Below, piece after piece: positions 1-64,000 of a stretch of DNA of 64,000 bases; positions within the stretch are counted from its first letter, which is position 1, and each line of letters starts with the position of its first letter. The notes beneath the pieces were generated by a model that was given only the letters and a program-made list of their open reading frames with translations, was not told where the DNA came from and searched no databases. Source of the stretch: Rheinheimera sp. 4Y26. GTDB taxonomy: Bacteria; Pseudomonadota; Gammaproteobacteria; Enterobacterales; Alteromonadaceae. Made by a program: the position numbers and the translations under genes. Location of the stretch: positions 124,001 through 188,000 of the forward strand of contig NZ_JAOBWS010000008.1 in the NCBI RefSeq assembly GCF_025245835.1. Reading direction: 5' to 3'.

Positions 1-91
1 TGCTGTGAGGTTTTTATGTGTTCATTTAATTGTACGGTTTGCATTGGTTGTTGTGATGGTGACTATTCAGTTTTTATAGGTCTTTTAAAGG

Positions 92-120
92 TTGACAGTG
101 AAGTGGTGAATTTTTAATAT
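92..120 (+). promoter_or_regulatory. Predicted sigma-70 promoter of aroF-tyrA
   Basis: A perfect -35 TTGACA (92-97) is followed by a 17-base spacer and TAATAT (115-120). The start of transcription would fall near 127, giving a leader of about 100 bases before aroF. This is the strongest promoter-like match seen in the window. Seen in sequence; activity is inferred. Confidence 0.7.
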
Positions 121-148
121 GCAAAACCGTAATTAATGAATTACACAA

Positions 149-166
149 TGTATTAAAAAGTTTACG
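149..166 (+). promoter_or_regulatory. Candidate TyrR box upstream of aroF
   Basis: The 18 bases TGTATTAAAAAGTTTACG match the TyrR consensus TGTAAA-N6-TTTACA at 9 of 12 defined positions. The site lies just downstream of the predicted transcription start, where a bound repressor could block transcription. TyrR control of aroF-tyrA is known in enteric bacteria; here it is an inference from the match and the position. Confidence 0.45.
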
Positions 167-230
167 TTCATTTCTGCCTCATCCTCCTGGCTGGAATAAC
201 AACTGAAACGACACTGCTGGAGCCAAACCG

Positions 231-1289
231 ATGAGCAAAATTGTTGATGATTTACGTATTACCGCGGAAAAACCCTTAAGTCCGCCGCTGGTGCTGAAAA
301 AAGTGCTGCCGTTAACGGAAAAAGGCGCTTTGTTTGTACAACAAGCCCGCCGTGATATCGCCAATATCATTCAGGGCACAGACCCACGCCTGCTGGTGGT
401 GGTGGGGCCTTGTTCCATTCATGATCCTGTTGCGGCTATCGACTATGCCAGGCGTTTAAAAGTGCTGCAGCAGCAATACCAGGACAGTTTGTATATTGTG
501 ATGCGGGTGTATTTTGAAAAACCACGTACCACAGTGGGCTGGAAAGGTTTTATCAACGATCCACACCTGGATGACTCTTTTGATCTGGAAACCGGTTTAA
601 CCCGGGGTCGTGACTTGTTATTACAACTGGTGGAAATGGAGTTGCCGGCGGCAACAGAAGCGCTCGACCCCATCAGCCCACAATACCTGTCAGATTTAAT
701 TGCCTGGGCTGCAGTGGGTGCCCGTACAGTGGAGTCGCAAACCCACAGAGAAATGGCCAGTGGTTTGTCGATGCCGGTTGGATTTAAAAATGGCACGGAC
801 GGCAATTTAAATATTGCTTTAAACGCACTGCAATCGGCGGCCAGCCCACACACTTTTATTGGTATTAACCAAAAAGGCGAAGTGGCGCTGGTGCAAACGG
901 CCGGTAACCCGGATGGTCATATTATTTTACGCGGTGGCGCCAAACCCAACTATGACGCGGCCAGTATTAACGACGCAGTTGCAGCTTTGAATAAACTCAA
1001 TCTGCCCAAGGCCATAGTGGTGGACTGCAGTCATGGTAATTCGAATAAAGATCACAACAGGCAAGCGCAGGTGGCCGAAGCTGTGGTGGCGCAGCGCCAG
1101 CTGGGTAACAAGGCTATTATTGGTTTGATGCTTGAATCTAATATTCACGCCGGACGGCAGGATATTATCAACGGTAAAGCTGAGTTGTACGGCGTGTCGG
1201 TGACAGATGCCTGTATTGACTGGCCAACTACAGCACAATTACTGGCGGCTATACATCTGCAAATGCAGCCTGTGGTGCAGGCGGCTTAA
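231..1289 (+). CDS. aroF: 3-deoxy-7-phosphoheptulonate (DAHP) synthase, probably Tyr-sensitive
   Basis: Class I DAHP synthase, condensing phosphoenolpyruvate and erythrose 4-phosphate in the first step of the shikimate pathway (cytoplasm). The 352 residues match the usual length of about 350. The metal site is visible: Cys61 in GPCSIHD, the His of VVDCSHGNSN, the Glu of LMLESN and the Asp of VTDACIDW. The ATG has a GGAG eight bases upstream. tyrA begins ten bases after the stop codon, so this is the aroF-tyrA operon arrangement. That arrangement is the reason for calling the tyrosine-sensitive isozyme rather than AroG or AroH; the feedback specificity itself cannot be read with certainty from sequence. 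Confidence 0.9.
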   Translation: MSKIVDDLRITAEKPLSPPLVLKKVLPLTEKGALFVQQARRDIANIIQGTDPRLLVVVGPCSIHDPVAAIDYARRLKVLQQQYQDSLYIVMRVYFEKPRTTVGWKGFINDPHLDDSFDLETGLTRGRDLLLQLVEMELPAATEALDPISPQYLSDLIAWAAVGARTVESQTHREMASGLSMPVGFKNGTDGNLNIALNALQSAASPHTFIGINQKGEVALVQTAGNPDGHIILRGGAKPNYDAASINDAVAALNKLNLPKAIVVDCSHGNSNKDHNRQAQVAEAVVAQRQLGNKAIIGLMLESNIHAGRQDIINGKAELYGVSVTDACIDWPTTAQLLAAIHLQMQPVVQAA

Positions 1290-1298
1290 GAGGTGGGC

Positions 1299-2444
1299 AT
1301 GAACAACAATGACACTGGCTCTGATCCGATGGCGGCGCTGGCGCCTTTACGCGCGCAAATTGACGAGCTGGATCGTCAGCTGGTGCAGCTTTTGGCCGCA
1401 CGCGCCAAAGTGACAGCTGAAGTAGGGCGGGTGAAACAACAACATGCACTGCCGCTTTATGTACCACAGCGTGAACTGGCCTTGCTAAAAGCCAGAAGAG
1501 CAGAAGCAGAACAAGCCGGAGTGTCGCCCGAGCTGGTCGAAGATGTACTACGCCGGGTGATGCGTGAGTCTTATCAAACGCAGGAAGCCGGTTTTGTCTG
1601 TTGCCGGCCACAAGGCGGCAAAGTGGTGGTGGTTGGTGGCGCCGGTGCGTTGGGTGCACGTTTTGTCAGTTTGTTTCAGCGCTCGGGTTATGAAGTTGTG
1701 GTGCTGGAGCATAACGACTGGGAACGAGCAGCAGACCTGGTGCAAAACGCCTGCTTGGTGCTGCTGGCAGTGCCTATCCATGTCACAGCTCAGGTGATTG
1801 GCCAGTTACCGCCGCTGCCCAAAGATTGTGTGCTGGCGGATTTAACCAGTATTAAAGCCGAACCTTTAGCAGCGATGCTGGCGCATCATCAGGGCCCTGT
1901 GCTTGGCTTACATCCGATGTTTGGCCCAGATATCAGCAATATTGTGAAACAGGTGGTGGTGGTGTGTCATGGCCGTGCGCCGGAGCAGTATCAGTGGTTA
2001 TTAAAACAATTTAACGTCTGGGGTGCTGTGCTGACTGAAAAAGAAGCCCGGCAGCATGATGAACTGATGCAGATGATCCAGGCCATGCGCCACTTTTCGT
2101 CTTTGGTCTATGGTGTGCATCTGGCTGAAGAGCAGGCGGATTTACAGCAGCTGCTGGAACTCAGCTCGCCGATTTACCGGCTGGAGCTGGCGATGGTAGG
2201 GCGCTTGTTTGCCCAAAATGCTGAACTTTATGCCGATATTATGTTGTCTTCTGTGGCAGTTACCGGGTTATTACAGCGTTATCAACACAGATTTAATCAG
2301 TTGTCGCATTTGCTGGCCGCTCGCGACAAAGCGGGTTTAATGGCTGAGTTTGCCAAAGGCCAGCAATTTTTTGGCGAGCTGGCGCCGCAGTTTTTACAGG
2401 AAAGCCGGCGTTTATTACAAAAAGCCTCAGATGAGCGCAGTTAA
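1299..2444 (+). CDS. tyrA: Bifunctional chorismate mutase / prephenate dehydrogenase
   Basis: Fused T-protein that converts chorismate to prephenate and then 4-hydroxyphenylpyruvate for tyrosine synthesis. The N-terminal ~90 residues form the AroQ-type mutase helices (LRAQIDELDRQLVQLLAAR); a Rossmann NAD motif GGAGALG follows near residue 110, then the dehydrogenase domain to about residue 381 (E. coli TyrA is 373). A GTG at 1293 is in frame, but the ATG at 1299 has AAGAGG at proper distance and is preferred. It is co-transcribed with aroF; the hairpin spanning its stop codon ends the operon. Confidence 0.92.
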   Translation: MNNNDTGSDPMAALAPLRAQIDELDRQLVQLLAARAKVTAEVGRVKQQHALPLYVPQRELALLKARRAEAEQAGVSPELVEDVLRRVMRESYQTQEAGFVCCRPQGGKVVVVGGAGALGARFVSLFQRSGYEVVVLEHNDWERAADLVQNACLVLLAVPIHVTAQVIGQLPPLPKDCVLADLTSIKAEPLAAMLAHHQGPVLGLHPMFGPDISNIVKQVVVVCHGRAPEQYQWLLKQFNVWGAVLTEKEARQHDELMQMIQAMRHFSSLVYGVHLAEEQADLQQLLELSSPIYRLELAMVGRLFAQNAELYADIMLSSVAVTGLLQRYQHRFNQLSHLLAARDKAGLMAEFAKGQQFFGELAPQFLQESRRLLQKASDERS

Positions 2445-2462
2445 CCACTGCGCTTTTCTGTT
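2434..2462 (+). terminator. Rho-independent terminator of aroF-tyrA
   Basis: The stem AGCGCAG (2434-2440) pairs with CTGCGCT (2448-2454) across a seven-base loop and is followed by TTTTCTGTT. The tyrA stop codon (2442-2444) lies inside the loop, so the terminator overlaps the gene end. Confidence 0.7.
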
Positions 2463-2608
2463 GCTGTAACCCCCTTGTTCCTTCTGCATTATCACTGCAT
2501 ACGTATGGCAGCATTCATTGCTTGTGATCGGCCGGCAAAATATTAAATACTCATGGTTAAATTTTGAGCTGCTCCGGTTGGCTGCTCAGGGCTGATACTG
2601 AGGGTATG

Positions 2609-4021
2609 ATGAAAACAACGTTACATTTCAAATGGTTATTATTACTCACGTCCTTGTGCACTGGTTATGCTATGGCCAGCAGCAAAACGCCTGCAACAGC
2701 GCCCAGCACCAGCACAATATCACTTGCCGCACGTCCTTATGTGCAGTTAAAACATCCGGACTGGGCTAAAGATGCGGTGATTTATCAAATTAATACCCGA
2801 CAGTTCAGCCAGGAAGGCACTTTTAACGCCGCCGCCAAACAACTGCCCAGACTGAAAAAACTGGGGGTGGACATTTTGTGGTTAATGCCGGTGCAGCCTA
2901 TTGGCGAAAAAAACCGTAAGGGTAGTTTGGGCAGCCCTTATTCGGTGAAAGATTATCTGGCGGTGAACCCGGAGTTTGGCACCAAAGAAGATTTAAAGGC
3001 CTTTATTGCCAGGGCGCACCAGCTGGGTATGTATGTCATTCTTGATTGGGTCGCCAACCATACGGCTTGGGACAATCATCTAGTGACGTCGCATCCACAG
3101 TGGTACGCCCGCGACTGGAAAGGCGATTTTCGTCCAACGCCCTGGTGGGACTGGCACGACATTATTGAGCTGGATTACAGCCAGCCTGAACTGCGCCGTT
3201 ATATGATTGACGCGATGAAGTATTGGGTCAAAGACATAGGTTTTGATGGTTTCAGAGCTGATGTCGCCGGTTTTGTGCCGCTGGATTTTTGGGAACAATT
3301 ACGCCCTGAGCTGGACGCCATTAAACCTGTGTTTATGCTGGCCGAATGGGAAACCCGCGATTTACATGCCAAAGCTTTTGATGCTACTTACGGCTGGAGC
3401 TGGTATGAAGCGGCGCACCAGATAGCGCAGGGTCATGCCGATGTAAATAAACTTTATGTGTATTACTCCTGGAACGAGCGGCACTACCCACAGGATATTT
3501 TCCGTATGCTGGGCGTCAGTAACCATGATGTGAATGCCTGGGAGCAAACCGAATTTAAAGCCTTTGGCGCTGCGCTGCACGCTTTTATGGCGTTATCTGT
3601 GGTGGGGGAAGGCATTCCGATGATTTATAACGGTCAGGAAGCGGGTAATCAAAAACAACTGGCGTTTTTTGAACGGGATCCTATTGAGTGGCGTGAGCAT
3701 GAAAACGGCGCTTTGTATCAAAAACTCTTTGCACTGAAAAAAGCCAACAGTGCGCTATGGAATGCTGCCTGGGGCGCCCGGATGATACCGGTGTTTAATA
3801 GTGCGCCCAATCAGGTGCTGAGTTTTGTCCGGCAAAATGACAACAACAAAGTGTTTGCGGTGTTTAATTTGTCAAAACAGCCACAACAGGTCAGCTTTAA
3901 AGAAAAACTGCACCATGGCAGCTATCAGGATTTTCACAGTGGCAATCAAATCAACATTAAAGCGGATACCAGCCTTGAGCTTGCGCCCTGGTCTTATCGA
4001 ATTATGACTGTGCAACTTTAA
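2609..4021 (+). CDS. Exported GH13 alpha-amylase family enzyme
   Basis: Glycoside hydrolase family 13 enzyme, probably acting on alpha-glucans outside the cytoplasm. A signal peptide (MKTTLHFKW, hydrophobic core, AMA/SS cleavage near residue 23) precedes a compact (beta/alpha)8 barrel. The conserved regions are present: region I DWVANHT (~146-152), region II GFRADVAG with nucleophile Asp218, region III LAEWE with acid Glu246, and region IV VSNHD with Asp307. Two ATGs lie in tandem (2606 and 2609); GAGGG at 2600-2604 suits the second better. The mature protein of about 450 residues has no starch-binding domain that I can see. Exact substrate (starch, maltodextrin, cyclodextrin) is not determinable here. 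It stands alone. Confidence 0.85.
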   Translation: MKTTLHFKWLLLLTSLCTGYAMASSKTPATAPSTSTISLAARPYVQLKHPDWAKDAVIYQINTRQFSQEGTFNAAAKQLPRLKKLGVDILWLMPVQPIGEKNRKGSLGSPYSVKDYLAVNPEFGTKEDLKAFIARAHQLGMYVILDWVANHTAWDNHLVTSHPQWYARDWKGDFRPTPWWDWHDIIELDYSQPELRRYMIDAMKYWVKDIGFDGFRADVAGFVPLDFWEQLRPELDAIKPVFMLAEWETRDLHAKAFDATYGWSWYEAAHQIAQGHADVNKLYVYYSWNERHYPQDIFRMLGVSNHDVNAWEQTEFKAFGAALHAFMALSVVGEGIPMIYNGQEAGNQKQLAFFERDPIEWREHENGALYQKLFALKKANSALWNAAWGARMIPVFNSAPNQVLSFVRQNDNNKVFAVFNLSKQPQQVSFKEKLHHGSYQDFHSGNQINIKADTSLELAPWSYRIMTVQL

Positions 4022-4111
4022 CACTGACGCTGATACCAGCGCAGGCGCTAACTCTGGCGTCAGCTGTCACTGAAGGCCCTTGCTGCAGTTCAGGCGGCAG
4101 CAGACTGGGTT

Positions 4112-4870
4112 TTGTCGACAGATGTCTTTATACTCGCAGCACCCAGACTTAAGTGGTTATCGGCAGTGCTGTTGATTTTTCATAAGTTTTTGTCCTTTAT
4201 TGCGGTTTTGCTGCGTTATGGCAGTGCCGGCTTATTATTGCTGGTGCTGCTGTTTGCCTGGCTGCCTGTGCCTTATACCGCTGTGATGCTGGAGCGGCAA
4301 ATCAGCGCCTGGCTGTCTGATAACAGGCACTATCAGCCGCGCCACCAATGGCGCTCTATCGACACTATCTCACCGCATTTATTGCAGGCTGTGGTGGCAG
4401 CTGAAGATCAGAAGTTTTTGCAGCATCATGGTTTTGATATGCAGGCCATTGAAAAAGCACTGGTTTATAACAAAAAAGGCAAAAAAGTACGGGGCGCCTC
4501 CACTATCAGCCAACAAACGGCCAAAAATGTATTTTTATGGAGCGACCGCAGCTGGCTGAGAAAAGGGCTGGAGTCTGGCATTACAGTGCTGATAGAAGGC
4601 GCCTGGGGCAAAGAGCGTATTTTAGAAGTCTATCTGAACAGTATTGAATTTGGTGCCGGTGTTTATGGTGTGGAAGCAGCGGCACAGCATTTTTTTGGCA
4701 CTTCAGCAGCCAGAGTAAACCGGCAGCAGGCGGCTTTGCTGGCGGCAGTGTTACCCAATCCACATCGCTTTTTAGTGAAGCGGCCATCCCCTTATGTGCA
4801 AAGACGTCAGCAATGGATTTTAAAACAAATGCGCCAGCTGACACCGGTACAAAAACAACTCAGTCGTTAA
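4112..4870 (+). CDS. mtgA: Monofunctional biosynthetic peptidoglycan transglycosylase
   Basis: GT51 glycosyltransferase that polymerises lipid II into glycan strands at the periplasmic face of the inner membrane. One N-terminal membrane anchor (about residues 27-52) is followed by the catalytic domain with [14 protein letters not shown] (catalytic Glu), [12 protein letters not shown] and the [14 protein letters not shown] motif. There is no transpeptidase domain, so it is not a class A PBP. The longest frame opens with TTG at 4112 and has no in-frame ATG before the membrane segment; the true start is uncertain by a few tens of codons. Length (252) suits MtgA (about 240). Confidence 0.88.
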
Positions 4871-5087
4871 TGTGAAGCCCTTACAGCTCTTACCAGATGC
4901 ACAATTGGCGGAAAAAACCGCAATTTCGCCGAACATTAGCGAAATAATACTGTGCCTGAGAGCCCGACTTGGTTATCTTATTGCGCTTGTCTGCGCTGGT
5001 TTCAGGGAACCTTACACATTGTCACAGCACAGCTCAGTCCGGTACCTGCCGCGGCTGCCATAACTATAAAGATTGAGGAATGAGTTG

Positions 5088-6593
5088 ATGAATGAAATTG
5101 TAAACAGCATAAATAATGTGATCTGGAGCCCGGCTCTGATTTATTTATGCTTAGGCGCCGGCCTTTTTTATTCGCTGATGACCCGCTTTGCCCAGGTTCG
5201 CCATTTTAAAGAAATGTGCAAACTGATGCTGAACAATAACGAGTCCGACAAAGGCATTTCATCCTTTCAGGCCCTCGCGGTGTCGTTATCCGGCCGGGTT
5301 GGTGTGGGTAATATTGCCGGTGTTGCTGCAGCCATTGGCTTTGGTGGCCCAGGCGCCATTTTCTGGATGTGGGTGGTGGCCTTTTTAGGCGCCAGTACCG
5401 CTTATGCTGAATCAACTTTAGGTCAGATTTACAAAGTAGAAGAAGATGGTCAGTACCGTGGTGGCCCGGCCTATTATTTTGAACGTTGTCTGGGCTGGCG
5501 TCCGCTCGGCATTATTTTTGCCATTTCTGCCATTATTGGTTGTGGTATTTTCCTGCCTGGGGTGCAAGCCAATGCCGTTGGTAATGCAGTAACCCAGATT
5601 TTTGGTGATGGCAACATGGTCGTTACCAGCTTTGGTGAAGTGGGCACTTATAAACTGATTTCGCTGGCCGTGATCCTGATCATCCTGGCCTTTATTATTT
5701 TTGGTGGCATTAAACGTATTGCTCAGTTTACCCAGGTGATTGTGCCTTTTATGGCGCTGGGTTATATCGTGATGGCGCTGATTGTGGTGTTTTTAAACCT
5801 GGACAAACTGCCAGGTATTTTTATGTTGATCATCAACGACGCTTTTACCGCCCAGGCAGGTTTTGGTGCAGCTATCGGCTGGGGGGTCAAACGGGGCATT
5901 TATTCCAATGAAGCAGGTCAGGGAACCGGCCCTCATGCGGCGTCAGCAGCTGAAGTAGAGCATCCGGCGCAGCAGGGGTTAGTGCAGGCTTTTTCGGTTT
6001 ATGTCGACACCTTATTGGTTTGTACAGCCACAGCGCTGATGATATTAATTACCCAACAATACAACGTTGTGGGTACTTTAACCGACGGCAGCTTTATTGT
6101 GCAGAACGTAGCCGCCAACACTGAAATTGGCTCAGCTGCTTTTACCCAGCTGGCGCTGCTGCAGGTTTTTGGTGACTTTGGGCAGATATTCGTTGGCTTG
6201 GCACTGTTTTTCTTCGCTTTTACCACTATTCTGGCTTATTACTACATCACTGAAACCAACGTGGCTTATTTAAACCGGGTGTTTAATAACAAGTTACCTG
6301 TGGTGTTTTTTAAATTGCTGCTGATGTTTATGGTGGCATACGGCACAGTTAACAGTGCAGGTTACATCTGGACTATCGGTGATATTGGTGTAGGTCTGAT
6401 GGCCTGGGTGAACGTGTTAGGTATTTTGCTGATTTTCTTTTTGCACAAACCAACCATCACTTGCCTGCGCGATTACGAGCGGCAGAAAAAAGCCGGCGGT
6501 CCTATCAGCTTCGATCCGGTGAAGCTGGGTATTAAAAACGCAACTTTCTGGGAAAAACGCCTGGAAAAACAGCGGCAACAACAAGCTGAATAA
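5088..6593 (+). CDS. AgcS-family alanine/glycine:sodium symporter
   Basis: Alanine or glycine:cation symporter (AlsT/AgcS family) with roughly 11 transmembrane segments over 501 residues. Family-typical stretches include FQALAVSLSGRVGVGNIAGV near residue 65 and GWGVKRGIYSNEAGQGTGPH near the middle, the latter typical of the Na+-dependent carriers. The ATG at 5088 has GAGGA eight bases upstream, so the in-frame TTG at 5073 is rejected. A strong terminator follows directly. Substrate preference between alanine and glycine is not resolved; I saw no glycine riboswitch upstream. Confidence 0.87.
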   Translation: MNEIVNSINNVIWSPALIYLCLGAGLFYSLMTRFAQVRHFKEMCKLMLNNNESDKGISSFQALAVSLSGRVGVGNIAGVAAAIGFGGPGAIFWMWVVAFLGASTAYAESTLGQIYKVEEDGQYRGGPAYYFERCLGWRPLGIIFAISAIIGCGIFLPGVQANAVGNAVTQIFGDGNMVVTSFGEVGTYKLISLAVILIILAFIIFGGIKRIAQFTQVIVPFMALGYIVMALIVVFLNLDKLPGIFMLIINDAFTAQAGFGAAIGWGVKRGIYSNEAGQGTGPHAASAAEVEHPAQQGLVQAFSVYVDTLLVCTATALMILITQQYNVVGTLTDGSFIVQNVAANTEIGSAAFTQLALLQVFGDFGQIFVGLALFFFAFTTILAYYYITETNVAYLNRVFNNKLPVVFFKLLLMFMVAYGTVNSAGYIWTIGDIGVGLMAWVNVLGILLIFFLHKPTITCLRDYERQKKAGGPISFDPVKLGIKNATFWEKRLEKQRQQQAE

Positions 6594-6604
6594 TTAAAAA
6601 GTGA

Positions 6605-6631
6605 AGCCCGGTTCTGATACCGGGCTTTTTA
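6605..6631 (+). terminator. Terminator of the AgcS symporter gene
   Basis: Perfect stem AGCCCGG (6605-6611) / CCGGGCT (6620-6626) with an eight-base loop and a T tract. It also shows that the GNAT frame cannot begin at its longest possible start (6601). Confidence 0.85.
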
Positions 6632-6675
6632 TTAAAGCGACAGTGAAGATCCATAACCACAGTGGAGATGTGAAG

Positions 6676-7185
6676 GTGCTATTTTCCAGTCCCCGTTTGT
6701 TGTTTCATTTACTGACACAAGCCGATGCGGCGCTGATGCTCAGATTGTTAAACGAACCTACTTTTATTGCCAATATTGCCGATAGGGGTGTGCGTACTCT
6801 GGAGCAGGCAGAAAAATATCTGAATGAAGGTCCGCTTGCCATGTATCGCCAGCATGGTTTTGGTATGTACCGGGTCACAAGGAAGGAAGACGGGCTGGAT
6901 ATTGGTCTTTGTGGTTTGGTGTACCGCGATTATCTGGGCAAACCCGATATTGGTTATGCGTTTTTTCCGGAGTTTGCCGGCCAGGGTTATGCATCTGAAG
7001 CGGCGGCCGCTGTATTTTCTTATGGCAAAAATGTATTGCAACTACCTGAAATAGTTGGGATTGTCGCCCCACATAATATTGCGTCACAAAAGGTGCTGCA
7101 AAAGCTCGGGCTGCAGAAACAAGGCCAGCTGCAAGTGCCGGGTGAAGATAAAAAAGTAGATTATTACGCGCTGCCAAAAGTTTAA
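6676..7185 (+). CDS. GNAT-family N-acetyltransferase (RimJ/RimL-like)
   Basis: Acyl-CoA dependent N-acetyltransferase of about 169 residues. The fold is recognisable: a first strand with the start of the N-acetyl domain (LTQADAALMLRLLNEP), the acetyl-CoA loop region PEFAGQGYASEAAAAV (Q/RxxGxG/A type), and the C-terminal VAPHNIASQKVLQKLGL typical of the RimJ/RimL branch acting on protein N-termini or small molecules. Substrate unknown. The open frame runs back to 6601 but that would overlap the upstream terminator; the GTG at 6676 has GGAG eight bases upstream and is chosen. It converges on, and overlaps by four bases, the small lipoprotein gene. Confidence 0.8.
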   Translation: MLFSSPRLLFHLLTQADAALMLRLLNEPTFIANIADRGVRTLEQAEKYLNEGPLAMYRQHGFGMYRVTRKEDGLDIGLCGLVYRDYLGKPDIGYAFFPEFAGQGYASEAAAAVFSYGKNVLQLPEIVGIVAPHNIASQKVLQKLGLQKQGQLQVPGEDKKVDYYALPKV

Positions 7186-7448
7186 CGCTGTGACTGGTTT
7201 TTGGCGGCACTACGTTCGCGTACAAAGTCCTGATAACTGCGTTTGGCAACATCTGTTAAGCAGTTGCTGGCTAAAGGCTCAGGCAACTGGCTGCATTGAG
7301 CCCTTTGTTCCATTTGTAATTTATTAAACCAATATTCTTCACTGCCTCTGGGTGGCGAGCCGCTGCAGGCACTCAGGGCAAGTACGGTGATGAACCCAAG
7401 TGTCAGCCGAAGCACAGATAGGGTGGGTTGAACTTTGCGGTGTTGCAA
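7182..7448 (-). CDS. Small predicted lipoprotein, function unknown
   Basis: An 88-residue protein with a lipoprotein signal peptide: basic start (MQHRKVQ), hydrophobic core and lipobox LSAC at about residues 25-28, so the mature lipoprotein is about 60 residues. It contains two further cysteines (CSQL, NCLTD) that could form a disulfide. I do not recognise a named family. The 3' end overlaps the GNAT gene by four bases in convergent orientation. Confidence 0.7.
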   Translation of the reverse strand: MQHRKVQPTLSVLRLTLGFITVLALSACSGSPPRGSEEYWFNKLQMEQRAQCSQLPEPLASNCLTDVAKRSYQDFVRERSAAKNQSQR

Positions 7449-7588
7449 AAGAAACTCCTGCCAGAGGGCGGTATCCTCTTACTATGCCATAGTTTGCCGC
7501 AGTTGCTGTGGCTAAAAAGGCTGCCGGTTAAAAATATCAGGTAAATTTTCATCAAAACGCCATCTGACTGACACCTGTTATAGCTAGG

Positions 7589-8620
7589 GTGTTGTTTTCT
7601 CTTGTAAAAACACTGGCGGTTGTTTTGTTTGCCGAACTTAATCAACTGGAACTAATGTTGCAGCAAGCGCCAAAGCTGGTGCAGTCACAGCAGCTTGGCA
7701 AGGTGCAGCTTAAAACGCAGCAATTGCCGGTTTATGCCATTGAAATTGGCAAGCGTGCAAAAGACAAACCTGTGTTATTGCTAACCGGCGGTGTGCATGG
7801 GCTGGAGCGCATCGGCACTCAGGTATTGCTCGCTTATCTTGAGTCTTTATGCGCCCGCTTACAATGGGATCAACACTTTGCTGCACTCTTTGACAAAGTT
7901 CAGCTTTGTATGGTGCCGCTGCTAAACCCCGGCGGTATGGCACTTGGCTGGCGCTCTAATCCACAGCATATTGATTTAATGCGTAATGCGCCGACAGAAG
8001 CAGTGGAAAAAGCCGCTTTTTTATTGGGTGGTCACAGAGTCAGCCGGTTTTTACCCTGGTATAGGGGCGAACCCGGCGAGCTGGCACAGGAAAATCAGTG
8101 GCTAATTGCTTATGTGCGGAAGTTTTTCCAGGCACCTTTTATGCTGGCGCTGGATTGCCATTCCGGTTTTGGCCGCACCGACAGGTTATGGTTTCCCTAT
8201 GCCAAAACGGCAAAACAGCCTATTGCTCATCTGGCGCAGATGTACCGGCTACAGCAGCTGTTGTTTCAGAGTTTCCCGCAGCAAAATTATATTTTTGAGC
8301 CACAAAGCCGGCATTATTTGTGTCATGGCGATTTATGGGATCATCTGTATGACGAGTCACAGCAATATCACCAGATTTTTTTGCCATTAACACTGGAAAT
8401 GGGATCGTGGAACTGGGTGCGGAAGAACCCCTTTCAGCTGCTCAAAAGCCATGGTTTGTTTCATCCGGTCAAACCACACAGAGTAAAAAGAGTGCTGCGT
8501 TCCCATCTGATTTTACTCGACTTTTTATTGCATGCCACAGCGGCAGCGCCGGATTGGCTTGGCACTGTTGGCAGCGCGCAACAACAGGCTGCGGAGGCAT
8601 TATGGTACAGCAAAGCATAA
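7589..8620 (+). CDS. M14-family zinc carboxypeptidase-like protein
   Basis: Predicted zinc metallopeptidase of the M14 (succinylglutamate desuccinylase/aspartoacylase-like or carboxypeptidase) clan. Zinc ligands are visible as HGLE (His70, Glu73) and the His of LALDCHSGFG; the catalytic Glu is probably in LTLEMGSW. A PLLNPGGM stretch fits the family. No signal peptide is convincing. The start is unclear: GTG at 7589 gives the longest frame, and a TTG at 7625 with GGCGG upstream is also possible. The last 19 bases overlap the following alpha/beta hydrolase, so the two are likely translationally coupled. Substrate unknown. Confidence 0.75.
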   Translation: MLFSLVKTLAVVLFAELNQLELMLQQAPKLVQSQQLGKVQLKTQQLPVYAIEIGKRAKDKPVLLLTGGVHGLERIGTQVLLAYLESLCARLQWDQHFAALFDKVQLCMVPLLNPGGMALGWRSNPQHIDLMRNAPTEAVEKAAFLLGGHRVSRFLPWYRGEPGELAQENQWLIAYVRKFFQAPFMLALDCHSGFGRTDRLWFPYAKTAKQPIAHLAQMYRLQQLLFQSFPQQNYIFEPQSRHYLCHGDLWDHLYDESQQYHQIFLPLTLEMGSWNWVRKNPFQLLKSHGLFHPVKPHRVKRVLRSHLILLDFLLHATAAAPDWLGTVGSAQQQAAEALWYSKA

Positions 8621-9459
8621 ATAACGCTGATACAGGCAGCCAAATCACGGACAAAGAGGTTCAGACTCAAGCCGAAGTGAAAACAAAGGCCCAAGCTGAG
8701 CTGGTAAGGGCACAATTTGGCTCGGCACCGGTGATTTTATTGCGTGGCCTGGCGCGCGAGCAGCAACACTGGGGGCAATTTCCCCAGCTATTACAACAGC
8801 ACGTCAGTCAGCCGGTGTATTGTGTGGATTTGCCCGGCATGGGGCAGCATTATATGCAGCGCTCGCCTGCCAGCTTGTGCGGTATTCTGACTCTGGTGCG
8901 CCGTCAGCTGCGTCAGATTGAGGGCCCTTATCATCTGCTGGCCATGTCGCTGGGCGCTATGCTGGCGATGCGTTTTGCCGAACTTTATCCGGCTGAGGTG
9001 TTGTCTTTGCTACTAATTAACAGCAGTGCCGGCGATCTAACGCCCTTTTATCAAAGACTGAAATGGCAAAGTTATCCTGCTGTGCTGGCGGCCTTGTGTG
9101 GTTCAATAGCCCACAGAGAACAGCTGATTTTACAGCTTACCAGCAATAAAGCGCAGGTGAGGGAGGCTTGTTATCCGCATTTTGTTGCATTGGCGCGGCA
9201 AAGGCCGGTGAGTCGCAGCAATGCACTGCGCCAACTATGGGCGGCCAGTCACTTTGTGTTGCCGGATAAACCAGGCTGCAAAGTGCTGCTTTTGGGGAGC
9301 CGCAACGACAGATTAGTGGATATCAGTGCCAGTCAGCAGATTGCACAGCGCTGGCAGGTGCCTTTGTTGCTACATCAAAGCGCCGGCCATGATCTGGCGC
9401 TGGACGACCCGGACTGGTTATTAGCTCAGGCGGTGCGTTTTTATGCAGCACCAGAGTGA
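8602..9459 (+). CDS. Alpha/beta hydrolase
   Basis: An alpha/beta-fold hydrolase of about 285 residues. The oxyanion strand ILLRGLAREQQHWGQF, nucleophile elbow AMSLGAML (Ser in A-x-S-x-G rather than G-x-S-x-G) and C-terminal His in SAGHDLALDDP form the expected catalytic set, with an acid in SRNDRLVD. The open frame extends to 8407, but GGAGG just before the ATG at 8602 fixes the start inside the end of the M14 gene. The Gln/Lys/Glu-rich first 35 residues look disordered. Substrate unknown. Confidence 0.8.
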   Translation: MVQQSINNADTGSQITDKEVQTQAEVKTKAQAELVRAQFGSAPVILLRGLAREQQHWGQFPQLLQQHVSQPVYCVDLPGMGQHYMQRSPASLCGILTLVRRQLRQIEGPYHLLAMSLGAMLAMRFAELYPAEVLSLLLINSSAGDLTPFYQRLKWQSYPAVLAALCGSIAHREQLILQLTSNKAQVREACYPHFVALARQRPVSRSNALRQLWAASHFVLPDKPGCKVLLLGSRNDRLVDISASQQIAQRWQVPLLLHQSAGHDLALDDPDWLLAQAVRFYAAPE

Positions 9460-10149
9460 TTAATTATCCGTTTCGATAAAATTCAGATGAGGTTTACCGG
9501 CCATATAATGTTTGCGAAAAGTGGCAAAATAGCTTGCAAGCGCAGTGGCCGCTTTGTTGTCATTGTCGATTTTTAACACTTCAATCATCACTTCAGCGGT
9601 ACAGAGCTGATGTAAGTGCGCTGCTTCGCGCAATTGGTAGTTAGATGCCTGCTCCGGCTGAATACCCAGCACCGGAAACTTATCGAGGTATGGGCTTTTG
9701 CTAAACATTTTTTTCGCTTCACGCCAGGTACCATCCAGCAAAATAAACAAGGTTTTTTTACCAGGCTCTGGTGTTGGTTTTTTAATGCAACGTTCAGGCG
9801 CCGCATATTGGGTGGGGAAAATTACCACCGGCTGATAACGCTCGTCCTGTAATAATGCCAATAAGGCCGGATCCGGTTCTGTTCTGTCCCAGACAAACGC
9901 ATGATTATCCAGTGCCACATCGGCGATTAAACGGCCGGTATTAGTCGGTTTAAAACACTCGCCTGTGTACATCAAAAATAAAAAAGCACTGTTGGCACAA
10001 GGCTCTGGTTTGGCAAAACAGATACAATCGGCTTTGGGTAATAAACAATGATCACAGCGGATCACCCGGCTGCCTCTGGCGTTAAAAGGTTTGGTGGTGC
10101 GTTGCAGTTCCTGCAGACGCAGTGCCAGCACTGAATTAATATGGGTCAC
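9460..10149 (-). CDS. tapT: tRNA-uridine aminocarboxypropyltransferase (DTW domain)
   Basis: DTW-domain enzyme that transfers the 3-amino-3-carboxypropyl group of SAM to tRNA uridine (acp3U47), the known role of E. coli TapT/YfiP. The family signature LDGTWREAKKMF is present, as is the N-terminal zinc-type cluster CDHCLLPKADCIC. The frame is open to 10293, but the GTG at 10149 has GGAG six bases upstream, yields 229 residues (E. coli 232) and begins right before the family start LRLQELQRTTKPFNARG; the longer start would run into the divergent START gene. It lies tail to tail with the hydrolase gene with no space between the stop codons. Confidence 0.85.
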   Translation of the reverse strand: MTHINSVLALRLQELQRTTKPFNARGSRVIRCDHCLLPKADCICFAKPEPCANSAFLFLMYTGECFKPTNTGRLIADVALDNHAFVWDRTEPDPALLALLQDERYQPVVIFPTQYAAPERCIKKPTPEPGKKTLFILLDGTWREAKKMFSKSPYLDKFPVLGIQPEQASNYQLREAAHLHQLCTAEVMIEVLKIDNDNKAATALASYFATFRKHYMAGKPHLNFIETDN

Positions 10150-10279
10150 CAACAGCTCCGGGTAAAACAAGACCAAATTTTGCGGCGGCCATTGTAGCCG
10201 AAAAAAGGCTTGGGCAGTGATTTGGATAAGCTGCCTTGTCTGCGTGAGCGCAGCAACTGATGAGAAGGACAACAACATA

Positions 10280-11035
10280 GTGTTTAGTCGCACTGCAGCA
10301 ACAAAAAGTTTATTCCGGCCGGGTTATCAGCGCCTGAAGCTGCTGTTATGGCTGTTATGTGCTGGTTTATCGATGGGCTTTGCTCAGGCCAGTGAAGAGC
10401 CCTGGCGTTTATATAAAAAATCCGAACAAGTTAGTTTGCAACAGCGGCATATCAGTCAGCGTGGCAAAAAACTGCTGCAGGTGCAGGTGCAGCTCGATTA
10501 TCAGGGGTCAATGTCGGCTTTTTTGCAGGTTCTGGCCGATACCAACAACGCAGCTTTGTGGTTACACAATGTGGCGCAGGTAACAGTGCTTGCCAAACCC
10601 TCGCTGTATGAAGATTTGGTTTATACCCGTTTTAACGCACCCTGGCCGTTAACAGAGCGGGAGTTAGTCAGCTGCTCCGAGTGGCGGCAACAAGCGGATT
10701 TAACTTTTCATATGCAGGTGTGGGACTGCGCCGAGTTACATCCGGATAATCCGGGTAAACTGCGGCTGCGGGGCTTTTCCGCACACTGGCAGTTAAAACC
10801 TTTGCCAGATAACAGAGTCAGGCTGACTTATATTGGCATTGCTGATGCTGGTGGCAAGGTGCCACGTTTTTTAAGCGATCCGGTGGCGTTATCATCCAGC
10901 TGGAAAAGTTTTTTGGCGTTGCAGCAGCAACTGCAATTGGCAAAATATCAGCAACCTCATCCGGGAATTTGTGAAACGCTGCAGTCGGTAACTGAGGCCT
11001 GTCAGAGGTTAAAGGCTGCAGAAGAAAAACGCTGA
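10280..11035 (+). CDS. Exported START-domain protein
   Basis: START (StAR-related lipid transfer) domain protein with a signal peptide: a hydrophobic segment (LKLLLWLLCAGLSMGFAQA) with predicted cleavage before SEEPW, then a domain of about 200 residues (WRLYKKSEQVSLQQR ... FNAPWPLTERELV ... KPLPDNRVRLTYIG) typical of bacterial START proteins. The likely role is binding a hydrophobic ligand in the periplasm; ligand unknown. The GTG at 10280 with GAAGGA upstream is preferred over the GTG at 10217. It diverges from tapT. Confidence 0.75.
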   Translation: MFSRTAATKSLFRPGYQRLKLLLWLLCAGLSMGFAQASEEPWRLYKKSEQVSLQQRHISQRGKKLLQVQVQLDYQGSMSAFLQVLADTNNAALWLHNVAQVTVLAKPSLYEDLVYTRFNAPWPLTERELVSCSEWRQQADLTFHMQVWDCAELHPDNPGKLRLRGFSAHWQLKPLPDNRVRLTYIGIADAGGKVPRFLSDPVALSSSWKSFLALQQQLQLAKYQQPHPGICETLQSVTEACQRLKAAEEKR

Positions 11036-11051
11036 GCGTCGTTTTTACGCC

Positions 11052-11088
11052 GCTGAAGGCTCTTTATTCTGCTGAAGGCTCTTTATTC
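11052..11088. repeat. 19-bp tandem duplication at the aceK stop codon
   Basis: GCTGAAGGCTCTTTATTC occurs at 11052-11069 and again at 11071-11088. The second copy covers the aceK stop codon (11083-11085). A third partial match (GCTGAGGCTTC) follows inside the gene. Confidence 0.85.
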
Positions 11089-12834
11089 CGCTGAGGCTTC
11101 ATTGGCATAACGCCGGCTAAAACGCTGGCTGATTGGGTAGGGGAAAATATCCTCTACAAATCCCGCCTTGATTTTCTGTTGTTTATCACACCAGAAATCG
11201 GCGTCCAAAAGCTGCGGATGGGCCTGAAACAACAGTTCACGAAGTCTCGGCTGCGGCGTCACAAAAGTCGCAATTTGCTCCGGAAACACATCACCCGGGC
11301 TTACGCTATACCAGGGTTCTGAACTTAGCATGTCATCGTAGTTATCGGTTTTAGGAATTTTACGAAAATTCACATCCAGCAAATATTGCACTTCATCGTA
11401 ATCATAAAACACCACGCGGCCGTGGCGGGTGACGCCAAAATTTTTTAACAGCATGTCCCCCGGGAAAATATTGGCGGCAATCATGTCTTTCAGTGCCTGA
11501 CCATAATCGGCCATCAGCCTGGCTTTTTCTGCATCACTGGCAGTTTCCAGCGCAATATTGAGTGGGATCATCCGCCTTTCAATATACAAATGTGAGATCA
11601 CCAGATTGTCGTCTTCAAAACTTAATGAGCCAGGAATAGCTTCCATCAGTTCGGCTAAGAGTTCAGGCGAAAAGCGGTTTTTTGGCAGCGCCACGTAGGA
11701 GTATTCCATGCTGTCGGCCATCCGGCCCACTCTGTCGTGTTTTTTTACCAGTAAATAACGGGCTTTGACGGTGTCGCGGCCAAAGTTTTTGGTGTCGGAA
11801 AATTTATCGCGAATGACTTTAAATACATAAGGAAAAGATGGCAGCGTAAACACCATCATCACCATGCCACGAATGCCGGGCGCCGCGACAAAACTGTCGC
11901 TGGATTTGGTTAAATGCTGCAGCAGCTCGCGGTAAAACTCGGTTTTGCCCTGTTTATGCAAGCCCACCGATGAATAAAGTTCGGCCAGGGTTTTATGCGG
12001 CAGCAGCTCTTTTAAAAAGTGCACCAGGGCTGATGGCACCGGCAAGTCCACCATAAAATAAGCCCTTGAAAAGCCAAAGATAATACTCATTTGCTGCGCA
12101 TCGGTAATCAGGGTGTCCAAATACAGCTGGCGTGGCTGGGTTTTACTTTGCAAAATCGGAATAATAAAAGGTTGCTGGCCGTCGGGGCTCACTACACGGC
12201 CAACAATGTAAGCGGCTTTATTACGGTAAAACACCGATTTGAGCATATCAAAGCGGATCTGATGCACCGGATGGCGGCCATGGCCGGATTCGGCACGAAA
12301 AGTCTGGATCACATAGCGGATATCGCGCTCTACATCGGCAAACGGCAGTGAAAATGCGTAACTTGCCACAATTTTTCGGATACAGTTGCGCAGGCCATCC
12401 TGCACCGGAAAATAACTGTCATAGACCGAAGCCACAGGGGCCGGCAGTTTTTGTTTGCTTAAGGTCGACTCAACAAAAATATTCTGATTATGAAAATATT
12501 TGCGGGCAAACAAGCGGCAAAACACAGAGTTATAAAAAGTTTCGGCAAGCTCGGCCTGAGGGTGAAAAGTTAAAAAATCCAGATAATGTTGTTTCACCTG
12601 CTGCCATAAAGATTCATCCAGACAATGTTGTGGCAGTTCCAGCACCAGCCGGTCTATCGCTTCCTGCACCCTTAAATCATAAAAGCTGATGCGGTTGGCG
12701 TTGTCCTGCTGTAACCCGGGCCAGTCGGCATGGGCAAAACGTTGTTTGGCCTGCTGGGTCATTTGCGAAAACAAACTAAAGTGGCGGCGAAAGCCTTTTA
12801 AAATCACTTCGGCAATATGGCGGGGCTGACTCAT
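11083..12834 (-). CDS. aceK: Isocitrate dehydrogenase kinase/phosphatase
   Basis: AceK switches isocitrate dehydrogenase off by phosphorylation and on by dephosphorylation, steering flux between the TCA cycle and the glyoxylate bypass. The 583 residues compare with 578 in E. coli. The C-terminal kinase-like domain shows the glycine loop APGIRGMVMMVF, the Lys of PYVFKVIRD and the metal-binding region DMLLKNFGV...VVFYDYDE. The ATG at 12834 (MSQPRHIAEVILKGF) has AGGGAG six bases upstream; eleven more codons are open upstream but lack support. Unlike in E. coli it is not next to aceB or aceA. Confidence 0.93.
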   Translation of the reverse strand: MSQPRHIAEVILKGFRRHFSLFSQMTQQAKQRFAHADWPGLQQDNANRISFYDLRVQEAIDRLVLELPQHCLDESLWQQVKQHYLDFLTFHPQAELAETFYNSVFCRLFARKYFHNQNIFVESTLSKQKLPAPVASVYDSYFPVQDGLRNCIRKIVASYAFSLPFADVERDIRYVIQTFRAESGHGRHPVHQIRFDMLKSVFYRNKAAYIVGRVVSPDGQQPFIIPILQSKTQPRQLYLDTLITDAQQMSIIFGFSRAYFMVDLPVPSALVHFLKELLPHKTLAELYSSVGLHKQGKTEFYRELLQHLTKSSDSFVAAPGIRGMVMMVFTLPSFPYVFKVIRDKFSDTKNFGRDTVKARYLLVKKHDRVGRMADSMEYSYVALPKNRFSPELLAELMEAIPGSLSFEDDNLVISHLYIERRMIPLNIALETASDAEKARLMADYGQALKDMIAANIFPGDMLLKNFGVTRHGRVVFYDYDEVQYLLDVNFRKIPKTDNYDDMLSSEPWYSVSPGDVFPEQIATFVTPQPRLRELLFQAHPQLLDADFWCDKQQKIKAGFVEDIFPYPISQRFSRRYANEASAE

Positions 12835-12999
12835 AAGGCTCCCTGGCCCGCCCACAGGCGATGGCACTAAATTGAGCTGATACTCTAATCTCTATTGATA
12901 CCCAAAGGCGGGCGAAAAAGCAAACCTGTCAGCAGCTTGCGCCTTTACTTTTAACTGTGCTCTGATAGCGTTTTTTAAAATTCCAGCAAGGAGTGCCTG

Positions 13000-13941
13000 A
13001 TGCAACAGGCGGACTTTTGCCCCATTGTGGATTTAAACCAGGCTTTGGCCGACTTACTGACGCAGGCGCGCCAGATGCCCATCAGCGGCAAGGTGGCCGA
13101 TTATATTCCGGCTTTGTCTCAGGTTGCGCCTAACCGGCTTGGTATAGCCGTGGCCACTTTAGATGGTAAAGTGGCATCAGCCGGTGATGCGGCTGTGCCT
13201 TTTTCCATTCAGAGCCTGTCAAAAACCTATGCGCTGACCATGGCAATGCAGCTGCAGGGCGATGAGCTGTGGCATAGAGTGCGGATGGAGCCTTCAGGCC
13301 AGCCTTTTAATTCGATAGTGCAGCTGGAGTGGGAGCAGGGCATACCCCGTAATCCGGTGATAAACGCGGGCGCTCTGGTCATTGCCGATGTGCTGGCCAG
13401 CCATTATTCGGCCAGTATCAACAGCTTTTTAATGTTTATCAGGCGCCTGACCGACTGCCAGTCTATTTATATCGACCCTAAAGTGTATGCTTCAGAGCAG
13501 CAGCACGGCAGCCGTAATGCGGCCCTGGCTTATCTGATGAAAAGTTTTGGCAATATTCAGAGTGAAGTGCCGCTGGTGCTGGAGCAATATTTTCATCAAT
13601 GTTCGGTGGCAATGAGCTGTGAGCAGCTGGCGCGCAGTTTTTTGTATCTGGCTAACAGAGGGCAGGATCCGGTGAGCGGTGAGCAGATTTGCAGTCGCAA
13701 GGACGCCCATAGAGTGAATGCTATTCTGACCACCAGCGGTATGTATGATCAGTCCGGCGAGTTTGCTTTTACCGTGGGGTTACCGGCCAAAAGTGGCGTG
13801 GGCGGCGGTATAGTGGCGGTAGTGCCCAATTATGGGGTAATAGCCGCCTGGAGCCCGCCACTAAACAGCTTTGGTAATTCGCAGCTGGCGATGCATTTGA
13901 TCCGCGCTTTGGCCGAGCAACTGGGTTTATCTGTGTATTAA
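13000..13941 (+). CDS. glsA: Glutaminase
   Basis: Serine-dependent glutaminase of the beta-lactamase-like fold, hydrolysing glutamine to glutamate and ammonia in the cytoplasm. The catalytic S-x-x-K motif is in QSLSKTYAL (Ser72, Lys75); NPVINAGAL and SGVGGGIVAV are family hallmarks. Length 313 matches the usual 305-315. The ATG has AAGGAG eight bases upstream. A DUF1840 gene follows after 75 bases and may share the transcript. Confidence 0.93.
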   Translation: MQQADFCPIVDLNQALADLLTQARQMPISGKVADYIPALSQVAPNRLGIAVATLDGKVASAGDAAVPFSIQSLSKTYALTMAMQLQGDELWHRVRMEPSGQPFNSIVQLEWEQGIPRNPVINAGALVIADVLASHYSASINSFLMFIRRLTDCQSIYIDPKVYASEQQHGSRNAALAYLMKSFGNIQSEVPLVLEQYFHQCSVAMSCEQLARSFLYLANRGQDPVSGEQICSRKDAHRVNAILTTSGMYDQSGEFAFTVGLPAKSGVGGGIVAVVPNYGVIAAWSPPLNSFGNSQLAMHLIRALAEQLGLSVY

Positions 13942-14016
13942 AGCTGTGTGGCCGTTGCACAGGGGTTATAGTTGAAGTGAACCCGCAAGCTTGCAACTAT
14001 CAGCAAAGGAAGATGT

Positions 14017-14322
14017 ATGTTAGTCACATTTCATAGCAAAGATTATTACCCCATTACCATGTTTGGTGATATTGCACTGCAACTAATAGAAAAAATGGGC
14101 GTCACCCCCAAAGTGCCGGGCGCCATTTTTGCCGAAGACGTGCCCCAGGCTTTATGGCAGCTGCAACAGGCACTGGAAGATGGGGCAGAGCCAGAGCTGC
14201 CCAACTCCAACACCAATGCCGATGAGCAGGACGCGCCGGTTAGTTTACGTAAAAGAGCACTGCCGCTTCTGGAAATGCTCAAAGGCGCCGCTAAGGCTGG
14301 CCATAATCTGAGCTGGGACTAA
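14017..14322 (+). CDS. DUF1840 family protein
   Basis: A 101-residue protein matching DUF1840 (N-terminal MLVTFHSKDYYPITMFGDIA is typical). The first ~35 residues form a compact beta/alpha unit, the middle (EDGAEPELPNSNTNADEQD) is acidic and probably flexible, and the C-terminus is helical. Function unknown in the family. A good ribosome site (AAAGGAAG) precedes the ATG. Confidence 0.8.
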   Translation: MLVTFHSKDYYPITMFGDIALQLIEKMGVTPKVPGAIFAEDVPQALWQLQQALEDGAEPELPNSNTNADEQDAPVSLRKRALPLLEMLKGAAKAGHNLSWD

Positions 14323-14405
14323 CAGGCTGTCCTAAGCCGCTTCAGTAACAGATTTGATAGTCGCTGTTGCTGTGCTTTTTTATCGCTGCCAGCGCAGCAC
14401 ATGTT

Positions 14406-15572
14406 TCAGTTGTTGCCGTTTGTGGATGCAATTGTTGCCGTGCTGCTCAGCAACACCAGTAGCTGCGCTGTTAATTGTTGCTGTACGTGGCTTCTGTTTA
14501 CCCCTGCTTTATCAAAGCAGATAGGCACACCCAAAGCCCGGTGTGGCAGGGTGCAACTATCCAGATACACAAAATGTCCTTCGCCTTGATTAAAGGTCAC
14601 TTGTTGTGCCTGTGGAATCTGGCTGGCATAAAAACCGGCGTGCTGTGCAAAAGGTAAAAAGTCGTTTTGCACTGAACCTGCCACCAGGGTCGGTAGTTTG
14701 ATTTGCTGCAGGCTTTTTGCATCGACCAGATGACCCAGTGCCGGGTCAAGTAACATCAGTTTTTTGACTCTGGCATCATACCAGTCTTGGTCTGATGGCA
14801 AAGTGGGCAAGTCTGTGGCGGCTTTATGCACTGTTGGCTGCCCCGCTGCGGCTTTGGGTAAATAAGCACAGCTGCGATCGGCTTTGGCGGCGTCGGTTTT
14901 GCAGTAACTGGTCACTTTGGCAAAATCAAAACCGGCACCGGCCAGCGCAGCCACGCTGGCACCGCCTGATGAATGGCCAACGGCCACAGTGCTGCGCCAG
15001 TTGATCGACTGATTAAACAACTTTTGGCCTTCATATTGATTGGCTTCTAACTGATCCAGCACAAAACCTAAATCGAGTGGCCGCTGCCAGAACTCCAGTA
15101 CAGCGGCAGCTTTGATATGCCCGGCACCATAAACCCAGGATTCACCATAATGATTGACGCCAACAGTCACCCAACCACGGCCGGCCATACTTTTGCCAAG
15201 CCATTGATAATTAAGCGCCGCTCCCATGGCGCCATGTGACAACAACAAGGCCTGACTGCGCACTGTGTTATCGGCCAGACAGATCTGCGCCTTGCAGGCT
15301 TTACCTTCGGGGTACCAGAGGGTAATTTTTACCGGTCTTTGCCTGGTTGCATCGAATAAATCCAGCTGCTGCATTTTCACGTTAAATCCGGCCTGCACAA
15401 GCTTGGGCTCAGCTTTGCTCTTTTCTTGCTGCGCTCTGTTATCGCTGTTGCTGATAGCGCTGCAGCCCAGAAGCAGACTGACAGTAAATAAAGGCAGCAA
15501 TAATTTTCGGCCAATAAACAGGCCGCTCAAAGCCCGGATAGGGGAGGAAACTCTGTGATGATGTTGTTGCAT
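14406..15572 (-). CDS. Lipoprotein alpha/beta hydrolase (dienelactone hydrolase-like)
   Basis: A predicted membrane-anchored hydrolase of 388 residues. A lipobox LLGC occurs at about residues 34-37 after a hydrophobic run. The hydrolase fold has the oxyanion segment LLSHGAMGAAL, nucleophile elbow GHSSGG, acid region GSVQNDF and His in EGHFVYLD. Family resemblance is to the secreted acetylhydrolase / dienelactone hydrolase-like group; substrate not known. The C-terminus is rich in Thr/Ser/Ala. ATG at 15572 has AAGGAC a short distance upstream. Confidence 0.78.
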   Translation of the reverse strand: MQQHHHRVSSPIRALSGLFIGRKLLLPLFTVSLLLGCSAISNSDNRAQQEKSKAEPKLVQAGFNVKMQQLDLFDATRQRPVKITLWYPEGKACKAQICLADNTVRSQALLLSHGAMGAALNYQWLGKSMAGRGWVTVGVNHYGESWVYGAGHIKAAAVLEFWQRPLDLGFVLDQLEANQYEGQKLFNQSINWRSTVAVGHSSGGASVAALAGAGFDFAKVTSYCKTDAAKADRSCAYLPKAAAGQPTVHKAATDLPTLPSDQDWYDARVKKLMLLDPALGHLVDAKSLQQIKLPTLVAGSVQNDFLPFAQHAGFYASQIPQAQQVTFNQGEGHFVYLDSCTLPHRALGVPICFDKAGVNRSHVQQQLTAQLLVLLSSTATIASTNGNN

Positions 15573-15712
15573 GCATTTGTCCTTTTGCGCTGCCTGAGGA
15601 ATCTATTCAGCCTTATTGCTGATATAGGCAGTCTGAGGCAAAAGGTTGGTGTTGTGTTGTGCCGGAAGTCACGATCTGGCCTTAACCTGAGCAAAAGCCT
15701 GGTTAGCGATGT

Positions 15713-15738
15713 AAAAGCGCTTGATACAGCGCTTTTTG
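15713..15738. terminator. Bidirectional hairpin terminator
   Basis: Perfect nine-base stem AAAAGCGCT (15713-15721) / AGCGCTTTT (15728-15736). On the minus strand it lies 25 bases past the beta-propeller gene's stop codon and ends in TTTT, so it probably terminates that gene. Confidence 0.65.
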
Positions 15739-15762
15739 CTGAGACTCTCTGTGATTGTGCAG

Positions 15763-16707
15763 TTATTGCAGTTTTAGCCGCTCTACCGCGCCATCTTTTT
15801 GCATTGTGATATATAAAAATTTGAAATCACTGGAAAAAGTGACGTTTGTTGGAAACTTGCCATGCAGCTGGTATTCGCGCAGCAGTTTGCCTTGTGGGCT
15901 TATTTTGGCAATAGTGCCTTTGCCATAACGGGCGATATATAAATTGCCGTTGTTATCACAGCGCATACCGTCCAGGCCGTGATCGGGAAATTCAATCAGC
16001 AGGGTTTTATTGCTGATATTGAGCTTTTTATCCAGCTGATAACGCCACACTTTGCGCTGGCGGCTTTCGTTGACATACAAAAAACGCTGATTTGGGCTTA
16101 CTTCAATGCCATTGGTGGTGCCCATGTTTTTTTCCAGCAAGCTGCTGCTGCCGGCTTTGTTAATACGCCAGATTTGACCGCTGTTGTTTTTCCAATCCGG
16201 GTCGCTTGCGAATAACACGCCCTGTTGGCTGATCGCCAGATCATTGGGCTGAAACATCAAAGGTTGATGCAGGTACAAACTTAAACTGCTGCCGTGATAA
16301 CGCCAGATGTTATGGCCGGTATAGTCAGCAATATACATCCGTCCCTGCTGGTCAAACCGGATACCATTGCCAACACTGGCTTTGGGCAGCTGTAAAAAAT
16401 GTGAGGCTTCACCCTTTGCCGTTATTTTACCGATGCTGCCTTTGGCTGCTGCACTGTTACCACCAAAATTCACCGCATATAGATTGCCTTCTGCATCCAC
16501 TGCCGGGCCTTCTATTTCCGGATGAAATACGCCGGCAGCCACAAAAATTTCGCTGTCGGGTGATGGTTGTGTTGGCGTTGGCGTGTCTGCCCAAAGCGGG
16601 GCAGTGGGCAGCAGAGATAAAAGCAGGGCGCTGATGGCATGTTTGCAGCAACGGATTTTTAATAACAAGGTGCTTTTCCCCATATTTTTAATCTTAAAGC
16701 GCTGCAT
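15763..16707 (-). CDS. Exported SMP-30/gluconolactonase-like beta-propeller protein
   Basis: Six-bladed beta-propeller of the SMP-30/gluconolactonase/LRE-like group, exported by a signal peptide ending near PLWADTPTP. Repeated blade motifs are visible: EGPAVDAEGNLYAVNFG, GIRFDQQGRMYIADYTGHNI, GIEVSPNQRFLYVNES and DGMRCDNNGNLYIARYGKG, the last group typical of the metal-binding lactonase site. A lactonase role is plausible, but specificity cannot be assigned. Two starts are possible: 16707 (used) and the ATG at 16683, which lies closer to the signal peptide; neither has a strong ribosome site. Confidence 0.78.
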   Translation of the reverse strand: MQRFKIKNMGKSTLLLKIRCCKHAISALLLSLLPTAPLWADTPTPTQPSPDSEIFVAAGVFHPEIEGPAVDAEGNLYAVNFGGNSAAAKGSIGKITAKGEASHFLQLPKASVGNGIRFDQQGRMYIADYTGHNIWRYHGSSLSLYLHQPLMFQPNDLAISQQGVLFASDPDWKNNSGQIWRINKAGSSSLLEKNMGTTNGIEVSPNQRFLYVNESRQRKVWRYQLDKKLNISNKTLLIEFPDHGLDGMRCDNNGNLYIARYGKGTIAKISPQGKLLREYQLHGKFPTNVTFSSDFKFLYITMQKDGAVERLKLQ

Positions 16708-16725
16708 CCATGCAGCACATTACCA

Positions 16726-16802
16726 GGCCGGTACTAAGCCGGTACTAGGCCGGTACTAGGCCGGTACTAAGCCAGTTCTCGGCCAGTTCTCGGCCAGTTC
16801 TA
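16726..16802. repeat. Seven-copy 11-bp tandem repeat overlapping a stop codon
   Basis: Units GGCCGGTACTA, AGCCGGTACTA, GGCCGGTACTA, GGCCGGTACTA, AGCCAGTTCTC, GGCCAGTTCTC and GGCCAGTTCTA follow without gaps. The array falls into two sequence subtypes (GGTACT and AGTTCT). Its last unit contains the stop codon of the FAD oxidase gene. Confidence 0.92.
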
Positions 16803-18314
16803 AACCGGAGCTATACCCTGGGCAACACGGAATAGCTGAGCTTTATCATAACGCGCTTTGATCTGCTGTAATCTGCCATAGTGATCGCCGTAATAAGCCT
16901 GTTGCCAGTTTTTCAGCAGCGCATCGGTGTAATTGAGATAAGCACCGCCACTGCTCCAGGTTTTCATTAAATGGCGCATCCGGTTTACCCAGGCTGCCCC
17001 TTCTTTTAATAAAGATTCCGGGCTGCCCACAGGGCCGCTCATTAAATATTGCGCACTTAACAGCGCATGACGGTGGGCAAAAGCGGTGTCGTCGTGTTTG
17101 AGATTTGTAATAGCGCCACCCATAGCGGTTAACATCACGCCGCCTCTGTGGCCGCTTTGGTGGCGTTTGTTAATTTCGCGCAGCAGGGTATTGAGTGCAG
17201 CGCTATGCAGGTAACGGTCAAAAATATCGGAGCTGCCGGCCATGGCCACCCGTTTGAGCACACCCTCTTCATGTTGATTAGGCAATTTGCATTGAGGCAT
17301 TTCAAGGCCGGCACAGTCGCTTAACATAAAATCCAGGTACTGATGGTCCTGCATATCAACATCAGACCAAATGCCAATCAGCCGCTGCTCCAGCAATTGC
17401 CAGTGGCGGGTTAATAGCAAAGGCTCGCCGATAGCACAGGCGCGGATTTGAATTTCAGGTTCATTTTGCTGGCCATTAAACCAGATGGTGGCTTGTGACC
17501 AGACCTCATCAGGCAGCTCTGACAGCCATTGCTGCCAGTTTTGCAGCACCTGCAGACCGTGTTTCAGCGGATAACGGCCAATATAATTGCGGATGGGGGC
17601 AGTTGGAAAAGTCTGAAACGTTAACCTGGTGACAATACCAAACTGACCACCGCCGCCACCGCGCAGCGCCCAGAATAAGTCGGGATGCTCAGTGGCGCTG
17701 CAATGGCGCAGCTGACCATCAGCTGTCACTATGTCGGCACTTTGCAGTGCATCACAGGTTAAACCATAACGCCGGTCGGCAATGCCCAGGCCGCCGCCCT
17801 GCACTAAACCGGCAATGCCCACGCTGGCACAGCTGCCGGCTGGTATTGAACGTGCTTTGGCACCAAGCTGTGCATACACATCCCCCAGCTTGGCGCCGCT
17901 GCCAATAGTGGCAATGTTATCTTCCAGTGTGACTTGCTGCATCAGGCCCAAATCAATCAGCACGCCATTGGTGCTGGACAGGCCGGTATAACTATGACCG
18001 CCGCTACGCACGGCAAAAGGTAAGGCAAAATCACGGACAAAATTCACCGCCAGTTGCACATCGGCGGCATTAACGCAGCGCATAATCACCGCCGGCACCA
18101 GTTGGTCATAACGGGCATTGGCCGCTTTTCGCAGCCGGTCAAAATGTTCGGCTTGCGGCAACAGTAATTCACCGGAAAAACGGCTTGCCAATGCCTGCCA
18201 GTCGTGAGGTTCAGGCGGTGCTTTCTGGCCTTGAGGTAGCTCGGGCATATTGCTGCAACCGCTGAGGCTGGCGATGCTGAGCAGGGTAAAACCTAAAAAT
18301 GTTCGGCGTTGCAA
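16800..18314 (-). CDS. FAD-linked oxidase of the berberine-bridge-enzyme type
   Basis: Exported flavoprotein oxidase. The N-terminus has a lipobox-like LSGC after a hydrophobic core (MQRRTFLGFTLLSIAS), possibly also a Tat-like RR. The PCMH-type FAD domain shows RSGGHSY, whose His is the usual covalent FAD site, and PAGSCASVGIAG, whose Cys would be the second covalent link. The C-terminal BBE signature is present (LNYTDALL, YYGDHYGRLQQIKARYD, VAQGI). The family oxidises alcohols, sugars or polyketide-like compounds; substrate unknown. It is 80 bases downstream of the chemoreceptor gene on the same strand. Confidence 0.85.
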   Translation of the reverse strand: MQRRTFLGFTLLSIASLSGCSNMPELPQGQKAPPEPHDWQALASRFSGELLLPQAEHFDRLRKAANARYDQLVPAVIMRCVNAADVQLAVNFVRDFALPFAVRSGGHSYTGLSSTNGVLIDLGLMQQVTLEDNIATIGSGAKLGDVYAQLGAKARSIPAGSCASVGIAGLVQGGGLGIADRRYGLTCDALQSADIVTADGQLRHCSATEHPDLFWALRGGGGGQFGIVTRLTFQTFPTAPIRNYIGRYPLKHGLQVLQNWQQWLSELPDEVWSQATIWFNGQQNEPEIQIRACAIGEPLLLTRHWQLLEQRLIGIWSDVDMQDHQYLDFMLSDCAGLEMPQCKLPNQHEEGVLKRVAMAGSSDIFDRYLHSAALNTLLREINKRHQSGHRGGVMLTAMGGAITNLKHDDTAFAHRHALLSAQYLMSGPVGSPESLLKEGAAWVNRMRHLMKTWSSGGAYLNYTDALLKNWQQAYYGDHYGRLQQIKARYDKAQLFRVAQGIAPV

Positions 18315-18394
18315 AAGAAAACTCCGGCATTAAAACCGCTGCAACCTTAGCATAAAGTGCGTCTGGGATCACAGTGCAGCAGCCCATGCAGTTG

Positions 18395-19999
18395 TTAGTG
18401 CGCCTTGCTAAAACCGACGCGAAAACCACCCCAGTGTTTGCCGCGAACCAGAATAGGCACCGACAAATCATGCAAAATTTCGCCTGTGTCTCTTTTATAG
18501 GTTTGTAGCAACATGCTTTCTGTGTTGCTGCCACAGCGACTACCTGTTCTGTCATTAAAGATACGTTTGCTGCGGTTGTTGATTAAATCCTGTTGATAGT
18601 TGCCGGTCAGCGGCTGGCTGAATTTACGGTTGTGGGTTGGGAAATAACCCTGACTATCCACAGCGCCGGCGTACAACACCTGTGGATTTCGCGCCAGTAT
18701 CGCTTCCTGAATGGCCGGGAAATGCAGGTCAGTAAAACTGTCGTAGGCGGTGTGGTATTTCTGCGGATTGGTATTGGCAATAGGCTGATAACTTTTGGCA
18801 AAAAGCGCCTGCTCCGTCAGCTCTCCGCGCGCAATCGCCTGTTCAAATAATTGGGCAATAGCAGTGGCGGCTTGCTGTGCTTCCTGTTGCAGCACACTGA
18901 AAAAATGCTGGTTGCTGACCAGACTGAGTTCACGGTAGATACTTTCGGTTTCAACCGACAGCTCAATGGCCTGAGTGGCGACAGAATCACTTTTTTGCTC
19001 CACTGCAGCCAGGCCCTGATGAATATTGTTGATAGCATCACCAATTTGCCGGCTGGCCTGCTCAAGCTGATGGCCGCTCTGATCCAGCTCACTCAGTGCG
19101 CCAGACGCCTGATTAATTTCGGTATTGATGCCACCCACGCCGCTCGCCACCGCCTGCAGCTGTTGTTGCACGTCGCTGCTAAGTGCCACCAGTTTGCTCA
19201 TCAGATTGCCGGTTTGCGCACTTTGACTGCGGATAGTGCTGAGCATTTGCGCGATATCGCCGGTGGCACCGGCAGTTTTACCGGCCAAAGCCCTGACTTC
19301 ATCAGCCACCACGGCAAAACCGCGGCCGGCGTCACCGGCGCGGGCTGCTTCGATGGCGGCATTAAGCGCCAGTAAGTTGGTTTGGTCGGCGACACTTCGG
19401 ATCACTTCGGTAATATGCTGGATTTGATCGGCGCTTTGTTGCAGTTGTTTAAGCTCTGCTGCGGCGTGGTCTACCGCGCTGCCAAGCTCTCCCACCTGCC
19501 TGACGCCAGAGCCTAACAGGGCCGCAGTATCGCTGCTGGCAGTGGCAGTATGCTGCACACTTTGGCTGATGGTTTGCAGGTTGTGACTCAGTTGGGTGCT
19601 GGTTTGGGTCAGCTGGCTGGCCACTTCGCTGATTTGTTCGCTGTCATGGCTGATTTGGCGGATATCTTTGGTCAGGCCGTCCATATAAAACGATACTTCG
19701 GCTGCGCCTATCGCCATATTGGAGGTAGCGCCACTGATCACGGCTGCGCTTTTTTGCAGACCGCTTTGCGCGCCAGCTGCACTTTGAGCGGCATCTGGTT
19801 TTTGTGCAGCTGTGCTGAGTTGGCGGTAAAGCCGATAAAGCGCCAGCAGTTGCAGCAAGCTACAGCCAATCAGCACAGGGTAAAAATACTGACTTTGCGC
19901 AGTAAAAAACAATAACAAAAACGACAATGGGATCAGTAGCATCAGTAGCAATAGTGGCAGCATCGGCTGGTACGTCCCGGCAAACAGCTTATTATCCAT
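18395..19999 (-). CDS. Methyl-accepting chemotaxis protein with C-terminal sensor-like domain
   Basis: Chemoreceptor of 534 residues. Two closely spaced membrane segments (about 13-33 and 38-57) leave almost no periplasmic loop. A methyl-accepting signalling domain follows with the invariant hairpin tip [20 protein letters not shown] near residue 210. Unusually, about 170 residues come after the signalling helices, including [25 protein letters not shown] and [17 protein letters not shown], resembling the globular domain at the end of some cytoplasmic-sensing receptors. Signal sensing is therefore probably cytoplasmic and C-terminal. ATG preceded by AGGAGG. No che genes nearby. Confidence 0.88.
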
Positions 20000-20102
20000 C
20001 AGGCCTCCTGCAAGTTGTGCCGCCCAGTGTTTGGTATACGGCGCATTGTGTCAAACATTGATACAGCAAACTCGACTAAAGTGGTAGACCAGTTTGGCTG
20101 TT

Positions 20103-20152
20103 GATGCCAGGGCACGACTGATGCCAGAGCACGACTGATGCAAGAGCAGAAG
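20103..20152. repeat. 17-bp tandem repeat, three units
   Basis: GATGCCAGGGCACGACT (20103-20119) is followed directly by GATGCCAGAGCACGACT (20120-20136) and a decayed third unit beginning GATGCAAGAGCA at 20137. Confidence 0.8.
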
Positions 20153-20185
20153 GTGTGCCGGATAAAATAGTGATACGGGCTCTGG

Positions 20186-20213
20186 TTAAAACAAAGCCCC
20201 GGTGAAGCGGGGC
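20186..20213 (-). terminator. Probable terminator of the amidase gene
   Basis: On the minus strand GCCCCG pairs with CGGGGC (20208-20213 with 20196-20201) and is followed by TTTGTTTT. It lies about 140 bases past the amidase stop codon. Confidence 0.6.
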
Positions 20214-20354
20214 GGTATTTCGCTGAAGCTGGTGAGAATAAGCTCAGTGACTAAAACGCTGAGGTTCGTTTGCGCCTGAGTTTGAGTCAGCCCGGCGCAC
20301 AAAGCCCGCACTGAGCACATAGCCAGCCCGGATCAAATAGCCCGCCGGTAAAGA

Positions 20355-21881
20355 TCAGGGCTTAAGCGCCGGAATTGTCCGTTTTGGCAATGTCTGCTCC
20401 AGTAGCGCCGCAAGTCCAAGCAGTTTTCTCTCACTCCAGGGCAGCCCCACCAGACTGAGCCCAAGCGGCAGCTCGCCATCCATGCCGGCCGGAATAGTGA
20501 CAGCAGGATAACCAGACACAGCGGCGGCGGTAGAAGTGCCAAAACTAAACTGATCACCTTTGACATGATCTATAGGCCAGGCCGGGCCATAAGCGGGCAT
20601 TAAAATAGCGTCAAATTTTGAGAGATAAGTATCCAGTTGTGCTTTTGCCAGTTGTTTGCTGTTTTTCAGCGCCTGCAGATAAGCGGCTTTGTCTTTTTCC
20701 AAATCAATAGCGGCGGCTTGTTGCAAATATTCCTGACCATAAAAGGCCAGCGCTGCTTTGCCTTTTTTCTGGTTAAAAGCAACAATTTTGTCGATGCTGC
20801 CAATAGCGGCCGGCACCTGATATTCTTTCAGCCAGTTGGTTAAATCACGTTTAAATTCATAGATTAACACTGTCAGTTCGTCTTTGCTCAGTTGCTCCGG
20901 TAATTGCCATTGCTCCAGCATCTCAACTTCAATACCTTGTTGCTGCAGCTGTTGCGCAACCTTGTCCTGCATTTGTTTAATGGCGGCAAATTGTCCGTCA
21001 AAAGCACGCACCAGCAGCACTTTGTTCACCCGCATTTCGTTAATAGCAGTGGTTAAATCGCCATAACGGGTTTTGGCTTTATCTGTTGCTAATACCTGCA
21101 GTAATAAAGCGGCATCCGCCACAGTGCGCGTCATGGGGCCGGCGATATCCTGTGAAGCAGCGATGGGAATAATACCGGCGCCGGACACAGCACCATGGGT
21201 GGGTTTAATGCCCACTATGCCGTTGACTGAAGCAGGGCAGGTGATAGAGCCATCTGTTTCTGTGCCCACTGCCAGTAAGGTCATATCAGCGGCTACGGCA
21301 ACAGCCGAGCCAGAGCTGGAGCCGCAGGGGGACTTGCTCAGGTTATGCGGGTTTTTGGTTTGACCACCCAGTGCCGACCAGCCGCTGGCCGAGTTTTCGC
21401 CCCTGAAATTAGCCCATTCTGATAAATTGCTTTTGGCAATAATCACAGCGCCTGCGGCGTTAAGCTGGCTGACTAACTCAGCATCTTTTTTTGCCAGAAA
21501 ACCTTTTAGTGCCAGTGCGCCAGCCGTGGTGGGCATGCCGTCTTTGGTGGCGATATTGGCTTTTAATACCACAGGCAAACCATGCAGCGGGCCACGGATT
21601 TTGCCGGCATTACGTTCTTTGTCCAGCCTTGTCGCGAGCTTAATGGCATCGCGGTTGATATCGGTAATGGCTCTTAAATCAGCGCCTTTTTGATTGTTTT
21701 TTTCAATTTGTTGCAGGTAATAAGTCACCAGTTCTACTGAACTGAGTTTTTGTTGTTCCATTAAAAACAGCGCTTGTTGTGCTGTGATGTTGTTCAGTTC
21801 AGTGGCTGTGGCCGGCAGGCTGCACAACAGGGCTAAAGTACTGAATGCAAAAGTCTGAAGACTTTGTTGAAAGCGGCGCAT
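20355..21881 (-). CDS. Exported amidase (amidase signature family)
   Basis: Amidase-signature hydrolase of about 509 residues with a signal peptide (MRRFQQSLQTFAF, cleavage near LPATA/TEL). The Ser-cisSer-Lys triad is visible: Lys107 in PVVLKANIAT, the cis-Ser in CGSSSGSA (about 188) and Ser212 in GTETDGSITCPAS. The family hydrolyses C-N amide bonds; substrate unknown. An upstream extension of the frame to 22055 is open but lacks support: the ATG at 21881 has AAGGAC seven bases upstream and a proper signal peptide right after it. Confidence 0.87.
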   Translation of the reverse strand: MRRFQQSLQTFAFSTLALLCSLPATATELNNITAQQALFLMEQQKLSSVELVTYYLQQIEKNNQKGADLRAITDINRDAIKLATRLDKERNAGKIRGPLHGLPVVLKANIATKDGMPTTAGALALKGFLAKKDAELVSQLNAAGAVIIAKSNLSEWANFRGENSASGWSALGGQTKNPHNLSKSPCGSSSGSAVAVAADMTLLAVGTETDGSITCPASVNGIVGIKPTHGAVSGAGIIPIAASQDIAGPMTRTVADAALLLQVLATDKAKTRYGDLTTAINEMRVNKVLLVRAFDGQFAAIKQMQDKVAQQLQQQGIEVEMLEQWQLPEQLSKDELTVLIYEFKRDLTNWLKEYQVPAAIGSIDKIVAFNQKKGKAALAFYGQEYLQQAAAIDLEKDKAAYLQALKNSKQLAKAQLDTYLSKFDAILMPAYGPAWPIDHVKGDQFSFGTSTAAAVSGYPAVTIPAGMDGELPLGLSLVGLPWSERKLLGLAALLEQTLPKRTIPALKP

Positions 21882-22279
21882 GAAATCGTCCTTGTCATTA
21901 TTATTTGTTAGACCAGTGCAAACGATTTTGGCTTTTGCTGCAAGAGGCTTGCGGTTAAAAATGACTAAAATCCGACCAGCCTCATGTAAAGAACCACAGA
22001 CCGCATCCGCCTTGACGGCATCAACAGGGGCTGGAATAGTCAAAACAAACCACATTCCGGCTGAGCTATGGGCTCTGTTACATCGTATAGATTGCTGTAT
22101 TCAGAAGTATTTTGTGCCAATACATCGGCTGTGTTAGTGCAACACAACATAACAATTTTTAATAAGACCTTTGTCATAGCCGGTATCACAATTTTTATCA
22201 CGGTTCGCAGGTATTTCTGTGACTAAGTGCAGGTTCAGCCAGAGACTCTGAAGCTGCGCTGCAGACAGGAGTGGGTAAG
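21882..22279. other. Divergent intergenic region
   Basis: Space between the divergent amidase and lipoprotein hydrolase genes. The promoter for the rightward gene may be TTGTCA-17-TTTATC around 22171-22199, a weak match. No repeat, terminator or RNA gene is recognised. Confidence 0.35.
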
Positions 22280-23362
22280 ATGGCGGGATTTAAGCAAAAA
22301 CGATTTTTTTTCTGGTGGGCTTTAGTTGCTCTGCTCAGTCTTTCGGCCTGTAAACAAAGTCCGGAGCCGTTACAGCTCACGCAGCAGCAATGGGCAGAGC
22401 ACCTGCAGTTGCCTTCGGTACAACAGGCCAGTGAGCTTAGTTTAAGTTGGTCTGACAAAGTCACTCAGCACGAATTACAGTGGCAGGACAGCGCCCGGGG
22501 CCGTGAAGTGCCGGCCTTGTTATATCTGCCCGCTGGTGTTTCTGCGGCAAAGTTGCCGCTGATAGTGTTTTCGCATGGCCTTGGCGGCTCCCGCGACCGT
22601 TATGCTTATCTTGGTCTGTACTGGGCCAGTCAGGGTTTTGCCAGTTTACACTTGCAACATATTGGCAGCGATCGGCAGATCTGGCGTGGCAGCCGGTTGA
22701 CCTTGCCGTTTCGGCTGATGAGTGCGGCCGGTGAGGAAGAAGCTCTGGCGCGGGTGGCGGATGTGCGTTTTGGTCTGGATAAGCTATTGCAGTCTGAATT
22801 TGCTGCGCTGATAGACCAAAACAAGCTGATTATGGCTGGTCATTCATATGGTGCTAACACCACTATGCTGGTTCTTGGCGCTAAAGCTGAGCCACACCAG
22901 GCTGATTTACGTGATGCCAGATTCAGTGCCGGTATGCTGATTTCAGCCCCGCCTTTTTATAATGACAAACCGCTGTCGCAAGTGCTGGCCGGTATTGCGG
23001 TTCCAACCTTACATATCACCAATACCATGGACGAAATAGAGGTGCCGGGTTACCACTCCAGACCGGAAGAGCGTATTGATATTTATCAGGCCATGCCAGG
23101 GCCGGAAAAAGTGCTGGCGGTGTTTTATGGTGGCAATCACAATATTTTTTCCGGCAGAAGGCAAAAACCAGAGCTGGCACTGCAGGACAAAGTTCTGAAA
23201 GCTGCAACTCAAAGTTTGTCGGCAGCTTTTGTGCGGCAAATCACCGGAGAGGGCCCAAGAGCGGTCGCGCAGTGGCGACAACAGCATCAACCTTTGCTGG
23301 CACAGTTTGAACAATATGCAACACTGAGCACTGCTGGAACAGCACGTCAGGCACTGAATTAA
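22280..23362 (+). CDS. Lipoprotein alpha/beta hydrolase
   Basis: Predicted exported hydrolase of 360 residues. A lipobox LSAC lies at about residues 21-24 after MAGFKQKRFFFWWAL. The fold shows the oxyanion strand VFSHGLGGSRD, nucleophile elbow AGHSYGAN and a His in GGNHNIFSG, with an acid in NTMDEIEV. It resembles the platelet-activating-factor acetylhydrolase/chlorophyllase-like group; substrate unknown. The ATG at 22280 has AGGAG at the right distance; the in-frame GTG at 22271 overlaps that site and is rejected. Confidence 0.78.
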   Translation: MAGFKQKRFFFWWALVALLSLSACKQSPEPLQLTQQQWAEHLQLPSVQQASELSLSWSDKVTQHELQWQDSARGREVPALLYLPAGVSAAKLPLIVFSHGLGGSRDRYAYLGLYWASQGFASLHLQHIGSDRQIWRGSRLTLPFRLMSAAGEEEALARVADVRFGLDKLLQSEFAALIDQNKLIMAGHSYGANTTMLVLGAKAEPHQADLRDARFSAGMLISAPPFYNDKPLSQVLAGIAVPTLHITNTMDEIEVPGYHSRPEERIDIYQAMPGPEKVLAVFYGGNHNIFSGRRQKPELALQDKVLKAATQSLSAAFVRQITGEGPRAVAQWRQQHQPLLAQFEQYATLSTAGTARQALN

Positions 23363-23364
23363 GC

Positions 23365-23388
23365 TGTTTTGTGTTTTGTGTTTTGTGT
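23365..23388. repeat. TGTTTTG triple tandem repeat after a stop codon
   Basis: TGTTTTG occurs three times without gaps at 23365-23385, two bases after the hydrolase stop codon. Confidence 0.7.
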
Positions 23389-23487
23389 TAAAAATGGAAA
23401 GGGTTTTGGTAGGGCGGCCCTGCGCTATATACAGGTTAAAAAAGTGAGTAAAAAACAGGTATAAATAATGGCTTGCTGCAGCGTTGG

Positions 23488-23892
23488 CTACAGCAATTGC
23501 CGTTTTTTCAGTTCATCTTCCAGTGCTGCTAAATCGGCACCACGGATCACCTTATTGCCAATCAGGATCTGTGGAATACCTTCTGCGCCCAGCGTTTGAA
23601 ATAGTTGCTGAACCTTGGGATCTGCTGACTCTATGTCTCTGTTTTCAAACACCAGCTGATGTTGATTCAGGTAGTTTTTTACTTTATCGCAGTATTGGCA
23701 CCAGGACGCTGAATACAAAATCAACCTTTTGTCGGTGGCGGCAAAATGGGCGCTGGTGTCCATTTCAATCACAGTGGGCGGCTGATTGGCATATTGCCAG
23801 CCGTACAAGGCCGCAATGCCGATAGCAAAACCCAGAACGACTGTCATCACAGAGCTCAGTAACGATTTGAATGCTTGTCGATTGATCATCAT
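23488..23892 (-). CDS. Membrane-tethered glutaredoxin-like thiol oxidoreductase
   Basis: A 134-residue protein with one N-terminal transmembrane helix (SVMTVVLGFAIGIAALYGW) preceded by basic residues, which places the rest outside the cytoplasm. The soluble part is a glutaredoxin fold with the redox motif WCQYC (S-W-C-x-x-C), the cis-Pro region GIPQILIG and a C-terminal helix. It probably exchanges disulfides in the periplasm; partner unknown. The frame is open to 23934, but a hairpin (23909-23932) occupies that stretch; tandem ATGs at 23892/23889 follow it. Downstream neighbour of the small cysteine-rich gene on the same strand. Confidence 0.75.
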   Translation of the reverse strand: MMINRQAFKSLLSSVMTVVLGFAIGIAALYGWQYANQPPTVIEMDTSAHFAATDKRLILYSASWCQYCDKVKNYLNQHQLVFENRDIESADPKVQQLFQTLGAEGIPQILIGNKVIRGADLAALEDELKKRQLL

Positions 23893-23908
23893 CTTCTCTA
23901 AAGCTAAA

Positions 23909-23932
23909 GGCACTTTCAGTGACGAAAGTGCC
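23909..23932 (-). terminator. Hairpin between the cysteine-rich gene and the glutaredoxin-like gene
   Basis: Perfect nine-base stem GGCACTTTC (23909-23917) / GAAAGTGCC (23924-23932) with a six-base loop. On the minus strand it is followed by TTTAG, so it may be a weak terminator or attenuator that lets some transcription continue into the downstream gene. Confidence 0.55.
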
Positions 23933-23946
23933 ATGTTCTGGCCTTG

Positions 23947-24159
23947 TTATTGTGGTGTACCACAACCCCATTTACACAATTGCAGATGTGAACTACAGGT
24001 GGTTGAAGGGCCGCCGCCAGCCAGACAAATTCTGGATTTCTGATGGCAATCAAGAATGCATTGCTCGTAGGGTGACAGATCGTCCGAAGCAAAGCTGAAA
24101 AATGCCACAGCCAGACCGGCACCAAAGGCCAGTGATTTTATTAATTTACTAATTTTCAT
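23947..24159 (-). CDS. Small exported cysteine-rich protein
   Basis: A 70-residue protein with a signal peptide (MKISKLIKSLAFGAGLAVAF, cleavage after SFA) and a mature part of about 46 residues holding six cysteines in SPYEQCILDCHQKSRICLAG ... STTCSSHLQLCKWGC. An even cysteine number in an exported peptide suggests three disulfides. I do not recognise the family. AAGGAA five bases before the ATG supports it as a real gene. The adjacent exported thiol oxidoreductase may act on it (inference only). Confidence 0.65.
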   Translation of the reverse strand: MKISKLIKSLAFGAGLAVAFFSFASDDLSPYEQCILDCHQKSRICLAGGGPSTTCSSHLQLCKWGCGTPQ

Positions 24160-24521
24160 GAATATTCCTTATTGTGTCAGATTAGGTACTGCATAGCTGA
24201 GATATCACAAGGTGAGCTTTCAGGCAGGGCAGGTAACAGAGTGACAATCCCATCACTGCATGTTCAACAACGGCATGCTGTCAGTTGAAGCCCGGTGCTG
24301 CAGTTTTAACCTTGTGCTCTGATAGTTGTTAGATTCCAGCCGGGTACGCGTGAGGGAATGCAGATAAATTGCTGATAAAAGTTTGATAATGGTCGGCGGA
24401 GCACTTTGTGCTGTTGCCATGCAAGGGCATAAAAAAGTTGGAGTGAAAAAAGCCGGGTTAATTCACCGGCTTTGCTGCAGAGTTGGTTAGCTGCTATCTG
24501 ATGGCACTATTCAGGCGGCAA
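24160..24521. other. Intergenic stretch upstream of the cysteine-rich gene
   Basis: Non-coding, 362 bases. It holds the gltBD terminator (24444-24473). The remainder must carry the promoter of the cysteine-rich gene; no convincing -35/-10 pair, repeat or RNA gene was seen. Confidence 0.45.
24444..24473 (-). terminator. Terminator of gltB-gltD
   Basis: On the minus strand the stem AAAGCCGG (24466-24473 complement) pairs with CCGGCTTT (24449-24456 complement) and runs into a T tract. It lies about 50 bases past the gltD stop codon. Confidence 0.75.
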
Positions 24522-30417
<5,896 letters not shown>

Positions 30418-30460
30418 GATATAAACCCTCCAACCTGTCCTGCATGCAAAAATACCCGTC

Positions 30461-30566
30461 GTCATTGCGGATGCAGGGGTGTTGGCGCCTTCACTCATGC
30501 CAATCACATAGTTCACTATGCTTATGGCAATTCGTTCAGTTGCCGCCTACCTGCATCCACAATGAC
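30461..30566. repeat. Palindromic intergenic repeat, copy 1
   Basis: A 106-bp imperfect palindrome. The outer arms GTCATTGCGGATGCAGG (30461-30477) and CCTGCATCCACAATGAC (30550-30566) pair at 16 of 17 positions; the centre is TGCCA-atca-CATAG-ttca-CTATG-ctta-TGGCA. It lies in the gltB leader, between the predicted promoter and the start codon. Closely similar copies are at 30584-30681 and 60786-60890. Confidence 0.88.
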
Positions 30567-30583
30567 CCGGACAAAATGTTGTG

Positions 30584-30681
30584 GTCATTATGGATGCAGA
30601 GGGTGGTTGCCACCTTCGCTGATGCCTATCGCATAGTTCTGTACGCTGATGGCATGTCGTTCAGTTGTCGAAGTATCCACC
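30584..30681. repeat. Palindromic intergenic repeat, copy 2 (decayed)
   Basis: Second copy, 17 bases from the first and in the same orientation. The left arm GTCATTATGGATGCAG and the middle arms ATGCC/GGCAT remain, but the central CATAG/CTATG stem is broken and the right arm is shortened, ending at about GTATCCAC. Confidence 0.8.
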
Positions 30682-30845
30682 CGGGCCAATCTTTATTCAC
30701 CACAACCTGGGGAGCAACCCCTTGTCATCGAGAATAAGGGTATTTTGCCCTTATGTTCTGCCTGCATCTATCGCTAATGATTTCAGTATAAATATGTTTA
30801 ATTAATGAATTATTATTCTAATTTTTAGTTTTTTTACGTGTGAAA

Positions 30846-30866
30846 GAAAATAACGGCGTTATTTTC
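30846..30866. promoter_or_regulatory. 21-bp perfect palindrome, candidate gltB operator
   Basis: GAAAATAACG-G-CGTTATTTTC is a perfect inverted repeat around a single central base. It covers the predicted gltB -10 box, the position expected for a repressor site. The regulator is unknown. Confidence 0.55.
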
Positions 30867-30875
30867 AAGGGTCAA
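30847..30875 (-). promoter_or_regulatory. Predicted gltB promoter
   Basis: On the minus strand TTGACC (30870-30875) and TATTTT (30847-30852) are separated by 17 bases. Transcription would start near 30840, giving a leader of about 420 bases that includes both palindromic repeats. Confidence 0.5.
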
Positions 30876-31089
30876 GGGTTGTTAGTGTTTTTACTCTAGT
30901 GCGGTCTGCGCGTCGTTTAGACGTCTATACATAAAGACCTTGCTTTAGATATACCGATTTTTACCAGCAATTGCAAGCTGACTTTTAGCGAATAGTGGTG
31001 GTTTTGTCTTGTGGTGTTTAAAGTGGGAGTTGTGTAATAAAATTACATTTTTGCACTAAAAATTGCTGTTTCTAGCAATTTAAGCCAAC

Positions 31090-31114
31090 AAAAAAGCTGC
31101 CGAAGCAGCTTTTT
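31090..31114 (-). terminator. Terminator of folE2
   Basis: On the minus strand AGCTGC-TTCG-GCAGCT followed by a run of T. The UUCG tetraloop hairpin lies about 75 bases past the folE2 stop codon; the A/T flanks could let it work in both directions. Confidence 0.8.
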
Positions 31115-31190
31115 AAGGTGAATTTACCACAAATCTTATGCGGTAATTATGCGGTGAAGCGGCAGTGGAAATTTTGCCTGTTTTACCAGA

Positions 31191-32117
31191 TCAGGCGCGA
31201 TAACCGCCTTCCAATCCTTTGACTGTCACTGCCACTGCATCATGAGCATGCAAAGATTCATAGTGATTGACCCGCAACCAGAAATCGTCAAATTCAGATA
31301 ACTGATTCAGCGCGTGTTTTAAACGACGGGCAGCGTCTTCACAGAACATCAGGTTCTGACCGTTTAAGCGGGCAAACTCTTGTTCGTCAGCGCGTTTCAC
31401 TGCAGCTTGCACCGGTGTTTTTAACGCATCTTCAATAGCGTCGATCAGTGCAACAATAGGAAACTCTGTCACTTTGTGATTCAGTTTCACTTTAATTTCA
31501 GCAACAGAACGCTGGCTGTGAGGCGTGGCCACTATGCCCTGGGTTGTGCCCAGCCAATCCACTACCAATTCACTGCTGATTTGTTGCTGACCGGCAAACT
31601 TTTTCACAAAAGCTTCCTGAATAAGCTGACGCGCCAGTGCTGCTGAACAAGGGCAGGTTGATGAATAAGGCACTTTCACCGCTAACTCTACTGAAAGCTC
31701 TTTATCAACCACCTGGCCTGTCACTGTCACCGGATAGGCTTTCCAACCTTGTTTTTCGGTGATCAAGGCTTTACGGCGCAGGTGCAGGTCAAAGTCAAAC
31801 TTTACAAAAGCCTGATTACTCAAATCTTCATGGCTGGTAATAAAACCATCCAGCAGATCACACAGACTGGCATGACTTAAGGTGGACTCGCGTGATAAAT
31901 CGTCCAGCAGCAGATATAACCTGGACATATGAATGCCTTTGGCTTTTGGATCTTTTAAATTCACAAAAGCTTCGACATGGGCACTGACCTGACGCGGTGC
32001 TTCACCGGCAATAGCCAGCATCAGTGGCACTTCAATATTGCTCATTCCAACCCAGTCCAGTACCCCTTCGGTGGTGGCACAAGAGTGATTGGCTACATCT
32101 GGCATCGCTGTCGGCAT
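31191..32117 (-). CDS. folE2: GTP cyclohydrolase FolE2 (type IB)
   Basis: Converts GTP to 7,8-dihydroneopterin triphosphate, the first step of folate (and queuosine) synthesis, using a metal site that does not depend on zinc in the way FolE does. Family landmarks include the STCPCSAAL motif with its metal-binding Cys and the conserved E. coli-absent architecture of 308 residues. The ATG at 32117 has GGAG five bases upstream and is chosen over the longer frame (32144). It stands alone with its own terminator. No Zur-like box was recognised upstream. Confidence 0.92.
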
Positions 32118-32295
32118 GAATTCTCCAAGATCCGTCGATTGCATAAAAGGCGTTAGCTGGGGTTGTTGCTACTGCGTTTGTGCACAGGCAAAAACCGTTG
32201 GATGGCTAAAAAGGGCTGCATTTTACCCCAGTTCACAAATTTGTCTTATGAAAAATTTGCAATAAGGTCATCCATTTTTTCGAGCTATGGTGTCA

Positions 32296-32332
32296 AAAAC
32301 CAGAATACCCGATTAAATCAGTCGGGTATTCT
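32296..32332 (-). terminator. Terminator of the iadA operon
   Basis: An 11-base stem, AGAATACCCGA (32302-32312) with TCGGGTATTCT (32322-32332), followed on the minus strand by GGTTTTTG. It lies 36 bases past the iadA stop codon. Confidence 0.8.
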
Positions 32333-32367
32333 ACTCCTTCCATTTACGCACTGACAAGCAAAGTGGA

Positions 32368-33561
32368 TCAGCGTGGCGGATTTTCAAAGGTGCCAAACAC
32401 CAGCGCCTTTTGTTGTTGCACCATGGTGCGGCCTTTGGCGTACACACTGTGAATTTGCAGATCGTCTTTGTGAATAAGCACTAAATCGGCCGCTTTGCCT
32501 ACCGCCAGCTCACCTTTGTGCTTCAGGCCAAGCACAGCAGCGGGGGAGGCGCTGATAGCGGCAATGGCATTGCTTAAACTCACCTGATAATCCAGAACTG
32601 CAGTTCTGGCGCTTTGGTACAAACTGCTGACTTTACCTACTTCCAGACCCAATAATTCTCCCTGGGGGTTAAACAGCGGTAAGCTGGCATTACCATCCGA
32701 GCTCAGTGTTAAGTTGGCAATTGGAATTTGCTGCTCCAGTGCCAGCGCAAGCGCTTGTGCTGCTGCCACTTCACCATGCTTTAAATCGTAAGCTGTGGTG
32801 CTGGTGGTAAAATCAATAACACCACCTGCTTTGGCAAAACGGATACCGGCGGCAAACACATCCTGATTGCGGTTGATATGGGTGGGGTAAAATTGCCGCA
32901 GTGATAACTCAGTGCCATTTACCGCCTGATGCAGCGGGTCCAGTAACGAAGCGCCCGAACCCACATGCACACTGACAATACCTGCTTTGCCGGCCAGCAT
33001 ACCGCCAACCCTGGCTTCGGCAGCCACTTTTCGCAGTTCAGTTAAAGTGGGCTGGGATGAACGGTGGTCGCTGATGGCAATTTCACCCACACCAATAAAC
33101 TTGTCGACAAGGATTAAATCATCGGTGACAGAGCCCATTAAAGTGCGGCAGGGGACTTGATAAGAGCCGGTGTGGCAATAAGTTGAAATACCTTCAGTTT
33201 CAAGCGCATGGGCCTTGGCCAGCAGATTGGTTAAGGTGCGGGTGGTGGCATCTGTACCCAGCACACCTATGGCCGTTGTCACGCCGCCTAAAGTGGCGTC
33301 TGTCAGCTGCATTTCCGGAGTGCGGCTGGCAAAACCACCTTCACCACCACCACCGATAAAGTGCACCAGCGAATCCACAAAACCCGGTGTTAAATAACAG
33401 TCACTGGCGTCAATTACTTCAATCGGCAAATTGTGCTGACCGATCAGCAAATCCTTGCCAATAGCGGCGATTTGGCCGCCGGCTATTAATAAATCCTGTT
33501 GACCCAGATCCATAGGCGCCAGCAGATGGGCATTTTTAAATAGTTTAATTGGGCTCATCAT
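32368..33561 (-). CDS. iadA: Isoaspartyl (beta-aspartyl) dipeptidase with altered metal motif
   Basis: Amidohydrolase-fold M38 peptidase that hydrolyses beta-aspartyl dipeptides. Length 397 and most family residues agree with E. coli IadA (390): bridging Glu160 (VGEIAISDHR), His199 (VSVHVGSG), His228 (THINRN), Asp289 (LSSDGN) and Tyr134 (TGSYQVP). However, the first metal motif reads GFVDSLVHFIGGGG: the first His of HxH is Leu65 (codon CTG, 33367-33369) and only His67 remains. Tandem ATGs at 33561/33558 follow AAGGAG. Operon with the YfcC transporter eight bases upstream, and divergent from a cyanophycinase, whose beta-Asp-Arg products are IadA-type substrates. Confidence 0.88.
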   Translation of the reverse strand: MMSPIKLFKNAHLLAPMDLGQQDLLIAGGQIAAIGKDLLIGQHNLPIEVIDASDCYLTPGFVDSLVHFIGGGGEGGFASRTPEMQLTDATLGGVTTAIGVLGTDATTRTLTNLLAKAHALETEGISTYCHTGSYQVPCRTLMGSVTDDLILVDKFIGVGEIAISDHRSSQPTLTELRKVAAEARVGGMLAGKAGIVSVHVGSGASLLDPLHQAVNGTELSLRQFYPTHINRNQDVFAAGIRFAKAGGVIDFTTSTTAYDLKHGEVAAAQALALALEQQIPIANLTLSSDGNASLPLFNPQGELLGLEVGKVSSLYQSARTAVLDYQVSLSNAIAAISASPAAVLGLKHKGELAVGKAADLVLIHKDDLQIHSVYAKGRTMVQQQKALVFGTFENPPR

Positions 33562-33568
33562 CTGCTCC

Positions 33569-35053
33569 TTATTGATAACCGATAGCTACAGCCACGAACA
33601 CCGACAGACTTGCCAGCACAAAGAGCCACAGCTGTAGTTTCCAGGCAAATTTTGCCCAGACCATCCAGTCGACCCGAACAACCCCCAGACAGCCAATAAG
33701 TGAGGCCGAGGTTGGCACTATGCAGTTGGTTAAACCATCACCCAGCTGAAAAGCCAGTACCGCAATTTGCCGGGATACACCGACTAAATCAGATAAAGGC
33801 GCTACCAGCGGCATGGTTAAAGCGGCCTGACCTGAGCCCGAGGTCACAAAAAAGTTAAACACCGATTGGAAAATCAGCATCAGCCAGGCGGCTATATAAG
33901 AAGACACACCGCTGAAACTCTCGCCAGCCAGGTGCAACAGGGTGTTAAGCACCGAAGGCTGAGTCGGGTCGTCGCCACCAAGCAGCAGTACTATGCCTTT
34001 GGCCATACCCACAATCATGGCGGCCGGCAAAAGTTCAGCGGCCCCTTGTTTAAAGGCGTCGGCTGCGCCGTTGATGGTCATTCTTTTGCCCAGAATGGCA
34101 ATAATGGCGGTGGCAATACCCAGGGCAAAAAACTGGGTAGCAATTTCAGGAATATAATAACCGCGCGCCACCACACCCCAGATCACCCAGCCGATACCAG
34201 CTACAAATACCGTTAAAATGGCGGCGTCCAGAGCACCAAAAGCAGATTGCTGTTGTTGTAGTTGTTGGCTTCTTAACTTTTCATCTGTGGCAAAACTCAG
34301 TGAAAGCTTTGGTTGTTGTTTGATTCTGGCGGCATAACGCATGGTGAAAATAATGCCAAACAGCGTAAATACCAGCCACAGCAGCATACGATAAGAAGCG
34401 CCGGACATCAGCGGCACACCGGCAATGCCCTGGGCTATGGCCACACTAAAAGGATTCATCCAGCTGGTGGCAAAACCTATCTGGGTGGCGATATAAGTTA
34501 CCAGCACTGTGGTTATGGCGTCATAACCTAAAGCCAGCATTAATGGCAGCAGCACGATACAAAAGGCGATGGCTTCTTCACCCATACCAAAGACGGCACC
34601 GCCGAGTGAAAACAGAGTAAACATCAGCGGAATAAATAAAAATTGCATGTTTTGTGTGCGTTTTATCAGCGCCAGAATACCGTTGTTCACAGCGCCTGAC
34701 TGCATAATGATGCCAAAAGCGCCGCCGGTTAGCAGAATAAAGGCAATAACACCAATGGCCGCCCCCATTTTGTCGCCTGACACCATGCCTTCAAAGGCGT
34801 AATTCAGAAAACCAGTTTCACCTTGTTCGGCAAAAAGCACCACACCCTGGTTGTTATCCTGGCTATAGCTGAAACTTTGTGGATCTATCCGTGCTTTTTG
34901 TAATTCACTCTGGGCATTGGTTTGGGCGGGCAATAACTTAAAACTACCGGCTGGGATCAGATGGGAGGCCAGTGCGGCCAGCACCATGACAAAAAACAAA
35001 ATTACAAAAGCATCAGGCATGCTGAGCGCTTTTGGCGGGGTATTGTGTTGCAT
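33569..35053 (-). CDS. yfcC: YfcC-family transporter (DcuC-like), predicted peptide/amino acid carrier
   Basis: Integral membrane protein of 494 residues with about 12 hydrophobic segments, belonging to the YfcC family within the C4-dicarboxylate/ion-transporter group. It shows FFVTSGSGQAALTMPLVAPL and the second half DGLTNCIVPTSASLIGCLGV, typical of this fold's paired substrate regions. The ATG at 35053 (MQHNTPPKALSMPDAF) precedes the first membrane segment; the frame is open to 35119. It is first in the operon with iadA, so the cargo may be beta-aspartyl dipeptides or aspartate/arginine. This is inference; characterised homologues handle various substrates. Confidence 0.8.
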   Translation of the reverse strand: MQHNTPPKALSMPDAFVILFFVMVLAALASHLIPAGSFKLLPAQTNAQSELQKARIDPQSFSYSQDNNQGVVLFAEQGETGFLNYAFEGMVSGDKMGAAIGVIAFILLTGGAFGIIMQSGAVNNGILALIKRTQNMQFLFIPLMFTLFSLGGAVFGMGEEAIAFCIVLLPLMLALGYDAITTVLVTYIATQIGFATSWMNPFSVAIAQGIAGVPLMSGASYRMLLWLVFTLFGIIFTMRYAARIKQQPKLSLSFATDEKLRSQQLQQQQSAFGALDAAILTVFVAGIGWVIWGVVARGYYIPEIATQFFALGIATAIIAILGKRMTINGAADAFKQGAAELLPAAMIVGMAKGIVLLLGGDDPTQPSVLNTLLHLAGESFSGVSSYIAAWLMLIFQSVFNFFVTSGSGQAALTMPLVAPLSDLVGVSRQIAVLAFQLGDGLTNCIVPTSASLIGCLGVVRVDWMVWAKFAWKLQLWLFVLASLSVFVAVAIGYQ

Positions 35054-35483
35054 AACAAAAATCTCTTTTCCAAAGTGTTGGACAGGCCAGATGTTCAGGC
35101 GCTGTGCTTGCTGATTCAAGCCTTTTGCTTGTTCAGGTGCATGACTTGAGTAAAAAGCTGCAGACAGATTGTTAACAAGTGTGGGCTACACATTGATGTG
35201 TACACAAAGTGCAGTGGACAAATGTAAAACAACAAGATGCCGCAGTCAGAATGACCGGGCAGGATCTACTCGTTAAACCACTCCGATAAGTAGTACGGCG
35301 AGTAATGATAGCTTGGCAATAACACGGCGTTTTTTAACATTGAACGACCAAATAACCAGCATGAAGGTTAGAAAAAGACTGTTTAGGATTATCTGTAATT
35401 GGCAAAGATGTCAATACCAGTTAATCTAACAGCCTTATTTTCATTCGTTTAGCGCGTTTAACTCATTAAAACAAGAAGAGACT
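35054..35483. other. Divergent control region of the cyanophycin locus
   Basis: A 430-base non-coding region between the yfcC-iadA operon and the cyanophycinase gene. It holds a 16-base inverted repeat (35187-35202) and a 10-base palindrome TTGTTAACAA (35169-35178), both within 150 bases of the yfcC start. The right half is A+T-rich and should contain the cyanophycinase promoter; no single best match stands out. Confidence 0.5.
35187..35202. promoter_or_regulatory. Inverted repeat, candidate operator
   Basis: TACACAT-TG-ATGTGTA: seven-base arms pair perfectly around two central bases. Length and placement between divergent genes fit a dimeric regulator site. No regulator gene is adjacent. 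Confidence 0.45.
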
Positions 35484-37322
35484 ATGAAATTAGCCCACTG
35501 TTGCTGGCCAGTTCTGGCATCAATGTTACCGCTGTTATCGGTCCAGGCCGCAGATATAAAATCCGGCTCATCAACCAGCAAAGCGATGCCATCTTATTCG
35601 ATGATGTTGATAGGTGGCGGCGCTTCGGTTTGTTCTTCAACAGAAAAATCACAATGTGATGCAACAGCAAGTTTCAGCGAGAATGCAAAGACCGGTGCGC
35701 TTTTTAGTGTGCAGGCAAAATACATCGACAATATTGTCAACAACGAATTCTGGCCAGCTGCACGTAAAACAACAGCACAGCAGGTTGGTGCTTTGTTAAA
35801 ACATTTACAGAACAAGCTGGCTGGCAGTGAAGTGACTTCGCGTGAACTTAGCAGGTTGTGGCGCTCAAGCGAAGCTGAACATAACGGCAGCTGGGTGTCG
35901 GGACGTGAGCTTTATAGCAGCCTGAGTGAAGCGGAACGCAATTTTGTGTTTGACCAACTCGAAGTTGAAGTCAGTGAAAGAACTTCAGCGGCAAATCGCA
36001 AAAAAGAACAGGTATTGCCGCAAAACAGCAAAGACACTATTTCACTGGGGCTATACCAGCAATTTGTCAGTCTTGCCACCGAAGTCAGTGGAAAAAGAGC
36101 GCCGAGAATTCTGGTCGTGACAGCTTCAGGACGCGACCCTTTTGCGGCCGTTGATTATTACGTAGATTTGTTTAAAAAACTGGGCGCAGATGCCAGCTGG
36201 TTACCGGTGAATGCCGCTTATCAGGCCGCACAGAGAGATAGTGCAGGTCGTGCTGTTGGTTGTCAGAATTATCTGCAACATTTAGTGCAGGAGCAGGGCA
36301 GTTTTCAGCGTGGGCGGGTTTATCCTGACTTGCTGGCTGAGCAAAAAGATTTTTGTAACAAGGGGTCAGATCAGGCGTTGGAGATGATTCGCCGTGCTGA
36401 TGCCATTTTCTTTAATGGTGGTGATCAAAGCCTGACCTATAAAGCCTTTAAACAACCCGATGGCTCAGACAGCAAAGAGCTGGCGCAAATCCGCACTATG
36501 CTCGGTAAAGGTGAGCTGGTACTGGCCGGCACCAGTGCAGGCACTGCTGTAATGTCCGGTGGCAGTTATTTAGGTGCTGATACTGTAATGATCAGCAACG
36601 GCCAGAGCCCACAAGCTATTTATCAGGGCGCTTTTGCCGCCAAAGCCCCGTCACCTGGTTGTGAAAACAACAACAGCTGTGGCACAGGTATGGACGAAAA
36701 TAGCCTGACTTATCAGGCAAATGGTGGCCTGGGTTTATTCCCCTGGGGTGTGCTGGATACACATTTTTCCGAGCGTGGTCGTCAGGGCCGGCTGTTAACT
36801 TTGGTCGCACAAAGCAAAAACACTTTTGGTTTTGGTGTGGACGAAGCTACAGCGCTGCTGGTGGGTTTTGATAAGAAAAACCCTGAGTTTATCCGGTTTT
36901 CTGTTAGTGGTGCTGAAGGTGTGTATGTGGCACAACGTGTTGCAGAAACCACTGTAGAGCCGTCGCTTATTATGGCGATGCAAAGCCATTATTTTACCAA
37001 TGGCGACAGCTTTAGTTTGCAGCAGGGTCAATTGTTGGCCAGTTTTGCCGACTGGAAATATGCGCCAAGCACCACCAGCAGTCCCTTGTTAACGTCCGGC
37101 AATTTGTTTAGCGGTGATAACTTCCGTCAGCTCGCTAACTTAATGTGTAATAACCAGAGTCGCACTGCGGATGGCAGTTTTAGTGTAGCGGGCAAAGAGT
37201 TTAAATTGCAGCTGCGCCGTGATGCCCAGTCGGCAGCCAGATCGGGTCAGTACCATGTGGGCAGTATCAATAAAAACTACTGCTCCTATCGTAATATACA
37301 GGTGTCGGTCGCTGGCAATTAA
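35484..37322 (+). CDS. Exported cyanophycinase (peptidase family S51)
   Basis: Serine exopeptidase that releases beta-Asp-Arg dipeptides from cyanophycin. A signal peptide (MKLAHCCWPVLASMLPLL, cleavage after VQA) shows export, unlike the cytoplasmic CphB of cyanobacteria. The triad fits S51: Ser351 in GTSAGTAVMSG, His427 in LDTHFSERGRQGRL and Glu454 in GVDEATALL; NGGDQ at 311-315 is also conserved. At 612 residues it is larger than usual, with an inserted region at about 50-200 and a C-terminal extension of about 150 residues. AAGAAGAGA precedes the ATG. Transcribed away from yfcC-iadA; no cyanophycin synthetase (cphA) lies in the window, which favours scavenging over storage. Confidence 0.88.
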   Translation: MKLAHCCWPVLASMLPLLSVQAADIKSGSSTSKAMPSYSMMLIGGGASVCSSTEKSQCDATASFSENAKTGALFSVQAKYIDNIVNNEFWPAARKTTAQQVGALLKHLQNKLAGSEVTSRELSRLWRSSEAEHNGSWVSGRELYSSLSEAERNFVFDQLEVEVSERTSAANRKKEQVLPQNSKDTISLGLYQQFVSLATEVSGKRAPRILVVTASGRDPFAAVDYYVDLFKKLGADASWLPVNAAYQAAQRDSAGRAVGCQNYLQHLVQEQGSFQRGRVYPDLLAEQKDFCNKGSDQALEMIRRADAIFFNGGDQSLTYKAFKQPDGSDSKELAQIRTMLGKGELVLAGTSAGTAVMSGGSYLGADTVMISNGQSPQAIYQGAFAAKAPSPGCENNNSCGTGMDENSLTYQANGGLGLFPWGVLDTHFSERGRQGRLLTLVAQSKNTFGFGVDEATALLVGFDKKNPEFIRFSVSGAEGVYVAQRVAETTVEPSLIMAMQSHYFTNGDSFSLQQGQLLASFADWKYAPSTTSSPLLTSGNLFSGDNFRQLANLMCNNQSRTADGSFSVAGKEFKLQLRRDAQSAARSGQYHVGSINKNYCSYRNIQVSVAGN

Positions 37323-37340
37323 TGTTCACCTAACCCAGAG

Positions 37341-39650
37341 GTGCAGAGCTTGAGTCAATATCCGGTCAAATCCTGGGTAAGACGTCTGGCCGCAGTGTTA
37401 AAACTGTGGGGGTGGCTGCAGCTTGCCAGCCTCACAGTGTTATTTATTCTGGTCAGCAGCGCTTTGCTGGCGCTGGCGGTCAGTTTAATTCTGCACAATC
37501 AGGTGCGCTGGGACATGGTCGCCGGCGCCTTGTTATTCGCTTTTGTCGCAGCGCCGGTTTTTGTCAGCCTGCTGCTGTATCTGGTACGTCATCTTGACGC
37601 CGCGTTATTTTATTTAAAAGACTCCGCCCGCCAGGAAACCCTGCTCAATGAAAACCTGCAGGAAAATATCCGCCAGCTGAACTTTGAAATTGAAGAGCGC
37701 AAAAAAGCTTTCCAGGCCAAACGCCGGGCCATTGATGAGCTGCGTAAAGAAATTTCCGAACGGAAAAAAACTCAGCTGGAACTGGAAGAGCAAAGTTTGT
37801 TGATGCGCTCTATCGTCGACAGTTCGCCCGATTTATTTTATTACCGCGATGAAACCGGCCGTTTTGCCAGCTGCAATAAAATGTTTGAGCAGCTGATTGG
37901 TAAAAGTGCCAGTGAACTGATTGGCCATTATCCGCTGGAAATTTATTCATCAGATATGGCGCCAGCCGCCATTCTGACCGACCACGAAGTGTCGGTAAAT
38001 CAGGCGGAACTGACGCTTGATGTGGAATACACCACACCACAAGGCCAGGTGATGTGGTTTGAAATGCGTAAAGTACCGTTTTTTGACCGCCAGGGCCGTT
38101 ATATTGGTTTACTCGGTTTTGGCCGTGACATTACCAGCCGTAAACTGGCCGAGCAGGCGCTGGAGCGGGCTTATCAGGACAAAGGTAAATTTATTGCCAC
38201 TTTAAGCCATGAGCTACGCACGCCACTGAACGGTATTGTCGGTTTAACCCGGCGTTTGCTGGAAACCGAACTGGCGCCAGAGCAACGCAGCTGGGCCAAT
38301 ACCATTTTCAGCAGCGCTGAAACTTTGGGTAATATTTTTAACGATATTATCGATTTAGATAAAATTGACCGGCAAGATCTCGATATTGTTTATCAAAGTG
38401 TGAAGCTTGATCAGTTTATCGGTGATATTGCCAACTTCGCCGAGCTGATTTGCCAGCAAAAAGGCCTGAAGTTTAGCGTGCAGCGGGTGGGCGAGCTTAG
38501 CTGTTTTGTCAAACTGGACCCAACCCGGGTGCGCCAGGTGTTGTGGAATTTAATTAATAACGCTGTGAAATTTACCGCCAAAGGTGAAGTCCGGCTTTAT
38601 TGTGAATTTAGTCAGGCTTCGGGCGCCAATGAGCTGATTTTTATTGTCAGCGACACCGGCATTGGCATAGCGCCACAAGAACAGCAGCGCATTTTTGATA
38701 TGTATTACAAATCAAGCGATGGCCGCCGTTTAAGTATTGTTGGCTCCGGCATTGGTTTGTCGGTGTCCAAAGCGCTGTCAGAAGCCATGGGCGGTCGAAT
38801 CAGTTTGCAAAGCCAGCTCAATCAGGGCAGCAGTTTTACCGTACATCTGCCCACCGAAGTGCTGGCCGAGCCTGAGTTGTTAGCGGCAGTACGTTGCCCC
38901 AGCCTGACAGTTCTTTTGGTGGAGGATGTGCCACTCAATGCTGAAATAGCGATAAATCTGCTGGAGCAGCGCGGCCATACCGTGGTGCATGCCGAAACAG
39001 GCGAAGATGCGTTAGCTTTGCTGGAAACTGAAGACGACATTGATTTAGTGCTGCTGGATATGCAATTGCCGGATATGACCGGCGATCAGATAGCCAGAGC
39101 CATGAAACTGGACCCAAGACTTTCGCAAATTCCAATTGTGGTATTAAGCGCCAATGTGCGTAAAGCCGAGCAGCAGCTCGAAGGCATTCAGATAGACGGC
39201 GCTCTGGCTAAACCTATTAATACCGCCAATCTGGACCAGCTGTTGGCGCAATTATTTTCACCAAGTTCAGTGCGAAGTTCGACACTTGCGCAACCGGAAA
39301 AACAGCAGGACACAGTGCTGGATTTAGGCACATTGCAGGATTATCTGCAGTCGCTTGGTAAAAAGTCGGTGAACCGCAGTATTCAGCTATTTGAGCAGCT
39401 GCTGCCGGGTTATATCAACAAAATGCTGGAAGCGGCCACGCAGCGTGAGCTGGAAGAATTTCATGAAGCTGCGCATAAACTTAAAGGCGCTGCGGCTTCG
39501 GTTGGCTTGTTATGGGTGCAGCAGCAGGCCAAGTTGTTAGAGCAGGAAGAAACACCCAACTGGCAGACGATGGAGCGGCAGTTAATAGAGTATCACTTAA
39601 CAATAGAGCGGCATCTGGCTGCGCTGCATGAGTTTGTGGAGCAGTATTAA
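37341..39650 (+). CDS. arcB: Hybrid sensor kinase ArcB
   Basis: Membrane sensor of respiratory state and phosphodonor to ArcA. Order of parts: two membrane helices (about 27-51, 61-84), coiled coil (95-150), PAS (about 155-270), HisKA with His290 (TLSHELRTPLNG), ATPase (N and G boxes to about 505), receiver with Asp573 (VLLDMQLPDMTG) and Hpt with His712 (AAHKLKGAAASVG). E. coli ArcB has H292, D576 and H717 in the same order, and 778 residues against 769 here. GTG at 37341 gives the longest frame; TTG at 37350, eight bases after AGAGG, is equally possible. It converges with arcA. Confidence 0.93.
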   Translation: MQSLSQYPVKSWVRRLAAVLKLWGWLQLASLTVLFILVSSALLALAVSLILHNQVRWDMVAGALLFAFVAAPVFVSLLLYLVRHLDAALFYLKDSARQETLLNENLQENIRQLNFEIEERKKAFQAKRRAIDELRKEISERKKTQLELEEQSLLMRSIVDSSPDLFYYRDETGRFASCNKMFEQLIGKSASELIGHYPLEIYSSDMAPAAILTDHEVSVNQAELTLDVEYTTPQGQVMWFEMRKVPFFDRQGRYIGLLGFGRDITSRKLAEQALERAYQDKGKFIATLSHELRTPLNGIVGLTRRLLETELAPEQRSWANTIFSSAETLGNIFNDIIDLDKIDRQDLDIVYQSVKLDQFIGDIANFAELICQQKGLKFSVQRVGELSCFVKLDPTRVRQVLWNLINNAVKFTAKGEVRLYCEFSQASGANELIFIVSDTGIGIAPQEQQRIFDMYYKSSDGRRLSIVGSGIGLSVSKALSEAMGGRISLQSQLNQGSSFTVHLPTEVLAEPELLAAVRCPSLTVLLVEDVPLNAEIAINLLEQRGHTVVHAETGEDALALLETEDDIDLVLLDMQLPDMTGDQIARAMKLDPRLSQIPIVVLSANVRKAEQQLEGIQIDGALAKPINTANLDQLLAQLFSPSSVRSSTLAQPEKQQDTVLDLGTLQDYLQSLGKKSVNRSIQLFEQLLPGYINKMLEAATQRELEEFHEAAHKLKGAAASVGLLWVQQQAKLLEQEETPNWQTMERQLIEYHLTIERHLAALHEFVEQY

Positions 39651-39718
39651 GCCGGGCAAACTTTGTTTTTTTTGCGCTGTTGCTGTTGTTGTGTCTCACT
39701 ACGCTTTTTACAAAATAG

Positions 39719-39764
39719 TACTGGTTACAAAAAAGCACTGGTTACAAAAACACTGATTACAAAA
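39719..39764. repeat. Imperfect 15-17-bp tandem repeat between arcB and arcA
   Basis: ACTGGTTACAAAA appears at about 39720 and 39737, and as ACTGATTACAAAA at 39752. The array lies about 70 bases past the arcB stop codon. Confidence 0.75.
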
Positions 39765-39794
39765 GCCGTTTCAGACAAAAAACGCGCAAAAAAA

Positions 39795-39821
39795 AGCGCC
39801 TGTTAAACAGGCGCTTTTCAC
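39795..39821. terminator. Bidirectional terminator shared by arcB and arcA
   Basis: AGCGCCTG (39795-39802) pairs with CAGGCGCT (39808-39815), with A-rich sequence on the left and TTTT on the right. Read on the minus strand it ends arcA with eight T; on the plus strand it can end arcB. Confidence 0.85.
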
Positions 39822-39839
39822 AACAAGCATTTGTACTGC

Positions 39840-40547
39840 TTATTTTTCCAGTTTACCGACAAAACGGTAACCTTCACCGTGAATGGTGCTGATCAGCTCA
39901 GGGCTGTCCACATCAGATTCAAAGTGTTTACGGATACGACGGATGGTGACATCCACAGTACGGTCATTCGGACGTAAATCACGGCCTGTCATATGACGGA
40001 TCAGCTGCTCACGGGTGAAAATTTTACCCGGTGTGTCCAGCATTAAACGCAGCGCGCGGTATTCGCCTTTTGGTAAACGGCGTGACACACCTTTAGGGGA
40101 GGTCAGGTTGCGGCTGTTTTCATCCAAAGTCCAACCGTTAAATTTCACAATACTCTTATGCTCTTCAACCACAGGCTGAGACACAGTACGGCTTAACAGG
40201 TTGCGGGCACGGATGGTCAGTTCACGCGGGTTAAAAGGTTTTGTCAGGTAATCATCAGCACCGATTTCCAGACCCAGAATACGATCGACTTCACTGTCAC
40301 GACCGGTCAGGAAAATCAGACCGATGTTTTCTTTCTGGCGTAATTCCCGCGCCAGAATCAAGCCGTTTTTCCCTGGCAGGTTAATGTCCATCACAATCAG
40401 ATTCACGCTGTTTTCAGTCAGCTTCTGATGCATTTCTTCGCCATTAACAGCTTCCAGCACGTCATAACCTTCACCCTGAAACAGGCTGACCAGGTTTAAA
40501 CGTGTTACTTCCTCGTCTTCTACGATCAAAATCACAGGCGTCTGCAT
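39840..40547 (-). CDS. arcA: Response regulator ArcA
   Basis: OmpR/PhoB-family regulator that represses aerobic respiratory genes when phosphorylated by ArcB. Receiver domain with Asp54 ([12 protein letters not shown]) and Lys in TKPFNPRE; C-terminal winged helix with [16 protein letters not shown] and [12 protein letters not shown]. Length 235 (E. coli 238). Start ATG has AAGGTT upstream. The proximity to arcB, in convergent orientation, supports the assignment of both. Confidence 0.95.
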
Positions 40548-40651
40548 GAGATGAACCTTATGTAAAGTTTGTTGGATTTTTAAACAAGTCGAGATGGAAC
40601 CGGTGACATTCAGTTGTCATTTTTTCCGCAATTATAGCTTTGGGTCCAAAT

Positions 40652-40676
40652 GTTAACAAGTGATTTTGTTAACAAT
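40652..40676. promoter_or_regulatory. Paired GTTAAC palindromes upstream of arcA
   Basis: TGTTAACA (40652-40659) and TTGTTAACAA (40667-40676) lie about 105-130 bases before the arcA start codon, with 17 bases between equivalent positions. ArcA binds direct repeats of GTTAA-like elements, so autoregulation is possible, but the spacing is not the usual 11 bases. Confidence 0.35.
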
Positions 40677-40726
40677 TAGATTTGTCTAATGTAATAGGTT
40701 CTGTTGTTGGCGGGCTTACAAAGGCG

Positions 40727-42376
40727 TTACAGTGTTTGTGCAGCCGAGGCTTTTACCACAACGGGGAAGTCAAACAGGATATGTACACCTTCACCCAGGC
40801 TGCTTTCCAGGCTGATTTTGCCGTTCAGCGCCTGAGTCACCAGGTTATACACCAGATGCATACCTAAACCACTGCCACCTTCACCTCTTTTGGTGGTGAC
40901 AAAGGGGTCAAAAATACGTTTTTTGATGTTTTCCGGCACACCGGCGCCATTGTCACTGTAATGAATAAAACAGCGGCTTTGCTCAACCTTGACCTGAATT
41001 TTAATAGTGCCTTGTTCTATATGTTCAAAGGCGTGGATCAGGCTGTTCATAATGAGGTTAATTAAGATCTGGTTGATTGGACCTGGTTTACTGTCAATTT
41101 CAAGGCCAGGGTCACACTCCAGCAGTACCTGATGCTGGGTCTTTTTCAAATTAGGCCGCAGTGAAAGCAGCACTTCATTCATCAGCTGCAACATATTAAA
41201 AGTACGGCGGTTTTCGTTGGACTGATCAACCGCAACCTGTTTAAAACTGCGAATAAGGCTGGCTGCTCTTTCCAGATTACGGTAGATAATGCCAAGGTTT
41301 TCGGCGCTTTCACTTAAGAATTTTGCCAGTTGATTTGAGGTAAGTTTTTTCTCGTCAAAGGCTTTTTGAATATCGGCCAGTTTATCCTGCATTAAGGTTG
41401 AGGCCGTAACACCAAGGCCAATTGGGGTGTTAACCTCATGCGCCACACCAGCCACCATCTGCCCGAGACTGGCCATTTTTTCCGTTTCAACAATTTGATT
41501 CTGATACTGATGCAGGGTTTCAAGGGTATTGAGTAAGTCCTGATTGGAGCTTTTTAATGCCAGGGTTCTTTCATTAATTTTTTGCTCCAGCCCCTGGTTT
41601 AACTGGCGTATTTCCTGTTCAGCCTGCTGCACTTTATTAAATTGTTGTTCTATGCGGTCCAGCATATTGTTGATGGCGCGGCCCAGCATATGCAGCTCTT
41701 CAATTTCAGCGGCAGGAGCACGCACTGAATAACTTTTTTCTTTGGTAACTTTTTGTACTATCGCCAATAGGGCTTCAATAGGTTTGGTAAAACGTCGTTG
41801 CAGGCGCACGCTGACAAAAAACGCACAGAGTAAAGCGATAATAGCGATCAGTAAGTCAAACAAAATGCGGTTCTGCATGTATTTGTTCAGTTCGGTCAGA
41901 CTGGCACGCAGATAGATATAACCTATTTTTTTACCTTCAAAATCAACAGCTTTAGTTAGTTCTATTACATCACCGTCAAAGTGCGGTTCCAACAGCTCGT
42001 CAACTTTGTCAAATTGGGTGGGGTGGGGGCCAACGTCTCTTCTGTTATAACTGGAAAAAAACGTCAGCTGGTTTGTTTCAGGTGTTAATTTATAAATGTG
42101 AATGTTGTGCAAAATATCAACAGCAGCAAAAGATTTTAACCTGCCATCTTCCATCTCAGCGTCGTCATATAAAATGCTGGCTTTGGAGTTAAAAGCCACA
42201 ATATTGGCGTAAGCGTGCAGCTGATCCACCAGTTTGCGCTTCTGAAAACTAATGTCCTGCAGTGAAGAAATGGTCAGTGAAGCCAGCAAGGTCACACTAC
42301 AAATCAGCATGACAACCCAGCTCAGAGCCCCTTTAATTGACGTGGTGCGTAATAAAGGCTTCATTGATAAAGTCAC
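40727..42376 (-). CDS. Sensor histidine kinase with CHASE8-type sensor domain
   Basis: A 549-residue membrane kinase. Transmembrane segments at about 17-38 and 171-191 bracket a periplasmic domain beginning ANIVAFNSKASILYDD, a CHASE8-like signature. A HAMP domain (192-245), coiled coil, phosphoacceptor His313 in VAGVAHEVNTPIG and an HATPase domain (NLIMNSLIHA, DNGAGVP, GSGLGMHLV) follow. No receiver domain. Signal and partner regulator are unknown; it is 180 bases upstream of arcA's start on the same strand but separated by the arcA promoter region. GTG at 42376 (AAGG upstream) or ATG at 42364. Confidence 0.87.
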   Translation of the reverse strand: MTLSMKPLLRTTSIKGALSWVVMLICSVTLLASLTISSLQDISFQKRKLVDQLHAYANIVAFNSKASILYDDAEMEDGRLKSFAAVDILHNIHIYKLTPETNQLTFFSSYNRRDVGPHPTQFDKVDELLEPHFDGDVIELTKAVDFEGKKIGYIYLRASLTELNKYMQNRILFDLLIAIIALLCAFFVSVRLQRRFTKPIEALLAIVQKVTKEKSYSVRAPAAEIEELHMLGRAINNMLDRIEQQFNKVQQAEQEIRQLNQGLEQKINERTLALKSSNQDLLNTLETLHQYQNQIVETEKMASLGQMVAGVAHEVNTPIGLGVTASTLMQDKLADIQKAFDEKKLTSNQLAKFLSESAENLGIIYRNLERAASLIRSFKQVAVDQSNENRRTFNMLQLMNEVLLSLRPNLKKTQHQVLLECDPGLEIDSKPGPINQILINLIMNSLIHAFEHIEQGTIKIQVKVEQSRCFIHYSDNGAGVPENIKKRIFDPFVTTKRGEGGSGLGMHLVYNLVTQALNGKISLESSLGEGVHILFDFPVVVKASAAQTL

Positions 42377-42569
42377 TAAACCTTAAGCAAGCTCAAATAG
42401 TTATAACTTTGATGTTATGCATTTTCAGGAAATTAAGCAAACCGGCCTGACAAAATTATCAAGGCCGTTTATAGTGTCTGGCGTTACAGTGTGAGCCGGT
42501 TTTTTGCAGTCGTTATTGCACTGTGTTATGCGATGAATGACATTGTTAGCAAGCTGACAGGAGCCTGTG

Positions 42570-42980
42570 ATGGATCTTTGGGAAAGCTACAAAACCAGTG
42601 TGTTTTTATGTCATCAGCCACTGGGCGATCAAATCGATTTTGCCATTATCAGTGCACAAAACCCCGCCGGACACCTGCACCACCCGCAACATAATTTAAC
42701 CCTCGACCGTGAATTTGAAACTGAGCTGGATGAAGCTCATATCCCTTACCGCACTTTAATTGGTGCTTCACCGGATTTATCGTTTCAGGAAAAAAGCTGG
42801 GCTGTACTTTGTGACAAACACAAAGCGCTTAGTCTGGCACTGAAATTCCGCCAGAATGCTATTTATTGGGTGGAGTCTGGTCAGTTATATCTGGTAGCGG
42901 CTTTGATGGAACAGCAGGGCTACCCGGCAGAAGAACATCTGGGACCCTATCTGGCGCGGCAAATTGTATTGCAGGGCTAG
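42570..42980 (+). CDS. DUF3293 family protein
   Basis: A 136-residue cytoplasmic protein matching DUF3293 (FAIISAQNPAGHLHHP followed by LDREFETEL is characteristic). Function unknown. The ATG at 42570 has AGGAG six bases upstream; a GTG directly before it is less well spaced. A good terminator follows, and the gene converges with rsmC. Confidence 0.82.
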   Translation: MDLWESYKTSVFLCHQPLGDQIDFAIISAQNPAGHLHHPQHNLTLDREFETELDEAHIPYRTLIGASPDLSFQEKSWAVLCDKHKALSLALKFRQNAIYWVESGQLYLVAALMEQQGYPAEEHLGPYLARQIVLQG

Positions 42981-42987
42981 CCTGCAC

Positions 42988-43016
42988 TGGTGCTATCAGA
43001 TGGTGCTATCAGATGG
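42988..43016. repeat. 13-bp tandem duplication after a stop codon
   Basis: TGGTGCTATCAGA occurs at 42988-43000 and 43001-43013, with a partial third unit. It starts eight bases after the DUF3293 stop codon. Confidence 0.8.
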
Positions 43017-43028
43017 TGTTACAAAAAA

Positions 43029-43060
43029 GGCAGAAACTTGCTGGTTTCTGCCTATTTTAT
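43029..43060 (+). terminator. Terminator of the DUF3293 gene
   Basis: GGCAGAAAC (43029-43037) pairs with GTTTCTGCC (43044-43052) and is followed by TATTTTATT. Confidence 0.82.
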
Positions 43061-43101
43061 TGCCGGTTTAACAGCAGCTCCGATGGAATGTGTTTTTAGT
43101 A

Positions 43102-44136
43102 TCAGTTTTTGCGGCTGTGGTACACCACAAAACCATTGCGTCTTGCCAGCTCTTTGACATTGCCAAAAGTGCTTTTCAGCCATTCGGCATAAGGCAGGTG
43201 GGCATTGGCTACCAGGGTTAAAGTGCCGCCAGAGATGAGTTTTTGCTGACTGTCGCGGATAAACTTTTCCGCCACGCTGTAATCAGTTTTTAAGCCGGTA
43301 TGAAACGGTGGGTTACTGACAATATGGTTAAACAGCGGCGTACCGTCCGGCATCCCATCAGCCGCTATCACCTGGGCTTGCTGCTGGTTCAGCGCAAAAG
43401 TAGCTTTGCTGCTGGCAACGGCCAAAGCACTAACGTCTGAGCAATAAAGTTTAATGCCAGGCGCTTGTTGCAACAAAAAAGTGCCAATCACGCTGGCACC
43501 ACAGGCGAAGTCCAGCACATTACCTTGCTGAATAAAACCAAGTTGTTCCAGCAAAATGGCGCTGCCCACATCCAGCTTGCCGTGATTAAACACGCCGGGC
43601 AAAGAGCAGAATTGCAGCGTTTTTCCGGCAACTTCAGCTTTGAATTGCGCCATCGGCTGGGCTTGCTGCGGTTTATCGGCAAGGCCGGTTAAAGCAAACC
43701 ATAAACAGTGTTTGGCGTTATCGAGTTTATGTGCGTGCAAACCCAGTTTTTCGGCGTGCGCCACTAAACTTTTGATGCCACCTTTGTTATCGCCCACCAG
43801 ATAAAGCTGCGTGTTGTTGTCGATAACAGGGGTTAACTGCGCCAGACTAAAGGCCAGCTGCTCTTTGCTTTTGGGGTAAAACAGCACCACAGTGTCGAAT
43901 TTTTTGCCTGGAGCCAAATGCTTAGCATCAAGCTCAGCGGCAAAATAACAAGGCGCCTGGCTTTGCTGTTGCCAGTTGTTGGCGACTGTTTTATCTGTGG
44001 TGTAACAACAAAGCTGAAGGTCTGATTCGCGTGACAGCTCGCGCGCCAGGTCGTCGGCCATAGGTTCAACCAACAACACAGCACCTGATAAATCGCCGAT
44101 ATTGCGCAGCAGCAGCTGACTTTGTGGTGTTAACAT
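43102..44136 (-). CDS. rsmC: 16S rRNA (guanine1207-N2)-methyltransferase
   Basis: SAM-dependent methyltransferase that modifies G1207 of 16S rRNA. Two-domain architecture of 344 residues (E. coli 343): a degenerate N-terminal methyltransferase-like domain and a catalytic C-terminal domain with VLDFACGASVIGTFLL (SAM site) and VSNPPFHTG, the NPPF/Y motif of N2-guanine enzymes. Its ATG shares one base with the trmB stop codon, so translation is coupled. Confidence 0.92.
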   Translation of the reverse strand: MLTPQSQLLLRNIGDLSGAVLLVEPMADDLARELSRESDLQLCCYTTDKTVANNWQQQSQAPCYFAAELDAKHLAPGKKFDTVVLFYPKSKEQLAFSLAQLTPVIDNNTQLYLVGDNKGGIKSLVAHAEKLGLHAHKLDNAKHCLWFALTGLADKPQQAQPMAQFKAEVAGKTLQFCSLPGVFNHGKLDVGSAILLEQLGFIQQGNVLDFACGASVIGTFLLQQAPGIKLYCSDVSALAVASSKATFALNQQQAQVIAADGMPDGTPLFNHIVSNPPFHTGLKTDYSVAEKFIRDSQQKLISGGTLTLVANAHLPYAEWLKSTFGNVKELARRNGFVVYHSRKN

Positions 44137-44876
44137 CAGCTCACCCGCTTAAACATTAAATCCCAAACGCCGTGACCTAATTTCACACCGCGGTTTTCAA
44201 ATTTGGTTAAAGGTCTGTTGTCAGGGCGCGGCACATATTGCTTGTCTTCAGCCAGATTCTGATAACCTTCGGCAGCGCTCATCACTTCCAGCATATGCTC
44301 GGCGTAATTTTCCCAGTCGGTGGCCATATGAAACACACCACCAATTTTTAATTTGCGGCGTAGCAACTGCACAAAATCAGGCTGCACAATACGACGTTTA
44401 TGGTGGCGGGTTTTATGCCATGGATCCGGGAAAAACAGTTGCACTGTGGTTAAAGAGCCATCCGCCACAGAGTCATTCAGAATTTCCACTGCGTCATGTT
44501 CAAATAAACGCAGGTTCTTCACGCCTTCAGTTTCGGCTTCACCCAGGCAGGCACCAACACCTGGTTTGTGCACTTCGATACCAATAAAATCAAGCTCTGG
44601 CGCAGCTTTGGCCATAGCCACCAAAGATTTACCCATGCCAAAACCAATTTCCAGCACCAGGTCGGCTTTGCGGCCAAATACCTGTTCAAAATCATAAGGC
44701 TCAGGCTGATGTTCCAGGCCCATGCTCGGCCAGAACAAATCCAGACTACGTTGTTGGCCCTTGGTCAGACGGCCTTCACGCAACACAAAACTGCGGATCC
44801 GGCGCAGATATTTTGGCTGTTCGGTGTCGCTTGAGGCTGCATCTGGCAGCACAACTTCAGTCTCAGTGTTGTTCAT
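44136..44876 (-). CDS. trmB: tRNA (guanine46-N7)-methyltransferase
   Basis: Makes m7G46 in tRNA. SAM motif [13 protein letters not shown] and catalytic region [15 protein letters not shown] are diagnostic; 246 residues (E. coli 239). The ATG at 44876 with GGAG six bases upstream is used; the frame extends upstream to 44987 but without support. It overlaps rsmC by one base and diverges from mutY, in the same neighbourhood as in E. coli (trmB next to mutY and yggX). Confidence 0.95.
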
Positions 44877-45009
44877 CTTTTGCTCCGGGCGGGAATTTTT
44901 GCGGCGCACATTATGCGTTGTTACGGCCTTGCACTCAACCGACTTTGCATTGGCAGTAACTTGTGTAGCGGTTAGACTGCACGGCAACTTAACAGCGGAA
45001 TTTGTTATC

Positions 45010-46038
45010 GTGTTGCAGTCAGAAGTTAAAACATTTCAAAATCAGGTGGTTAGCTGGCAAAAAACACATGGTCGTCATATGTTACCCTGGCAGCTGGCGG
45101 CTACACCTTATGCGGTTCTGGTGTCGGAATTAATGTTGCAACAAACCCAGGTTGCTACTGTGATTCCGTATTTTCAGCGTTGGATGGCCTCTTTTCCGAC
45201 GATAGAAGCTTTGGCGCAGGCAAGCACTGATGAAGTGATGGCGCATTGGCAGGGCCTTGGTTATTACGCCCGCGCCCGTAATTTACATAAAGCTGCGGTT
45301 TATATCAGTGAGCTGGGCGCTTTTCCCAAAACTTTAGCGGCGCTTTTGGCTGTGCCCGGGGTAGGGCGTTACACCGCAGGCGCCATAATGTCTTTTGCCT
45401 ATGACAGTTACGGTCCTATTGTCGATGGCAACGTCAGGCGTTTGTATGCCCGTTATTTTGCCATTGATGGGGTCACCTCAAGCTCAGCGGTGGATAAAAA
45501 GCTCTGGGCTTTGGCTGAAGCTCTGACGCCAACTGACAACTGCCGCAGTTTTGCCCAGGGTTTATTGGATCTAGGTGCCACTATCTGTAAACCGCGTCAG
45601 CCACTTTGTGAACAATGCCCGCTATCCGGCAGCTGTCAGGCGCTGTTGCAAAACCGGGTTGATGAACTGCCCACAGCTAAACCGAAAAAGCTGGTTCCGG
45701 TTAAACCAGGGCATTTTTTATGGCTTGCGCAGCAGGATAAAATTCTGCTGCAAAAAAGGCCGGACAAGGGCATTTGGGCGTCACTCTGGTCGCTGCCCCA
45801 GGTCGAAGCACAATCGCCCTGGCTTGAAGATGCAAAGCTGCACGGTGTTTTTGTACACCAGTTTACCCACTATAAACTGGATGCTTCGGTCTGGACGGTA
45901 AACACCGGCGCATCGCAGGTGCAGGAAGAAGTTGCCGGCAGCTGGTATCACAAAGATGAACTTAACAAAGTGGGCTTGCCGGCTCCTATCCGCAGTTTTA
46001 TCGAGCAGCAGTTTGGCTTAGCAACTGACAAAACATAA
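45010..46038 (+). CDS. mutY: Adenine DNA glycosylase
   Basis: Removes adenine mispaired with 8-oxoguanine. HhH-GPD domain with Glu40 ([10 protein letters not shown]) and Asp139 (PIVDGNVRR), helix-hairpin-helix [10 protein letters not shown], a 4Fe-4S site [17 protein letters not shown], and a C-terminal MutT-like domain that reads 8-oxoG. The predicted 342 residues match E. coli (350). The frame is open far upstream across trmB, but the conserved N-terminus places the start at the GTG at 45010 (or TTG 45013). First gene of a rightward run with yggX and gcvA. Confidence 0.93.
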
Positions 46039-46124
46039 CAAAGCAGGGCAAAAGGCGGCAAAAATAGATTACAATGCGCGCAATTCCCTACGCCCTATGG
46101 CAAAGAGCAAAGCCGAGGTAGATT

Positions 46125-46400
46125 ATGGCACGTGAAGTATTTTGTCTTTATCTGAAAAAACAGGCACCTGGGCTGGATTTCCAGTTGTATCCGGGTGAAC
46201 TTGGCAAAAAGATTTTCGATAACATCAGTAAAGAAGCATTTTCGTTATGGCAGGCCAAACAAACCATGCTGATCAACGAGAAAAAACTCAATATGATGAA
46301 TCTGGAGCACCGCAAATTGCTGGAAGAACAAATGCAGCAGTTTTTATTTGAAGGTGCCGAAGTGGCCATTGAAGGTTATGTGCCACCGGCCAAAAGCTGA
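46125..46400 (+). CDS. yggX: Probable Fe(2+)-trafficking protein YggX
   Basis: A 91-residue protein of the YggX family that protects iron-sulfur proteins from oxidation. The start [19 protein letters not shown] and [14 protein letters not shown] are family hallmarks. It follows mutY by 86 bases, as in E. coli, where the two are co-transcribed. Confidence 0.95.
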
Positions 46401-46438
46401 GTTTTTGTTTTCAGATTGCAGCATCAGCAGGAATTGAT

Positions 46439-47374
46439 ATGGCGCGCCGTTTACCACCGCTTAATGCTTTAAAAGCCTTTGAAACGGCCGCCCGCCATCT
46501 TAGTTTTACCAAAGCGGCGGAAGAGATGTATGTCACTCAGGCCGCTATCAGTCATCAGATCAAAGCGCTGGAAGATCATTTAGGTCTGAAGCTGTTTATG
46601 CGCAAAAACCGCTCTTTGCTTTTGACAGAAGAAGGCCAGAGTTATTTTCTCGATATCAAAGATATTTTCCTGCAACTGCATGAATCTACTGAAAAACTGC
46701 TGGCACGGGGTGCCAAAGGTGCCTTAACCGTTAGTTTGCAGCCAAGTTTTGCCATTCAGTGGCTGGTGCCAAGATTAAGTTTATTCAGTGAGTTACATTC
46801 AGATATCGACGTTCGTATCCGAGCTGTGGACTCCGAAGAAGGCTCGCTGACTGACGATGTGGATGTGGCGATTTATTACGGCCGTGGTAACTGGCGTAAT
46901 TTGCATGCTGACAAGCTGCACACCGAATATCTGGTGCCTGTGTGTTCGCCAATGTTGCTAAACCGCGCCAAACCCTTAAATGAAGCTGCAGATTTACGTT
47001 TTCATACGCTGTTGCACGACACCACAAGAGACGCCTGGAAAGCCTGGTTTACCAGTCAGGGTTTTAAACATTTTAATGTCAATCAAGGGCCTATTTTTAG
47101 TCACAGCGCCATGGTGCTGCAGGCCGCCGTACATGGTCAGGGGGTGGCGCTGGCGCATAATGTGCTGGCTCAACCCGACATTAACTCAGGCCGTTTAATA
47201 GTGCCTTTTAACCATGTGCTGCAAAGTAAAGATGCGCATTATCTGGTGTGCCGCGACAATCAGACTGAACTTGGCAAAATTGCCGCTTTCCGCCAGTGGA
47301 TGATTGCCCTGGTTGAGCGCGAGCAGGAAGATTTTAAAGAGCAGCAATTTAATATTGCAGCGGTAAACGATTGA
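46439..47374 (+). CDS. gcvA: LysR-type regulator GcvA
   Basis: Regulator of the glycine cleavage operon, activating gcvTHP with glycine. An N-terminal winged helix-turn-helix (LPPLNALKAFETAARHLSF, VTQAAISHQIKALE) precedes the ligand domain; 311 residues (E. coli 305). E. coli also has gcvA next to ygdD and rlmM, as here, with an extra hydrolase gene between. The gcvT operon lies 12 kb downstream in the same window. Confidence 0.92.
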   Translation: MARRLPPLNALKAFETAARHLSFTKAAEEMYVTQAAISHQIKALEDHLGLKLFMRKNRSLLLTEEGQSYFLDIKDIFLQLHESTEKLLARGAKGALTVSLQPSFAIQWLVPRLSLFSELHSDIDVRIRAVDSEEGSLTDDVDVAIYYGRGNWRNLHADKLHTEYLVPVCSPMLLNRAKPLNEAADLRFHTLLHDTTRDAWKAWFTSQGFKHFNVNQGPIFSHSAMVLQAAVHGQGVALAHNVLAQPDINSGRLIVPFNHVLQSKDAHYLVCRDNQTELGKIAAFRQWMIALVEREQEDFKEQQFNIAAVND

Positions 47375-48045
47375 ATTCAGATATTTTTCTAATAACACCA
47401 GCAGATAAGCCTGTTGCCCGTATGCTGTTATTGCATGGCGCTGGTGCAGCTGTGCAGTCGCAGTTTTTATCTTTATTAGCACAAGAGCTGGCGCTACAGG
47501 GGATTGAAGTGTGGCGGGTGAATTTTGCTTATATGCAAAAATCACTACAAGGCCAGAAACAACCGCCGTCTAAGGTTGCAGTACTTCAGCAAGAATTGGT
47601 CGCTTTTATTGGGCAACTGCCAAACGATTTGCCACTGCTGGTCGGCGGCAAGTCGATGGGGGGACGGGTTGCGACTTTACTGGCGGCGGCAGAAGATGAG
47701 CCTTCGCTGGTAGCCACGGCAAAACTTAGGGCTATTTGTTGTTTTGGGTATCCTTTTTGTCCGCCTGCCAAAAAAACGCAGGGCATCGGCGCCAGAACTG
47801 AGCATTTTCCGATGCTGAAGCTGCCGGTTTTGATAGTGCAGGGGGAACGGGACGAATTTGGTGGTAAAGCGCAGCTCTCAGATGCCCCTGTTGAAAGCTG
47901 GCCACAACTGAATATGCACTGGCTGCCTTTTGGCGACCATGATTTAGCAAGCTTAAAAAAACATCCGCTGTCGCAGCAGCAACTTATTATGCTGGCGGCA
48001 ACTGCCTGCAGAGACTTTATCAATGCAAAAATTCTGGCAAATTAG
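47371..48045 (+). CDS. Alpha/beta-fold hydrolase (KANL3/Tex30-like)
   Basis: A 224-residue cytoplasmic hydrolase of the short alpha/beta type. It shows MLLLHGAGA at the first strand, nucleophile elbow GGKSMGGRV (Ser in G-x-S-x-G), acid in GERDEFGG and His in FGDHDL. Substrate unknown. It appears to begin with TTG at 47371, overlapping the gcvA stop codon by three bases, and to overlap the next gene by 23 bases, so all are probably one transcript. Confidence 0.75.
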   Translation: MNSDIFLITPADKPVARMLLLHGAGAAVQSQFLSLLAQELALQGIEVWRVNFAYMQKSLQGQKQPPSKVAVLQQELVAFIGQLPNDLPLLVGGKSMGGRVATLLAAAEDEPSLVATAKLRAICCFGYPFCPPAKKTQGIGARTEHFPMLKLPVLIVQGERDEFGGKAQLSDAPVESWPQLNMHWLPFGDHDLASLKKHPLSQQQLIMLAATACRDFINAKILAN

Positions 48046-48442
48046 TTTAACTTTAACGGCAATTTATGGTGCTGTGGTGGTGGGCATGTCTGCCGCTATT
48101 TCGCATCTGTTTTTGCATAGTCTGGATGGCAAAGCACTGAGCTCACTACTGAGCAGCACTGCGCTGTTAGCGTTTCAGACCCTGGCTTTATTAGCTCTTA
48201 GTTTGTGGCAGCTTGCTATAGCGCAACAACAAACAGCTCAGACTGAAACTGCAGGCTCTTTAAAAATACTGCCGGCTTTGGTGGCTGCAGGTTTTCATCT
48301 GGGGCTTTGGCTTTTTGTGTATACGGTGTGGGCCGGTTTATTAAACCTGCCGCTACATTTTTCCCAGCTGGCGCCTTTAGGCGGCCAGTTATTGCTTTTG
48401 TGCTGGCTGTTGCTGGCCGCTACTGCCTGGATCAGGAAATAA
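48023..48442 (+). CDS. ygdD: DUF423 (UPF0382) membrane protein
   Basis: Small inner-membrane protein of 139 residues with four predicted helices. The C-terminal LAPLGGQLLLLCWLLLAATA matches the ITPxGG...GW signature of DUF423, and its position between gcvA and rlmM is that of E. coli ygdD. Function unknown. Overlaps the hydrolase gene and ends one base before rlmM. Confidence 0.78.
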   Translation: MQKFWQISLTLTAIYGAVVVGMSAAISHLFLHSLDGKALSSLLSSTALLAFQTLALLALSLWQLAIAQQQTAQTETAGSLKILPALVAAGFHLGLWLFVYTVWAGLLNLPLHFSQLAPLGGQLLLLCWLLLAATAWIRK

Positions 48443-48443
48443 C

Positions 48444-49514
48444 ATGAAACAACTAATACTCTACTGCCGCGCCGGATTTGAAAAAGAATGTGCGGCGGAA
48501 ATTCAGGACAAAGCCGGTCAGCATGGTGTGTTTGGTTATTGCAAACTGAAAGACAACAGCGCCTTTGTGATTTTTGAAGCTTATGACAGCAACCTGCTGG
48601 CGGCTTTTTACCGTGATTTCCCTTTTGAGCAGCTGGTGTTTATCCGCCAGTGGGCGCTGTTAATTGGTGATTTAATTGAACTGCCAGCCGGCGACAGGGT
48701 GAGTGCTGTAGTGCAGCAGGCAGTTGCGGCTGAAATTACCACCTGTGGTGATATCAGGGTGGAATATCCGGATACCAATGAAGGCAAAGAGTTATCCACC
48801 CTGGCGCGCAAATTAACAGTGCCGCTGCGTCAAAGTCTGCGTCAGGCCGGTGTGATGTTGCCAAAACAACAATCGCGGGCGCCTGTGCTGCATTTGTTTA
48901 TGTTGTCGGGTAAAGAAGCTTATCTGGCATTGTCGTACCCGGAAAACAGCAGTGAGCTGGAAAACGGTATTCGCCGCCTGAAGTTCCCGCACGACGCGCC
49001 AAGCCGCAGCACCTTAAAACTTGAAGAAGCCTTTTTGCAGTTTATTCCGCGTGATGAATGGGAAAGCCGTTTAGCCTCCGGCATGAATGCGGTGGATTTA
49101 GGCGCTTGCCCTGGTGGCTGGACTTATCAGCTGGTGATCCGCTCCATGATGGTGGTGGCGATAGATAACGGCATGATGGATCAGAAGTTAATGGACACAG
49201 GCCAGGTTAAACATTATCAGGTGGATGGTTTTAAATATCAGCCGGAAAAACGTAATGTGTACTGGCTGGTGTGTGACATGATTGAAAAACCACAAAGAGT
49301 AGGGCAACTGATTTGCGATTGGCTGATCAAAGGCTGGTGTCAGGAAAGTATTTTTAACTTAAAACTGCCGATGAAAAAACGCTACGAAACTTTGCAGGAA
49401 GTCCTGGGCCAGATGCAAAGCCGTTTTGATGAGGCTGGTTTAAAAGTGCGTTTCCAGGCTAAACATCTGTACCACGACCGCGAAGAAGTGACTGTGCATT
49501 TGTGTAAGGTTTAA
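48444..49514 (+). CDS. rlmM: 23S rRNA (cytidine2498-2'-O)-methyltransferase
   Basis: Rossmann-fold 2'-O-methyltransferase acting on C2498 of 23S rRNA. N-terminal THUMP-like domain, SAM motif VDLGACPGGWTYQL, and the K-D-K-E type catalytic set in the C-terminal half. Length 356 (E. coli 366). Last gene of the mutY-to-rlmM run; a strong terminator follows. Confidence 0.94.
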   Translation: MKQLILYCRAGFEKECAAEIQDKAGQHGVFGYCKLKDNSAFVIFEAYDSNLLAAFYRDFPFEQLVFIRQWALLIGDLIELPAGDRVSAVVQQAVAAEITTCGDIRVEYPDTNEGKELSTLARKLTVPLRQSLRQAGVMLPKQQSRAPVLHLFMLSGKEAYLALSYPENSSELENGIRRLKFPHDAPSRSTLKLEEAFLQFIPRDEWESRLASGMNAVDLGACPGGWTYQLVIRSMMVVAIDNGMMDQKLMDTGQVKHYQVDGFKYQPEKRNVYWLVCDMIEKPQRVGQLICDWLIKGWCQESIFNLKLPMKKRYETLQEVLGQMQSRFDEAGLKVRFQAKHLYHDREEVTVHLCKV

Positions 49515-49575
49515 GTTGGATAAAGTCTGGTTTGGGTAAAGCTGAAACTTTGTTTTAGTCTGAAACAGTATAAAA

Positions 49576-49606
49576 AAGGCCAGCATCAGCTGGCCTTATT
49601 TTTTGT
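49576..49606 (+). terminator. Terminator of rlmM
   Basis: AAGGCCAGC (49576-49584) pairs with GCTGGCCTT (49589-49597) around ATCA, followed by ATTTTTT. The M28 gene converges from the other side. Confidence 0.88.
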
Positions 49607-49643
49607 CTAACCCACTGTCTGCACAGGGGTTAACAGCGCCATG

Positions 49644-51350
49644 TTACTTTTGCATATTGTAACTTTGGCCAAAAGTATTACCAAAAAACGACTGTTTTAA
49701 CCATTGTGGCCTTTGTGCGCTGTTGGCAATTTCTTCGCCAATGGCGTAGTTAATGTCGGCAAATAAAGCGCCGGCATCATAACGGATAGGACCAAAGTCT
49801 TTGGTCAGGCCGGCAATATCATCAGATGGCTTGTGATAATGTTTGGCAAAAAACTTACCCCAAATCTCACCGCCTTTTTGCGCTGGATCTTTAGAGGTAA
49901 AACCTGTCATTAAAAACACTGAAGGTACACCTTTTTTCACTAGCGTGTAGTGGTCTGAACGGGTGAAAATGGCCTGCTCCGGCATAGGATCAGCGCTTAA
50001 CTTAATGCCGTGTTTGGCAGTGGCACGGTCTACTACAGCACCTAAAGTGGAGTGATTGGCACCAAAAGCAATCATATCGGCAAATGGATACAACAACACC
50101 GGCATATCCAGGTTAACGTTAGCCACCAGCGACTGCATTGGTTTGAGCGGATGATGGGCAAAATAATCAGCACCCAATAAACCTTTTTCTTCACCTGTTA
50201 CAGCCACAAACAAAATAGAACGTTTTGGTTTAACCGGTGCCTGGCTATATAACCGGGCAGTTTCCAGCAAAATGGCTACACCGGCGGCGTTGTCCATTAA
50301 ACCATTGTTAATTTTGTCTTTAGAGCGTAAGTCGTTGCCAATACCAATATGGTCGGAGTGGGCTGTCACCACCACATATTCGTTTTTCAGCGTTGGATCA
50401 GAACCTTCCAGCACTGCAGCCACGTTCTGGCTCTGAATGTCCGTGTGGCTTGATTCGCGGCTGAAACTCATTTTGGCATCAAGCGCAAAACCTGTTGGAA
50501 CTTGTTTTTTCTCCAGTTTGGCAAAAATGCTGTCCAGGCTTTCTTTGGCGCCGTCGAACAAAGGTTTAGCCGCTTCCATATGCAAATAAGCACCGGCTTT
50601 TAACTGCGGATAATCACCTTCTGATACACCTTTGTCATTCACCCAGCGTACCCGGGCCGAGTTTAAATACATCAGGCTGTTGGCATAAGGGCGGGTTTTC
50701 TCTTCTTGTGGTGTGTGCAGTGTGATGATACCAATGGCACCATGCTCAGCGGCCAGACGCTGTTTCAGCGAGCCTAAATGGGCAGCTTCTTCGCTTGGCA
50801 GTTTGCTTGGGCGACCAGGCAGCATCACTACTACTTTGCCTTTTACATCCAGGCCGGCGTAGTCATCCAAACCAAATTCTTTTGACACCATGCCATAACC
50901 GACAAACACCAGCTCAGCGTCTTTTACTTCCACTTTGCCTTCGTGGCTGCTTGGGCCGGTGAAAAAATGTTTTGGATAAGGCACGACCACATTTTTGCCG
51001 TTGATGTTAAAGCTCAGGCTGGCACTGTTGTTTACCAGTTTGCTTTGTTTTAATGGCACTTTCTGGAAAAAACCGCCGTTATCACCGGCCGGCTGTAAAC
51101 CCAGTTGCTGAAAATTGGTAGCGATATAGTTGCTGGCAATTAAATGGCCTTTACTGCCGGTATCCCGGCCTTCCAGTGCGTCGTCTGCCAAAAATTGCAT
51201 ATGAGCGGCGATACGGTTGGCATCAGCGCCCTGGCTGGTGGCAGCAACTGCTGTTGCCGGTACCGGTGGTGCTTCAGCACTTGGTGAAGTTGCGCTGCAG
51301 GCGCTTAATAACAGAATGGATGACAGCGTCATCAGGGTTTTGGTTTGCAT
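49644..51350 (-). CDS. M28-family metallopeptidase lipoprotein
   Basis: Exported aminopeptidase-like enzyme of 568 residues. Lipobox LSAC at about residues 15-18. A protease-associated insert (residues about 150-270) splits the catalytic domain, whose two-zinc ligands are seen in order: AHSDHIG, NGLMDNAAG, TGEEKG (catalytic Glu), a later Asp and TRSDHYTL. The third position is usually ADDNASG; here GLMDNAAG keeps the Asp. Probably releases N-terminal amino acids from peptides in the cell envelope. Confidence 0.88.
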   Translation of the reverse strand: MQTKTLMTLSSILLLSACSATSPSAEAPPVPATAVAATSQGADANRIAAHMQFLADDALEGRDTGSKGHLIASNYIATNFQQLGLQPAGDNGGFFQKVPLKQSKLVNNSASLSFNINGKNVVVPYPKHFFTGPSSHEGKVEVKDAELVFVGYGMVSKEFGLDDYAGLDVKGKVVVMLPGRPSKLPSEEAAHLGSLKQRLAAEHGAIGIITLHTPQEEKTRPYANSLMYLNSARVRWVNDKGVSEGDYPQLKAGAYLHMEAAKPLFDGAKESLDSIFAKLEKKQVPTGFALDAKMSFSRESSHTDIQSQNVAAVLEGSDPTLKNEYVVVTAHSDHIGIGNDLRSKDKINNGLMDNAAGVAILLETARLYSQAPVKPKRSILFVAVTGEEKGLLGADYFAHHPLKPMQSLVANVNLDMPVLLYPFADMIAFGANHSTLGAVVDRATAKHGIKLSADPMPEQAIFTRSDHYTLVKKGVPSVFLMTGFTSKDPAQKGGEIWGKFFAKHYHKPSDDIAGLTKDFGPIRYDAGALFADINYAIGEEIANSAQRPQWLKQSFFGNTFGQSYNMQK

Positions 51351-51451
51351 CTTGTGTTCCTGAAAAAGAGAGCAGTTAAAGCACCTGTAGTTATTATTCT
51401 GAGCTGACAGGACCCGGGCTTAAAGGCCGCAGCAGCCTAACATGAAACAAT

Positions 51452-51476
51452 AAAGACCGCCGGAGTGGCGGTCTTT
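51452..51476 (-). terminator. Terminator of the CorC/CNNM-like gene
   Basis: AAAGACCGCC (51452-51461) pairs with GGCGGTCTTT (51467-51476). On the minus strand it is about 60 bases past the stop codon of the CNNM-like gene. Its flanks allow both directions. Confidence 0.75.
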
Positions 51477-51533
51477 ATTGTGCGACGAAAAGTAGAATTT
51501 CAGCGTCGGGCTTAAAAAAGTGGTAAGCAAATG

Positions 51534-52862
51534 TTAACCGGATCTATCGCTGTCGCTGTTTAAATCATCAGCGTCGATATAATCGGGCTTTTTTATCGCC
51601 AGCACTTTATCAATACGTTTGCCGTCCATATCAATAATTTCCAGCGTCCAGTTACCCACTTCCACTTTGTCAGCGGTTTGTGGCATTTTGCCAAGCAACA
51701 ACATAATCATGCCGTTCAACGTTTGGTATCTGTTGCTGTCTTCTTCTGGTAATTTATTGATATTCAAGCAGTCTTTTAAGTCGATAACAGGCAATAAACC
51801 ATCTAACAATAAAGAGCCGTCGTCGCGGGTGATCACCATTAAGTCTTCACCGTCATCCGGATTAAATTCACCGGTTAAGGCTTCCATTAAATCCAGCAAA
51901 GTGACTAAACCTTTTAAATCACCATATTCGTCAACTACAAACACCATCTGACTGCCAGTGGTTCTGAAGTGTTCCAAAAGCTCCATGCCGGTCAGGCTGT
52001 CCGGAACAAAGTTACAAGGTTGTGCCAGCGCTGCTAAATCGGTCAGACTACCGGATACCGATTGCACCAGCAGCTGTTTGGTTGATACCACACCAATTAA
52101 ATCATCGGCATGACCACGGCACACCGGAAAACGCGAATGTGGCGACTGGGTGAGCAGCTTTAAGTTATCTTCAATCGAATTTTCAATATCCAGAAATACG
52201 ATGTCTGAGCGCGGCACCATTAATGAAGAAATACTGCGCTCGTCCAGCCGGAATACGTTTTTCACCATAGTGTGTTCGTTGTGCTCAATCACACCTGAGC
52301 TTGAACCTTCCTGCAGCATGGCATGAATATCTTCGTGGGTGACATTGGATTCCTGATTTTGGGAAAAACCAAATAACCGCATTAAGGCATGGGTAGAACC
52401 TGACAATAACCAGACAAAAGGTTTGGTTAACAGAGCCAGCAATAACATAGGCTTAGCCATAATGCAGGCGATGGTTTCAGCGCTGATTTGGCCAATACGT
52501 TTGGGCACCAGTTCACCCACAACAATAGAAATGTAGGTCACCACAATAACCACCAGCACTGTGGCAAACACACTGCTAAAGGCCACCGGCATGCCGAGTT
52601 CCTGCAACCAGATGGCAAAAGGCCCGGCCAGAATAGCTTCACCAAAGATACCGTTTAAGATACCAATAGAAGTGATACCAATCTGCACAGTGGATAAAAA
52701 CTGGGTGGGATCTTCGGCCAGTTTCAGCGCTATGGCGGCGGAGGATTTTCCGTTATGTGCCAGAGCTGTGAGCCGTGATTTACGGGCTGTGACAATAGCA
52801 ATTTCAGACATGGCAAAAATGCCGTTTAACAGAATTAAACTAACGAGGATCAGGATTTCCAT
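51534..52862 (-). CDS. HlyC/CorC-family (CNNM/DUF21) membrane protein with CBS pair
   Basis: Membrane protein of 442 residues: an N-terminal DUF21/CNNM transmembrane domain (MEILILVSLILLNGIFAMSE), two CBS domains (about 210-330) and a C-terminal CorC_HlyC transporter-associated domain. Homologues act in magnesium and cobalt efflux or export of other cations; the cation here is not determined. The ATG at 52862 is the usual family start; a 13-codon extension is open but unsupported. Confidence 0.87.
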   Translation of the reverse strand: MEILILVSLILLNGIFAMSEIAIVTARKSRLTALAHNGKSSAAIALKLAEDPTQFLSTVQIGITSIGILNGIFGEAILAGPFAIWLQELGMPVAFSSVFATVLVVIVVTYISIVVGELVPKRIGQISAETIACIMAKPMLLLALLTKPFVWLLSGSTHALMRLFGFSQNQESNVTHEDIHAMLQEGSSSGVIEHNEHTMVKNVFRLDERSISSLMVPRSDIVFLDIENSIEDNLKLLTQSPHSRFPVCRGHADDLIGVVSTKQLLVQSVSGSLTDLAALAQPCNFVPDSLTGMELLEHFRTTGSQMVFVVDEYGDLKGLVTLLDLMEALTGEFNPDDGEDLMVITRDDGSLLLDGLLPVIDLKDCLNINKLPEEDSNRYQTLNGMIMLLLGKMPQTADKVEVGNWTLEIIDMDGKRIDKVLAIKKPDYIDADDLNSDSDRSG

Positions 52863-52949
52863 ACAAACCGTAAAGTTGCTGCGAAGCGGCGAGTATAACA
52901 AAAAGTTGCGGCAGCACCAGTGTCAGTTATTGGCATTTAAACGACTGTT

Positions 52950-53591
52950 TTAACTTTGCCTGAAGATCTGACCCGGTGTTGCAATGATTGGCAGCGGAAT
53001 ATCCCAGGCTTCAACCGGTATATTGGCAACCTGCTGACACTGATGGGCAAGGCCTATCAGCACAGGTGTTGCCGCAGTTAATCCGTGGCTGTTACCGGGG
53101 GTTGTTGTTTCTAGCTGAGCTAAAGTCCGGTCGTAAAAACCGCCGCCCATGCCCAGGCGATTGCCCTGTGCATCAAATGCCACCAATGGTGTGCAAATCA
53201 CATCAAGTGCTGCCACAGGAATGATATCAACACAATTGAGCACAGGCTCAGGGATTTGAAACCTGTTCAGTTTCATTGGGGTATCTTGCTGATAACGCTG
53301 AAAAATAAGATAGCCAGGCACAAAAGGATGCAACACAGGCAAGTAGATTTGTTTGCCTGCTTGCCACAAGGCCTGAATAAGCGGACTGGTATCAAGCTCG
53401 GCGTCGTTGCTTAAATACAAGGCAATAGCAGTGGCATTCTTCACTTGTGGCAGTTGCAACATCTGGCCAACCAGCAGCTGTGCCGCTTGTTGCTGCTGCT
53501 CAGCGCTTAAGGCGTTTCGAAGTTTTCGTACTTGCTGGCGAATGGCCTGACGTTGGCTGTTAATGTCGGCAGGCGTTGTTAAATCTGTCAT
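52950..53591 (-). CDS. ygfA: 5-formyltetrahydrofolate cyclo-ligase
   Basis: Converts 5-formyl-THF to 5,10-methenyl-THF using ATP. 213 residues; N-terminal basic region (RQQVRKLRNALSAEQQ) and the C-terminal RLGMGGGFYDRTL, the conserved nucleotide/folate loop. It lies just downstream of the 6S RNA gene on the same strand, the ssrS-ygfA arrangement conserved in gammaproteobacteria. Confidence 0.9.
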   Translation of the reverse strand: MTDLTTPADINSQRQAIRQQVRKLRNALSAEQQQQAAQLLVGQMLQLPQVKNATAIALYLSNDAELDTSPLIQALWQAGKQIYLPVLHPFVPGYLIFQRYQQDTPMKLNRFQIPEPVLNCVDIIPVAALDVICTPLVAFDAQGNRLGMGGGFYDRTLAQLETTTPGNSHGLTAATPVLIGLAHQCQQVANIPVEAWDIPLPIIATPGQIFRQS

Positions 53592-53683
53592 CAAAAATTA
53601 CATTAAAAGTGCTGAACTAAAACGAGTTTTACACAGAAGCAGCAAGGAATACAGCGGTTTTAAAAGGGCTTAAAAGAGAAAGG

Positions 53684-53869
53684 AAGTGTTCTCCGAATTG
53701 CCGTGTCAAACGTTAGCCTCGAACCATAGGTTCAAGGCGGAAGTCAGATCAGCACCGCAGGCTTCCCGGTACGGGCCGGGCTTGCACAATAGTGCTGGAA
53801 AAGAATTCCTATGTTAAAACAAGTATCGGCTCGGGGACATCAGTCTAATCACAAACAACCCAGAGAACC
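53684..53869 (-). ncRNA. ssrS: 6S RNA
   Basis: The minus strand between zapA and ygfA carries the 6S landmarks. The ends pair (GTTCTCTGGG at the 5' end with CGGAGAAC at the 3' end), CCCCGAGCCGATA matches the E. coli 5' part CCCCTGAGCCGATA, and CCTTGAACCTATGGTTCGAGG is the conserved 3' hairpin. Estimated length about 186 nt (E. coli 184). The RNA sequesters sigma-70 RNA polymerase in stationary phase. The ends are estimates to within a few bases. Confidence 0.92.
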
Positions 53870-53875
53870 CAGACA

Positions 53876-53881
53876 GTATAT
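53876..53881 (-). promoter_or_regulatory. -10 element of 6S RNA
   Basis: TATACT on the minus strand lies six bases before the estimated 5' end of 6S RNA. A -35 near CTTACG with 17-base spacing is weak. Confidence 0.5.
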
Positions 53882-53905
53882 CAGCTGCAAACCAGGCCGT
53901 AAGCC

Positions 53906-54169
53906 CTAATCTGCGTTCTTTTTCAGTTCCAGCAACTCATTGCACAAATTTAACGCAATCATCAGCAATACATCTTCAGCGCCATGCACACCAGGCTGAT
54001 ATTTGGTTTTGCTGACCCGCTGTTCCAGCTCCAGCATGGCATTTTGCAGTTTTTCTTCCTGACCGGCCGGGCAGGCAATTTTCATATGGCGACCCAGCAC
54101 TGTGACCGTCAGTTGTTTTGGTTTAGGCTTAGTGTTGCTTGCTTCTGCTGTTGGCTTTTTTGGGTACAT
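53906..54169 (-). CDS. zapA: Cell division protein ZapA
   Basis: FtsZ-ring associated protein of 87 residues. The N-terminal globular part (TVTVLGRHMKIACPAGQEEKLQNA) and the coiled-coil C-terminus (DVLLMIALNLCNELLEL) match ZapA, though it is shorter than E. coli (109). Upstream of 6S RNA on the same strand, divergent from ygfB: the gammaproteobacterial zapA-ssrS-ygfA / ygfB-pepP layout. Confidence 0.9.
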   Translation of the reverse strand: MYPKKPTAEASNTKPKPKQLTVTVLGRHMKIACPAGQEEKLQNAMLELEQRVSKTKYQPGVHGAEDVLLMIALNLCNELLELKKNAD

Positions 54170-54228
54170 ATCAACCTATCTTTCCATCTTGGATGCTGGC
54201 TATCTGAAGGCGGCCGACAGGCACTGAC

Positions 54229-54257
54229 TTGGCGCTGCCTGGCGGCGGTGATAGCAT
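54229..54257 (+). promoter_or_regulatory. Possible promoter of ygfB
   Basis: TTGGCG (54229-54234), 17 bases, TAGCAT (54252-54257). Acceptable spacing but moderate match; about 35 bases before the start codon. Confidence 0.35.
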
Positions 54258-54290
54258 AGTGTCAATTATCATAGTGAATACCGGATTAAT

Positions 54291-54872
54291 ATGACTTCTC
54301 AACTGCTGCTTAACTACGATCACTGGACCAGTCAACTTGATCAACATTCGGTGATGGCGTCAGCTGCCGAGGTGCAGGGATTGATTGCCGGTATGCTCAG
54401 TGCCGGTATTCCGGCGGATGCAGGCACAATTTTACCAGTTCTGTACGACTTCTTAAACGACGGACAGGCGCTGAATGCACATTTAAAAGACTTAATTGAA
54501 CAATTAATTGCCGAAACCGCAAAACAGCTGGCGGAAGAAGACTACAGCCTGCAGTTATTGTTACCCAGCGACGACGACGCTATGCCGGAACGGCTCGAAG
54601 CCATGATTGAATGGGCGCAGGCGTTTTTAGTGGGTTTTGCCATTCAGCAAACAGATTTGTCTCTGGTGTCGCCAGATGTGCGTGAAGCTATTGATCAGCT
54701 GACCGAAGTCACCCGTATTGATATTTATACCGAAGATGACGCCAGCGACGCCGAAAACGAAGAGTCTTATTTCCTGGTGCTCGAGCATATGCGTTTGCTG
54801 GTGCTGACTTGTTTTAATGAAGTAGGGCAAAAATTTACCATCAGCGAAGTGGCAGCCAAAACGCTGCACTAA
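54291..54872 (+). CDS. ygfB: UPF0149 protein YgfB
   Basis: A 193-residue all-helical UPF0149 protein with acidic C-terminus (TEDDASDAENEE). AAEVQGLIAGMLSAG and WAQAFLVGFA are family features. In Pseudomonas a homologue modulates gene expression; the role here is unknown. It is first in the ygfB-pepP-ubiH-ubiI run; pepP follows after 43 bases. Confidence 0.9.
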   Translation: MTSQLLLNYDHWTSQLDQHSVMASAAEVQGLIAGMLSAGIPADAGTILPVLYDFLNDGQALNAHLKDLIEQLIAETAKQLAEEDYSLQLLLPSDDDAMPERLEAMIEWAQAFLVGFAIQQTDLSLVSPDVREAIDQLTEVTRIDIYTEDDASDAENEESYFLVLEHMRLLVLTCFNEVGQKFTISEVAAKTLH

Positions 54873-54915
54873 TCAGAACCCTGCATTCACAGTGTTATCC
54901 GGAGACTCAGTACTG

Positions 54916-56253
54916 ATGGCATCCATTATCAAAGCGCCGGTATTTGATACCGCAGTTTATGCCGGCCGCCGCGCCCGCCTGATGGCAAAATTACCCGAAA
55001 ATTCAGTGTTGTTGGTAAGCTCAGCCACCGAAATTACCCGAAGCCGCGATACCGAATTTGCCTTTCGTCAGGACAGCGATTTTAACTATCTGACCGGTTT
55101 TCCTGAGCCAGATGCTTTATTAATTCTGCAAAAATCAGCCAGTGGCGAAATAACAGAACTACTGCTGTGCCGGCCCAAAGACGAGCTGGCGGAAATCTGG
55201 CAAGGCCGTCGTTTTGGCCCTGAGCAAGCGGCACAACAGTTTGCTTTGCCGGCGGTTAGTAACGAGCAGCTGACACAAGAAGTGCAAAACGCGCTGAATC
55301 AAAAAACCACTTTGGTCTATAGCCAGGGTTTGTATTCAAAGCTTGATGATTTAGTCAGCAGCACTTTGGCTACCTTACGCAACTACCCGAAAAAAGGTTA
55401 TCTGGCGCCAAGCCAACAGCTGGATTTAAGGCCCATTATTGCCGAACTGCGACTTTTTAAAGACGAAGCCGAAATCGGCCTGCTGCAACAAGCCTGTAAA
55501 ATCAGTGCTGATGCGCACAAACAAGCCATGCGCCAGTGCAAAGCTGGTATGTGGGAATTTCAGCTCGAAGCCATTATCCGCCATCATTTTGCCATGCAGG
55601 GGGCTCGCGAGCCTGGCTACAACACTATTGTCGGTGGCGGTGAAAACGGCTGTATTTTGCATTACACCGACAATAACGCAGAGCTTCAGCACGGCGATTT
55701 AGTGCTGATTGACGCTGGTGGTGAACTGGCCGGTTATACCGCCGACATTACCCGTACTTTCCCGGTCAGTGGCAAATTCAGCCCCGAACAAGCCGCGTTG
55801 TATCAGGTGGTGCTGAACGCCCAATACGCCGCCTGCGCTGCGGTAAAACCGGGCAACAGTACTAAAGACACAGTGGCTGCCGCCATTTTTGAGCTGACCA
55901 AAGGGCTGCTGGAGCTGGGTATTTTGCAGGGTGAGCTTGAAGCGCTTATTAAAGAGCAGGCCTGTAAAAAGTATTTTATCCATGGCCTTGGTCACTGGCT
56001 GGGCCTGGATGTACACGACGTTGGCGCTTACAAAGTGAATGACGTAGAACGCCCCTTTGAGCCTGGTATGGTGCTGACCATAGAGCCTGGCCTTTATATT
56101 CCAAAAGGTTCTGCCTGTGAGCAAAAGTGGTGGGGGCTGGCGGTACGGATTGAAGATGATTTGCTGGTGATCAAAGATGGTCATTTAAATCTGACCGATA
56201 CTGCGCCCAAAGAAATTGCCGCTATTGAAGCATTAATGGCCGGCCTGCAATAA
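54916..56253 (+). CDS. pepP: Xaa-Pro aminopeptidase
   Basis: Proline-specific M24 aminopeptidase with a two-metal pita-bread domain. Ligands in order: DAGGELAGYTADITRTFP (two Asp), HGLGHWLGLDVHD (His), EPGLYIP (Glu) and VRIEDDLL (Glu). 445 residues (E. coli 441). ATG at 54916 is used because the conserved N-terminus begins there; the GTG at 54892 is in frame. Confidence 0.94.
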   Translation: MASIIKAPVFDTAVYAGRRARLMAKLPENSVLLVSSATEITRSRDTEFAFRQDSDFNYLTGFPEPDALLILQKSASGEITELLLCRPKDELAEIWQGRRFGPEQAAQQFALPAVSNEQLTQEVQNALNQKTTLVYSQGLYSKLDDLVSSTLATLRNYPKKGYLAPSQQLDLRPIIAELRLFKDEAEIGLLQQACKISADAHKQAMRQCKAGMWEFQLEAIIRHHFAMQGAREPGYNTIVGGGENGCILHYTDNNAELQHGDLVLIDAGGELAGYTADITRTFPVSGKFSPEQAALYQVVLNAQYAACAAVKPGNSTKDTVAAAIFELTKGLLELGILQGELEALIKEQACKKYFIHGLGHWLGLDVHDVGAYKVNDVERPFEPGMVLTIEPGLYIPKGSACEQKWWGLAVRIEDDLLVIKDGHLNLTDTAPKEIAAIEALMAGLQ

Positions 56254-56300
56254 ACCCTGCTGGCTGCTGGGGTCAGGGCCGTTGGATACAAGGAACTCAG

Positions 56301-57692
56301 TTGCATACTGACACATTTGATGTAGTGATTGCCGGTGGGGGCATGACAGGCGCCATGCTCGCTTATGTGCTGCTTAGCCAAAACCAGGCGCTAAAACTGG
56401 CTATTGTTGAGCAGCAGGCTGCGCCAGAGCCCCAGCAAGGCGCTTCGTCGCACCAGCAAGGCCAGGCCGCAACCGCGCCCCAGGTCAGTTTTGATAGCCG
56501 CAGCATTGCGCTGGCCGCAGCCAGTGTGGAGCTGTTGGCTGCATGGGGGCTTTGGAGTCAGCTGGCGCCATCAGCCTGCGCCATTGAACATATTCAGGTG
56601 TCGGATCGTGGTCATTTTGGCAAAGTGTATTTGTCTGCCAGCGAATTTAACCGCCAAAGCCTGGGGCAGGTGATTGAAATTGAATATATAGGCGCGCTGC
56701 TGTATCAAAAGCTGCAGCAGTTTAGTCAGCAGGGCACACTTTGCTGGTTCAGACCCGATCAAATTCAGCAGCTGCACAAAACCCAAAGTTGCCATCAGTT
56801 ACTGCTGGCCAGTGGCCAACAACTCAGCACAAAACTTTTGCTGCTGTGTGAAGGCGGCGATTCACCGAGCCGCCAGCTTGCCGGTATCAGCCAGCAACAA
56901 CAGCCTTATGGCCAATCTGCGGTCATTGCCAATATCGGTATTCAAAGTCCCCATCAGCAACGTGCTTTTGAACGATTTACGCCACAAGGGCCACTGGCGT
57001 TATTGCCATTAAGCCGTCAGCGTTATTCGCTGGTGTGGACGGTCACACCGGACGAAGCAGCGCGGTTAATGAAGCTCAAAGATGCAGATTTTCTGTCTGA
57101 GCTGCAAAACGCCTTTGGATACAGAGCCGGGCTGTTTCAGAGCGTCGGCAGCAGAGTCTGTTATCCGCTGACGCTTAAATACAGCACTGACGCCAGCAGC
57201 CATCGTTTAATGCTCTGTGGCAACAGCCTGCACAATTTACATCCTATTGCCGGTCAGGGTTTTAACCTGGCGCTGCGGGATATAGCGGCTGTGGCGGCTT
57301 TAATTAAAGATCAGCCAGACCCGGGCTGTTATGCCGTCACTTCGGCTTATCAGCAGCTGCGTAGCGCCGATATGCAAAAAGTGATTAGTCTCACCGACGG
57401 TTTAGTGCGGCTTTTTTCCAACAGCTCACGGTTGTTGGCTTTAGGCCGCAGCCTGGGTTTAACCGCCTTAATGCAATGCAGCGAATTAAAACAGGCCTTT
57501 GCCAGCCAAACCATGGGCTTTACGTCGCTTCAAGCACAGCAGCAAAAAACGCAGCAGCTAAACACGCAGCTGGTAAAAACGCAGCGGCTGGTAAAAGCAC
57601 AGCAACTGGCCGCTGAAAAGTCATTCTCTTGTTCTCAATCTTCTGAGCTTAATAAACAAGGCCCCGGAGGCCAGTCTGATGCAAACATCTGA
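56301..57692 (+). CDS. ubiH: 2-octaprenyl-6-methoxyphenol hydroxylase
   Basis: FAD monooxygenase of ubiquinone synthesis. FAD fingerprint VVIAGGGMTGAMLA at the N-terminus, DSRSIALAAASVELL, and GQGFNLALRD near residue 320. The protein is 463 residues against about 392 in E. coli: the C-terminal 55 residues form a Gln/Lys-rich tail. A TTG start (56301) with AAGGAA upstream is likely. The end overlaps ubiI by 14 bases. Confidence 0.9.
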   Translation: MHTDTFDVVIAGGGMTGAMLAYVLLSQNQALKLAIVEQQAAPEPQQGASSHQQGQAATAPQVSFDSRSIALAAASVELLAAWGLWSQLAPSACAIEHIQVSDRGHFGKVYLSASEFNRQSLGQVIEIEYIGALLYQKLQQFSQQGTLCWFRPDQIQQLHKTQSCHQLLLASGQQLSTKLLLLCEGGDSPSRQLAGISQQQQPYGQSAVIANIGIQSPHQQRAFERFTPQGPLALLPLSRQRYSLVWTVTPDEAARLMKLKDADFLSELQNAFGYRAGLFQSVGSRVCYPLTLKYSTDASSHRLMLCGNSLHNLHPIAGQGFNLALRDIAAVAALIKDQPDPGCYAVTSAYQQLRSADMQKVISLTDGLVRLFSNSSRLLALGRSLGLTALMQCSELKQAFASQTMGFTSLQAQQQKTQQLNTQLVKTQRLVKAQQLAAEKSFSCSQSSELNKQGPGGQSDANI

Positions 57693-58902
57693 TGTGCTCA
57701 TCGCAGGCGGCGGCAGCGCCGGTTTAACCCTGGCGCTGTTATTGGCAAGCGGCGACTATAGCCAAAAATTAAAAATTACCCTGTTGGAGCAAGGCCCGGC
57801 GCCAGAGCCTGCGCCCGCCACTTTATTAAGGGTCAGTGCGCTTAATCTGGCGTCACAGCGGTTATTAACAGCGCTGGGCGTCTGGCAGGGGCTTACGGCA
57901 AACCCGGCTTATCAGCAGATGGAAGTATGGGAAGCCGACAGTTTTGCCCGTATTGAATTTGATGCACAAACTGAAAACCAACAGGCTTTGGGCTGGATAG
58001 TCGACAATCAGCAGCTGTGTCAGCAGTTATATCTGAAGCTGCAACAATATCCGCAGGTACAGTGTTTATTTGGCCGGGCTATCAGCCAAATCAGCACAGG
58101 GGATGAACAAAGTTTAGTTACATTAAGCGATGGCTCTGTGCACTTGGCCAAATTGCTGGTGGGCGCCGATGGCGCTGAATCCAAGGTACGGCAAAGCCTG
58201 CAGTTGCCACTGACATTCTGGGATTACGACCAGCATGCGCTGGTGGCTGTGGTTAAAACACAGCAGCCGCATGGGCAATGCGCCCGTCAGGTGTTTTTGC
58301 CAACCGGGCCTTTGGCGCTGTTGCCGCTGAGCGACCCAAATTTATGCTCAATTGTCTGGAGCACCAGCCCGGCACAGGCCGCTGATTTAATGGCAAAAGA
58401 GGACGCTGAGTTTAACCAGGCGCTCAGCGCAGCAACTCAGTCGGTACTGGGTGTGCTTTCAGTGCAAAGCCCAAGGCATAAATTTCCACTGAAAATGCGT
58501 TATGCCACTCAGTGGCAACAACAGCAGGTGGTGCTGGTGGCAGATGCTGCCCACACCATACATCCGCTGGCCGGCCAGGGGATGAATTTAGGGCTGATGG
58601 ACGTTGCCGCATTAGCAGAACTAATCAATCAGCAGATGGCAAAAAATTTACCCTGGGCCAGTCAAAAGATGCTGCGCCAGTATGAACGCTGGCGAAAAGC
58701 CGAGGCACAACAGATGATTGCTGCCATGGAGCTGTTTAAACGTGGTTTTTTACTGCAGGATCCACTCGCGAAACTGGTACGAGCTGTTGGTATGAAAACC
58801 ACCAATCAGTTGCCATTTCTGAAGCGAAAAATTATGGCTGCTGCGCTCGGTAATAGTGGTGATTTACCGCAGCTGGCAAGGCCTGTACCTGTAGCGCTGT
58901 AA
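57679..58902 (+). CDS. ubiI: 2-octaprenylphenol hydroxylase (UbiI/VisC)
   Basis: Paralogue of ubiH, hydroxylating position C5 in ubiquinone synthesis. FAD motif DVLIAGGGSAGLTLAL, conserved GADGAESKVR and AHTIHPLAGQGMNLGLMD. 407 residues (E. coli 400). Starts inside the end of ubiH and is translated with it. The next operon, gcvT, begins 268 bases downstream with its own promoter. Confidence 0.92.
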   Translation: MQTSDVLIAGGGSAGLTLALLLASGDYSQKLKITLLEQGPAPEPAPATLLRVSALNLASQRLLTALGVWQGLTANPAYQQMEVWEADSFARIEFDAQTENQQALGWIVDNQQLCQQLYLKLQQYPQVQCLFGRAISQISTGDEQSLVTLSDGSVHLAKLLVGADGAESKVRQSLQLPLTFWDYDQHALVAVVKTQQPHGQCARQVFLPTGPLALLPLSDPNLCSIVWSTSPAQAADLMAKEDAEFNQALSAATQSVLGVLSVQSPRHKFPLKMRYATQWQQQQVVLVADAAHTIHPLAGQGMNLGLMDVAALAELINQQMAKNLPWASQKMLRQYERWRKAEAQQMIAAMELFKRGFLLQDPLAKLVRAVGMKTTNQLPFLKRKIMAAALGNSGDLPQLARPVPVAL

Positions 58903-58970
58903 CTTTGCGTTGAAGGTATAAGGTATACAATCCTGGCTTCGCATTATTAAATCTAATTAATAAGGGGCTG

Positions 58971-58997
58971 TTGAGCGCTTGACCCATCGGCTATAAT
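58971..58997 (+). promoter_or_regulatory. Predicted gcvT promoter
   Basis: A perfect -10 TATAAT at 58992-58997. The -35 is either TTGAGC (58971-58976, 15-base spacer) or CTGTTG (58968-58973, 18-base spacer). Neither is ideal, which fits an activator-dependent promoter such as one controlled by GcvA. No glycine riboswitch is present in the leader. Confidence 0.5.
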
Positions 58998-59170
58998 CCG
59001 GCGCAACTTTTAGCGATACCCGTAATGATGCTGTGGATATCAGCAAAATTGCCGGGCGCTGGCCAACGCCTTTATCGGCATTTGGCATAGTGCCAGACAA
59101 GCTGTACGCTGCAGAACCATTATTACCTTACACAACAGCCAGAGCATAACTGGCAGAGAGGATGGTACAG

Positions 59171-60250
59171 ATGGCTCAACAAACTGTGTTAATTGGCAAA
59201 CATCTCGAAGCTGGCGCAAAAGTCGTCGATTTCCACGGCTGGGATATGCCGCTGCATTACGGCTCTCAAATTGAAGAACATCACACTGTGCGCACCGACG
59301 CTGGTATGTTCGACGTTTCTCACATGACCATTGTTGATTTAAATGGCGAGCGCACCCGCGAATTTTTACGCTTCTTATTGGCCAACGACGTTGCCAAATT
59401 AACAGTGCCAGGCAAAGCGCTGTACACCGGTATGCTGAACGAAGCCGGCGGTGTGATTGACGATTTAATTGTGTATTTCCTGTCTGAAGATTATTTCCGT
59501 TTAGTGGTGAACTCTGCCACCCGCGAAAAAGACCTGGCCTGGATCAACGCTCAAGCTAAAGCTTTTGACGTAAAAGTTACCGAACGTCCTGAATTTGCGA
59601 TGATTGCGGTACAAGGCCCGAATGCCAAAGCCAAAGTTGCCACTTTATTAAATGACAGCCAAAAAGCCGCTGTTGCCGGTATGAAACCATTTTTTGGTGT
59701 ACAGGCAGGTGACTTATTTATTGCCACCACTGGTTACACAGGTGAAGACGGTTACGAAATTGCCCTGCCAAACGAAATGGCTGCTGACTTCTGGCAAAAA
59801 CTGCTGGACGCTGGTGTAAAACCAGCAGGTTTAGGCGCCCGCGACACTTTACGTTTAGAAGCAGGCATGAATCTGTATGGTCAGGATATGGACGAAACCG
59901 TATCGCCACTGGCTGCCAATATGGGCTGGACCATTGCATGGGAGCCAAGCGATCGTAACTTTATCGGCCGCGCAGCCCTTGAGAAACAACGTGCTGAAGG
60001 CACCTTTAAACTGGTTGGTTTAGTGATGGAGCAAAAAGGTGTGCTGCGTCATGGCCAGAAAGTTGTGGTTGAAGGTGGTGAAGGCGAAATTACTTCTGGT
60101 ACCTTTTCACCTACTTTAGGTTATTCCATTGCGATGGCCCGCGTGCCAGCAACTGTTGGTGAAACGGCCGAAGTGGATATCCGTGGTAAATTAGTACCGG
60201 TAAAAGTGGTAAAACCTTCTTTTGTCCGTATGGGTAAAAAAGTCATCTAA
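59171..60250 (+). CDS. gcvT: Glycine cleavage system aminomethyltransferase (T protein)
   Basis: Transfers the aminomethyl carbon from H protein to tetrahydrofolate. Conserved [16 protein letters not shown] and [16 protein letters not shown]. 359 residues (E. coli 364). The ATG at 59171 lies nine bases after GAGAGG and is chosen over the ATG at 59162. First gene of gcvT-gcvH-gcvP. Confidence 0.95.
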
Positions 60251-60340
60251 ACTAGCTGTTGCCTTGGCAGGGCGCGCGTAGATACCGTTTCCTGCCAATA
60301 AACATAATATTAAATCGCGAATTAAGTCCGAGGAATTAAC

Positions 60341-60727
60341 ATGAGCTCTATCCCACAAGAATTAAAATATGCAGCGTCACACGAATGGGTTCGCAGTGAA
60401 GGCAACGGCGTTTACACCGTAGGTATCACAGAACACGCACAAGACCTGCTGGGTGACATGGTGTTTGTTGAATTACCAGAAGTGGGTGACTCTGTTGCTC
60501 AGGGCGACGACGTTGCTGTTGCTGAATCTGTAAAAGCGGCTTCTGATATTTATGCGCCAATCTCTGGTGAAATTGTGGCAATCAACGAAGCCCTGGGCGA
60601 TTCACCGGAAACAGTGAACAGCGCACCATACACCGACGGCTGGATGTTTAAAATTAAAGCATCTGACGAAGCCGAAGTTGCTGCTTTGTTAGATGCTGCA
60701 GGTTACGCTGCTGCTATCGCCGAATAA
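60341..60727 (+). CDS. gcvH: Glycine cleavage system H protein
   Basis: Lipoyl carrier of 128 residues. Lys65 in [18 protein letters not shown] is the lipoylation site. CGAGGAATTA precedes the ATG. 90 bases after gcvT; followed by a strong terminator-like hairpin before gcvP, suggesting reduced expression of the downstream gene. Confidence 0.96.
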
Positions 60728-60748
60728 GGCCCGCAAGGGCAACACAAG

Positions 60749-60776
60749 CCCCGCCGAATAAGCGGGGTTTTGTTTT
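60749..60776 (+). terminator. Hairpin terminator after gcvH
   Basis: CCCCGC (60749-60754) pairs with GCGGGG (60762-60767), followed by TTTTGTTTT. Placed inside the operon, it probably lowers read-through from gcvTH into gcvP. Confidence 0.8.
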
Positions 60777-60785
60777 CCTCCGTCA

Positions 60786-60890
60786 TCATTGACGACGCAG
60801 GGTTGTTGGCCGCCTTCGCTCACTCCAATCGCATAGTTCACTATGCTCATGGAGATTCGCTTAGTTGCCGCCTACCTGCTTCATCAATGA
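60786..60890. repeat. Palindromic intergenic repeat, copy 3
   Basis: Third copy of the ~105-bp element. Outer arms TCATTGACGACGCAGG (60786-60801) and CCTGCTTCATCAATGA (60875-60890); centre CTCCA-atcg-CATAG-ttca-CTATG-ctca-TGGAG. The second stem differs from copy 1 (CTCCA/TGGAG instead of TGCCA/TGGCA) but still pairs. It sits between the gcvH terminator and gcvP. Confidence 0.88.
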
Positions 60891-60903
60891 TTTAGGAGGC
60901 ACC

Positions 60904-60982
60904 TTACCCGAAAGGGTAAAAGTTTTTAGCAGTTAAATCAGTAACGGCAAGGCCAAACAGAAATTTAACCCGTAAGGGTAAA
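60904..60982. repeat. Two small GNRA-loop hairpins before gcvP
   Basis: TTACCC-GAAA-GGGTAA (60904-60919) and a related TTAACCC-GTAA-GGGTAAA (60965-60982) share the core ACCCGNAAGGGTAAA. They lie in the gcvP leader, 50-115 bases before the start codon. Confidence 0.6.
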
Positions 60983-61034
60983 GTCTGCAGCGCCAAACCG
61001 TTGCCCCAGTTAAGCTTTTTAGGAAATTCCAGGC

Positions 61035-63923
61035 ATGACCACTTCTGTGAAAACCCTGTCGCAACTTGCGAATCAACAAGAATTTATCGCCCGCCATATC
61101 GGCCCGAACGCAGCTGAAACAGCAGCGATGCTCAAAGAGCTGGGTGTTAGCAGCATTGAAGAGCTGATTGCTCAGACAGTGCCAGCCGACATTCGCTTAA
61201 CAACGCCGCTGGCAACGGGTGAAGCGACCACAGAAGCGGACGCGCTGGCTTATTTAAAAGCTGCTGCCAGCAAAAACAAAATGTATAAGTCATACATTGG
61301 TATGGGTTACCACCCAACCCACACACCCAACGTTATTTTACGTAACGTGCTGGAAAACCCGGGCTGGTACACTGCTTACACCCCATACCAGCCGGAAATT
61401 GCCCAGGGCCGTTTAGAAGCGCTGCTGAATTTCCAACAAGTGTCATTAGATTTAACAGGTATGGAGCTGGCATCTGCTTCATTACTGGACGAAGCCACTG
61501 CCGCTGCTGAAGCTATGGCGCTGGCTAAACGTGTGACTAAAAACAAATCAAACACTTATTTTATTGCCGATGACGTGCACCCACAAACCATCGACGTAGT
61601 ACGCACCCGTGCCGAAATGTTTGGTTTTGACATCATCGTTGGTAAAGCAACTGAAGCCACCAGTCACGATGTATTTGGTGCCTTAATTCAGTACCCGTCA
61701 ACCACTGGTGAAGTACGCAACGACGCGCAGTTAATCGCTGATTTACAAGCGAAAAAAGCCATTGTTGCTGTAGCAACAGACCCAATGGCGCTGCTGCTGT
61801 TAAAATCACCAGGCGAATTGGGTGCTGACGTAGTATTAGGTTCAGCCCAACGTTTTGGTGTGCCTATGGCCTTTGGTGGCCCACACTCAGCGTTTTTTGC
61901 CACCCGTGACGATTACAAACGTTCTATGCCAGGCCGTATTATCGGTGTGTCTAAAGACCGCCGTGGCAATCAGGCCCTGCGGATGGCCATGCAAACGCGC
62001 GAGCAGCATATCCGCCGCGAAAAAGCCAACTCGAACATCTGTACTGCTCAGGTGTTACTGGCCAATATGGCGTCTTTCTACTGTGTGTACCACGGCCCGC
62101 AAGGCCTGAAAAACATTGCAGAACGTATTCACCGTTCAGCCGATGTATTTGCCGCTGGTTTAACTGCCAAGGGCGTAAAACTTTTGCACAACAGCTGGTT
62201 TGACACTGTAACTTTTGCAGTTGCCAACCGCAGCGAAGTTGTAGCCCGTGCTTTAAAGGCCGGCGTGAACCTGCGCACTGATTTAGCCGACACTTTAAGC
62301 GTCAGCTTCCACGAACAAACTTCAGTAGCTGATATTGCCGAGCTGTTTGATGTGGTATTTGGCGCTGGTCACGGTTTAGATGTTGCCGCTTTGGATGCAA
62401 GCATTGTTGCCAATGGTTCTAACTCTATTCCTGCTGATTTAGTGCGTACTTCTGCTTATTTAACGCACCCGGTATTTAACCAGTACCACAGCGAAACTGA
62501 GATGCTGCGTTATATCAAAAAGCTGGAAAACAAAGACTTAGCATTAAACCACGCGATGATTTCATTGGGCTCTTGCACCATGAAGCTCAACGCAACTGCT
62601 GAGATGATCCCGGTGACCTGGCCTGAATTTGCCTCTTTGCACCCGTTCGTGCCTAAAGATCAGGCGGAAGGTTATTACCAGATGATTGGTGAACTGGCCG
62701 ACTGGCTGGTGAACATCACAGGTTACGACCAGATGTCGATGCAGCCAAACTCAGGTGCGCAGGGCGAATACGCCGGTATGATTGCTATACGCAAATACCA
62801 TGAAAGCCGTGGTGAGTCGCACCGTAACATCTGTTTAATTCCGGTATCTGCCCACGGTACTAACCCGGCAACAGCGGCTATGGCCAGCTTTGAAGTAGTG
62901 CTGGTAGATTGTGACAAGAGCGGCAATATCGACATGGCTGATTTAAAAGCCAAAGCCGAAGCTGTTTCTGACCGTTTAGCCGCCATTATGGTGACTTACC
63001 CTTCAACCCATGGTGTGTTTGAAGAGTCGATTCGTGAGCTGTGTGACATTATTCACGCCCACGGCGGCCAGGTGTATATGGACGGCGCCAATATGAATGC
63101 TCAGGTGGGTGTAACCTCACCAGGCTTTATCGGCGCAGACGTATCTCACTTAAACCTGCACAAAACTTTCTGTATTCCACACGGCGGTGGCGGCCCAGGC
63201 ATGGGTCCAATAGGTGTGAAAAAACAACTGGCTCCGTTCCTGCCTAACCACGCTGTGGTAAAAATCGAAGACACAGGCGCGAACAACGGTGCAGTTTCTG
63301 CCGCTCCATTTGGCAGCGCCGGCATTCTGCCAATCAGCTGGATGTACATTAAGATGATGGGCGGCGACGGTTTACGTCAGGCTACTGAATACGCCATTTT
63401 AAATGCCAACTATATGGCCGCTAAACTCGACCCTATGTTCCCTGTGCTGTACAAAGGCAAAAACGGCCGTGTAGCGCACGAATGTATTATCGATATGCGT
63501 CCGTTAAAAGAAGCCACTGGCGTAACCGAGATGGACATTGCCAAACGTTTAATGGACTACGGTTTCCACGCGCCGACTATGTCATTCCCTGTGGCCGGCA
63601 CTTTAATGATTGAGCCAACAGAGTCTGAATCTAAAGTGGAACTGGACAAGTTTATTGAAGCCATGACTTCTATCCGCGCCGAAATTGCCAAGGTAGAAGC
63701 AGGTGAGTGGACAGCAGACAACAGCCCGCTGCACTTTGCCCCACACACCATGGCCGATATTTTCGACGCCAACTGGAACCGCGTATACGACCGTCAATAC
63801 GCCGCCTTCCCGGCGCAATACGTAGCCGACAACAAGTTCTGGCCAACAGTAACGCGGATTGATGACGTGTATGGCGACCGGAATTTAATGTGTGCTTGCC
63901 CTAGCCCGGAAGATTATCGGTAA
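61035..63923 (+). CDS. gcvP: Glycine dehydrogenase (decarboxylating), P protein
   Basis: PLP enzyme that decarboxylates glycine and passes the aminomethyl group to GcvH. Fused homodimer-like architecture of 962 residues (E. coli 957). The PLP-Lys lies in [19 protein letters not shown]-terminal RHIGPN and [12 protein letters not shown] are family hallmarks. The ATG has AGGAAA upstream. Its separation from gcvH by 307 bases with a terminator and repeat is larger than usual. Confidence 0.97.
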
Positions 63924-63943
63924 TTGAAAAGGAGTTGGGATCA

Positions 63944-64000
63944 TTTAATTAAGTTGGTTAACGTTTTAATTAAGTTGGTTATTTTAATTAAGATGGTTAA
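63944..64000. repeat. AT-rich tandem repeat after gcvP
   Basis: TTTAATTAAGTTGGTTA occurs at 63944-63960 and 63965-63981, with TTTAATTAAGATGGTTA at 63983-63999. The first copy starts about 20 bases after the gcvP stop codon and the array reaches the window edge, so its full length is unknown. Confidence 0.85.

Follow-up and report, generated by a model that had tools for sequence, protein, structure and literature searches.

Cyanophycin is a dense nitrogen store of cyanobacteria. Some isolates and communities are known to consume this polymer (PMC10206079), and a cyanophycin utilization locus with a cyanophycinase, iadA and a transporter has been reported for strain L21-Spi-D4 (Ben Hania et al., 2017, as quoted in PMC10206079). 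In Citromicrobium sp. JLT1363, a TonB receptor gene lies beside a cyanophycinase gene, and the relevant passages of PMC3400609 propose cyanophycin as the receptor substrate from the gene neighbourhood. Going by this quotation and these passages, the pathway idea is already in print, and in this respect the outside-to-inside route that the initial annotation proposed for a locus of Rheinheimera sp. 4Y26 is not new.

The locus lies in a stretch of 64,000 nucleotides, here called the window. Genes for a long S51 peptidase, a YfcC-type transporter and an isoaspartyl dipeptidase were all found where the initial annotation had placed them (Table 1). The S51 gene is divergent from the yfcC-iadA pair, in which iadA lies 7 bases downstream of yfcC. 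For YfcC, the ATG at 35053 is a likelier start than the TTG at 35119, as judged from L004, where the protein was read with 494 aa. The promoter scan yielded 2 sites, with 2.9 expected. An arcB-like gene, overlooked in the initial annotation, begins on the same strand 18 bases past the end of the S51 gene.

Table 1. Features of the locus, in window coordinates.
Feature	Position	Strand	Description
S51 peptidase, long, cyanophycinase-like	35484..37322	+	612 aa, 66.1 kDa; probably exported; triad Ser351-His427-Glu454
YfcC-type transporter (DcuC family)	33569..35053	-	494 aa with the ATG start at 35053; mechanical ORF from 35119
Isoaspartyl dipeptidase, LxH clade	32368..33561	-	397 aa; encoded downstream of yfcC in the pair
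IadA codons Asp63-Ser64-Leu65-Val66-His67	33361..33375	-	Leu65 in place of the first metal-ligand His
Upstream region common to the divergent genes	35054..35483		Occupied in many relatives by a TonB receptor gene, between yfcC and S51

We read the locus, with a probability of about 0.68, as a unit scavenging cyanophycin or its fragments. The S51 peptidase, probably exported, would release beta-Asp-Arg (or beta-Asp-Lys) from the polymer outside the cytoplasm, YfcC would carry these dipeptides across the inner membrane, and the cytoplasmic step would be their hydrolysis to Asp and Arg by the dipeptidase.

Co-occurrence of the three genes in relatives, suggested by the initial annotation as a check, proved to be conserved. 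Among 147 genomes of the family, iadA of the window type, with Leu at the first position of the HxH motif (LxH), has yfcC within 200 bp in 46/48 cases and a long S51 gene within 8 kb in 45/48; cphA accompanies it in 0/48 cases, but HxH iadA in 16/18. The clustering is far above chance (genome-level 2x2 table of 43, 18, 3, and 83, Fisher p 4e-19, kinship ignored), and we reject the notion that the genes are chance neighbours. Matches were kept above 120 bits for S51 (61 genomes; 77/147 when weaker ones are counted), above 300 bits for yfcC, leaving out paralogs of ∼36% identity, and above 270 bits for IadA, with the partial G073 added and other amidohydrolases left out. In 15/147 genomes, a long S51 is present without a yfcC ortholog or LxH iadA. 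Where the cluster lacks iadA (G011, G060, and G093), HxH iadA is found elsewhere in the genome (3/3), and where it lacks the long S51 (G083 and G137), there is another cyanophycinase above the TIGR02069 cut-off (2/2). A contig search for close relatives of the window found only two.

The S51 protein passes the Pfam profile PF03575 (27.7 bits, cut-off 23.9), and falls below the NCBI cyanophycinase equivalog TIGR02069 (100.2 bits, cut-off 126.6). The triad was claimed to be complete, and alignment to solved cyanophycinases and to the short CphB of relatives bears this out. Together with the GGDQ and GTSAG motifs, this Ser-His-Glu triad places the protein in family S51. Its pocket residues Gln315, Asp425, Arg431, Arg433, and Arg436 are CphB-like and kept in 50/50 cluster copies; position 426 is Thr, while CphB mostly has Gln there (19/20). 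Of the original cyanophycinase claim, the family and the triad stand, but we file the protein as cyanophycinase-like only, since it scores under the equivalog cut-off. The N-terminus is hydrophobic, as read by eye, and six cysteines are conserved in the same 50/50 cluster copies, which fits an exported protein; the window S51 is probably exported. The same genome encodes a second S51 protein of exported appearance (48.5 kDa). A 49-kDa S51 peptidase is secreted in the exoproteome of a relative (PMC4767292); by size it corresponds to this second protein and not to the one in the window.

The triad is intact in 56/56 long S51 copies adjoining yfcC or iadA and in 7/22 stand-alone copies (Fisher p 4e-11, kinship ignored), so the long S51 is not always active, as the triad is lost in the other 15/22. 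This count (56 and 22 copies) used a stricter rule for clustered and stand-alone copies than the cysteine and pocket comparison (50 and 11), and the G094 S51, with 243 aa, was left out for its shortness. One could suppose that S51 works with arcB, given the adjacent arcB-like gene, and that it is near yfcC-iadA only because both occupy the same site between gltB and arcB. Indeed, in G017, G022, G020, and G097, solitary S51 genes next to arcB are still full-length frames, though with a broken triad. However, a close arcB (>60% identity) is found at just 10/79 LxH loci within the stretch examined, while the other S51-bearing LxH loci have S51 beside yfcC, mostly with a TonB receptor, at other sites; with the triad kept in all clustered copies, this makes a partnership with arcB very improbable.

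The initial annotation reported no cphA and advised checking the rest of the genome. This check upheld it: no recognised synthetase for cyanophycin is encoded in the genome (listed completeness 100%), the best match to TIGR02068 reaching 87.5 bits (cut-off 850) and PF18921 having no match. In addition, some genomes with the scavenging cluster have a separate cphA-cphB-iadA storage cluster. Given this separate cluster, the lack of a recognised synthetase, the conserved neighbourhood and the difference in triad retention (56/56 versus 7/22), the outside-to-inside route as a functional unit is well supported by the comparison of sequences.

YfcC scores 715.3 bits against NF008611 (cut-off 500), the substrate of the family itself being only putative. 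We infer that it carries beta-Asp-dipeptides. A TonB receptor is found by BLAST at 55/79 LxH loci; the window has none, nor was a close copy found elsewhere in its genome. At LxH loci without yfcC and S51, a transporter of the Lys/Arg/Orn/His-type ABC family is present in 10/14 cases and such a transporter is missing from 4/14; it occurs at 0/28 HxH loci. In two unrelated lineages, the partner transporters of LxH IadA fall in families annotated for basic amino acids, which fits beta-Asp-Arg or beta-Asp-Lys as the substrate.

This bears on the possibility that the unit scavenges beta-aspartyl peptides generally, for instance from aged protein in detritus, with cyanophycin as one substrate or none. 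Characterised IadAs are promiscuous, including one from a cphA cluster (PMC10206079), and the S51 score below the cyanophycinase cut-off, Thr426 in place of Gln and the putative cyanophycinase assignment of the long form agree with such a role. The retained CphB pocket and the basic-amino-acid partner transporters argue against it, and we regard general scavenging as unlikely, if the strongest of the alternatives.

The new element appears to be the dipeptidase, an LxH variant of IadA with a changed metal site. The window protein belongs to the IadA family, as the initial annotation held (493.9 bits against TIGR01975, cut-off 331.25), but is not a standard member: residue 65, not remarked upon there, is a Leu at the position that the first His of the metal-binding HxH motif occupies in solved IadAs. 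The binuclear ligand set (HxH, Glu/Lys, His, His, Asp) is otherwise present, and we file the protein as a variant. The same Leu is found in 79/79 relatives of the window type, which excludes a sequencing error, while HxH is kept in 28/28 other IadAs, 22 of them beside cphA or cphB. The 79 do not include the window IadA itself; they include the near-identical L003, which was left out of the tree and the S51 counts. The IadA of G048 ends before the motif, and those of G575 and G405, hidden by a longer overlapping frame, are absent from the motif counts. LxH IadAs form one clade (support 100/96), marked by residues that include Ser254, Glu264, and Ala292; the G405 IadA is HxH but has Glu at position 264. 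G004, G075, and G106 carry both forms, which can therefore be compared within one organism. The variant is not confined to the order of the window, since G1024, of another order, has LxH; still, six strong class-sample matches outside the order were all HxH, as were the other five new phylum-sample matches, one of them (G1002) within the order.

The lost His is named as a zinc ligand in two structural papers (FiBAP H61, LmIadA H64), and changing the same motif to AXA left a mycobacterial NagA inactive, according to the part of that source consulted. This could mean that LxH IadA is degenerate or repurposed and has ceased to cleave beta-aspartyl dipeptides, with the last step left to another peptidase. 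Yet Glu74, Tyr134, Glu160, His199, His228, Arg231, and Asp289 are invariant in the same 79/79 proteins that have the fixed Leu, which is not expected of decay, and the three clusters lacking LxH iadA have the HxH form elsewhere, as if the two were interchangeable; we consider loss of function quite improbable. The CpsIadA text, in the portion available, gives the ligands of ZN1 as just the second His, Glu, and Asp, so loss of the first His may change little. Most likely, the alpha metal site is modified or lost, and a metal remains at the beta site with Glu160, His199, and His228 as its ligands, comparable to the difference between the HXH and QXN forms of the related enzyme NagA. Two structure models, from three sequences, had mean pLDDT of 40.5 and 30.4, which is very low confidence.

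Tentatively, and at less than even odds, the LxH clade may be a third metal-site class of isoaspartyl dipeptidases that uses a single metal or a remodelled alpha site and that diverged from the IadAs of storage and repair to process imported basic beta-aspartyl dipeptides. The invariant Glu264, in a loop flanking the side-chain opening of solved IadAs, would then hold the side chain of Arg or Lys and confer a specificity absent from HxH IadAs, and the enzyme would travel with importers: YfcC, often with the TonB receptor, in one branch and the Lys/Arg/Orn-type ABC system in another.

Presence of the cluster singles out numerous genomes in this family and order as probable cyanophycin eaters, and it may serve as a gene signature. 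It also supplies a substrate hypothesis for YfcC, described in the consulted part of PMC11477304 as still to be characterised. The LxH IadA poses the question of how an amidohydrolase acts after loss of a metal ligand; the possible gain is specificity for beta-Asp-Arg.

Similar to the locus of Ben Hania et al. (2017), which is interpreted as serving to scavenge polymer from outside, the window has clustered genes for S51, IadA, and a transporter, subject to the caveats given above for S51 and IadA, and its genome has no recognised synthetase. The two differ in lineage, Gammaproteobacteria versus Bacteroidetes, and, as far as the description in PMC10206079 (our source for the published locus) goes, the window and its relatives are set apart by the long S51, by YfcC, joined in relatives by the TonB receptor, and by LxH IadA; the published transporter type and IadA motif lie outside that description. 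Citromicrobium sp. JLT1363 is of another lineage, the passages of PMC3400609 mention no iadA or yfcC, and the receptor is a feature that the window itself does not share. The CphA1-CphB-IadA storage cluster, found in family relatives and in Leucothrix mucor (PMC10206079), also has an S51 peptidase and an M38 isoaspartyl dipeptidase, which there serve to break down cyanophycin. Unlike the window, it has a short CphB (∼275 aa), a synthetase, and IadA with intact HxH, and in relatives the stretches read contain neither yfcC nor the long S51, both present in the window.

Like the type I isoaspartyl dipeptidases CpsIadA (5XGW), FiBAP (7CF6), and LmIadA, the window IadA has a bridging Glu and not a carbamylated Lys, and the other catalytic residues checked are common to all four. 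In contrast to these three, the window clade has Leu for the first ligand His throughout, and its own Ser254, Glu264, and Ala292. In the parts of the NagA literature consulted, that enzyme acts on another substrate, and its QXN form changes both His residues, whereas LxH changes only the first; still, NagA belongs to the same amidohydrolase superfamily, and its HXH and QXN forms provide a precedent for loss of HxH and one metal fewer with activity kept.

Re-reading of the open reading frames upheld the positions that the initial annotation had given for the genes of the S51 peptidase, YfcC and IadA. The genome containing the window (4.08 Mb) is listed as 100% complete; it is closely related to Rheinheimera metagenome-assembled genomes, with S51 protein identities of 98% and 84%. 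The yfcC and iadA genes follow each other, separated by 7 bases, on the strand opposite to the S51 gene, and their products clear the curated cut-offs (715 vs 500 and 494 vs 331 bits, respectively). The S51 peptidase has the motifs GGDQ, GTSAGTAVMS, DTHFSERGRQGRL and VDEAT and the catalytic triad Ser351-His427-Glu454; it exceeds the Pfam S51 cut-off but falls below that of the NCBI cyanophycinase model TIGR02069 (100.2 vs 126.6 bits). An arcB-like gene lies 18 bases after the S51 gene and is followed, on the opposite strand, by arcA, whose product is above its own cut-off. On the far side of iadA are folE2 and a gene that we take, by resemblance, to be gltB-like. A second S51 protein of exported look (48.5 kDa) is encoded in the same genome and is close in size to the 49-kDa cyanophycinase of the S51 family listed for the exoproteome in the accessible text of the Arsukibacterium study (PMC4767292).

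Features of the locus and its genome, and loci of relatives in which iadA of the Leu-x-His form (LxH) accompanies an ABC transporter
Feature	Position or locus	Strand	Remarks
iadA	32368-33561	-	
yfcC	33569-35053	-	
S51 peptidase	35484-37322	+	612 residues, N-terminus hydrophobic
arcB-like gene	37341-39650		after S51; 806 bits, slightly below the ArcB cut-off of 838
second S51, same genome	L255, 1504-2895 (contig C11)		463 aa; TIGR02069 65 bits
LxH iadA + Lys/Arg/Orn/His-type ABC transporter	L231, L233, L236-L238, L245, L247-L250, L281		

What is new in the analysis is an IadA clade that has lost one metal ligand throughout and whose genes are associated with import genes. Two zinc ions are bound in IadAs of solved structure, and the accessible texts name H61, H63, E156 and D285 as Zn2 ligands in FiBAP (PMC7774594), H64, H66, H198, H227 and E159 as zinc ligands in LmIadA (PMC10206079), and His73, Glu166 and Asp293 as ZN1 ligands in CpsIadA (PMC5517026, which also distinguishes two IadA types, one with Glu and one with Lys). 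Leu65 of the window IadA aligns with the first His of the metal-binding motif. This motif could be read in 107 relatives and takes only two forms, Leu-x-His (79) and His-x-His (HxH; 28); LxH was also found in a genome of another order (G1024), and HxH in five phylum-sample genomes and in G405. Glu74, Tyr134, His199, His228, Arg231 and Asp289 are conserved without exception in LxH and HxH proteins (79/79 and 28/28), and position 160 is Glu in all 79 LxH and 26 of the 28 HxH proteins, Lys occupying it in the remaining two. In a maximum-likelihood tree of 101 proteins, whose root is unfixed and some of whose rows are long, a branch supported at 100/96, and recovered in 100% of 200 bootstrap trees, separates the 73 LxH proteins from the others. 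The sets are separated by alignment columns 65, 81, 89, 133, 223, 254, 263, 264, 292, 293 and 332. Glu264 occurs in 73/73 LxH vs 3/28 HxH proteins and also in the HxH protein of G405, and is therefore not unique to the LxH clade; by alignment reading, it falls in the loop that, according to PMC10206079, flanks the opening for the substrate's non-Asp moiety. In the accessible passages on binuclear or mononuclear isoaspartyl dipeptidases, mostly outside subscription journals, we found no IadA lacking HxH.

The two forms differ in genomic context. HxH loci carry cphA (20/28), short cphB (20/28) or at least one of them (22/28), and never yfcC or long S51 (0/28); LxH loci carry yfcC (64/79) and long S51 (54/79), and never cphA or short cphB (0/79). 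Both forms coexist in three genomes (G004, G075, G106).

The initial annotation had proposed that co-occurrence of S51, yfcC and iadA be sought in relatives, and the three genes do cluster among the 147 genomes of the family sample, where gene places were picked by score and distances then measured. Of the 48 LxH iadA copies, in 46 genomes, 46 lie no more than 200 bp from yfcC, 45 no more than 8 kb from long S51, and none within 8 kb of cphA. Likewise, the 49 yfcC orthologs accompany LxH iadA (46) or long S51 (47), and the 70 long S51 copies, in 61 genomes, are found with iadA (45), with yfcC (47), or alone (22). By genome, both S51 and LxH iadA are present in 43, S51 only in 18, iadA only in three, and neither in 83 (Fisher p 4e-19, shared descent uncorrected). 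In two small sets, genomes missing one part of the unit carry a substitute: clusters of S51, TonB receptor and yfcC in G011, G060 and G093 lack iadA, and each genome has an HxH iadA elsewhere; in both G083 and G137, which lack long S51, a different S51 exceeds the cyanophycinase cut-off. A second, diverged unit copy, with LxH iadA bearing DSLAH, S51 and another large protein, was seen at L076, L088, L089 and L222 (yfcC in three of the four); in G045 and G111 it is additional to a first copy elsewhere.

Catalytic residues were read in 47 of the 48 non-alone family S51 copies (G094 was left out as short), all 22 lone ones, and nine additional copies, of which eight came from the order and one was that of L004. 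Beside yfcC or iadA, Ser, His, Glu and the GGDQ Gln are retained in 56/56 copies, compared with the triad in 7/22 and triad plus Gln in 6/22 lone copies (triad, Fisher p 4e-11, relatedness uncorrected). The lone copies remain open frames of 492-665 aa. In G017, G022, G097 and G020 (L094, L093, L256, L095), a long frame with lost catalytic residues stands beside arcB; such copies are perhaps pseudoenzymes, or the frame is perhaps retained for arcB transcription. At L096, 65 residues from the end of iadA survive (G146:C26:6640-6834) next to an intact lone S51, possibly marking a recent loss of the operon. Six cysteines occur in 50/50 cluster S51 copies, in keeping with an exported, disulphide-bearing protein.

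Many relatives have a large gene, mostly of 860-1030 aa, between yfcC and S51. The two proteins scanned, from L073 and L075, are TonB receptors (PF00593 and PF07715); others resemble them by BLAST, some at only ~30% identity. In a second type, represented by the one protein scanned (L076), CarboxypepD_reg was the sole match. Receptor-like or L076-type proteins are present at 55/79 LxH loci, and together with yfcC and S51 at 46/79. The receptor is absent from the window locus and the first locus of G111, and a search of the window genome yielded distant TonB receptors only (best piece 48% over 228 residues); because it is missing, the window's unit looks like a reduced form.

Fourteen LxH loci lack both yfcC and S51, and an ABC system is present at ten of them vs 0/28 HxH loci; the stretches at the other four (G539, G515, G560, G599) contain no such system, and G1024 has the ABC-iadA arrangement as well. 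The binding proteins, where scanned, are closest to the lysine/arginine/ornithine subfamily, some slightly below the cut-off. Thus, LxH IadA is accompanied by importers of two families that are unrelated but share an annotation for basic amino acids, that of YfcC itself being putative: in the accessible text of PMC11477304, its function is described as still to be characterised, and a lysine riboswitch precedes yfcC in Clostridioides difficile. Searches with TIGR02069 gave no match in eight f189 family genomes and G1024, weak matches (<26 bits) in four f205 genomes, and one match each above the cut-off in G515 and G539. Given the absent or weak matches, genomes of the ABC type would live as if on dipeptides released by other organisms.

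Taken as a whole, the initial observation stands. Its pathway, cyanophycin scavenging by exported S51, YfcC import and IadA cleavage, is likely right in outline; it is not new, being known in kind from Sharon and Schmeing (PMC10206079). The accessible text of that paper reports cyanophycinase and isoaspartyl dipeptidase without cphA1 in 52 genomes, clustered in 45, frequently accompanied by amino acid transporters, and cites Ben Hania 2017 as the source of a cyanophycin utilization locus that includes a transporter. Cyanophycin has been suggested as a TonB receptor substrate (PMC3400609), and a secreted cyanophycinase of Pseudoalteromonas tunicata and CphB of a Thalassotalea strain are mentioned (PMC2536512, PMC7564069). 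In the accessible passages on Rheinheimera and cyanophycin, mostly outside subscription journals, we found no scavenging study.

We infer that the exported S51 would depolymerise the polymer, the TonB receptor, where present, may carry oligomers into the periplasm, YfcC would import dipeptides, and IadA would split them. With the first His lost, the alpha metal would be weakened or absent, and the beta metal would stay on Glu160, His199 and His228. A precedent for such a metal-site change is NagA, with binuclear HXH and mononuclear QXN forms; according to the accessible text of PMC6016474, the QXN mutant of a mycobacterial NagA is active with a 7-fold higher Km, and the AXA mutant has no activity.
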